A stretch of 32,409 bases of DNA, from contig JACMLT010000160.1 of assembly GCA_014379455.1 (NCBI GenBank), positions 1 through 32,409 on the forward strand. The letters are read 5' to 3'. Source of the DNA: Nitrospiraceae bacterium. GTDB taxonomy: Bacteria > Nitrospirota > Nitrospiria > Nitrospirales > Nitrospiraceae. The notes beneath the pieces were generated by a model. It was not told where the DNA came from. It worked only from the letters and a program-made list of their open reading frames with translations, and ran no database searches. Made by a program: the position numbers and the translations under genes. Shown piece after piece: positions 1 to 32,409 of this stretch; the first letter of the stretch is position 1; each line of letters opens with the position of its first letter.

Positions 1-2
1 AG

Positions 3-1661
3 GAAGCGGATCATAAGGCGGTGGTGGAGCAGGCCTATACGGTGGATGTGTTCGATCTGGCCGATCGGGCTGAAGATGCGAAGCTGATCGTGCGTGGCGA
101 GCGCTTCTACCAGGCCGAGATACTGGAGGGCGCGTTGAACACCTTCCGTGAAGCGATGGCCTACATTTCCACAGCCTATTATCCCGCGTCGCTCGTCTTC
201 TATCCGATGGAAAGCAATCTGGGCTATCGCCCCGGCGTATCCAAAGAAGTGCTGGCCTGTTTGGACGATGAGCAGGTCAATGTCTATCGGGATCTCTGCA
301 ATCAGCTGGTCATGCCGGCGGTGGCGAAGGAGAAGCCGGATGTCGTCGGGATCTCCATCGGCACGCAGATGCAGCTGCTTGCAGGCCTGACCTTTTGCAA
401 AATGATCAAAGAGACCTTCCCGCAAATTCATGTGGTGGTGGGTGGTAACGTCATTACGCGGTTGCAGGAAGACCTTGCGAAGCACGAGCAGTTCTTCACG
501 GACGTGTTCGACTCGGCGATCCTCTACGAGGGCGAGCACGCTCTGCTCTGGCTCATCGAGGCATTGAATGGCGAACGGACCATTGCATCTGTGCCCAACT
601 TGATCTATCGCGATGCCTCAGGCATTCACCGGAATCCCGAAGTCTACACCGAAAAGACGACCGCGCTGCCCTTGCCGGACTTCGACGGGCTGCCGCTGGA
701 CCGCTACTTCGTGCCGGAGCTGATCATTCCCTACCTGGCGACGCGCGGCTGCTATTGGGGCCGCTGCACGTTCTGCGACCATGGCCAGGGCTACTTCGAT
801 CAGTATCGGGGCGTGCCGGTGCAACAAGTCGTCGAACAGATTAAGGCGCTGCGGGACAAGTATCAGTGCCGCCATTTTCTCTTCTCCGACGAATCCTATC
901 CGCCGGCTTTGTTCAAGAAGGTATCGCAGCTTCTGGTCGATCAGCAGGTCGGGATCAAGTGGACGACGTTGATCCGGTTTGAAGAAACGCTCCAAGACCA
1001 GGAGACCTGGGATCTCGCGGCGAAGGCCGGCTGTTGCACCCTCTATTATGGGATGGAGTCGGCGAGCGAGCGAGTGCTGAACCTCATGGACAAGCATGCC
1101 AAGAAGAGCGTGATCCAACGCAACCTCCATATGGCGGCGAAGTCGGGGATTTGGAACCATGTGATGGCCTTCTATGGATTCCCCGGCGAAACGCTCGATG
1201 AAGCGTTGGAAACCCGCCAGTTCGTCCTCGAGAACCAGCCAGTGATTCACTCGATGGAGCTGTTCTACTTCGTGGCCTATCGCCATACGCCGATGGTGCG
1301 CAACCCGGAGAAGTTCGGCATTACGATCCACAAGCAACCGGACTACGATCTGCCGCTGGACTATTACTACACGTTGAACGATCCGAGCACGCTCTCATGC
1401 ATGGAGGCGATGCAGATGTGCGAAGAATTCTATAAGAACGATTTTCATCCCTGGGCCGTGCGGGTGAACTCGCGCGAACATGTCTTCCTCTATATCTCGA
1501 AATTCGGGACGAACCAGTTGCCGCAGATCTACGCGCAGCAGACGCAGGCCGTCGGATCGCCGGAAGGCGTGTCAGGATTGATCACCTGGCCGGTTGCGAA
1601 GAATGGAAGCGAAGATGGGGCAGAGGGGATGTCTCGCGTGGTCAGCCACGGCATGGGATAG
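3..1661 (+). CDS. B12-binding-type radical SAM protein (5' end probably outside window)
   Basis: Radical SAM enzymes cleave S-adenosylmethionine with a [4Fe-4S] cluster. Counting from the GTG at 21, the cluster cysteines are C244, C249 and C252 in RGCYWGRCTFCDH, a C-x4-C-x2-C spacing rather than the commonest C-x3-C-x2-C. Residues about 105-150 (DVVGISIGTQ then VVVGGNVITR) look like the Rossmann-like cobalamin-binding domain that precedes the SAM barrel in this superfamily, but no DxHxxG motif is visible. After the cluster come SDESYPP, YYGMESASERVL and FYGFPGET, all typical of the barrel. The frame stays open to the first base of the window, so GTG 21 may be internal and the protein longer at its N-terminus. 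Substrate is unknown. Family assignment is firm; function is not. Confidence 0.85.
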   Translation, partial: EADHKAVVEQAYTVDVFDLADRAEDAKLIVRGERFYQAEILEGALNTFREAMAYISTAYYPASLVFYPMESNLGYRPGVSKEVLACLDDEQVNVYRDLCNQLVMPAVAKEKPDVVGISIGTQMQLLAGLTFCKMIKETFPQIHVVVGGNVITRLQEDLAKHEQFFTDVFDSAILYEGEHALLWLIEALNGERTIASVPNLIYRDASGIHRNPEVYTEKTTALPLPDFDGLPLDRYFVPELIIPYLATRGCYWGRCTFCDHGQGYFDQYRGVPVQQVVEQIKALRDKYQCRHFLFSDESYPPALFKKVSQLLVDQQVGIKWTTLIRFEETLQDQETWDLAAKAGCCTLYYGMESASERVLNLMDKHAKKSVIQRNLHMAAKSGIWNHVMAFYGFPGETLDEALETRQFVLENQPVIHSMELFYFVAYRHTPMVRNPEKFGITIHKQPDYDLPLDYYYTLNDPSTLSCMEAMQMCEEFYKNDFHPWAVRVNSREHVFLYISKFGTNQLPQIYAQQTQAVGSPEGVSGLITWPVAKNGSEDGAEGMSRVVSHGMG

Positions 1662-1662
1662 G

Positions 1663-1812
1663 GCGTGAGACGTAAAAAGTGAAACGTGAAAGGTAAGACG
1701 TAAGACAGGGGAAGGGCAAGGGGTTAAACATCAAACATGAGACGAGAACAGGGCTAAGCTCAGTTCGTACTGTGTTTTACGTTTCACCTTTCACTTCTCA
1801 CTTTTCACGTCT
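1663..1812. repeat. Low-complexity inverted repeat (GTGAAACGT type)
   Basis: The left arm (1663-1710) is a purine-rich run of GACGTAAAAAGTGAAACGTG-like words. The right arm (about 1770-1812) is the pyrimidine complement. The 20 bases at 1668-1687 recur exactly, inverted, at 5022-5041. The right arm forms the last codons (DVKSEK) and stop of the minus-strand gene ending at 1791. Confidence 0.7.
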
Positions 1813-2063
1813 GGAGCTTCGTCGGGAACTAGCACGGCGGAGAGTAGTGCATAGGCGGCTTCGATGAGTGTGGTCATCTCTTCGGCCTTCTTGTAGGCCT
1901 GCATGTATTGCTTGGGGTTGTTGGTGAGATTCGCGTAGCGGGTTGGGTTCCAGGTATGTAGCAGCGCTCGTCTGGTCTCGGTGAGGGTTTCTGGAGTGAC
2001 AGGGAGGGTGAGCCCCAGGATCTCCAGCGCGTGATTGACGTCTTCTTGGTTCACATCGGTCAT
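1791..2063 (-). CDS. Small J-domain-like protein lacking HPD
   Basis: The 90-residue product follows the DnaJ J-domain layout: ALEILGL near the start, an amphipathic helix with R-R-A-L-L-H, then a loop, then K-K-A-E-E-M-T-T-L-I-E-A-A-Y-A-L-L, where the J-domain helix III normally carries the AYexL ending. The HPD tripeptide that stimulates Hsp70 is replaced by W-N-P, so classical co-chaperone activity is not expected. ATG at 2063 is preferred because the protein pattern begins there; a TTG at 2099 in frame is an alternative. No strong ribosome site is seen. The last six codons and stop lie inside the low-complexity repeat, so the true C-terminus may have been altered by repeat insertion. The J-domain link is by eye and needs a profile search. 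Confidence 0.55.
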   Translation of the reverse strand: MTDVNQEDVNHALEILGLTLPVTPETLTETRRALLHTWNPTRYANLTNNPKQYMQAYKKAEEMTTLIEAAYALLSAVLVPDEAPDVKSEK

Positions 2064-2109
2064 GGGGCGAGTCTGGCAAAGCGGATGGACGCCTGTCAAT
2101 CAGTGCACG

Positions 2110-2137
2110 GCATGCTGAAAAGACCTGTCAGCGTTGT
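2110..2137 (+). repeat. Possible truncated left end of the 120-bp palindromic element
   Basis: GCATGCTGAAAAGACCTGTCAGCG resembles the left terminus of the full elements (GGATGCTGAAAA, then CCGCCAGCTGCGTTCTCG) and is followed by GTTGTTCG. No matching right end is found before the phzF-family gene. It could be a decayed copy or chance. Confidence 0.3.
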
Positions 2138-2184
2138 TCGTAGATCGTGTAGATACCCCGCGGGCCACGCATCGAGAGGCCTGA

Positions 2185-3114
2185 ATGTCTGACCGACTGT
2201 CTCTGAAGTTTTATCAAGCCGACGTCTTTACCGGGCAGCCGTTCGGCGGCAATCCGGTTGCCGTGTTTCCCGACGCGCATGGTCTTGCCGACTATCAATT
2301 GCAACGGATTGCCCGTGAGATGAACCTCTCCGAGACCGTGTTCGTGCTACCTCCGACGGACCAGGCGGCAGTCGTGCGCCTCCGGATTTTTACTCCCACA
2401 CAGGAGATTCCATTTGCAGGCCATCCGGTGCTGGGAACATTTTTCGTGTTGGCCCAGCTCGGGTTGATCGCTGTGACCGATGGGGTTACCCGTGTGATGC
2501 AGGAATGCAACATCGGCCTCTTTCCCGTCGAACTCCATGCGCAAGAAGGGGAGCTGACCCGTGTGGTCATGACGCAGCCGAAGCCGGAATTCCTCGGGCC
2601 TGTGGACGCGATTGAAGATGTGTATAAGATTGCCAGCGCACTGGGGTTGCCAAAATATGCGATCACCGACATGAGGTGGCCGATCGAGGTGGTGTCCACC
2701 GGACTACCGGTATTGATTGTGCCGTTGCGCACGCTTACGGCTGTCCGCTCGATCCAGCCGAATGCACCTGCCATTATGGATGTCTGCAGTCAGTTTGGCG
2801 CGAATGGTGTTATGGCGTTCACGCCGGTGACCGTCGAACCCTCTGCGACGGTCCATGCGCGTATGTTCGCCCCCTCGATCGGGATCCTTGAAGATCCTGC
2901 GACCGGGAGTGCGAGCGGCGCGTTAGGAGCGTATCTGGTGCAGAACGGCGCAGTAGACGTGGCCCCCACGACAGAGATCGTGGTTGAGCAGGGCTATGAG
3001 ATCGAGCGCCCGTCGCAAATTTTTGTGCGGGTCGAATCGGATGACGATATCATCCAAACGGTCAAGGTGGGGGGGCAGTGCGTCATGGTGGTGGAAGGGA
3101 CGTTGACCTTTTAG
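2185..3114 (+). CDS. PhzF-family isomerase/epimerase-like protein
   Basis: This 309-residue protein has the length and both pseudo-symmetric lobes of the PhzF (diaminopimelate-epimerase fold) family. The N-terminal signature Y-Q-A-D-V-F-T-G-x-P-F-G-G-N-P is at 10-24. The catalytic glutamate region N-L-S-E-T-V-F gives E50, and F-A-G-H-P-V-L-G-T follows. The C-terminal lobe has E-D-P-A-T-G-S-A-S-G-A-L, the usual substrate-pocket motif. Known members isomerise small acidic substrates; PhzF itself acts in phenazine synthesis, but most family members lie outside any phenazine pathway and no other phz gene is nearby, so a specific role should not be assumed. The ATG is preceded by GAGAGG. A palindromic element starts five bases after the stop. 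Confidence 0.9.
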   Translation: MSDRLSLKFYQADVFTGQPFGGNPVAVFPDAHGLADYQLQRIAREMNLSETVFVLPPTDQAAVVRLRIFTPTQEIPFAGHPVLGTFFVLAQLGLIAVTDGVTRVMQECNIGLFPVELHAQEGELTRVVMTQPKPEFLGPVDAIEDVYKIASALGLPKYAITDMRWPIEVVSTGLPVLIVPLRTLTAVRSIQPNAPAIMDVCSQFGANGVMAFTPVTVEPSATVHARMFAPSIGILEDPATGSASGALGAYLVQNGAVDVAPTTEIVVEQGYEIERPSQIFVRVESDDDIIQTVKVGGQCVMVVEGTLTF

Positions 3115-3118
3115 CACA

Positions 3119-3238
3119 GGGTGATGAAAACGCCATCTCACTGCGTTCTCGGTCACATGCCTCCCTGCGACGACCCCAGAGGGTACGCCCCAGTCTCCAT
3201 GCTCCCTGCGGCCTTGTGCCATGACGTTTTGATCACCC
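3119..3238 (+). repeat. Palindromic element, copy A
   Basis: Ends are GGGTGATGAAAACG and CGTTTTGATCACCC, nearly perfect inverted repeats. The interior shares GCGTTCTCGG on the left and GCTCCCTGCGGCCTTG on the right with the other copies. The element starts directly after the phzF-family stop and has a T run in its right arm, so the transcript could form a long terminator-like hairpin. Confidence 0.8.
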
Positions 3239-3295
3239 GTGTGGCAGCTCCTGTCATCTGCAAATAACGGCTGATCGCTGCAAACTAGGAGCTTG

Positions 3296-4333
3296 ATGAA
3301 AGCTGTACTCTTTCGGGCGCATGGTGGGCCGGACACACTGTCCTATGAGGATCTACCTGTCCCGACCATCGGGCCAGAGGAGGTGCTGGTTCGTGTCAAG
3401 GCCTGTGCCCTGAACCACCTCGACATCTGGATACGACAGGGTAATCCCGCCTATCCGATGCCGCTTCCTCATGTGTCAGGGTCGGATGTGGCGGGGATTG
3501 TCGAGCAAGTCGGCACTCAGGCCGAAGGTGTCACCGTGGGGCAACGTGTATTTGTGTCGCCGGGGCTTAGCTGCTGGAAATGTGAGCGATGTCTGGCAGG
3601 GCGAGATAATCTGTGCCGTTCATATGGACTGGTCGGCGCCAAGACGCACGGCGGCTATGCCGAGTATGTAAAAGTGCCGTTTCGCAATGTGTTGCCGATT
3701 CCAGAGAACCTCCCGTTTGAGCAGGCCGCCGCGTTCCCGCTCGTGTCGGTGACTGCGGCGCATATGTTGTTTGCCCTGGCGGGACTTCAACATGGCGAAA
3801 CTGTATTGATCATGGGCGCGGGGAGCGGAGTCGGGATGATGGCGGTTCAGATGGCAAAGCTCGCCGGGGCCCGTGTGATGACCACCGTCGGGTCCGACGA
3901 CAAGATCCCCAAAGCCGTGACCTTGGGGGCCGATGCGGTCATCAACCACACAAGGGAGAAGGTTGATGACCGTGTGAACCTACTGACCGAGGGCCGCGGC
4001 GTCGATGTCGTCATTGAGCATATCGGTCCAGAGGTATGGGATACCTGCCTCCATTCATTGGTGAAAGGAGGGCGCCTGGTGACCTGTGGTGCAACGACTG
4101 GGGGCGAGGTGAAACTGAATCTTCGGTATGTGTTTTTGCACCAGCTGACGATCAAAGGGTCGTATATGGGTACGCGTGCAGAATTGGTGAAGGCAGCGGA
4201 GCTGATGGGGCAGGGGCGACTGATCTCGGTAATCGATCGGACGTTTCCACTTCAAGAGGCTCGTACGGCACAGGAACTTATGTTAAGTCGCAAGTTTTTC
4301 GGTAAAATAGTCCTCACAGTGAACGGATGCTGA
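3296..4333 (+). CDS. Zinc-containing MDR-family alcohol dehydrogenase / quinone oxidoreductase-like
   Basis: Medium-chain dehydrogenase/reductases transfer hydride to or from NAD(P). The GroES-like N-terminal domain has the usual entry L-N-H-L-D-I-W and the G-S-D-V-A-G-I-V-E-Q-V-G stretch. The structural zinc lobe is complete: C-W-K-C-E-R-C then C after seven residues. The nucleotide-binding motif is G-A-G-S-G-V-G followed by A-K-L-A-G-A-R-V. The residue where a catalytic-zinc Cys normally stands is Asn (L-N-H), so this is probably of the quinone-oxidoreductase-like branch with only the structural zinc. ATG 3296 has AGGAG at 3287-3291; a TTG just before it at 3293 is less likely. The final codons Gly-Cys-stop are read from palindromic element B, so the native 3' end was probably replaced. 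Substrate unknown. Confidence 0.9.
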   Translation: MKAVLFRAHGGPDTLSYEDLPVPTIGPEEVLVRVKACALNHLDIWIRQGNPAYPMPLPHVSGSDVAGIVEQVGTQAEGVTVGQRVFVSPGLSCWKCERCLAGRDNLCRSYGLVGAKTHGGYAEYVKVPFRNVLPIPENLPFEQAAAFPLVSVTAAHMLFALAGLQHGETVLIMGAGSGVGMMAVQMAKLAGARVMTTVGSDDKIPKAVTLGADAVINHTREKVDDRVNLLTEGRGVDVVIEHIGPEVWDTCLHSLVKGGRLVTCGATTGGEVKLNLRYVFLHQLTIKGSYMGTRAELVKAAELMGQGRLISVIDRTFPLQEARTAQELMLSRKFFGKIVLTVNGC

Positions 4334-4447
4334 AAACGGTCCCCAACTTCGTTCTCAGTCGCACGTCTCCCTGCGACGTACCCCAGAGGGTACGCCTCAG
4401 TCGCCGTGCTCCCTGCGGCCTTGTTGGCTGACCGTTTTGAGCATCCG
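4324..4447 (+). repeat. Palindromic element, copy B (provides a stop codon)
   Basis: Termini CGGATGCTGAAAACGGT and ACCGTTTTGAGCATCCG are near-perfect inverted repeats. The left end overlaps the last three codons of the upstream dehydrogenase gene, whose TGA at 4331-4333 is the TGA of GGATGCTGAAAA. The interior has GTTCTC and GCTCCCTGCGGCCTTG as in copy A, and shares with it the words CCTGCGACG and CCCAGAGGGTACGCC. Confidence 0.85.
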
Positions 4448-4511
4448 TATTCTTAATGATTGAGCGCGACCGGTTTTTATCCAGTAAATAACCAAATAGA
4501 AGGGGAGGTGA

Positions 4512-4949
4512 ATGATGTCCACTGTGGCGAAGATCATGAACAAACAGCCAAAGACCGTGGGGCCTGCCGTATCGATTGTGAGCGCGGCCAAGAAAATGAA
4601 GACGGCACGGGTGGGGTCGCTGTTTGTGAAAAAGGGGAAGAAGCTGATCGGGATCGTCACCGATACGGATATTGTTCGACGTGCCGTCTCGACCAATAAG
4701 AGTCTTGGCAAGATGACCGTCGAAAAGATTATGACGGCCCCCATTTGCACAATTGAAGGCAGTCAGACGGTCGATGACGCGCAGGACATGATGGCTGACT
4801 TAGGCGTGCGCCATCTCGCTGTGACCCAAGCAGGTGAAATTGTCGGGGTGGTGTCGGTACGGGATGTGCTGATGTTTTATAAACGGTATGCGCAATCGAA
4901 GATTCCGGCGGAGGCGCCGTATTCTGAACCCAAGATTTTCCAGGATTGA
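4512..4949 (+). CDS. Two-CBS-domain protein
   Basis: The 145-residue product is almost entirely a tandem CBS (Bateman) module, which usually binds adenine nucleotides and serves as an energy or ligand sensor. The first repeat begins V-A-K-I-M-N-K and contains L-F-V-K-K-G-K-K-L-I-G-I-V-T-D-T-D-I-V-R-R. The second begins V-E-K-I-M-T-A and ends G-V-V-S-V-R-D-V-L. No catalytic domain is attached, so it acts either alone or on a partner. A strong GGGGAGGTG lies at 4502-4510; its spacing favours the second ATG (4515) over the first (4512). It follows palindromic element B, which probably isolates it from the dehydrogenase transcript. Confidence 0.9.
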   Translation: MMSTVAKIMNKQPKTVGPAVSIVSAAKKMKTARVGSLFVKKGKKLIGIVTDTDIVRRAVSTNKSLGKMTVEKIMTAPICTIEGSQTVDDAQDMMADLGVRHLAVTQAGEIVGVVSVRDVLMFYKRYAQSKIPAEAPYSEPKIFQD

Positions 4950-4957
4950 CGGGACGT

Positions 4958-5052
4958 GAGGTGGAAAACGTAAGATGTGGGAAGGTGAGTCTTTGGTATT
5001 CGCGCCTCAGCTCTGAGAGGAACGTTTCACTTTTTACGTCTAACTTTTCACG
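4958..5052. repeat. Low-complexity inverted repeat, second copy
   Basis: The left arm (4960-4988) GACGTGAGGTGGAAAACGTAA and the right arm (5020-5052) AACGTTTCACTTTTTACGTC form an imperfect inverted repeat. The right arm contains the exact inverted match (5022-5041) to 1668-1687. It separates the convergent CBS and moaB genes and may end both transcripts. Confidence 0.65.
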
Positions 5053-5053
5053 C

Positions 5054-5566
5054 CTACTTGGTGAGTTCCTTCACGAGATGGCCGAGCTCGGGCAGAATCA
5101 GCTTTTCCATCGCCAGCCTGACGGCGTTTTCTGAGCCCGGGGTGGAGAAGAGGACTCGGCCTTTGATGATGCCGGCAGTGGCGCGGCTCATGATGGCCGG
5201 GGAGCCGATGTCTTGATAGGTTAAATAGCGGAAGATCTCGCCGAATCCCACCAGCCGTTTTTCCAACATTGCGTCGACCGCTTCAAAGGTTGAATCACGT
5301 TTTGAGATGCCGGTGCCGCCATTGATGATGATGGCGTGGACTGCTTCGTTCACCAGGCCTTCGGCAATCCGGTCTTTGATCTGGGCCGGTTCATCTTTCA
5401 CCACATGGTAGGCAACGACTGTGTGTCCCTGCCCCTTGAGGAGTGTATGGATGAGTTGGCCGCTCGTATCGGTGTCGGGGGTTCGCGTGTCGCTACAGGT
5501 AATCACCATGCACCCAATTGACTTGGGTACGTGGGATTTGTGTTCGTCAGCGGTGTGGCTTCCCAT
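5054..5566 (-). CDS. moaB: Molybdenum cofactor biosynthesis protein MoaB/Mog family
   Basis: Members of this family adenylylate molybdopterin before molybdenum insertion, or bind molybdopterin in that step. The 170-residue protein has the expected T-C-S-D-T-R-T-P-x-x-D-x-S-G entry, the signature G-G-T-G-I-S-K-R-D-S-T near residues 94-104, and F-S-T-P-G-S-E-N-A-V-R-L-A near the end. Length matches the stand-alone MoaB family. ATG at 5566 is the only good start before the conserved core, but only a weak ribosome site (GTAAAAAG) is present. Palindromic element C begins ten bases upstream, so the promoter must lie in or beyond that element. No other moa/moe gene is in the window. Confidence 0.9.
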   Translation of the reverse strand: MGSHTADEHKSHVPKSIGCMVITCSDTRTPDTDTSGQLIHTLLKGQGHTVVAYHVVKDEPAQIKDRIAEGLVNEAVHAIIINGGTGISKRDSTFEAVDAMLEKRLVGFGEIFRYLTYQDIGSPAIMSRATAGIIKGRVLFSTPGSENAVRLAMEKLILPELGHLVKELTK

Positions 5567-5576
5567 ACTTTTTACA

Positions 5577-5696
5577 GGATGCTGGAAAAGGCCGCCAGCT
5601 GCGTTCTCGCATCGCTCAGACCCTCAACGTACTCCAGGGAGTACGTTGAGGGTCTGAGCTCGCTGTGGCCTTGCTGGACGATCTTTTTGATCATCC
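5577..5696 (+). repeat. Palindromic element, copy C with perfect central hairpin
   Basis: The left end is GGATGCTGGAAAAGG and the right end is TCTTTTTGATCATCC. The centre holds a perfect 22-bp inverted repeat, 5614-5635 against 5638-5659, with only AG between. The interior words CCGCCAGCTGCGTTCTCGC and GTGGCCTTGCTGGACG match copies D and E. The element lies between two minus-strand genes, 20 bp past the ferredoxin stop. Confidence 0.9.
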
Positions 5697-5716
5697 TCTC
5701 GTTGAGTTTTAAAGGG

Positions 5717-6043
5717 CTATTTCCAGACCGAGTCTGGGTTCAGCTTGGCTGCCGGCTTGCCGCCCTTGATGTGTTCGTCCAAGATTGTCGCCACGTCCGC
5801 TTCCGTCACTTTGGAGTACCAGGTGGCGTCCGGATAGACAACCACGGTTGGTCCCTGCTCGCAAGGGCCAAGGCAGGAAGACCCGCTGACAAGGACTTCA
5901 CCAGGCGTCACACCCTTCTGCATGAGGCCCATATTAAAGGCCATGAGAAGGGAGGCTGATCCGGCGCTGCCGCAGGAGGGTTTTGGATGGCCTGGGGGAC
6001 GGGCATTGGTGCAGACGACGATGTGATATTTGGGCTTCGGCAT
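5717..6043 (-). CDS. Thioredoxin-like [2Fe-2S] ferredoxin
   Basis: The 108-residue protein fits the (2Fe-2S) ferredoxin family of thioredoxin fold, related to the Shethna proteins and the NuoE cluster domain. It opens with H-I-V-V-C-T-N-A-R-P and has a second Cys in P-S-C-G-S. The remaining ligands are in S-S-C-L-G-P-C-E-Q-G-P, followed by V-V-V-Y-P-D-A-T-W-Y, where the family typically ends. Four cysteines are therefore in the expected order for one [2Fe-2S] cluster. It should act as a soluble cytoplasmic electron carrier; the partner is unknown. AAAGGAG precedes the ATG with good spacing. The gene lies 45 bp downstream of the cyclotransferase-like gene, suggesting co-transcription, and palindromic element C follows its stop. 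Confidence 0.88.
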   Translation of the reverse strand: MPKPKYHIVVCTNARPPGHPKPSCGSAGSASLLMAFNMGLMQKGVTPGEVLVSGSSCLGPCEQGPTVVVYPDATWYSKVTEADVATILDEHIKGGKPAAKLNPDSVWK

Positions 6044-6088
6044 GAGTTCTCCTTTGATGGTCGATGAGGCGATCAGCGGACGGTTGTT

Positions 6089-6532
6089 TCACTGCGGTGC
6101 ATACGACTTCCATGTTTCGATGGCCTCCTCGGGCAGTTTCCAATGCTTGAGGCCTTTCATCACCCAATCGAGATAATGTGCTTTGGGTTTGAACTTACCG
6201 ATGGGGTTGGCGGCATAGGTGGTGACGAGTATTTTCTCTCCGGCTTCCGTCAACACGCTGACTTGGACCTGGCGAAATGTGTTGGGAGGGACATCCTCTT
6301 CGAAACAGTCCATCAGCTTGAGGTCTTCGTCGGTGACGTCGAAGATCGCTCCCCAGACCTGTTCGCCTGGTGACGGGGTGACGCTGGCGAGACCGCATCG
6401 CCATTGCGAGGACCATCGGCAGAATTGAATGGTGTGTTCGTGAAGAGAGGCCAGCATCAGAAACTGATGTTCCGGAGCGCGACGTTTCAGCTGTGTCGGG
6501 TTGAGATGGTCCCCGTAGAGGAAGAACTTCAT
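6089..6532 (-). CDS. Gamma-glutamylcyclotransferase-like (AIG2-like) protein
   Basis: The 147-residue product begins M-K-F-F-L-Y-G-D-H-L-N-P, close to the Y-G-S/T-L substrate-binding loop of the gamma-glutamylcyclotransferase fold. It continues with G-L-A-S-V-T-P-S-P-G-E-Q-V-W-G-A-I-F-D-V-T-D-E-D-L-x-x-M-D, the usual second segment, and a glutamate pair in C-F-E-E-D-V where the catalytic Glu of the family lies. The late segment with T-T-Y-A-A-N-P and Y-L-D-W-V-M-K-G matches the substrate-exit region. The family releases 5-oxoproline from gamma-glutamyl amines or peptides, but many bacterial members have unknown substrates. The upstream gap to 6787 holds the start signals of both divergent genes. 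Confidence 0.8.
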   Translation of the reverse strand: MKFFLYGDHLNPTQLKRRAPEHQFLMLASLHEHTIQFCRWSSQWRCGLASVTPSPGEQVWGAIFDVTDEDLKLMDCFEEDVPPNTFRQVQVSVLTEAGEKILVTTYAANPIGKFKPKAHYLDWVMKGLKHWKLPEEAIETWKSYAPQ

Positions 6533-6647
6533 TGATGAATTGTACCCAAGACACCCTATTTACCGACCATTCTCTTGTTTGTAACATAACGCCTTTCACA
6601 CGCACAAGCTACGCGTCGCACGGTGTGTTGGGCTAGCTGACGTTGGA

Positions 6648-6677
6648 TTGACATCGCGCCGATGCTCTTCCTAAGAT
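6648..6677 (+). promoter_or_regulatory. Sigma-70-type promoter candidate
   Basis: TTGACA at 6648-6653 and TAAGAT at 6672-6677 are separated by 18 bases. This would start a transcript about 100 bases before the hypothetical gene at 6787. The -35 is a perfect match; the -10 matches four of six. Confidence 0.5.
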
Positions 6678-6786
6678 GCTGTGCGATCGTGTATAGGATT
6701 GCCTTGTCCCATCGAAACCTTGGCCTTAGGATATCCATGCCGGAAAATTATTTCTCTGCCAGGGCGCCACAGTTCTCGTTCTCATT

Positions 6787-7197
6787 GTGAAGGTTATTCA
6801 CTATGTCGTGGTGGCTGTGCTCGTGTTGGGTGCATGCTATTACCTCTGGATGAGACCCCCTTCGCTCAATCCTATAGCCGACAGTCGGGCCGCTGAGGCT
6901 CTCACACTGGTCCAAAACCATCGGGCCCAGGGTTATCCCACTATTCTTCAGGCCATGACTGAGCATGTGCGTTCAATGGCCGATCGTAATCAGGTCGCTC
7001 GGTTGGGAGAGTGGCGGGTGAAGCAAGTGGAGGGGGATCAGTATGAGATACGCGTGTGGATGCGAGATCAGGGGTCGACAGGCCAATGGTTTGAACGTGA
7101 ATTCATCTGGCATGCCGATCTTGCATTGAAAAAGGTCAATGCTGCGTCGCTTCCTGCTGATGGAATTACACCCAAAGAACCGGACTTAGTGCCTTAG
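6787..7197 (+). CDS. Membrane-anchored hypothetical protein (possible lipoprotein)
   Basis: I do not recognise this 136-residue protein. Residues 4-22 form a hydrophobic segment (V-I-H-Y-V-V-V-A-V-L-V-L-G-A-C-Y-Y-L-W). L-G-A-C at 14-17 fits a loose lipobox, so it could be a lipoprotein cleaved before C17 or a simple single-pass membrane protein with the rest outside the cytoplasm. The soluble part is mostly polar with W-R-V-K-Q-V-E-G-D-Q-Y-E-I-R-V-W-M-R-D-Q and W-F-E-R-E-F-I-W-H-A-D, a pattern of alternating beta strands. The start is GTG; a TAG at 6727 limits longer choices and no clear ribosome site is present. Palindromic element D begins three bases after its stop. Confidence 0.65.
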   Translation: MKVIHYVVVAVLVLGACYYLWMRPPSLNPIADSRAAEALTLVQNHRAQGYPTILQAMTEHVRSMADRNQVARLGEWRVKQVEGDQYEIRVWMRDQGSTGQWFEREFIWHADLALKKVNAASLPADGITPKEPDLVP

Positions 7198-7199
7198 CA

Positions 7200-7320
7200 G
7201 GATGCTGAAAAATACCGCCAGCTGCGTTCTCGCCTCGAAAGCATCCTCAACGAGCCCAGAGGCTACGTCTCCGGTGCTTCCATCGACTGCGGCCTTGCTG
7301 GACGGTTTTTTTGAGCACCC
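7200..7320 (+). repeat. Palindromic element, copy D
   Basis: It has GGATGCTGAAAAATACCGCC at the left and GGTTTTTTTGAGCACCC at the right, with CCAGCTGCGTTCTCGC and CTGCGGCCTTGCTGGACGG as inner conserved words. A run of seven T follows the right stem. It lies between convergent genes (stops at 7197 and 7385), as a bidirectional terminator would. Confidence 0.85.
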
Positions 7321-7384
7321 TTCGCGTTACCCGCAAAAGCCATGGAGCGATGATTATAGCAAAAGCATTCATGAACAATGCAGG

Positions 7385-7705
7385 CTACTTGAAGCCTTCC
7401 GGCAGTGCCACCTGAACCTGATTGTTTTCGATCCGCACAGGACAGCAGGTGACGGTGATAGCTGGATTCTCAGATCGTTTGCCGGTCTGCACGTTGAATC
7501 GCCATCCGTGCCATGGACACTCGACCATGCAGCCATCGAGATGGCCTTCTCCGAGCGGTCCCCCCGCATGAGGGCAGGTGTTGTCGATGGCATAGAAGGA
7601 CCCGTCGACATTAAAGAGGGCAATCCAGATTCCGCGGACTTCGACGGTGTGTCCGGTCCCCGGAGGAATATCCTCAACCTTCGCAACCGTGACAAAGTCA
7701 GTCAT
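7385..7705 (-). CDS. Rieske [2Fe-2S] ferredoxin (NirD-like)
   Basis: The 106-residue protein is a stand-alone Rieske domain that carries electrons through a [2Fe-2S] cluster with two Cys and two His ligands. The motifs are complete: C-P-H-A-G-G-P-L near the middle and C-P-W-H-G-W sixteen residues later. The preceding D-G-S-F-Y-A-I-D-N-T and the following F-N-V-Q-T-G-K are also typical of NirD-type and dioxygenase-type ferredoxins. The open frame extends to 7786, but ATG 7705 has AAGGAGAAGG at suitable spacing and the domain begins right there, so the extra 27 residues are probably untranslated. No partner reductase or oxygenase is next to it, so which enzyme it serves is open. Confidence 0.92.
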   Translation of the reverse strand: MTDFVTVAKVEDIPPGTGHTVEVRGIWIALFNVDGSFYAIDNTCPHAGGPLGEGHLDGCMVECPWHGWRFNVQTGKRSENPAITVTCCPVRIENNQVQVALPEGFK

Positions 7706-7871
7706 AGCGCTGATCCTTCTCCTTGGAGGAGCGGTTGACGGAACCAGGCCGCTCCACAGACCTGTTAGTAACTTGATTTCAACCAAGGCTTATGGCATAG
7801 AAATAGGTACGCCTTCCAATACTACACTGGGTTCTCTTATACAAGGAGCCTGGTTGGGATGAGGATGCAGC

Positions 7872-8417
7872 ATGGAAATGACCCTTCTGCTCAACGCGAC
7901 GTATGAACCCCTGCGGGTCGTCAATTGGCAAAAGGCGGTTGCCCTTCTCTGGCAGGGTAAAGTTGAAGTCCTCGAGGTCTACGACCGAGAGGTCCACGCG
8001 GTATCGATCTCCATTAAACTTCCCTCCGTCATGCGGTTGCTCAAACTCGTTCGGCTCAAGGACGTTCATCGTGCGGTCAAATTCTCCCGCATCAACATCT
8101 TTACACGAGATGCCTATGCGTGCCAGTACTGTCGCCACAAGTTCCGAACCGAGGAGCTGACGTTCGACCATGTCGTCCCCATTGCCAAGGGTGGGCGAAA
8201 GACCTGGGAAAATATTGTGACGGCCTGTTGGCGTTGCAACAACAAGAAAAGCGGTCGCACGCCAGAAGAAGCCGGTATGAAGCTGATGAAGAAGCCGGTG
8301 AAACCGCGCTGGAATCCAATTGTGACCATTACCATTGGAATTCGGAACACACCCGACAACTGGCGTGACTATTTCTATTGGAATATGGAGCTCGACACCG
8401 ACCCTGCCAACACCTAA
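7872..8417 (+). CDS. HNH endonuclease-family protein
   Basis: This 181-residue protein matches the widely conserved bacterial HNH proteins that begin with V-L-L/L-L-N-x-x-Y-E-P-L and have a central zinc-bound beta-beta-alpha metal motif. Seen here: L-L-L-N-A-T-Y-E-P-L-R-V-V-N-W at 5-19, the first zinc pair C-Q-Y-C, the catalytic strand L-T-F-D-H-V-V-P-I-A-K-G-G, W-E-N-I-V, and the second zinc pair C-W-R-C followed by N-N-K-K. All HNH catalytic positions (D-H, N and a late N/K) are present. Related proteins are usually stand-alone and of unproven role, perhaps in DNA repair rather than restriction. GAGGAT lies upstream of the ATG. Confidence 0.9.
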   Translation: MEMTLLLNATYEPLRVVNWQKAVALLWQGKVEVLEVYDREVHAVSISIKLPSVMRLLKLVRLKDVHRAVKFSRINIFTRDAYACQYCRHKFRTEELTFDHVVPIAKGGRKTWENIVTACWRCNNKKSGRTPEEAGMKLMKKPVKPRWNPIVTITIGIRNTPDNWRDYFYWNMELDTDPANT

Positions 8418-8485
8418 CTGTGATTGTGTGTGATGTTTGCTCATATTCTCGTAGCCCCTCACTGCCTGCCCCTTCTTCTTAAGTA

Positions 8486-8513
8486 AACATTCATCATGTA
8501 TCATTCAACATTA
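8486..8513. repeat. ATTCAACATTCA-type low-complexity repeat
   Basis: The stretch AACATTCATCATGTATCATTCAACATTA resembles the inverted repeat at 18933-18989. It lies in the 267-bp gap between the HNH gene and the siroheme-type gene, which otherwise holds only the promoter candidate at 8624-8653. Confidence 0.45.
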
Positions 8514-8623
8514 CGTCACATTGGCGATAGGCCATCTGCTATGTTCTTCGGACGAAAGACGAACGACGGACAAATCTGAGTGTGTGTCATATCTGGAATT
8601 GGCAGAAAGAGGAGAGGGCGTGG

Positions 8624-8653
8624 TTTACGCCAGAAAACAGGGTGTTGTATGAT
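8624..8653 (+). promoter_or_regulatory. Sigma-70-type promoter candidate
   Basis: TTTACG at 8624-8629 and TATGAT at 8648-8653 are spaced by 18 bases, about 30 bp before the ribosome site of the precorrin-2 dehydrogenase-like gene. The -10 matches five of six consensus bases. Confidence 0.5.
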
Positions 8654-8684
8654 ACGCCCCGCTCTTGAATAGGGAGGAACCTTC

Positions 8685-9344
8685 ATGGCTGCAAATTCTG
8701 GATTTCCTATGTCACTCGATGTGAAAGGGTACCCGGTGCTTGTGCTCGGGGGAGACGAGGAGGCCGCGGAAAAGACCCAGCGGTTGTTGGAGGCTGGGGC
8801 GAAAGTGACCGTGGTGGCGCCGACGTTACACGACTTACTCAAAGACATGGCCGCGTCAGCGAAAGTCGTGCACCGCGGGCGACATTTTCGCGAGGCCGAT
8901 TTGGAACATGCGATTTTGGTGCTCAACATGGTTCGGGGGGACCGTGATTTTTCCCGATCGCTGTTCGAGAAGGCGCGTGAGAAGAAGTGCGTAGTCTGGT
9001 CGGTCGATCAGCCGGAATTCTCCACAGCGACGATGCCCGCGGTCGTCGCCAGCGGGCATCTGCGTGTAGCCATCAGCACGAGCGGGGTCGCTCCAGCGTT
9101 GTCAGGCTTTATGAAGGAAGACATGGAGAAGATTTTCGGTGAAGAATTTGCCGCGTTTGTGGAGTGGCTGGGAGACCTTCGTGCGCAGACCAAAGCGACT
9201 GAGCCGGACTTTGAAAAGCGTCGGGCCGTGCTGCGTGAGGCGCTGGATGGATTTCGTTTATTGGGAAAGGTCCAGTATCCAAAGGTCTGGCTGGATGAAC
9301 GAGCGAAGCTGACGGTGTCTCCAGGCGTCGCGGGCCAGGCGTAA
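8685..9344 (+). CDS. Precorrin-2 dehydrogenase / sirohydrochlorin ferrochelatase family
   Basis: Enzymes of this family (Met8p, or the N-terminal part of CysG) oxidise precorrin-2 with NAD and may insert iron to give siroheme for sulfite and nitrite reductases. The 219-residue protein starts with the family entry P-M-S-L-D-V-K-G-Y-P-V-L-V-L-G-G, an NAD-binding Rossmann turn, then A-A-E-K-T-Q-R-L-L-E-A-G-A-K-V-T-V-V-A-P. The conserved I-S-T-S-G-V-A-P-A-L-S is present. V-D-Q-P replaces the usual V-D-D-x, keeping one aspartate of the pair where the catalytic Asp of the family lies. GGGAGGAA precedes the ATG. The methyltransferase half of CysG is not fused. Some heme d1 or alternative-heme proteins also resemble this family. 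Confidence 0.88.
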   Translation: MAANSGFPMSLDVKGYPVLVLGGDEEAAEKTQRLLEAGAKVTVVAPTLHDLLKDMAASAKVVHRGRHFREADLEHAILVLNMVRGDRDFSRSLFEKAREKKCVVWSVDQPEFSTATMPAVVASGHLRVAISTSGVAPALSGFMKEDMEKIFGEEFAAFVEWLGDLRAQTKATEPDFEKRRAVLREALDGFRLLGKVQYPKVWLDERAKLTVSPGVAGQA

Positions 9345-9391
9345 GGGGTAAAGACGTAACACGTTAGGCGAAAAGCAGAGAGGGGAGCGCT

Positions 9392-9700
9392 ATGGTGTTA
9401 TTGGAATTCAGTATGTCGCCGTTAGGCAAGGGAGAGAGCGTGGGCAAGTATGTGGCCCGCTCGCTCGACATTATTGATACGAGCGGAGTGGACTACCGGC
9501 TGAATCCGATGGGGACGGTCCTCGAAGGGGAGTGGGATGAGGTATTGGCCGTCGTCAAACAATGCTATGAGCGGATGAAGAAAGATTGCGGCCGCATTTC
9601 TTGCACGATCAAAGTCGACTATCGGAAAGGCCACGCCGGGCGTTTGCAGAGTAAAGTGGCGAGCGTCGAGAAGAAGCTCAAGCGATCGATCAAGCAGTAG
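9392..9700 (+). CDS. MTH1187/UPF0045 thiamine-binding-type protein
   Basis: The 102-residue protein has the ferredoxin-like MTH1187 fold signature: L-L-E-F-S-M-S-P-L-G-K-G-E-S-V then Y-V-A-R-S-L-D-I-I-D, Y-R-L-N-P-M-G-T-V-L-E-G-E-W-D-E-V and a late I-K-V-D-Y-R-K-G segment. Family members of about 100 residues form tetramers, and some bind thiamine or hydroxymethylpyrimidine; the role in this organism is not evident. It lies 47 bp after the siroheme-type gene, with GAGAGGGGAG near the ATG, so the two may be co-transcribed. The spacer carries the word GTAAAGACGTAACACG, similar to the low-complexity repeats near 1670. A terminator-like hairpin overlaps its stop. Confidence 0.88.
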   Translation: MVLLEFSMSPLGKGESVGKYVARSLDIIDTSGVDYRLNPMGTVLEGEWDEVLAVVKQCYERMKKDCGRISCTIKVDYRKGHAGRLQSKVASVEKKLKRSIKQ

Positions 9701-9733
9701 GGCACGTCGCCGAGCACGGCCGGCCCTCTTTTC
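9699..9733 (+). terminator. Rho-independent terminator candidate
   Basis: AGGGC at 9699-9703 pairs with GCCCT at 9723-9727, with a further GC-rich partial stem inside, followed by CTTTTCT. It begins on the stop codon of the UPF0045 gene. Confidence 0.5.
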
Positions 9734-9866
9734 TCAGGCGTGATTTTGTACGGTGTCCTACCTAAACCAGTTCGGATAGGGTTGCTACGTGGTATCCTCC
9801 CAGCGCCCACCCCACTTTCCCCTATCGTGACGAGTCACACATGAAGATCGGCATAAGGGAGAGAGT

Positions 9867-12737
9867 GTGAATCGCCTTCACGAGGAAATCCAACTCTTGC
9901 CGAAGGACTGCACGATTCTTGAGCGGGAGGTGATGGAATTCCGTCCGTTCGGATTGGATGAGCAGGGGCACAGGATCAGAGATCTGAGCGGGATGAGTAT
10001 TAAAGCTGCCGTCGTCTATCTGGAGCAGTCTATCGCTCGTGAGCGGGGATCCTCAGCCGGCAGTCAGGCAGTCGAGGACCTCTGTCGTCTTCTGAATCAG
10101 CGCATAAAAGATTCGGCTTACCATGTGACGCCGGAGTTTCTAAAGAATGCCTGGAATAGCTACTCGTATGAATTCACCGCCTATTTGTATGAGTTTTGTG
10201 AACGCATATCCGGCGATCCGCAATTTGTGTTTCGAGCGGGCATGGAGAAGGCGTCTTCGATCATGCAGGTACTGGCCCGCCCGTTTTCGCTGGCGCAGAT
10301 TTACGGCATGTTTCCATATTTCGGGAATAAGTTCGCGTCCGGTTCGGTCGAGTTTCGAGTCGTCGAGGTGACGCCGATCTCCGCGACCCTGGCGATGAAG
10401 TTTTCCACTCGCACGCTGTGTCAGTTTGGCCCGTACCGAAGGCGGTGCGCACAGCTGATGTGTCAGGCTGCTCAAGGCATTATGGCTGCGGTGCCGGTTC
10501 GCGTTCATCGACTGCCACCCGCCACTCTGACCGACCTTTCCTGTATTGCGAATGACGAAGAATGGTGCCAATGGGCCATTCGATGGCCAGTCAAGGGACA
10601 AGGCCTATGGCGCCATACGGTTCGGCAGGTGGTGGAAGGGCCGAGAGGGCAGCCGCTGCCGCAGGGTGGGTCGGATGGAGTGCCTTTGCATGCGGAGGTT
10701 GAGGATAGTTCACTCAAGCAGAACGCCGACACCCTACCGTCGCGGCGAAATGTGAGGTGGCTATTTTTCGGCGCGCTCACCGGCCTGACGTTGGCCGCTG
10801 GATTCCGCGTGATGAATCCATCGGCCAGCTGGGGTGAAATCATTCTTCTTGGACTGATCCCGATACTTGTGGCAAGCATCTTGACCAATCGACATCTTCG
10901 CGTGGAAAGCCAGCAACGCGAGGCATTGATTCAGGAGCAGATTACCTTCGTGGAGTCGCGGCATGAGGAATTGCGAGAAGCGTATCTGGAGCAGGAGTTG
11001 ACGCGCGTTGAGCTGCGACAAAAAGTGGCCCAGCTGACCGCCCTTCACCGAGCCGGATTGTTGTTCAGCTCGACGCTGGATCGAGAGGGATTGTTGCAGA
11101 AAGTGTTAGAAGCTCTGACCAGCGATCTCCAGTACGACCGGGCGATGATTTCGTTCTACGATCCGTCCCGTCAGGTCATTAAGGATGCGCGGATCCTCGG
11201 CGTATCACCTGAAATTCAGGCATTTGTGCGAACTCGTGAGATTCCTGTGACCGATCCTCTAAGTCCGGAAGGACTAGTGTTGATGCAGGGCCAGCCATTG
11301 TTAGTGGGGGATGTGCAGACGGTGTGGGATCGTATTCATCCGCTGAACCAACAGCTCGCCTTGCTGACGCAGGCCAAGGCATGGATCGCCGTTCCGTTAA
11401 AAATTAAAGACCGGATTCTTGGAAGCCTGACGGTAGATCGGCTGCAGGCACATAGTATGACGCAGGACGATCTTGATTTGATGATGACGGTCGCCCATCA
11501 AGTTGCGATCGCTCTGGATAACGCCTCCGCATATGAGCAAATTGAAGGGCTGAATGTGGGACTCGAAGCCAAAGTACGTGAACGTACGGCTGAGCTGGAG
11601 CAGGCGGATCGCTTGCGGTCGCAGTTTCTTTCGCATGTGTCCCACGAGCTCAAGACACCGTTGACTTCGATTAAGGGGTTTTTGCAGAACTTGCTCGATG
11701 GACTCACCGGCCCGCTCAATCCAAAACAGCAGCGCTATTTGGCGCGGATGCTCGATAATTCAAACCGACTGATCCATATGATTGAAGACTTGTTGGATCG
11801 CACAAAAATTCAGTCCGGGCGGCTGGACCTTGTTCCTGGCGAGATCGACCTGGGGGACTGTGTGGTGGACGCGGTAGAGCAATTACGTCTGCTGGCCCAG
11901 GCCAAGCGGCAGACATTGGAGGCAACCGGTCCTCCTATGCTCCTGGTGGTCTGGGCGGATCGCGATCGCCTGATCCAGATCATCATAAATCTGGTCCAAA
12001 ATGCAGTGAAGTTTACCCCGGAGGGTGGCAGCATTACGGTGACGGTGAGGCAGGAGAGCCAGACATTTGCCGGGGTCTCCGTGCGCGATACCGGGCCTGG
12101 TATCGCGCCAGAGTTCCTCGATCAAATATTCGACCCATTCTTTCGAGTCAAGCAGGTCCGTAGCGGAATAAAAGGGCTGGGGTTAGGTCTATCAATTGTG
12201 CGGACGTTGGTTGAGTTACAAGGTGGGACGATCGCCGCGCGAAGTGAGCCGGGGCGGGGGGCGGAACTGTATTTCACGATTCCATTGTTTTCCACGATGG
12301 AGTTGCTGCCTAGCCTCGCATCGGCTGACGCACCCTGCATTCTGGTGGTCGAGAACGATCAGGATAGTCGTCAACTCGTACAAGATCGTTTGCGGGCTAT
12401 GGGGTATCGAGTCCAGTTGGAGGTTGATGGAGTTCGAGTGTTGGAAGCCGTGCAGACCGGGATGTTCGGAGGTCTGATTTTGAGTAGTGGCGTTTCCTCC
12501 ATGGATGGACTGGCCGTGCTGCTCCAAATTCGGAAGTCAGATCAGCACATCCCGATTGTGATGGTTGCGAGGTCGGACGCTAAAGAGTCGGCAGTTCGCG
12601 CGATCGGCATGGGCGCGCAGGCCTATTTACTGAAGCCGTTCGATATTGACGAACTAGAGCGAGTCGCAGATTATTGGTTTCGACCGATAGATCCATTGTC
12701 ATTGAGGTCTTCGGAGGAGTCGAGCAGGCCTGGGTGA
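9867..12737 (+). CDS. Hybrid sensor histidine kinase with GAF and pseudo-receiver domain
   Basis: In order (residues): an N-terminal region 1-290 that I cannot assign firmly, perhaps a V4R-like ligand domain (F-R-A-G-M-E-K-A near 120, cysteines in C-Q-F-G-P-Y-R-R-R-C); two transmembrane helices at about 298-315 and 325-341; a coiled coil; a GAF domain about 390-550; a HisKA H-box with H593 in F-L-S-H-V-S-H-E-L-K-T-P; an ATPase domain with N-box I-N-L-V-Q-N-A-V-K-F, D-T-G-P-G-I and G-L-G-L-G-L-S-I-V-R; and a C-terminal receiver-like domain from 824. In the receiver the phosphoacceptor Asp is Ser (S873 in L-I-L-S-S-G-V-S-S-M-D-G) and the acidic pair reads E-N, while K923 is kept, so it cannot be phosphorylated normally. 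GTG start with AAGGGAGAGA; a FadL-type porin gene follows after 20 bp. Confidence 0.9.
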   Translation: MNRLHEEIQLLPKDCTILEREVMEFRPFGLDEQGHRIRDLSGMSIKAAVVYLEQSIARERGSSAGSQAVEDLCRLLNQRIKDSAYHVTPEFLKNAWNSYSYEFTAYLYEFCERISGDPQFVFRAGMEKASSIMQVLARPFSLAQIYGMFPYFGNKFASGSVEFRVVEVTPISATLAMKFSTRTLCQFGPYRRRCAQLMCQAAQGIMAAVPVRVHRLPPATLTDLSCIANDEEWCQWAIRWPVKGQGLWRHTVRQVVEGPRGQPLPQGGSDGVPLHAEVEDSSLKQNADTLPSRRNVRWLFFGALTGLTLAAGFRVMNPSASWGEIILLGLIPILVASILTNRHLRVESQQREALIQEQITFVESRHEELREAYLEQELTRVELRQKVAQLTALHRAGLLFSSTLDREGLLQKVLEALTSDLQYDRAMISFYDPSRQVIKDARILGVSPEIQAFVRTREIPVTDPLSPEGLVLMQGQPLLVGDVQTVWDRIHPLNQQLALLTQAKAWIAVPLKIKDRILGSLTVDRLQAHSMTQDDLDLMMTVAHQVAIALDNASAYEQIEGLNVGLEAKVRERTAELEQADRLRSQFLSHVSHELKTPLTSIKGFLQNLLDGLTGPLNPKQQRYLARMLDNSNRLIHMIEDLLDRTKIQSGRLDLVPGEIDLGDCVVDAVEQLRLLAQAKRQTLEATGPPMLLVVWADRDRLIQIIINLVQNAVKFTPEGGSITVTVRQESQTFAGVSVRDTGPGIAPEFLDQIFDPFFRVKQVRSGIKGLGLGLSIVRTLVELQGGTIAARSEPGRGAELYFTIPLFSTMELLPSLASADAPCILVVENDQDSRQLVQDRLRAMGYRVQLEVDGVRVLEAVQTGMFGGLILSSGVSSMDGLAVLLQIRKSDQHIPIVMVARSDAKESAVRAIGMGAQAYLLKPFDIDELERVADYWFRPIDPLSLRSSEESSRPG

Positions 12738-12757
12738 ATGAGAGAAGGAGGAATAGG

Positions 12758-14152
12758 ATGACAAGCGAGTGGGATAGATGTTGGAACAGGACGGGATTGC
12801 TGCGAAGGATATGGATGCTATGGATATGCGCGGTTGGCCTTTGTGTGGCTGGCTTTCCTGAGGTGGCCTCATCGCAGGTGCCTCGTATTCAAGGACAGGG
12901 AGCCGCCGCGTCTGCGATGAGTAATGCTTTTTCAGCCCAAGCCGATGACCCGTCAGCTCTGCATTACAATCCAGCTGGGATAACGCAGTTGCAGGGTATT
13001 CAAGTGATGGCAGGGGCGCTCGCGTCAGGTGGGTCGACGAATTTTACGAGTGTGACAGGCGCAACGGCTCGTGGTGACCGAAACGGGAGTGCGGCATGGC
13101 CCCCTCCAGGGCATACATACATCACCGCGAACTTAAAGAGTCTTGGGGTGACGGCGCTGGGAGATCTTTCTGTGGGAGTTGGCCTGACTGTGCCCTTCGG
13201 TTCTATGACACGGTGGCCGAACGATGGGCCGTTTAGGACCGCAACGACGTTTAGTACGTTGCCGCTTTTGGATATCAAGCCGACCCTGGCCTACAAGGTG
13301 ACGGAGGACCTTGCTCTTGGGCTGGGTGCGGATATCTATACGTTCAGCAATGTCATTGGCGAGGGCCAGGTTGAGCGACATGCGATTCCTGCTGCCGGGG
13401 TAAAAACCGAACTCAATGGAAAAGACACCGCGGCCGGTTTCAATGCCAGTCTGCTCTATACGGCCTTGCGCAATGCGCACGGGAAGCCGTTGGCGAACAT
13501 CGGGATCGTCTACCGCAGTCAAGCGACGTTGCATCTGAGCGGCGCGTTATTGGCGAATGGCGCCAAAGTGTCCGACGCCAACGCGACACTCGTTTTGCCG
13601 CAAGTGATCACAGGCGCCATTGCGATTTGGCCTGTTCGAACGAAAGAGCGAGAATGGAAGTTGGAAATGGATGTCGACTATGTGGGGTGGAAGTCTGTTC
13701 GGAACCTCGATATCACGTTGGGCAATGGTGCGACGATTGCGCAGCCGCAGAATTGGAAGAGTACCTATGCGGTGATGATCGGCAGTGAGTACAAGTGGCT
13801 GGTACTGGAGTCTCTTCCTCATTGGGAAGTGGCGCTGCGAGCCGGCTATACCAACCAGCAAAATCAAATGCCTGATCTAACCTTTGATCCAGGTATCCCC
13901 TCGTGGGATCTGCATATCGTGGGAGGAGGAGTGGGATTGTTGTGCAAGGAGGAGGGATCGTTTCTTGGTTTGATGCGATGTGGAGATCTCGGCATTGGCT
14001 CGCTGAAACCCAAGGCCATAGGGCTCGATCTCTCGCTTCAGGCAGGGCTCTACGAGGATCGTACGGTGCTGGGTAATCGCAACCCGACGGTTGATGGAAC
14101 CTACCAGACGACACTGTATCTTGGTAATGCGTCGATTCGAATGGTGTATTAG
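12758..14152 (+). CDS. FadL/OmpP1-family outer membrane transport protein
   Basis: FadL-type beta-barrels move hydrophobic compounds across the outer membrane. From ATG 12758 (464 aa; strong AGAAGGAGG upstream) there is an N-terminal signal peptide: basic R-R residues, the hydrophobic W-M-L-W-I-C-A-V-G-L-C-V-A-G-F and a probable cleavage near V-A-S-S-Q. The mature N-terminus has the family hallmark G-A-A-A-S-A-M-S-N-A-F-S-A-Q-A-D-D-P-S-A-L-H-Y-N-P-A-G-I, which forms the hatch. Alternating beta-strand segments follow (L-S-V-G-V-G-L-T-V-P-F-G, L-A-L-G-L-G-A-D-I-Y). The frame opens at 12674 but overlaps the kinase, so the internal ATG is preferred. Lying 20 bp behind a sensor kinase, it is probably co-expressed with it, perhaps to sense or import a hydrophobic substrate. 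Palindromic element E begins one base after the stop. Confidence 0.9.
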   Translation: MTSEWDRCWNRTGLLRRIWMLWICAVGLCVAGFPEVASSQVPRIQGQGAAASAMSNAFSAQADDPSALHYNPAGITQLQGIQVMAGALASGGSTNFTSVTGATARGDRNGSAAWPPPGHTYITANLKSLGVTALGDLSVGVGLTVPFGSMTRWPNDGPFRTATTFSTLPLLDIKPTLAYKVTEDLALGLGADIYTFSNVIGEGQVERHAIPAAGVKTELNGKDTAAGFNASLLYTALRNAHGKPLANIGIVYRSQATLHLSGALLANGAKVSDANATLVLPQVITGAIAIWPVRTKEREWKLEMDVDYVGWKSVRNLDITLGNGATIAQPQNWKSTYAVMIGSEYKWLVLESLPHWEVALRAGYTNQQNQMPDLTFDPGIPSWDLHIVGGGVGLLCKEEGSFLGLMRCGDLGIGSLKPKAIGLDLSLQAGLYEDRTVLGNRNPTVDGTYQTTLYLGNASIRMVY

Positions 14153-14274
14153 CAGGCTGTTGAAAAATGTCGCCAGCATCGTTCTCGCATCGCTCAGAGG
14201 CTCAGCGTACTGAAGCGTACGCCTCGCTTCTTTGCTCGCTGCGGCCTTGTTGAGCGGACTTTTTGAACAGCCTG
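14153..14274 (+). repeat. Palindromic element, copy E
   Basis: Termini CAGGCTGTTGAAAAA and TTTTTGAACAGCCTG are perfect inverted repeats. Shared interior words are CGCCAGCATCGTTCTCGC and GCTGCGGCCTTG. It sits between the convergent FadL-type gene and alr. Its terminal bases differ from copies A-D (CTGTTG for ATGCTG), with the opposite arm changed to match. Confidence 0.9.
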
Positions 14275-14310
14275 TGGGCTACAGTGAGGCTATCCGTGGT
14301 TGCATTTTTC

Positions 14311-15465
14311 CTACTCGTCTCGTTCCTCTCGCGCAGCAGACTCATAAAGCCGCGGAACGCGGGAGCCGATCCCGCACAGGATTTCATACGGGATTGTGCC
14401 GATCCAGTCGGCCACTTCATCAGCCCAGATTGATTCCTCTCCCTGCTGGCCGATCAGCGTGACGGAATCACCGATTTGTACCGGCGCAAGGTCGGTGACA
14501 TCCACCATGATCATATCCATGCAGACCAATCCAACGATCGGTGCGCGGCGGCCCTGAATCAAGACCAATCCGCGATGGGAGAGCCGCCGACTATAGCCGT
14601 CGGCGTAGCCGATCGGCAGCACGGCGATACGCGTCGGTCTTGTCGCGACGAATGTGCCGTTGTAGCTGACGGTTCCCCCTTGTGGAATGGTTCGTAGTTG
14701 CACCACCGTCGTGCGTAGTGAGAGCACAGGTCTGAGATCGGGAGCGGGGACTGTGTCCGGAAGCGTGTGATACCCGTAGAGCATGATGCCGGGGCGCACA
14801 AGTGAAAAATGCGCGTTGGGAAACCTGACGATGGCAGCAGTGTTTGCCGTATGTACCAATGGGAGCGTGACACCACGTTGTTGGATCTGTTCCAGTACCG
14901 CCCCAAATGCTTCAAGTTGTCGTTCCGTAACGCTGCTGTCTTTTCCGTCTGCATCGGCAAGATGGGTCATCAAGCCTTCGACTTGCAGGGGACTTCGCAA
15001 GAGCCGGCTGTCGAAAAGTGAGCGCAGCTCATCGGGTGAAAACCCTAGGCGTCCCATTCCGGTTTCGACCTTGAGATGAATCGGATAAGGGACTGGATGT
15101 GACTGAGCGGCCTTGGCTAATACGGGAAGGATGTGTGCATCGCTGACGACCGGTGTGAGTTGGTGAGCAACCAGGTCCAATGTCTGTTCCTCGAAGAGGG
15201 CTCCGAGAACGACGATAGAGGTTGAGAGACCGGCTTGGCGGAGCGCGATGCCTTCGTCGAGCGAAGCCACGGCAAACCGCTCGATCCCTTGGCGAGCCAG
15301 GGCCTGCGCGGTCTCCACCGCTCCATGTCCGTAGGCATTGGCTTTGACGATCGCCATGACCTGGCAGCCTGGAGATAGGTATCGCTTGATGCAAGAGAGG
15401 TTATGGGCAAGGGCCGTGAGATTGATGGTGGCGTAAGTGGGTAGCAAGGTCGAAATTGCGGTCAC
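14311..15465 (-). CDS. alr: Alanine racemase
   Basis: This PLP enzyme interconverts L- and D-alanine for peptidoglycan. The 384-residue protein has the PLP lysine K41 in V-M-A-I-V-K-A-N-A-Y-G-H-G, and the second-base tyrosine in the C-terminal domain motif L-P-I-G-Y-A-D-G-Y-S-R. V-S-Y-N-G-T-F and V-C-M-D-M-I-M-V-D-V-T are the usual C-terminal beta-domain landmarks. The GTG start overlaps the frr stop by four bases (GTGA), indicating translational coupling at the end of the rpsB-tsf-pyrH-frr operon. In many bacteria that position is taken by uppS/cdsA, so the placement is unusual. Palindromic element E separates it from the convergent porin gene. Confidence 0.96.
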   Translation of the reverse strand: MTAISTLLPTYATINLTALAHNLSCIKRYLSPGCQVMAIVKANAYGHGAVETAQALARQGIERFAVASLDEGIALRQAGLSTSIVVLGALFEEQTLDLVAHQLTPVVSDAHILPVLAKAAQSHPVPYPIHLKVETGMGRLGFSPDELRSLFDSRLLRSPLQVEGLMTHLADADGKDSSVTERQLEAFGAVLEQIQQRGVTLPLVHTANTAAIVRFPNAHFSLVRPGIMLYGYHTLPDTVPAPDLRPVLSLRTTVVQLRTIPQGGTVSYNGTFVATRPTRIAVLPIGYADGYSRRLSHRGLVLIQGRRAPIVGLVCMDMIMVDVTDLAPVQIGDSVTLIGQQGEESIWADEVADWIGTIPYEILCGIGSRVPRLYESAAREERDE

Positions 15466-16025
15466 ACTTCCATAATTTCTTGTTCTTTTTTCTTCACCAC
15501 GTCGTCGATTTTTTGAATGTATTGGTCGGTGAGTTTCTGGGTATCGATTTCAGATTTCCGGAGCTCGTCCTCCGTTAACTTGGCATCCTTTTGCAGTTTC
15601 TTCAACTCTTCGTTGGCATCTCGCCGGAACCCACGTATCACGACTTTCGTATCTTCGCCATGTTTCTTGCAGATCTTGCTGAGTTCCTTGCGCCGTTCTT
15701 CGGTGAGCGGGGGAAGGGGTACGCGAATGATCTTTCCATCGTTAGAGGGTGTGATGCCAAGGCCGGACCCCGCCAGGGATTTTTCAATTTCCTTGATCAG
15801 AGACGGCTCCCAAGGCTGGATCGTGATGAGGCGAGCTTCTGGCGTAGAAATACTCGCCACCTGCTTTAGCGGGGTCATCGTGCCATAGTAATCGACCCGA
15901 ACGCCGTCGAAGAGGGCGACCGATGCTCGCCCTGTCCGTAAGCCTGCCAAATCTCGCTTGAGATGTTCCAGGGCAGACTCCATCTTTTCCGTGTTTTTTT
16001 GGCCTATCGCAGCAGGGTTGGACAT
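15462..16025 (-). CDS. frr: Ribosome recycling factor
   Basis: RRF splits post-termination ribosomes together with EF-G. The 187-residue product has the standard length and sequence: L-A-G-L-R-T-G-R-A-S near 27-36, the V-D-Y-Y-G-T-M-T-P-L-K-Q-V-A-S-I-S-T-P-E-A-R-L block, G-K-I-I-R-V-P-L-P-P-L-T-E-E-R-R, V-V-I-R-G-F-R-R-D-A-N near 128-138 and the C-terminal helix ending in K-K-K-E-Q-E. The gene starts 18 bp after pyrH and overlaps alr by four bases. Confidence 0.98.
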   Translation of the reverse strand: MSNPAAIGQKNTEKMESALEHLKRDLAGLRTGRASVALFDGVRVDYYGTMTPLKQVASISTPEARLITIQPWEPSLIKEIEKSLAGSGLGITPSNDGKIIRVPLPPLTEERRKELSKICKKHGEDTKVVIRGFRRDANEELKKLQKDAKLTEDELRKSEIDTQKLTDQYIQKIDDVVKKKEQEIMEV

Positions 16026-16043
16026 GAGAGACTCCCCAGAAAG

Positions 16044-16769
16044 TTAGCGGCGATCGGGGGTGACAACGGTTCCGATCGCTTCGCCGGTGGCGACGCGTTT
16101 GAAGTTACCTTGCTCCTTCAAGTTGAATACGATAAGCGGAAGGTTGTTGTCCATGCAGAGGCTGATGGCCGTGGCATCCATCACTTTTAAATCTTGATTC
16201 AAGATCGAGAGAAAGGAAATCGTCTGGTATTTCTTGGCAGAAGGGTTTTTGACAGGGTCGGCGTCGTAGATGCCGTCGACCTTTGTCCCTTTCATGATGA
16301 CCTGCGCTCCAATCTCCATCGCTCTGAGCGCCGCTGCGGTATCGGTCGAGAAGTAGGGGTTCCCTGTGCCGCCGGCGAAAATGACCACGCGTTTTTTCTC
16401 AAGATGGCGAATGGCTCGTCGACGGATATATCCCTCCGCCAGTTGGCGCATTTCAATTGCGGACTGGACTCGCGTCATAGTGCCGGTGCGCTCGAGTGCA
16501 TTTTGCAGGGCTAAGGCATTAAGGACGGTCGCGAGCATCCCCATATAGTCGGCGGAGGCGCGTTCCATACCGGACGCACTTGCGGCAATCCCGCGGAAAA
16601 TATTGCCGCCGCCAATGACCACAGCCACTTCGATGTCTAGGGCCACGACGGAGGCGATTTCCGAAGCAAGGCCTTCAAGGATGGAGGGTTGAATGCCGTA
16701 GCCCTGCTCACCAGCTAACATCTCTCCGCTGACTTTGAGGAGGATGCGCCGATAGTTGGCAGAGCTCAT
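16044..16769 (-). CDS. pyrH: UMP kinase
   Basis: UMP kinase phosphorylates UMP to UDP in pyrimidine nucleotide synthesis. The 241-residue protein from ATG 16769 has the amino-acid-kinase fold signatures: [11 protein letters not shown] at the start, [28 protein letters not shown], and [19 protein letters not shown]. The frame extends to 16946, but that part lies inside tsf and is not needed. Its ATG overlaps the tsf TGA (ATGA), so translation is probably coupled. Confidence 0.98.
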
Positions 16770-17362
16770 GCTTCGCCTAATTGATACCGGGTGAAGCGGC
16801 GGATGTTCATGTTTTCGCCGATTTTTGAAATCTTCAACGCCAGAAGATCTTTGATCGTGACGGCGGTGTCTTTGACGAAGGTTTGTTCGATGAGGCAGCT
16901 CTCCTGGAAGAACTTCTCCAGCTTGCCTTCGACGATCTTTGGCCAAGCCGCTGGGGGCTTACCCATTTCTTTGGCCTGTCCCTCATAAATCGATCGCTCT
17001 TTTGCGATAAGCTCGGCGGGAATCTCTTCCCGTTTAACGTAAGAGGGTTTTCCAGCCGCAACTTGGAGGGCCAAGTCATTGACGAAGGATTTAAACTCTT
17101 CGTTCCGGGCGACGAAGTCGGTTTCACAGTTGACCTCGATCAGCACACCGATTTTCCCGCCCATGTGGATATAGGCGTGCACGAGGCCTTGGTTGGTCTC
17201 GCGGCCTGATTTTTTGAGCGCAGCGGCCAAGCCCTTTTGGCGCAGGTAATCGAAGGCCTTCTCCATATCGTCGCCATTCTCGGTGAGCGCTTTCTGGCAA
17301 TCGAGGATGCCGGCGCCGGTTTTCTCCCTCAGTTCTTTGACCAGCTGACTTGATCCAGCCAT
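16766..17362 (-). CDS. tsf: Elongation factor Ts (short form)
   Basis: EF-Ts exchanges GDP for GTP on EF-Tu. The 198-residue protein has the N-terminal UBA-like domain ([19 protein letters not shown]), the core signature [12 protein letters not shown] at about 79-90, and the short C-terminal part that distinguishes the roughly 200-residue forms from the 280-residue E. coli type. ATG 17362 is chosen because AAAAGGAT lies upstream and the family starts with M-A-x2-S; the open frame to 17413 is spurious. Sixty bases separate it from rpsB. Confidence 0.97.
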
Positions 17363-17422
17363 ACGTGACGATCCTTTTGGGTAAACAGTGAATGTGCTAA
17401 CTGACGCATGCAACGACGGGCG

Positions 17423-18196
17423 TTATGAAGCCGGCGTGCTGGCGAAGCTGATGCCCGCGACCTTGTCTCCCGCTGCGGGAACGGGTTTGAAATCTGCTTC
17501 TTCTCGTTGTGTCCGTAAATGGGCGCCTTCAATGCAGGCGTCGGCAATGCGAGACGTGATGAGCTTGATGGAACGAATGGCGTCGTCGTTTCCAGGGATC
17601 GGGTAGGTGATATGGTCCGGGTCGCAGTTCGAGTCCAGGATCGCGATCATCGGAATCTCCAACCGCTTCGCTTCCTGTACGGCAAGGTGTTCGATGCGGG
17701 TGTCGAGGACGAAGACGGCTCCTGGTACGCCTCGCATGTCCTTGATGCCGCTCAGATACTTCTGAAGTTTGACGATCTCTTTCTGCATTTTCATAATTTC
17801 TTTTTTCTTCAGACCGTATTGGCTGGGGTCCGCCAGCTTGGTCTCCATCTTCTTCATCTTATCGATGCTCTTCCGGATGGTCTGGAAGTTCGTGAGCATC
17901 CCACCGAGCCAGCGTTGATTCACGAAGAACATATTGGCGCGCACGGCTTCCTCTTGAAGAATTTCGGCGGCCTGTCGTTTGGTTCCGACAAACAGCACCG
18001 TTTGGCCGGCGGCGACGGTGTCGCGGACGAAGGCATAGGCCTGCTCCATGCGAGCCAATGTTTGCTGAAGGTCGATGATGTAGATGCCGTTACGTTCTCC
18101 AAAGAGGAACTTCTTCATCTTTGGGTTCCAGCGGTTCGTCTGGTGTCCGAAATGGACACCCGCCTCTAACAATTCCTTGATCGAAACCACTCCCAT
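17423..18196 (-). CDS. rpsB: 30S ribosomal protein S2
   Basis: The 257-residue protein is a full-length S2: [22 protein letters not shown] at the start, I-D-L-Q-Q-T-L at 41-47, [19 protein letters not shown], and the C-terminal D-S-N-C-D-P and [14 protein letters not shown] 18196 has a very strong AGGGGAGGTGAAGGC upstream. It heads the translation operon; the leader up to the promoter at 18326-18331 holds three hairpins, suggesting autogenous or structural control. Confidence 0.98.
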
Positions 18197-18228
18197 GCCT
18201 TCACCTCCCCTCAAGACTTGCAGAGCGC

Positions 18229-18292
18229 CTGCCCAGGGCAGACGAGGGGGTTGGCCCCCTTATTCTCAAGTCGAGCGACGTCCGTGACGTCG
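18229..18292 (-). promoter_or_regulatory. Structured rpsB leader (three hairpins)
   Basis: Reading the minus strand from 18292 down, the leader contains CGACGTC-ACG-GACGTCG (18276-18292), AGGGGG-CCAA-CCCCCT (18245-18260) and CTGCCC-T-GGGCAG (18229-18241). All have perfect stems. They lie between the promoter -10 and the strong ribosome site. Several bacteria regulate rpsB-tsf through its leader; whether this one does is inference. Confidence 0.45.
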
Positions 18293-18325
18293 ATATGAAT
18301 TTGATACTGTCCTTTCACGCACAAA

Positions 18326-18331
18326 ATTATA
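18326..18331 (-). promoter_or_regulatory. rpsB operon -10 element
   Basis: A perfect TATAAT on the minus strand lies about 130 bp before the rpsB start. No good -35 hexamer is found at the normal distance, so only the -10 is reported. Confidence 0.4.
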
Positions 18332-18485
18332 CGAGAAAGGGATTGCCCCTAGCGTTAGAATCTTGGCACGGTATCATGCTGGCAGTCAGCTTGCAAGACC
18401 ATCTGCAGGCCATCACCCCCACGTCCCTTCGCTTGCCGCCCCAATCAAGCGGGTGTTAAGATCGCACAGCTAATGGAGGGAGTCG

Positions 18486-18749
18486 GTGCCAAACATTTTG
18501 CTGTTAGTTTCGCCGAGCTGTGGGGCCTGTCCGTCGGCGAAGAGTCTGTGGAAACAATTGCGGGTGAAGTACAGCTTCAGCTATCGCGAGGTGGATATCA
18601 CCACGGAAGATGGACGGAGCCTCGCCGATCGGCATTCGGTGAGGGCAGTGCCGGCGACTATTATCGATGGGCGGCTGACGTTCGTCGGTGTGCCGAGCAG
18701 AGAGAGTGCCGAGAAGGCCCTGTTGCTCAAAATGAAACCGCGTGAGTAG
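18486..18749 (+). CDS. Small thioredoxin/glutaredoxin-like protein
   Basis: This 87-residue protein has the compact thioredoxin-fold layout of glutaredoxin-like proteins. A first strand I-L-L-L-V-S is followed by the dithiol motif S-P-S-C-G-A-C-P-S-A-K (C-x2-C). A second strand Y-S-F-S-Y-R-E-V-D-I-T follows, then the cis-proline loop V-R-A-V-P-A-T-I-I-D-G and the closing L-T-F-V-G-V-P. The G-V-P turn replaces the usual G-x-x-x. It should be a cytoplasmic thiol-disulfide carrier or reductase partner; the substrate is unknown. GTG 18486 is preferred because TGGAGGGAG lies just upstream. A tiny zinc-ribbon gene follows after 17 bp. Confidence 0.8.
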   Translation: MPNILLLVSPSCGACPSAKSLWKQLRVKYSFSYREVDITTEDGRSLADRHSVRAVPATIIDGRLTFVGVPSRESAEKALLLKMKPRE

Positions 18750-18766
18750 AAAAGAAGGGGTGCTCC

Positions 18767-18925
18767 ATGGCCGATGACGACGGTTTCGAACTACCCGAGC
18801 TTCTTATCATCGACAAGGGGCCTCCGCCCGAGTGCCCGATGTGCGGCGACCCGATGGGATTCATCGATGGTGACTGGGGCTGTATGGATTGTAACGGCGA
18901 GCTGATGGGGCCGGAAACAGGCTAG
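18767..18925 (+). CDS. 52-residue zinc-ribbon protein
   Basis: A short frame from ATG 18767 with AAGAAGGGG upstream encodes a 52-residue acidic protein. After an acidic N-terminus (A-D-D-D-G-F-E-L-P-E-L) come two cysteine pairs, C-P-M-C and C-M-D-C, thirteen residues apart, the pattern of a zinc ribbon. Position and spacing suggest co-transcription with the thioredoxin-like gene. No function is recognised. Confidence 0.7.
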   Translation: MADDDGFELPELLIIDKGPPPECPMCGDPMGFIDGDWGCMDCNGELMGPETG

Positions 18926-18932
18926 GCTCTGC

Positions 18933-18989
18933 AATGTTGAATTATGAATGTTGAAGGGTGAATTGTCTGTCGTTCAACATTCGAAATTA
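18933..18989. repeat. ATTCAACATTC-type inverted repeat
   Basis: The left arm (18933-18955) AATGTTGAATTATGAATGTT and the right arm (18971-18989) TTCAACATTCGAAATTA form an imperfect inverted repeat like the stretch at 8486-8513. It ends one base before the addB start codon, which therefore has no visible ribosome site. Confidence 0.55.
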
Positions 18990-18990
18990 G

Positions 18991-21900
18991 ATGCTTCGCA
19001 TCGTCACCGGGCCTTTTCATCGAGCTCTTGATCGTGCCCTGATCGAGGACATTCGGTCCTCTAAGATCGGCGATCCCTTTACTCCGCTCGCCGTCATTGT
19101 TCCCTCGGCTTCCCTGGTCGAGCATCTCAAACAAGTACTCACCCGGCACGAGCCGAGGGCCTTCCTCAATATCCACTTCCTGACATTCCACCAACTGGCC
19201 CTTCGTCTGCGGGGTGATCTTGCATCGATTTCTGAGGCTGGTCCCGAATCAACCCTGACACTGGTCGACGATTTCTTCTTCGAGCAATTGGTGCGGCAGA
19301 TCATCCGGCGTAAGCTTTCAGGGCTCGAACCTCTCACGCGCCTCCCTGCTTCACCAGGGACCTGGAAGGGCTTGTGGGCGACTGTACGCGATTTAAAAGA
19401 TGCGGTCGTCGCACCAACGACGGCATTGAAGGCCCTGACGGAAGGAGTGTTCGAGGAGGAAGATCGAACCTGGCTCCGTTCCCTATTCACCCTGCATGCG
19501 GCTGCCTTAGAAGCCGGTCGCTCGCTCGGCGTCGGTTCTCCGGATGATTTGGCTTCCACACTTGGTCAAGATCTCTCTGTCTCCCCATTCCTCAAGGGGC
19601 TGCACCACGTGTTTTACTATGGGTTCTACGATCTCTCACAGGTTCAACTTTCATTCTTCGAATCGGTGACCCACATCGCGCCGACTACATTATACTTTCC
19701 TCTGCAAGACCGCCCGGCCTTCTTCTTTGCCCGCCAATTCTTCGAACGTCATCTCCTTCCGCTGGCAAGCACCCATGAGGATTTGAGCGGGGAGGGGGAC
19801 CGCACCGCAACATCGGAACTGGTCGAACTCTCAGTCAAGAACGTGATCGGGGTCGAAGAGGAATTGGCGACGGTCTGCCGTGAAATCCTGACCCTGGTCG
19901 AGGTGAATGGCTATCGAGTTGACGAGATCGGAGTAGTGGCCCGTACGTTGGAGCCCTACCAGGCTCGGTTGCAATCGGTGTTCGATCATCATCTAGTGCC
20001 CTTCACGTCAACGGCTGGACGGCCGCTGGCGCGCGAACCCCTGGTCAAAACCCTCTTGCGCCTCGCCGCACTCCCACTGAATGACTTCGATCGTGTCGCC
20101 ATGCTGGATGTGGTCACGTCGCCCTTCTATCGCGCCCAAGGTGTCGGCTCAGCCGGGGCGAATCTTCGGTCTGATATCTGGCGCTCCCTGGTCTACACCT
20201 TGGGTATTACGAAAGGGGAGGCGGAATGGAAACGTGTCGCAGCGCCTGCGAGTTCGTCGATTCTACGGGATGCAGAAATGGAACTTGGCAAAGGTAACGA
20301 AAGACGGGTCGGGTCGTATGACACCTCACAGCTGACATACTTGTGGGCGGTGGTGTCACGGTTGATTCATGATTGCCGGGCTCTCCCTGCGCAAGGATCG
20401 ATCGGGGCCTTGACCGAAGCATTTCTCCAACTGGCACAATCCCATATTCATGCGCCTGGGCTGTCCGACCTATCATCGACTGGGTCGCCAGAATCGGCTG
20501 ATCTTACCCAGGTCGGCTCACTGATTCGGTCTGCTCTGGCCCGGTTAGAACAGCTGGACCCGCTCGGCGGGGATATTCTTTGGGAGGAGTGGGCCGAGCT
20601 GTTCCGGCGTGTTTTGGAGGAAACCAGCATTCCCATCGAAGAGAGTCGGCATCAGGGTGTTCAGGTGATGGACGCCATGACAGCCCGAGGCATGACCGTT
20701 CGAGCGCTTTTCCTGATCGGCATGAACGAAAAAGTTTTTCCACGATACGTGCGAGAAGATCCTTTTCTGCGCGACCGTCAACGCGTCGTATTGGAATCGA
20801 CTCTGGGCTACAAGATCGATGAGAAGTTAGCCGGGCATGAAGAGGAGTTGCTATTGTTTGAACTCCTCAGCCGCTCGGCAAGCAATCGACTATATCTGTC
20901 GTACCAACGTGCCGATGAAGCAGGACGCGTCATGGCGCCGTCCAGCTTTATCGCTATGGCGATGCGTGATTCGCGATTCCTTGGGAAGCCGGAAGAGACA
21001 GTCCCTCGACGGCTGACCCAACGGATCAGCGAACAGCCCTCGATTCAAGATCTGTTACCGGCAGAGGAATTGGCCTTGGGTTGCCTGTTGCAGGGCTACG
21101 ATACGCGACCTGTACTCGATGCGTTGGGACGGGACTGGCCACTGTTTGAACAGGGCCTCGCCACACTGAAAACCATTGAGCGAGAATCTCCCGAGCTTGG
21201 TCCGTTCGACGGCATGGTTGGCGCACAAACATCTGTGTCACCGGTGGCCGCGGAACGGAGCTTCTCGCCCACAGCATTAGAACGGTATGCGACCTGTCCC
21301 TTTCAGTATTTTGCAGGAAAAATTCTTCGGCTGGAGCCTGTGCGACGGCTCCAGCACAGGCATCTGCTTCCCTTAACGCTTGGGACACTTGTGCATGAAT
21401 CGCTTCGGCTGAGCTACGAGCGGTTGGTGCTGCTCCAGTGGCCGGATGACTCGCTCACTGAGACCACGGTGCAATCCATGGTGCAGGAGGCAGTGACCGA
21501 TACGTTTGCTGCCCATGCTGCAAGCCAGGGGACGGGGCACGTCCTGCTCTGGATCTTGGCTTGCGAACAGGTGACAGAGTTGGTCACGGCCGCCGTCGGT
21601 TCCGACCAGGCGGAGTATCTGGCAAGCGGATTCCGCCCGGTTGCGTTTGAGGCGGCCGCCCAAGGAATTGTCCCGCTGGAGTCCGATGCGTCATCGATGT
21701 CCCTGAAGATTCATGGCACCTTGGACCGTGTCGATTATCGCGCTGAGCCTCCAGCGCTCCGTATCGTAGACTATAAATTTAAGCAGGGGAATGAGATCAC
21801 CGCCGTGGATCGCAACCTTGCACTGTCAGCCGTGCGCGGATTTCGACTGCAACCACCACTCTATGCCCGCATGACGCTGCCATCGCTGCCTGCCCCAACC

Positions 21901-22194
21901 GATGTCCAATTGCTCTTCCTCGCCCCACAGTGGAAGCAGCCGATCTCTCGCTCGACATTCGACGCGGGTCTCTGGACCGGCCACACCGGTGACATGATCC
22001 GACAGACGCTCTCCACGTTGCTCCAAGGCATCGCGCGCAGAGAGTTTTTCATTCTCCCCGATGGCTATTGCGACTACTGCGAGTTTTCCGGTGCCTGCCG
22101 GCGCCACGATGCGATGGCCTGGTGGCGCTCGTACCGATCTCCCCAGGCCCGAGCCTTACGCAAGTTGAGAAAACAGAAAGTACATGATGAGTGA
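18991..22194 (+). CDS. addB: AddB-like helicase-nuclease subunit
   Basis: AddAB complexes resect double-strand DNA ends for recombination. This 1067-residue subunit has an N-terminal UvrD-like region without a usable Walker A (L-R-I-V-T-G-P-F-H at the start), and a C-terminal PD-(D/E)XK RecB-like nuclease: H802 in G-T-L-V-H-E-S-L, D912/D915 in G-T-L-D-R-V-D-Y, D927 and K929 in I-V-D-Y-K-F, then Q-P-P-L-Y-A. The nuclease is framed by a [4Fe-4S] cluster pattern, C769 (Y-A-T-C-P-F-Q-Y-F) and C1027-x2-C1030-x5-C1036, exactly the AddB arrangement. Start ATG 18991 follows an in-frame TAG; the repeat upstream leaves no ribosome site. It overlaps addA by 11 bases. Confidence 0.9.
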   Translation: MLRIVTGPFHRALDRALIEDIRSSKIGDPFTPLAVIVPSASLVEHLKQVLTRHEPRAFLNIHFLTFHQLALRLRGDLASISEAGPESTLTLVDDFFFEQLVRQIIRRKLSGLEPLTRLPASPGTWKGLWATVRDLKDAVVAPTTALKALTEGVFEEEDRTWLRSLFTLHAAALEAGRSLGVGSPDDLASTLGQDLSVSPFLKGLHHVFYYGFYDLSQVQLSFFESVTHIAPTTLYFPLQDRPAFFFARQFFERHLLPLASTHEDLSGEGDRTATSELVELSVKNVIGVEEELATVCREILTLVEVNGYRVDEIGVVARTLEPYQARLQSVFDHHLVPFTSTAGRPLAREPLVKTLLRLAALPLNDFDRVAMLDVVTSPFYRAQGVGSAGANLRSDIWRSLVYTLGITKGEAEWKRVAAPASSSILRDAEMELGKGNERRVGSYDTSQLTYLWAVVSRLIHDCRALPAQGSIGALTEAFLQLAQSHIHAPGLSDLSSTGSPESADLTQVGSLIRSALARLEQLDPLGGDILWEEWAELFRRVLEETSIPIEESRHQGVQVMDAMTARGMTVRALFLIGMNEKVFPRYVREDPFLRDRQRVVLESTLGYKIDEKLAGHEEELLLFELLSRSASNRLYLSYQRADEAGRVMAPSSFIAMAMRDSRFLGKPEETVPRRLTQRISEQPSIQDLLPAEELALGCLLQGYDTRPVLDALGRDWPLFEQGLATLKTIERESPELGPFDGMVGAQTSVSPVAAERSFSPTALERYATCPFQYFAGKILRLEPVRRLQHRHLLPLTLGTLVHESLRLSYERLVLLQWPDDSLTETTVQSMVQEAVTDTFAAHAASQGTGHVLLWILACEQVTELVTAAVGSDQAEYLASGFRPVAFEAAAQGIVPLESDASSMSLKIHGTLDRVDYRAEPPALRIVDYKFKQGNEITAVDRNLALSAVRGFRLQPPLYARMTLPSLPAPTDVQLLFLAPQWKQPISRSTFDAGLWTGHTGDMIRQTLSTLLQGIARREFFILPDGYCDYCEFSGACRRHDAMAWWRSYRSPQARALRKLRKQKVHDE

Positions 22195-25100
22195 TGGACT
22201 GACACTCGCGGACTCCCAGGATCGGCTCCTGGCGGAGACCACCTGGGACCGCAATGTCGTGGTGGTTGCGGGAGCCGGGACCGGCAAGACCACGATCCTG
22301 GTCAATCGTATCCTCAACCTCCTGCTGAGAGAGCCAAACCCCTTGGCCATTACGGAGATCGTGGCCCTCACCTTCACAAATAAAGCCGCAACAGAAATGA
22401 AGCAGCGGCTCCGCGCGCAGCTCCTTCGCCTGACCGAACAGGCCGATGACCTGATCGCCACTTTCAGTACCCGTTACCATCTTTCAGCTGAACAAGTGAA
22501 TGAACGGGCCAGGACGGCGCTTGAGCAGATGGAAAAATCCCAGATCGGCACCTTGCATAGTTTTGCTGCACACCTCTTGCGCCTCCATCCACTGGAGTCT
22601 GAACTTGATCCATCATTTCAAGAGGATGACGGGTCACGCTTCAAAGAACTATTTCACTCTCAGTGGGACCGTTGGCTGGACGATGAGCTTGGATCAGCCG
22701 GACCGCAACATGATCGATGGCGACGAGTCCTGGCTGGGACCACCCTTGAGGATCTCCAGAAGTTTACTGTTGCCCTCGCCGGGGATTTTGTAGACCTCGA
22801 TGAGCTGGAGCGTCAGTGCCAATCCCTCTCCCTGGAGGGGGCCTTGCGTGACTGGATCACGGCCACGCATGGCCGTGCCACCACTCTCCTTGCTGCACAG
22901 GATCGACCGAAGCGGCGGAAGGCGGAACAGATGCTCGCCGCTGCAGTGCAGTCGCTGGCACTCTTGTTGGAGGAAGGGCCGCTGGGGCTCGCTCAGATTT
23001 CTCAGGATGAACGGACTGTCTTAGAAAAAGATCTGGGAAAGGCGCCTGTTGGATGGGATGAGGCTGCGTTCCAAGAGGCAGCCTCCATCATCGGACTCGC
23101 CCAACAACTCCTCACGGTCGACCAGTCATACTTTCAGGAAGTGGTGGCACTCGTACGACCCTTCCTCGATCAGGTCCATCATGGGTTTCTCACCTCCGGA
23201 TGGATTGCATTCGATGGGTTGTTGGCAAGGGCTAAAGTGCTCTTGCGTGATCATCCTGCCGTCCGCGCTCGGATCAAACAGACCTATCGGGCGATCCTGG
23301 TCGATGAGTTTCAGGATACCGATCCGGTGCAGTACGAGATCATCCTCTACCTCGGTGAACGGGCGGGTAGCCATCAGACCGCGTGGCATGACGTGGACTT
23401 GGAACCGGGAAAATTGTTTATCGTGGGGGATCCCAAGCAATCGATCTATGCCTTTCGCCGAGCCGACATCGAAGCCTTCGAACGAGTGGTGGAGAAAATT
23501 CGAGCGGGTGGTGGAGGCGTCTATTCCCTGGTGACGAACTTTCGCAGCGCCGGGGCCGTGCTCGACGTCGTCAACAATGTCTTCGATCGCCTCTTCCAAC
23601 CGATAGAGCATGTTCAGCCAGCCAATGAACGGCTGGTCGCCAGGCCCCAACGAAAGCCAGAGGTTTCGGTTTCCGGGGCGCAGCTTCGCCTTGTCACGCC
23701 GGGAGAGGACGACGAGGAGTTCGATGTGCAGACTGCGACCAGGGCGGAGGCGGAAGCTCTGGCGCGCTGGCTGAAGGAGGAGCTTCTTGCCGGTACGACG
23801 GTTACGGATCGCGATCGACGCGAAGGCCCCCTCCAACCGGGCCACATTGCCCTGATCTTCAGAAAGTTGACCCAGGCCCAGGTCTATCTCGATGCCCTTC
23901 GCCGCTACGACATCGCGTATATCACTGACGGGGAAAAGCATTTTTATCGGCGGCAGGAAATTATCGATTTGGTCAATCTCCTCCGGGTCGTCGACAACCC
24001 GTACGATACGATTGCGCTGGTCGGAATTTTGCGTTCACCCGTGGGCGGCATGACGGATCGGGACCTACTGGCCCTCCAGCAGATCGAGGGGTTGGACTAC
24101 CAGCAACGGGAACGGCTGTCTGCCTGGAACCATCCACAGGCAGGAATGGTGAAGCGGCTCTATGAGCGCTTGGCCGAGCTGCACCAACTTGCTCCCTTGC
24201 GACCTGTGCCTGACGCCATCAATCTGATCTTTGAGCAATTGCCAGTTCTAGAGTTGGCAGCGGCATCGCTCCATGGCGAGCAAGCCGTGGCCAATCTGCG
24301 GAAGATAAGGGATATGGCCGAGACACTTGCCGATCGTCCTCATCTCACGTTACCCGGGTTCGTCGATCTCATGATGACCAGGGTATCGGAACAGCCGGAT
24401 GAGGCAGAAAGCGCCTTAGCCGAAGAATCACTGGACGCCGTCCGCGTATTGACCATCCATAAGGCCAAAGGATTGGAATTTCCTGTGGTCATTCTTCCCG
24501 GCCTGCACCAGGGGTCCAAGAATCTTCGCAAGGGACCCTCCATCCATCATGATTGGTCGAGCCAGTGTTATAGCCTACAGATGGGAGGACGCTCGAACCT
24601 TGGAGCTGTGCGCGCGGATATGAAGATGGCGGCGCGGGAAGAAGCGGAGCAGCGGCGGCTCCTGTATGTCGGCATGACGCGCGCGCGCGATCTGCTGGTC
24701 CTGTCCGGTGGGCAGACCACCAAGCCTGGACATGACACGGCTCTTGCTCTGCTCGGAGAAGCGATTGTAGAGGAGGCGGCTTCTTCGACGTCCGACCAGA
24801 TCTGCATCGGAACAAGCCGCCTCACTCGTGTCATCACGCCGGCCACGGTGGTAGCGAGACGGCGCCGACAAGAATCCCAATCCACGATGGCCCCGAGACC
24901 GGCCCTTGGTCCGATTCTCATTCGCCGCCACGCTCGGCAGATTGAGTGGGAGCAGCGTCGAACGACGCCGCGAGGGCTGACCCCTTCGAGCCTCGCAGGA
25001 ATCAGGTCCGAGGCCGCTCTCCCGCGCATTGTGAAAGGGAGTAATGCCGATCTGGCTCGGCTTATCGGAGTCTGTGCCCATGCGGTGCTCGAACAGTGGG

Positions 25101-25537
25101 ATTTTGCGAGGCCTGGTGTTGAAATTAATGCTGTCATCATGCAGACCATTCGCCATTCTGTGGCACAGGATCATTCTCAATTGATCCCTGATATTACGGA
25201 GAATCTCACGAGGCTCTTCGAGAGGTTTCTCTCCTCCGAGCCGTACAAAACGTTGCAGCGTGCGACGGTACTCGGGCGAGAGGTCCCGTTTGTCATGTCT
25301 GTGGGCGAGGAGCAGATGATGGAAGGGGTCATTGACCTGATTTACCGCCTTGACGATCGGATCTGGATTGCCGACTATAAGACAGACGAGGTGGTGGCTG
25401 AGGATGTACAGATCAGAGCAGATCGCTACCGGCCCCAAACGGAGATGTATTTGCGAGCTGTCGAACGTGCTTTAGGGTTATCGTCCCTCTCGTTCCAGCT
25501 TATCTTTTTGCGGCCAGGTGTGGCCGTTGATATTTAG
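22184..25537 (+). CDS. addA: AddA-like UvrD/RecB helicase-nuclease subunit
   Basis: The 1117-residue protein is a superfamily 1 helicase fused to a RecB-type nuclease, the motor subunit of AddAB. Motif I is A-G-A-G-T-G-K-T-T (K35); Ia includes A-L-T-F-T-N-K-A-A-T-E-M. Motif II is V-D-E-F-Q-D-T-D-P, motif III G-D-P-K-Q-S-I-Y-A-F-R-R-A-D, motif V T-I-H-K-A-K-G-L-E-F and motif VI L-L-Y-V-G-M-T-R-A-R-D. The nuclease has H966, D1051 in G-V-I-D-L-I-Y, D1064 and K1066 in A-D-Y-K-T-D-E, then Q-T-E-M-Y. It starts inside the end of addB (two adjacent ATGs at 22184 and 22187), so the pair is translationally coupled. Chi specificity cannot be read from sequence. Confidence 0.95.
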   Translation: MMSDGLTLADSQDRLLAETTWDRNVVVVAGAGTGKTTILVNRILNLLLREPNPLAITEIVALTFTNKAATEMKQRLRAQLLRLTEQADDLIATFSTRYHLSAEQVNERARTALEQMEKSQIGTLHSFAAHLLRLHPLESELDPSFQEDDGSRFKELFHSQWDRWLDDELGSAGPQHDRWRRVLAGTTLEDLQKFTVALAGDFVDLDELERQCQSLSLEGALRDWITATHGRATTLLAAQDRPKRRKAEQMLAAAVQSLALLLEEGPLGLAQISQDERTVLEKDLGKAPVGWDEAAFQEAASIIGLAQQLLTVDQSYFQEVVALVRPFLDQVHHGFLTSGWIAFDGLLARAKVLLRDHPAVRARIKQTYRAILVDEFQDTDPVQYEIILYLGERAGSHQTAWHDVDLEPGKLFIVGDPKQSIYAFRRADIEAFERVVEKIRAGGGGVYSLVTNFRSAGAVLDVVNNVFDRLFQPIEHVQPANERLVARPQRKPEVSVSGAQLRLVTPGEDDEEFDVQTATRAEAEALARWLKEELLAGTTVTDRDRREGPLQPGHIALIFRKLTQAQVYLDALRRYDIAYITDGEKHFYRRQEIIDLVNLLRVVDNPYDTIALVGILRSPVGGMTDRDLLALQQIEGLDYQQRERLSAWNHPQAGMVKRLYERLAELHQLAPLRPVPDAINLIFEQLPVLELAAASLHGEQAVANLRKIRDMAETLADRPHLTLPGFVDLMMTRVSEQPDEAESALAEESLDAVRVLTIHKAKGLEFPVVILPGLHQGSKNLRKGPSIHHDWSSQCYSLQMGGRSNLGAVRADMKMAAREEAEQRRLLYVGMTRARDLLVLSGGQTTKPGHDTALALLGEAIVEEAASSTSDQICIGTSRLTRVITPATVVARRRRQESQSTMAPRPALGPILIRRHARQIEWEQRRTTPRGLTPSSLAGIRSEAALPRIVKGSNADLARLIGVCAHAVLEQWDFARPGVEINAVIMQTIRHSVAQDHSQLIPDITENLTRLFERFLSSEPYKTLQRATVLGREVPFVMSVGEEQMMEGVIDLIYRLDDRIWIADYKTDEVVAEDVQIRADRYRPQTEMYLRAVERALGLSSLSFQLIFLRPGVAVDI

Positions 25538-25585
25538 AGAAGAGTGCTCACCCTATTCGGCTAGAAACAATGCAGGGCTCGCCCA

Positions 25586-25951
25586 ATGATTGTGTCCGAG
25601 GAAGAATTTGATGTCTGGATCCAAGAGGCGCTGGCCGAATTGCCTCCACGCTTTGCTGCTCTAGCACATGAGGTGACAATCGTCGTTGAAGAGGAACCTT
25701 CATCTGAAGTTCTGCAGGATCTTGCGTTGGAATCAGAAGACGATCTGCTGGGTCTGTATCAAGGCGTTCCGATCGATGAGACGTCGTTTTTTCAGCCTGC
25801 CGGTGAGCTGCCCGCCCGTATTTCCATCTATCGAGGTCCAATCCTGCGCCTCTGCCGGACGAAGGCTGAAGTGATCCACGAAGTTCGAGACACAGTGGTT
25901 CACGAACTTGGACACCATGTTGGACTGAGCGATGAGGAGATGCCTTACTGA
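25586..25951 (+). CDS. Small zinc metallopeptidase-like protein
   Basis: The 121-residue protein matches the minimal metallopeptidase family often annotated as metallopeptidase family protein. It has an N-terminal F-D-V-W-I-Q-E-A-L-A-E-L-P, the central L-L-G-L-Y-Q-G-V-P, the strand R-I-S-I-Y-R-G-P-I-L and the zinc site T-V-V-H-E-L-G-H-H-V-G-L-S-D-E-E-M (HExxHxxG, then a downstream Asp-Glu-Glu). All zinc residues of the motif are present. Substrate and role are unknown for the family. No strong ribosome site is seen before ATG 25586. The stop region overlaps the convergent lgt stop by seven bases. Confidence 0.85.
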   Translation: MIVSEEEFDVWIQEALAELPPRFAALAHEVTIVVEEEPSSEVLQDLALESEDDLLGLYQGVPIDETSFFQPAGELPARISIYRGPILRLCRTKAEVIHEVRDTVVHELGHHVGLSDEEMPY

Positions 25952-26760
25952 GGTTTTACCTGAACCAAGGTCCGCCGTTGATAGCCGATGGCGAGCATGA
26001 TAATTCCCACAACGATCATGGGCAAGGAGAGGAGTTGGCCCATCGAAAAAGAACCGAGAATGAAACCGAGGTGGGCATCGGGTTCACGAACGAATTCCAC
26101 GATCATCCGACAGACCCCATACCCGGTAACAAAGCTCCAGAAGAGGGTGCCGGGCGGCGGGGTGGTTTTAGAGATGACCCATACCAGGGTAAATAGGAAC
26201 ACACCTTCGAGCCCTGCCTCATAGAGTTGCGAAGGATGGCGGCAGGCAGGCCCTCCACTCGGAAATACCATACACCAGTCGACATCGGTGGCTCGGCCAT
26301 ACAACTCTCCATTGATGAAGTTGCCGATTCGTCCGAACCCTAGCCCGATCGGTGTGACGGCTGCTGCTAAGTCTGCGACCTGGTAGGTGGGAATACCCTG
26401 CCGTTGGCTGAACCAAACCAGGGCAACGATGGCGCCGAGCAGGCCGCCGTGGAAGGACATGCCCCCTTCCCAGACGGCCACAATACTAGCTGGATGCTGA
26501 ATATAGTAGGAAAAGTTGTAGAAGAGTGTATAGCCAAGCCGCCCACCGATAAACACTCCGAATGCAGCCCACACGACCATGTTGTACACCTGGTCCTTCG
26601 ATATGGCGAGGCCCCTCGACTCCACTCGACGTTTGATTAGGAGATAGGCGCAGGCCAGTCCGATCAGATACATCAGCCCATACCAGCGAAATTGTAGAGG
26701 TCCCAGCTCAAAGAAGACCGGGCTAATGTTGGGGAAGGGGATCGCGTGCAACCAAGTCAT
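25945..26760 (-). CDS. lgt: Prolipoprotein diacylglyceryl transferase
   Basis: Lgt transfers diacylglycerol from phosphatidylglycerol to the lipobox cysteine of prolipoproteins, in the inner membrane. From ATG 26760 (271 aa) it has the family start I-S-P-V-F-F-E-L-G-P-L-Q-F-R-W-Y-G-L-M-Y-L-I-G, the motif G-R-L-G-Y-T-L-F-Y, and the Lgt signature G-R-I-G-N-F-I-N-G-E-L-Y-G-R. Several hydrophobic helices fit the seven-TM topology. The open frame runs to 26937, but ATG 26760 has ATGAGGCATTC upstream and the family begins there. Confidence 0.96.
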   Translation of the reverse strand: MTWLHAIPFPNISPVFFELGPLQFRWYGLMYLIGLACAYLLIKRRVESRGLAISKDQVYNMVVWAAFGVFIGGRLGYTLFYNFSYYIQHPASIVAVWEGGMSFHGGLLGAIVALVWFSQRQGIPTYQVADLAAAVTPIGLGFGRIGNFINGELYGRATDVDWCMVFPSGGPACRHPSQLYEAGLEGVFLFTLVWVISKTTPPPGTLFWSFVTGYGVCRMIVEFVREPDAHLGFILGSFSMGQLLSLPMIVVGIIMLAIGYQRRTLVQVKPQ

Positions 26761-27009
26761 GAATGCCTCATGTGGCGTATTGGCTGATAATAGGTGAGGG
26801 TGTTCATCATTGCAAGCGCGCGAATGGCTCACAGAAGATCTATTCCAACCGTTGCTCAGAGCCAGTTTGAGAGACCTACCGCTTTCGGCTGTTGGATTTC
26901 TGTCACGACTGTGTTGTGACCTGTGAGGAAAACGCAACGAAAGATTGATCGGCGTTCGTCAATGGAACCGTGCTGTGACGAATTTTGGGAAATGGTTACG
27001 GTTTTTCTC

Positions 27010-27025
27010 TGGCACGCTTTCTGCT
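27010..27025 (+). promoter_or_regulatory. Sigma-54 (-24/-12) promoter candidate
   Basis: TGGCACGCTTTCTGCT matches the consensus TGGCACGnnnnTTGCW at every fixed base except one (C for the first T of TTGC). GG and GC are at the required spacing. It would start transcription near 27036, about 60 bp before the ytxH-like ATG. Only a sigma-54 gene and an activator elsewhere in the genome could make it functional. Confidence 0.6.
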
Positions 27026-27094
27026 GAAGAGAATGGGTGTACGCGGGGTACCGACAATCACATTATTTCTATAACCGTTTCGAGGAGGTTCACC

Positions 27095-27355
27095 ATGTCA
27101 GACCAGAGACGCAAGGTCACGACGGTCGCAGCGTTGGTGGCAGGTGGGGTGGTGATCGGAGCCGGGCTTGGATTACTCTTTGCGCCAAAAGCGGGAGCCG
27201 ACACTCGGCGTGATGTCGGTCGCTATGCAAAAAAAGCTCAATTGCAAACGACTCGATGGAGTCGGGCCGTCCAATCCGGCGTGAAAGAAGCGATGGATCG
27301 CCGTAAGTCTCTTAGTCATACAGAGGATGAGAGACCTCGGATTGAAGCGGCATAA
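27095..27355 (+). CDS. YtxH-domain protein
   Basis: The 86-residue product has the YtxH pattern: a short charged start (S-D-Q-R-R-K-V), one hydrophobic glycine-rich segment A-A-L-V-A-G-G-V-V-I-G-A-G-L-G-L-L-F-A-P, then K-x-G-A-D-T-R-R-D and a positively charged amphipathic tail with A-K-K-A-Q. Such proteins are membrane-anchored and often stress-induced; molecular function is unknown. GAGGAGGTTCACC precedes the ATG at 27095, which is chosen over the open frame from 26945. A probable sigma-54 promoter lies 70 bp upstream. Confidence 0.85.
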   Translation: MSDQRRKVTTVAALVAGGVVIGAGLGLLFAPKAGADTRRDVGRYAKKAQLQTTRWSRAVQSGVKEAMDRRKSLSHTEDERPRIEAA

Positions 27356-27387
27356 CTGGATCGATTGGCTCAGTGATCAAATCTGTG

Positions 27388-27419
27388 GCACACACAGCCT
27401 GGTATCAGACTGTGTGTGC
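27388..27419. other. Perfect 10-bp hairpin upstream of tRNA-Leu
   Basis: GCACACACAG (27388-27397) pairs exactly with CTGTGTGTGC (27410-27419) over a 12-base loop, extended by GTGG/CCAC outside. No T run follows, so it is not a standard terminator. It may end the ytxH transcript with Rho, or belong to an integration region at the tRNA. Confidence 0.4.
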
Positions 27420-27433
27420 TGGCAGCCACAACC

Positions 27434-27462
27434 TTGACCCACCTAGACCTCGATGTTAAAGT
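27434..27462 (+). promoter_or_regulatory. Promoter candidate for tRNA-Leu
   Basis: TTGACC (27434-27439), 17 bases, TAAAGT (27457-27462). The inferred start is about 17 bp before the tRNA. Confidence 0.5.
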
Positions 27463-27485
27463 CCCGCCACTGTGCGGCCTCTGCT

Positions 27486-27575
27486 GCCGGAGTGGCGAAA
27501 TTGGCAGACGCAAGGGACTTAAAATCCCTCGGGCTTAAAAGGCCTGTACCGGTTCGATCCCGGTCTCCGGCACCA
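27486..27575 (+). tRNA. tRNA-Leu (anticodon UAA), CCA encoded
   Basis: The acceptor stem GCCGGAG pairs with CTCCGGC, followed by discriminator A and encoded CCA. The anticodon arm has GGGACTTAAAATCCC with anticodon TAA. A long variable arm and the T arm ACCGG-TTCGATC-CCGGT confirm a class II leucine tRNA of 90 bases. The next base begins an IHF-like coding remnant. Confidence 0.95.
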
Positions 27576-27800
27576 ATCTATGGCTTTGGCAAGTTTACAG
27601 TTCGACGTAAGCGCCCTCGCACAGGACGGAATCCCCGCACGGGCGAGGTCGTGATGATCTCGGCCCGCAGAGTGGTGACCTTTCACCCGAGCCTCCTTTT
27701 CACAACGGAAATGAATTCTGTCCCGGCAGAACAGCAAGAAGCCGTGACGCGCACGAGAGAAGAAGGGCATGCGGCCGAAGGCGAAAGCCTAACTGTATGA
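27576..27800 (+). pseudogene. IHF-alpha/HU-like protein, C-terminal half only
   Basis: Directly after the tRNA CCA, the frame reads [22 protein letters not shown] then [12 protein letters not shown]. This is the DNA-binding beta-arm and C-terminal part of IHF-alpha (E. coli: GFGNFDLRDK, GRNPKTGE, ITARRVVTF). The N-terminal dimerisation helices, about 45 residues, are absent, and no start with a ribosome site exists, so it is a remnant. The frame is open through the tRNA back to an ATG at 27453, but a protein spanning a tRNA is unlikely. A tail of about 30 residues extends past the IHF end, and its TGA overlaps the next ATG. Loss of exactly the part before the tRNA suggests recombination at the tRNA 3' end. 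Confidence 0.75.
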
Positions 27801-28033
27801 GCAAGTCTGTCGAATATCGGGAATACACCATCAGCTCGACCCCGTTGCAACTGTCGGGGAAGGACGAATGGAGGTCGAAGATTAAGGTTTCCTCTGAGCG
27901 GGAAGGGATTGTCGCCGCGGAGCCCTATACAGACGACACCATCCACGCCACGGAAGAGGCCGCTGATACCCATGGGATCAAATTAGGTCAAGCTCTTATC
28001 GACGGAAAGTCCCCGGAATTGTCGGAAGATTAA
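27797..28033 (+). CDS. 78-aa hypothetical protein
   Basis: The product begins [13 protein letters not shown] and contains E-W-R-S-K-I-K-V and [21 protein letters not shown] strand-rich start followed by an E-E-A helix ending in L-I-D-G is seen in many short proteins annotated with a CV_2116-like domain; this is a resemblance only. Its ATG overlaps the stop of the IHF remnant (ATGA), a relic of translational coupling. It is the first of a run of tiny plus-strand genes. Confidence 0.6.
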
Positions 28034-28103
28034 GTCGAGACTTTCAACGCCTGCGCACCATTCGTGCATCGAAGCTGTTCGATCGCACAGAAAAGGGGGA
28101 GGA

Positions 28104-28301
28104 GTGATCTGGACGATGCGGGCCCCCACGATGGAGGGCTGGTACTGGTTCAGTGAGCTCGACGGAAGCGACGAGCGCATCGTGAGTGTGTATCATCAGG
28201 GACTCGATAGAAACAAACCCCTGACGGCGAGTGGTGAAAACTTCGCCTTGCTCGATCTTAACGGCCATCGATGGGCTGGACCGATAGAGCGACCGCGGTG
28301 A
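28104..28301 (+). CDS. GWYW/WAGP-family microprotein, copy 1
   Basis: The 65-residue protein has W-T-M-R-A-P-T-M-E-G-W-Y-W-F at the N-terminus and R-W-A-G-P-I-E-R-P at the C-terminus. It shares both ends with the gene at 28476-28682 and the N-terminal half with the relic at 29140. GTG 28104 is supported by the paralogue start (M-x-W-T), although GGAGGA is very close; ATG 28116 is possible. The middle is divergent, with V-S-V-Y-H-Q-G. Family unknown to me. Its TGA overlaps the next GTG. Confidence 0.6.
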   Translation: MIWTMRAPTMEGWYWFSELDGSDERIVSVYHQGLDRNKPLTASGENFALLDLNGHRWAGPIERPR

Positions 28302-28405
28302 GGGACTGTCAACATGAATGGGTCGACGATCAATCATGCATTGAACGTAGGTTCGTGTGTCTGGCATGCGGACAACGATTAGACGCAAAACCCTTACGGC
28401 TCTGA
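28298..28405 (+). CDS. 35-aa zinc-finger-like microprotein
   Basis: A GTG start overlapping the previous stop (GTGA) reads V-R-D-C-Q-H-E-W-V-D-D, then C-I-E-R-R-F-V-C-L-A-C-G-Q-R-L-D. C4/H6 and C21-x2-C24 form a plausible zinc-binding set, and C-x-H ... C-x2-C-G matches the pattern in the gene at 29422. It is short, so coding status rests on overlap and cysteine pattern. Confidence 0.45.
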   Translation: MRDCQHEWVDDQSCIERRFVCLACGQRLDAKPLRL

Positions 28406-28475
28406 TATTCAAGGCAGAACAGCAGTAGGCGTGCCAGCCGATCCCACGCCGCAATCACTCATTGAGGGAATCGAG

Positions 28476-28682
28476 ATGCCCTTGTCCTGGACGACTCAGA
28501 AGCCGACGCAGACGGGTTGGTACTGGTACAGGAAAGATGCTACTGACTCATCCATCCTCTTCTATTGCGGGACTGTGTGGGATCACGTCGTTGATTTTGC
28601 CGGCCTGAATGAACCGGTCGCATTCATGAAGGATCATTTGTTGGAGGGTGAATGGGCCGGACCACTGGAGCCGCCGGAGTAA
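28476..28682 (+). CDS. GWYW/WAGP-family microprotein, copy 2
   Basis: From ATG 28476 (68 aa; GAGGGA eight bases upstream) the protein starts L-S-W-T-T-Q-K-P-T-Q-T-G-W-Y-W-Y-R-K-D and ends G-E-W-A-G-P-L-E-P-P-E. It aligns with copy 1 at both ends. An open frame from GTG 28431 adds 15 residues but does not match the paralogue. Middle: S-I-L-F-Y-C-G-T-V-W. It is followed after two bases by the next gene. Confidence 0.65.
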   Translation: MPLSWTTQKPTQTGWYWYRKDATDSSILFYCGTVWDHVVDFAGLNEPVAFMKDHLLEGEWAGPLEPPE

Positions 28683-28684
28683 CG

Positions 28685-28852
28685 ATGGAAATGACGTGGG
28701 ATAACCTGACGCAGTTTTTTACGTGGGCCGCCCAGCACGGATCGGAGGCTCCCATTGCAGACACCGCAGGGGAAACAATTGTGATTGATGGGGCGATCAC
28801 GAAAGAGGACCTAGATCGTTTCATGACCTCTCACTCGGAACCGCCGACATAA
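28685..28852 (+). CDS. 55-aa hypothetical protein
   Basis: ATG 28685 follows the WAGP copy 2 stop by two bases, with CGGAG upstream. The product is acidic and helical: M-E-M-T-W-D-N-L-T-Q-F-F-T-W-A-A-Q-H-G, then I-V-I-D-G-A-I-T-K-E-D-L-D-R-F-M. No family recognised. Spacing suggests one transcript with copy 2. Confidence 0.5.
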   Translation: MEMTWDNLTQFFTWAAQHGSEAPIADTAGETIVIDGAITKEDLDRFMTSHSEPPT

Positions 28853-28893
28853 TCACAGTTGAAGGGCCTCCAGCCGAAGAGGAGGGCTAGGCC

Positions 28894-29118
28894 GTGCGGA
28901 GGATGAAGAAAAAGGACGGGCATGTTCCCCATGTGATCCACGGCCGAGGGTGTGAGCGGAATTTGATCATTGCTAAATATCTGGCGTTCCCAGACAGCAA
29001 TACCCCGCGCGAATACATCGATGAGATTGTCGATCCCACCTGCCACTCGTTTTCGGTGCGGTGTCCTTGCGGGCTCTACACGGTTTCAGTTAAGAAGCAG
29101 GGGCAGCAGTCTGAGTAA
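28894..29118 (+). CDS. 74-aa hypothetical protein with Cys/His cluster
   Basis: GTG 28894 has GGAGGG eight bases before it. The product has a basic start (R-R-M-K-K-K-D-G-H), a central R-G-C-E-R-N, and the C-terminal cluster D-P-T-C-H-S-F-S-V-R-C-P-C-G-L-Y-T-V, which could bind zinc. Function unknown. It lies in the same direction and run as its tiny neighbours. Confidence 0.55.
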   Translation: MRRMKKKDGHVPHVIHGRGCERNLIIAKYLAFPDSNTPREYIDEIVDPTCHSFSVRCPCGLYTVSVKKQGQQSE

Positions 29119-29139
29119 CCTCTTGTCGGAGGTGGAGGA

Positions 29140-29260
29140 ATGAACTGGACGACCGAACTCCCAACGGCTTCAGGCTATTATGGTGGCGAGAACAGGGGGT
29201 AGGTAAGCATTCCACCCATCAACTAGGGACTTTCCGAGGCCCGTCCTTCTGGCGCGAGTG
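29140..29260 (+). pseudogene. GWYW/WAGP-family relic, frameshifted copy 3
   Basis: ATG 29140 follows a strong GGAGGTGGAGG. The frame reads M-N-W-T-T-E-L-P-T-A-S-G-Y-Y-G-G-E-N and stops at 29202. Adding one base after the second Tyr codon would restore G-Y-Y-W-W-R-E-Q, matching G-W-Y-W-Y-R-K-D of copy 2, and the shifted frame then runs to the TGA at 29258-29260. The C-terminal W-A-G-P block is not found. Confidence 0.55.
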
Positions 29261-29272
29261 AAATACTGGGGC

Positions 29273-29425
29273 ATGGTCTGCCCACAATGTCATGGTTACG
29301 ATATCGCTCCCTTCCAATTCCTCTACGTCGACGATCTGATAACACTCCCATTGCCCATGTGGGATTGTCTCAATCCAACCTGTCTGCATCGTTGGTTCGA
29401 GCAAACTCTTGACGAGGTCGCATGA
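29273..29425 (+). CDS. 50-aa zinc-ribbon-like protein
   Basis: ATG 29273 opens M-V-C-P-Q-C-H-G-Y-D-I, then M-W-D-C-L-N-P-T-C-L-H-R-W-F. The C-x2-C and C-x4-C pairs suggest a zinc ribbon. Its TGA overlaps the ATG of the following gene (ATGA). A longer start at GTG 29258 is possible. No good ribosome site is seen. An antisense frame covering it lacks such features. Confidence 0.55.
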   Translation: MVCPQCHGYDIAPFQFLYVDDLITLPLPMWDCLNPTCLHRWFEQTLDEVA

Positions 29426-29580
29426 CCAAGTCTCAAGCCATCGACCTTCAAGCAAAGTGGAAACAGCAAGATCCTCCACCACTCTGTGAACATCTCAAAG
29501 TCGAATCGGAACGGAACGTAGACGGTGATGTGACAGACCACAATCACTGCACCGTCTGTGGGCAGTCAGTCCCCCGCTAA
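29422..29580 (+). CDS. 52-aa zinc-binding-type small protein
   Basis: The product reads K-W-K-Q-Q-D-P-P-P-L-C-E-H-L-K-V-E-S-E-R, then H-N-H-C-T-V-C-G-Q-S-V-P-R. C-x-H upstream and C-x2-C-G downstream give a compact zinc site. Small proteins with C-E/T-H-L ... C-x2-C-G-E/Q-S-V are common unnamed genes in environmental bacteria. GAGG lies six bases before the ATG, which overlaps the previous stop. It is the last gene before the terminator at 29668. Confidence 0.6.
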   Translation: MTKSQAIDLQAKWKQQDPPPLCEHLKVESERNVDGDVTDHNHCTVCGQSVPR

Positions 29581-29667
29581 TGCCACTCGCTGATCGAGTG
29601 CTCTAAGTGAGACGCACAGCGGAAACGTTGTGAAAGAAACGGTGGGAGTGTTGCAGATCGAAAGCTA

Positions 29668-29710
29668 AAAGGCTCGATGCCGAAAGGTGTCGGGCCTTTG
29701 GTTTGATCCG
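29668..29710 (+). terminator. Strong hairpin terminator ending the microprotein run
   Basis: AAAGGCTCGATGCC (29668-29681) pairs with GGTGTCGGGCCTTT (29686-29699) around a GAAA tetraloop, with three G-U wobbles in 14 pairs, followed by GGTTTGATC. A T-rich run also follows on the other strand, so it may work in both directions. The rest of the gap to 29896 shows nothing else I can support. Confidence 0.8.
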
Positions 29711-29895
29711 ACGAAGTGCCTCGGCCGGTAGCCCTTGCGCCGTCGTTTGCTGCTCACCTACAATACGCCTCCCTGCGAGGCCACTATGCTCTTCTCGATT
29801 CGACCCTATCATCGCGCTGCCAAGAGCCTGTGAAGATTCCCCATGCGCGTCCGTTCTGCTCCCTCCCACCTCGACGCACGAATCTTCACATTTCA

Positions 29896-29924
29896 TTGGT
29901 CGGCGGCAGCACTTATCCTATACT
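29896..29924 (+). promoter_or_regulatory. Promoter candidate for the REC-GGDEF-EAL gene
   Basis: TTGGTC (29896-29901), 17 bases, TATACT (29919-29924, five of six consensus). The predicted transcript start lies about 70 bp before ATG 29998. Confidence 0.45.
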
Positions 29925-29997
29925 GAGCTAACATGAACCCCGTCGACGTTCGCATAATCCAGAGGGTGGACACGGTCTTCTCTTGCCGCAGACGACG

Positions 29998-31713
29998 ATG
30001 CCTACACACCTGAATCTTCTTCTGCTTGAAGACTCGTTGAATGATGCGGAGCTGATGCTCGAGGCGCTCCGTGATGCAGGATTTGCGCTGACCTTCCGCC
30101 ATGTCGATTCGAAAGCCGACTACCTTCGCGCACTCGACCATCCTCCGGATCTCATTCTGTCCGATTTCTCCATGCCGCAATTCACGGCGCACCACGCGTT
30201 GCAGATCCTACAAGAGCGGGGACTCACTATTCCGTTTATTGTCGTGTCGGGCTGCATCGGGGAGGAGATGGCGGTGGAATGTATGAGGGCGGGGGCCACC
30301 GACTATCTGCTGAAAGACCGCCTGGGCCGTCTTGGGCATGCTGTCTCCCAGGCGCTCGATCGCAAGCGGTTACTCGAAGAGAAGCGGCAAGCTGAGCAGC
30401 GCCTGGCGCTAGAAACGTATCACGACGCGCTCACCGGCCTTCCCAATCGCACATTGTTTCTGGACCGGCTGGATCGGGTGTACCAGCAGACCCGGCGTCA
30501 ACCGAGCCATCTGTTTGCCCTGGCGTATCTCCATCTGGACGGGTTCCTCGTGGTCCATGACGGCGTAGGACCGGAGGCGGCGGATCGCCTGCTGATTGAA
30601 GTCAGTCAACGGATGCTGCGCCGCGTGCGCTCAGCGGACACGGTGGCCCGAATGGAAGGGTACGAGTTTGCGTTCCTGCTCGACAACCTAAAGGTCGCCG
30701 GCAATGCGATGCGCGTGGCTGATCGTCTCCAGCAGGAATTTGCCACACCGTTTACCATCGACGGGCAAGAGATCGTGCTCACGGCTAGCATGGGTCTGAC
30801 GTGCTGCGCTCCCAGCTATGAAGGCGGCGACCAGCTGCTGCGCGATGCCACGACTGCCATGCATCAGGCCAAAACCTCCGGCCGGAGGGGGTTCGTGATG
30901 TTCGATCCGGTCATGCATGAGCACGCCATGGCCCGCTTGAAACTGGAAGGCGAGCTGCGCCATGCACTGGAGCGGCAGGAGTTCCAGCTGGCGTATCAGC
31001 CCATTGTGGCCTTAAAGTCCGGTCAGATTGTCGGGTTAGAGGCGCTGCTGCGCTGGGCGCATCCGGAGTATGGGCTCACCCGGCCGGATGGGTTCCTGGA
31101 GATTGCCACGGACCTGGGCCTGATGCCGAAGATCGGCGAGTGGAGCCTCCGCGAGGCCTGCCGGCAGCTGACGGTGTGGCAGGCCGAGTGTCCGCAGGTT
31201 CGTCCGCTGACCGTAAGCGTGAATTTTGCGGTCCGGCATTTCGTGGACGCCGATCTAGCGGCGCTCATTCAGCAGACGCTCCAGGACACCGGCCTGGATC
31301 CGTCGAGTCTGAAGATCGAAATCACCGAGTCGGACATGATGCAGCATCCTGAAGCGGTCACCGCGGTGCTGCAGCAACTCGCCGCGCAGCGAGTCCAAAC
31401 CTGCCTGGACGATTTCGGCACGGGGTATTCGTCCTTAAGCCATCTCCATCAATTGCCGATTGCGTTCTTGAAGATTGACCAGTCGTTCGTCCGGAGGCTG
31501 GGGGCCGATGACGATGCGCTCGCCATCGTGAAGACCATCATCGTCCTCGCGCATCAGCTGGGGCGGCAGGTGATCGCCGAAGGGGTGGAAACGGCCGACC
31601 AGCTGACGATCCTCCGCGCGCTCGGATGCGAGTATGGGCAAGGCTATTTCTTTGCGAAGCCGTTGCCCTGCGCGGACGTGTCCTCCCTTCTGGCATCAAG
31701 CCGCCGCTGGTAA
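29998..31713 (+). CDS. REC-GGDEF-EAL response regulator, degenerate GGDEF
   Basis: This 571-residue protein (from ATG 29998; TTG 29983 would add five residues) links a receiver to c-di-GMP turnover. The receiver (1-120) has L-L-L-L-E-D, D56 in L-I-L-S-D-F-S-M-P, and K in Y-L-L-K-D. The GGDEF domain (about 135-300) starts D-A-L-T-G-L-P-N-R, but the signature reads E-G-Y-E-F (220-224) in place of GGDEF, so cyclase activity is not expected. The EAL domain is intact: E348-A-L-L-R-W, E-I-T-E-S-D, D-D-F-G-T-G-Y-S-S-L, K-I-D-Q-S-F-V and A-E-G-V-E-T, so it should hydrolyse c-di-GMP, perhaps gated by phosphorylation. A PilZ gene follows 100 bp later. No clear ribosome site. Confidence 0.92.
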   Translation: MPTHLNLLLLEDSLNDAELMLEALRDAGFALTFRHVDSKADYLRALDHPPDLILSDFSMPQFTAHHALQILQERGLTIPFIVVSGCIGEEMAVECMRAGATDYLLKDRLGRLGHAVSQALDRKRLLEEKRQAEQRLALETYHDALTGLPNRTLFLDRLDRVYQQTRRQPSHLFALAYLHLDGFLVVHDGVGPEAADRLLIEVSQRMLRRVRSADTVARMEGYEFAFLLDNLKVAGNAMRVADRLQQEFATPFTIDGQEIVLTASMGLTCCAPSYEGGDQLLRDATTAMHQAKTSGRRGFVMFDPVMHEHAMARLKLEGELRHALERQEFQLAYQPIVALKSGQIVGLEALLRWAHPEYGLTRPDGFLEIATDLGLMPKIGEWSLREACRQLTVWQAECPQVRPLTVSVNFAVRHFVDADLAALIQQTLQDTGLDPSSLKIEITESDMMQHPEAVTAVLQQLAAQRVQTCLDDFGTGYSSLSHLHQLPIAFLKIDQSFVRRLGADDDALAIVKTIIVLAHQLGRQVIAEGVETADQLTILRALGCEYGQGYFFAKPLPCADVSSLLASSRRW

Positions 31714-31737
31714 GGCTGTGGCCCAATCCGCCTTTGA

Positions 31738-31762
31738 GAGAGCGTCTGGATGGCGCTCTTTT
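31738..31762 (+). terminator. Rho-independent terminator after the EAL gene
   Basis: GAGAGCG (31738-31744) pairs with CGCTCTT (31754-31760) over a nine-base loop, and the right arm runs into TTTT. It lies 25 bp past the EAL stop, so the PilZ gene probably has its own promoter. Confidence 0.6.
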
Positions 31763-31814
31763 CAGAATCTTGAGGGACGCGATACCATAACCTCAGACGG
31801 GAGTCGAGTCGACC

Positions 31815-32182
31815 ATGAGCATGAAGGACCGCAGTGCCCGCCGTGTTCGAACCTCGTGCAGGCTCGCCTATGCGGGGGTCACCGAAGATCTTGAGGGTGA
31901 GGCGCAAACGATTGACCTGTCCTTCCGGGGTTGTCGGGCGGTCTGTCAATCGCAATCGCCCGTAGGAGCCAAACTCCACGTGTCCGTCTATCTGCCCGAC
32001 TTGGAGTGCGCGCTCTCGTGGAATTGGCGGTCGTTCGATGGGTCAGACAGACAGTAATCGGCCTGCAGTTTTGTTCCGTAACCTCCCCCCACCGGGAGCG
32101 ATTGCAAGACTGGATTATGACAGCACCCTATGGCAACTCGCAACAAGTTCGCCCGACACCACGCCCAGTAGTCTTTCGGTAG
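31815..32182 (+). pseudogene. PilZ-domain protein, apparent one-base frameshift
   Basis: PilZ domains bind c-di-GMP. The first frame has R-S-A-R-R-V-R (R-x3-R) and D-L-S-F-R-G (D-x-S-x2-G), the two binding motifs, then V-S-V-Y-L-P-D-L-E-C-A-L and ends at 32057. The conserved continuation, V-E-L-A-V-V-R-W-V-R-Q-T-V-I-G-L-Q-F, lies in the next frame and runs to 32182 through E-R-L-Q-D-W-I. Adding one base at CTCTC (32013-32017) would join them as A-L-L-V-E-L-A-V. Either a recent pseudogene, a sequencing error, or programmed slippage (no classic slippery site seen). GGGAG lies 11 bases before ATG 31815. Placement beside an EAL protein fits c-di-GMP sensing. Confidence 0.75.
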
Positions 32183-32328
32183 GACCGGCAGGCCCCCATT
32201 CGACCCGCGAGTCTTGCGCAATCGGATCTGGCTGGCGGGCCAGCTCTCCCGGCTGGGGCTGAATTGTGGCTAAACTGTCGCGAAACTACCCAGCGGGGAG
32301 AGAGACTATCGTTTCACGGGTTCATTTG

Positions 32329-32351
32329 AGGTCATCCCTGGGGCCTTTTTT
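32329..32351 (+). terminator. Weak terminator-like hairpin near window end
   Basis: AGGTC (32329-32333) pairs with GGCCT (32342-32346, one G-U), followed by TTTTT. It may end the PilZ transcript. The 32183-32409 interval otherwise shows no gene I can support. Confidence 0.35.
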
Positions 32352-32409
32352 CAGCAGGTTCCGGCTCATTCTCCTCGGATAGGTTGAGATGTGCGTCTAT
32401 AGTCTCTGA

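Follow-up and report, generated by a model that had tools for sequence, protein, structure and literature searches.

Factors for anti-defence and host takeover come in large part from small accessory proteins of phages, most of which are unannotated. Among the described families that come closest to the proteins reported here, DUF551 is described as a portable domain of Ea22 variants, YfdS and MazZ (PMC10834534), Lar restriction alleviation proteins (PF14354) contain a zinc-binding CPxCG...W-N domain, and the CV_2116 type was first described from a Chromobacterium prophage (PMC3397530).

The window analysed here, i.e., the whole stretch of 32,409 nucleotides, represents contig C225 of a Nitrospira-type draft genome of the Nitrospiraceae (G000) that comprises 384 contigs and 3.73 Mb. 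A preliminary description of this DNA had proposed a new family of microproteins, aromatic and conserved at both ends but variable in between, present in three copies, one of them decaying, at a tRNA-linked site. The genes of this array and their surroundings are located at the following positions of the window:

27486-27575, plus strand: tRNA-Leu(UAA) (ARAGORN; Rfam RF00005), left boundary of the island and probable integration site
27797-28033, plus strand: CV_2116/DUF6566 domain protein, 78 aa (NCBIfam NF046097, Pfam PF20204)
28104-28301 including the stop codon (28104-28298 coding), plus strand: GWYW-WAGP copy 1, 65 aa, GTG start
28476-28682 including the stop codon (28476-28679 coding), plus strand: GWYW-WAGP copy 2, 68 aa, counted from the homologous ATG
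28685-28852, plus strand: companion gene, 55 aa (MEMTWDNLTQFFTWAAQHG...), directly 3′ of copy 2, recognised by DNA identity (~90%, including the WAGP codons of copy 2) to contigs C200 and C118 of genome G005
28894-29118, plus strand: small ORF, 74 aa, with a Cys-rich C-terminus, no family match
29140-29261, plus strand: GWYW copy 3, broken according to its sequence, with 20 N-terminal codons followed by a stop codon and the rest one base out of frame
29258-29425, plus strand: small ORF, 55 aa, with Cys pairs, no family match
29422-29580, plus strand: small ORF, 52 aa, with a weak treble-clef resemblance (PF09889, E 0.007, below the cut-off)
29983-31713, plus strand: response regulator-GGDEF-EAL protein (Pfam PF00072, PF00990, PF00563), within the inferred island boundaries
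32064-32408, no strand: contig end, dovetail overlap with G000:C343:1-345 (97% over 345 bp)

Results

Two intact copies and one remnant

Copies 1 and 2 are homologous (BLASTP: 36 bits, E 9e-10, 30% identity), and the motifs W-T-x3-P-T-x2-G-W-Y-W and W-A-G-P-[IL]-E-x-P are aligned between them. Both contain the invariant W, P and G, the near-invariant G-W-Y-W and the C-terminal W-x-G-P by which the GWYW-WAGP family is defined. The open frame of copy 2 has its first GTG at position 28431 (28431-28682), and the ATG at position 28476 corresponds to the homologous start. A family HMM, which includes copies 1 and 2 among its sequences and leaves copy 3 out, was run against the six-frame translation of the window (1,299 segments). 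We obtained exactly three significant matches, all of them in this array, namely copy 1 (E 1e-19), copy 2 (E 1e-17) and, with an E value of 7e-4, the N-terminus of copy 3, whereas the best of the other segments had an E value of 3. The proposed family of microproteins, in which the aromatic ends are conserved and the core varies, is thereby borne out.

The reading frame of copy 3 begins at position 29140 with M-N-W-T-T-E-L-P-T-A-S-G-Y-Y, followed by G-G-E-N-R-G and a stop codon (29200-29202). Shifted by one base, it goes on as WWREQGVGKHSTHQLGTFRGPSFWRE up to a stop codon at 29259-29261, and this out-of-frame continuation possibly provides an F-R-G-P end. The C-terminal half of copy 3 gave no significant match to the family HMM on its own. 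Copy 3 is thus an N-terminal remnant with a broken frame, in line with the dying copy that had been suspected.

Comparison of copy 1 with its ortholog in genome G005 yielded a dN of 0.058 and a dS of 0.478 (dN/dS 0.12), and for copy 2 the dN/dS was 0.18 over 45 codons. These ratios indicate purifying selection at the protein level on both intact copies, and the earlier assumption that the copies are under some selection holds for these two.

Relatives in tailed phages

The domain W-T-x3-P-T-x2-G-W-Y-W ... [WF]-x-G-P-[IL]-x-x-P was found in many tailed-phage contigs. Viral contigs were scanned for GEWAGPI codons and for W-x4-P-x3-G-W-Y-W codons, and both scans yielded many small ORFs that contain both motif ends. 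The latter pattern gave at least 120 matches as compared to 29 with the spacing off by one; these 29 loci (L090-L118) were discarded and serve as a background count only. Among the matches listed, 24 of the 106 decoded phage ORFs, a share of which is due to chance, also contain W-[ATSRVC]-G-P, and many others end with W-Y-G-P, W-W-G-P, F-A-G-P or similar. A profile of 17 Nitrospira sequences matched a phage-only profile with a probability of 99.7% (E 3.1e-27), as compared to under 1% in the control with shuffled columns. In five phage ORFs among the matches listed, which represent a minority, the N-terminus consists of a Lar_restr_allev domain; for four of these the score exceeds the Pfam cut-off. 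Searching annotated phages and plasmids with the copies by tblastn gave weak matches only; among these, one protein from a Caballeronia plasmid and one from a Microcystis phage later scored as family members. On one phage-type contig (L227:4389-6098), three GWYW genes lie close together, similar to the multi-copy layout of the window.

Neither the window copies nor the 17 + 51 family members had a usable match in Pfam, PHROGs or NCBIfam; the best PHROG match was phrog_18026 (unknown function; three members, E 0.0037 or worse). Likewise, PADLOC gave no match for the GWYW genes, and in the literature search the motif was not found described in a phage-protein sense. We consider it nearly certain that the window proteins are members of an uncatalogued small-protein family of tailed phages. 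The family is new in that it is unnamed and covered by no curated model, not in the sense of being confined to Nitrospira, as homologs are widespread in tailed phages and in Nitrospiraceae-type genomes.

The array had originally been attributed to a local triplication. Among the matches listed, the closest phage relative of copy 1 is L146 (48%, 55 bits) and that of copy 2 is L127 (45%, 57 bits), and in both contigs a gpA-type terminase gene is located within one gene of the GWYW member. The two copies resemble one another less (30%, 36 bits) than each resembles its own phage relative, so that these values lend no support to a local triplication. Resolution of the tree is poor, and a topology holding copies 1 and 2 together is not rejected (AU p 0.23). 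A simpler assumption, which these comparisons favour and do not prove, is that phage-type members arrived independently.

Distribution in Nitrospiraceae and a core ortholog beside hrpB

Matches were present in 25 of the 32 Nitrospira-genus genomes, with up to seven per genome. A profile search across the phylum matched 86 of 296 genomes. These are 73 of the 79 genomes from the family to which the window belongs and 13 of the 19 from a sister family within that order; in the rest of this sample, outside the two families, no profile match was obtained. In the sister-family genomes L317 and L318, the GWYW domain is preceded by a helical N-terminal extension of ~40 residues and is located in a different gene neighbourhood.

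Most of the phylum matches belong to one single-copy ortholog group ('GLAHEADPFIVQVDEVGQFQWPDGG...KGEWAGPI') that is separate from the window copies and has a dN/dS of about 0.09. In 24 of the 30 distinct genomes examined, this core ortholog is divergent from hrpB at a distance of 86-355 bp, and its other flank is often occupied by a DEAD-box helicase gene. In the window's own genome it is found between the same two helicase genes (DEAD-box, hrpB) at G000:C238:2262-2423 (L348). Here, it is broken by an internal stop codon and a shifted C-terminus, provided that neither is an artefact of draft assembly; in nearly all relatives it is intact. As the core ortholog is stably kept on the chromosome of nearly every Nitrospiraceae-type genome, at least one GWYW-WAGP member is useful to the host outside mobile DNA.

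Mosaic DNA around copy 2

The companion gene and the DNA 5′ of it, as far as the GEWAGP codons of copy 2, are ~85-97% identical to G005:C200 and C118, whereas in the same comparison the GWYW core just upstream is at background identity (20-40%) and the N-terminal codons are intermediate. In G005:C200 and C118 the companion gene lies downstream of a different GWYW gene in each, and in G000:C172 it occurs as a solo copy without a GWYW gene. This distribution of identities indicates that the core was replaced, with the tail and the downstream gene being kept, which may reflect recombination at the conserved ends or another history.

Near-identical DNA of the companion gene (M-T-W-[ED]-N-L-T...) was observed at window positions 28644-28852, L042:6002-6204, L044:5702-5904 and L349 ~1337-1515. 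In addition, a 47-bp piece of the copy 2 core (window 28600-28646) is present without a GWYW gene in two relatives (L049:5756-5802 and L050:3636-3682) with 91-94% identity.

The tRNA-Leu(UAA) island

The gene at 27797, located between the tRNA and copy 1, exceeds the cut-offs of both models that recognise it (NF046097, 72.9 bits, cut-off 58; PF20204, 37.4 bits, cut-off 26.7), and DNA matching it at ~77% adjoins GWYW genes in G005:C114 and G013:C55. Three more tiny ORFs with Cys pairs and without a family lie in the same array (window 28894-29580), and for the last of these, at 29422-29580, diverged DNA copies are present elsewhere in G000 and in relatives.

No direct repeat of the tRNA end was found inside the window. 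Beyond the window end, on the overlapping contig, C343:358-415 is a 58-bp copy of the 3′ part of tRNA-Leu(UAA) with 83% identity, followed by a PilZ-type backbone gene that in G004 directly follows tRNA-Leu. The island extends over ~4.9 kb from tRNA-Leu(UAA) to the repeat on C343, a length that rests on joining two contigs of one draft genome, and contains the DUF6566 gene, the GWYW genes, the small Cys-containing ORFs and the response regulator-GGDEF-EAL gene. No integrase or structural phage gene was found among the window ORFs of the island, and Rfam detected only the tRNA in the window. The tRNA linkage noted at the outset is confirmed by the tRNA gene itself, by the repeat of its 3′-end on the adjoining contig and by the backbone that resumes thereafter. 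An insert of 6.3 kb at the same tRNA-Leu in G009 (L290:1028-7459) encodes an integrase and is bounded by 61 bp that duplicate the tRNA 3′ end, which marks this site as a hotspot. Moreover, beside tRNA-Thr in G005, another GWYW gene together with the same companion gene is flanked by a tail protein gene on one side and two integrases on the other.

Predicted structure

The AlphaFold2 model of copy 1, calculated with 50 relatives, reached a pLDDT of 85.5 and a pTM of 0.73 and comprises strands at residues 12-17, 24-31, 40-42 and 56-61 and one short helix at residues 49-52. The model of copy 2 is less certain (pLDDT 75.6, pTM 0.59). The predicted fold is a small, mostly beta domain. When viral models were searched with Foldseek, a restriction alleviation protein ranked first among the 50 listed matches (E 0.008 at a probability of 1.00), and 11 of these 50 are named DUF551 (E 0.09-1.5, TM 0.38-0.55). 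Searches of the PDB with Foldseek and VIA-align returned nothing usable, with no Foldseek E value below 1. As to the SH3-like fold considered in the preliminary description, the PDB matches reached a VIA-align Z of at most 4.5 against the mostly beta model.

Discussion

We propose that a phage-derived family of small beta proteins is carried as cargo of a remnant element at tRNA-Leu(UAA) and acts as a portable protein-binding adaptor, a statement to which, as a whole, we assign a probability of roughly 0.55. A remnant integrative element would have entered at tRNA-Leu(UAA) with the GWYW genes as accessory cargo, and would have kept two of them intact and constrained and one broken. The conserved aromatic N- and C-terminal strands would build a small, tryptophan-rich beta scaffold of about 65-75 aa, and the variable middle may contact a particular host or phage partner, which the protein could tune or block during infection or lysogeny, plausibly in counter-defence. 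This proposal draws directly on the family identity, the phage distribution, the island setting, the purifying selection and the beta-rich prediction; partner binding and an anti-defence role are what we infer beyond these. Arguing against it are the absence of an integrase and of structural phage genes from the window ORFs of the island, the weakness of the structural matches (best viral E 0.008), the chromosomal core ortholog beside hrpB, the lack of a PADLOC match and the small share of Lar fusions among the phage ORFs. Because of the Lar fusions, restriction or another defence is the leading guess for the role, and an anti-defence function as such is put forward tentatively. It is also conceivable, at odds that we place well below even, that the proteins form a distinct phage effector-adaptor family, in which the core is swapped between conserved ends and the partner gene is kept, and of which one lineage was domesticated beside hrpB in the common ancestor of the Nitrospirales.

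Very short ORFs in mosaic DNA, with a third copy that is broken, might be taken for spurious frames whose shared ends are due to chance or to a DNA repeat read through. We regard this as hardly credible, given the family HMM E values of 1e-17 to 1e-19, the matches in 25 of 32 genus genomes and the same domain across hundreds of kilobases of unrelated phage contigs, and it is refuted by the dN/dS values (0.09-0.18) together with the profile comparison. In particular, a chance match of both ends, which had been named beforehand as evidence that would count against the family, was not found (99.7%, E 3e-27). The single-copy ortholog in 73 of 79 same-family and 13 of 19 sister-family genomes, its divergent position relative to hrpB in 24 of 30 genomes with a dN/dS of 0.09 and the presence of up to seven members per genome would agree with a Nitrospira housekeeping family that was duplicated locally and spread in the genome, the phage copies being taken from hosts. 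However, diversity is far greater in phages, with hosts from many environments, copies 1 and 2 resemble phage proteins more closely than they resemble one another or the core ortholog, and accessory copies adjoin integrases and tail genes, so that we judge a housekeeping origin to be rather unlikely. The immunity-type fold that had been suggested found no support, since neither a linked toxin nor a known immunity family was found with PADLOC, Pfam and NCBIfam, a result that refers to known families only. The phage members occur alone or fused to Lar-type zinc domains and not to toxins. Small immunity proteins or partners of toxin-antitoxin systems are therefore quite improbable, although the small size, the mobile setting, the arrays of variable small genes and the core replacement between conserved ends would suit them.

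The proteins could also have diverged from within DUF551 (PF04448), a portable domain that lambdoid phage proteins such as the Ea22 variants, YfdS and MazZ carry at their C-terminus. We deem this possible, with the greater weight against it. Size and layout are the same (N-terminal W, then P, a strand and, towards the C-terminus, a W-x-P-type motif), and of the 50 viral matches that Foldseek listed, 11 bear this name, with a TM of up to 0.55. For the phage protein L346 the two HMMs give equal scores (E 0.0011 and 0.0012), and in L187 a GWYW domain is combined with a C-terminus resembling DUF551. On the other hand, 0 of the 17 + 51 members match PF04448 (cut-off 22 bits) even at E 10, the profile-profile probability obtained with hhalign is under 1%, with a small reference set of 13 DUF551 sequences, and PF04448 has no match in the 32 Nitrospira-genus genomes, including the window's, while it does match in E. 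coli. Membership in DUF551 was rejected on the Pfam model and the profile-profile comparison.

With the phage-derived adaptor as our preferred reading, the analysis provides a definition of the family, a model of its structure and a question about its partner that can be tested. The domain is abundant in environmental phages and absent from the models of Pfam, PHROGs and NCBIfam; it is repeatedly joined to a restriction-alleviation-type domain, and it has a vertically kept chromosomal ortholog in one group of nitrifying bacteria.

The island resembles tRNA-integrated genomic islands in that a tRNA gene and a direct repeat of its 3′-end enclose accessory genes, and differs from them in containing no integrase and in having its right end on another contig. 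The CV_2116/DUF6566 protein and the GWYW copies share their small size, their link to phages and the same island, but are unrelated in sequence and family. Pfam finds no Lar_restr_allev domain in the window copies, and their membership in this family was rejected. The likeness to Lar concerns those phage proteins in which a Lar-like domain is followed by a GWYW domain; the window copies are devoid of the zinc-finger part and match only the C-terminal add-on. As the weak likeness in predicted fold to DUF551 comes without confirmation by sequence, the GWYW-WAGP domain is best described as working like DUF551, and perhaps being distantly related to it, rather than as a member of it. The two have in common their size, the phage setting, the use as a C-terminal add-on, the N-terminal W and P, the C-terminal W-x-P and, as far as the weak Foldseek matches go, a similar predicted fold, and they are distinguished by the C-terminal motif, which is W-A-G-P-[IL]-x-x-P in the GWYW-WAGP proteins and T-H-W-M-P-L-P-x-P-P in DUF551.
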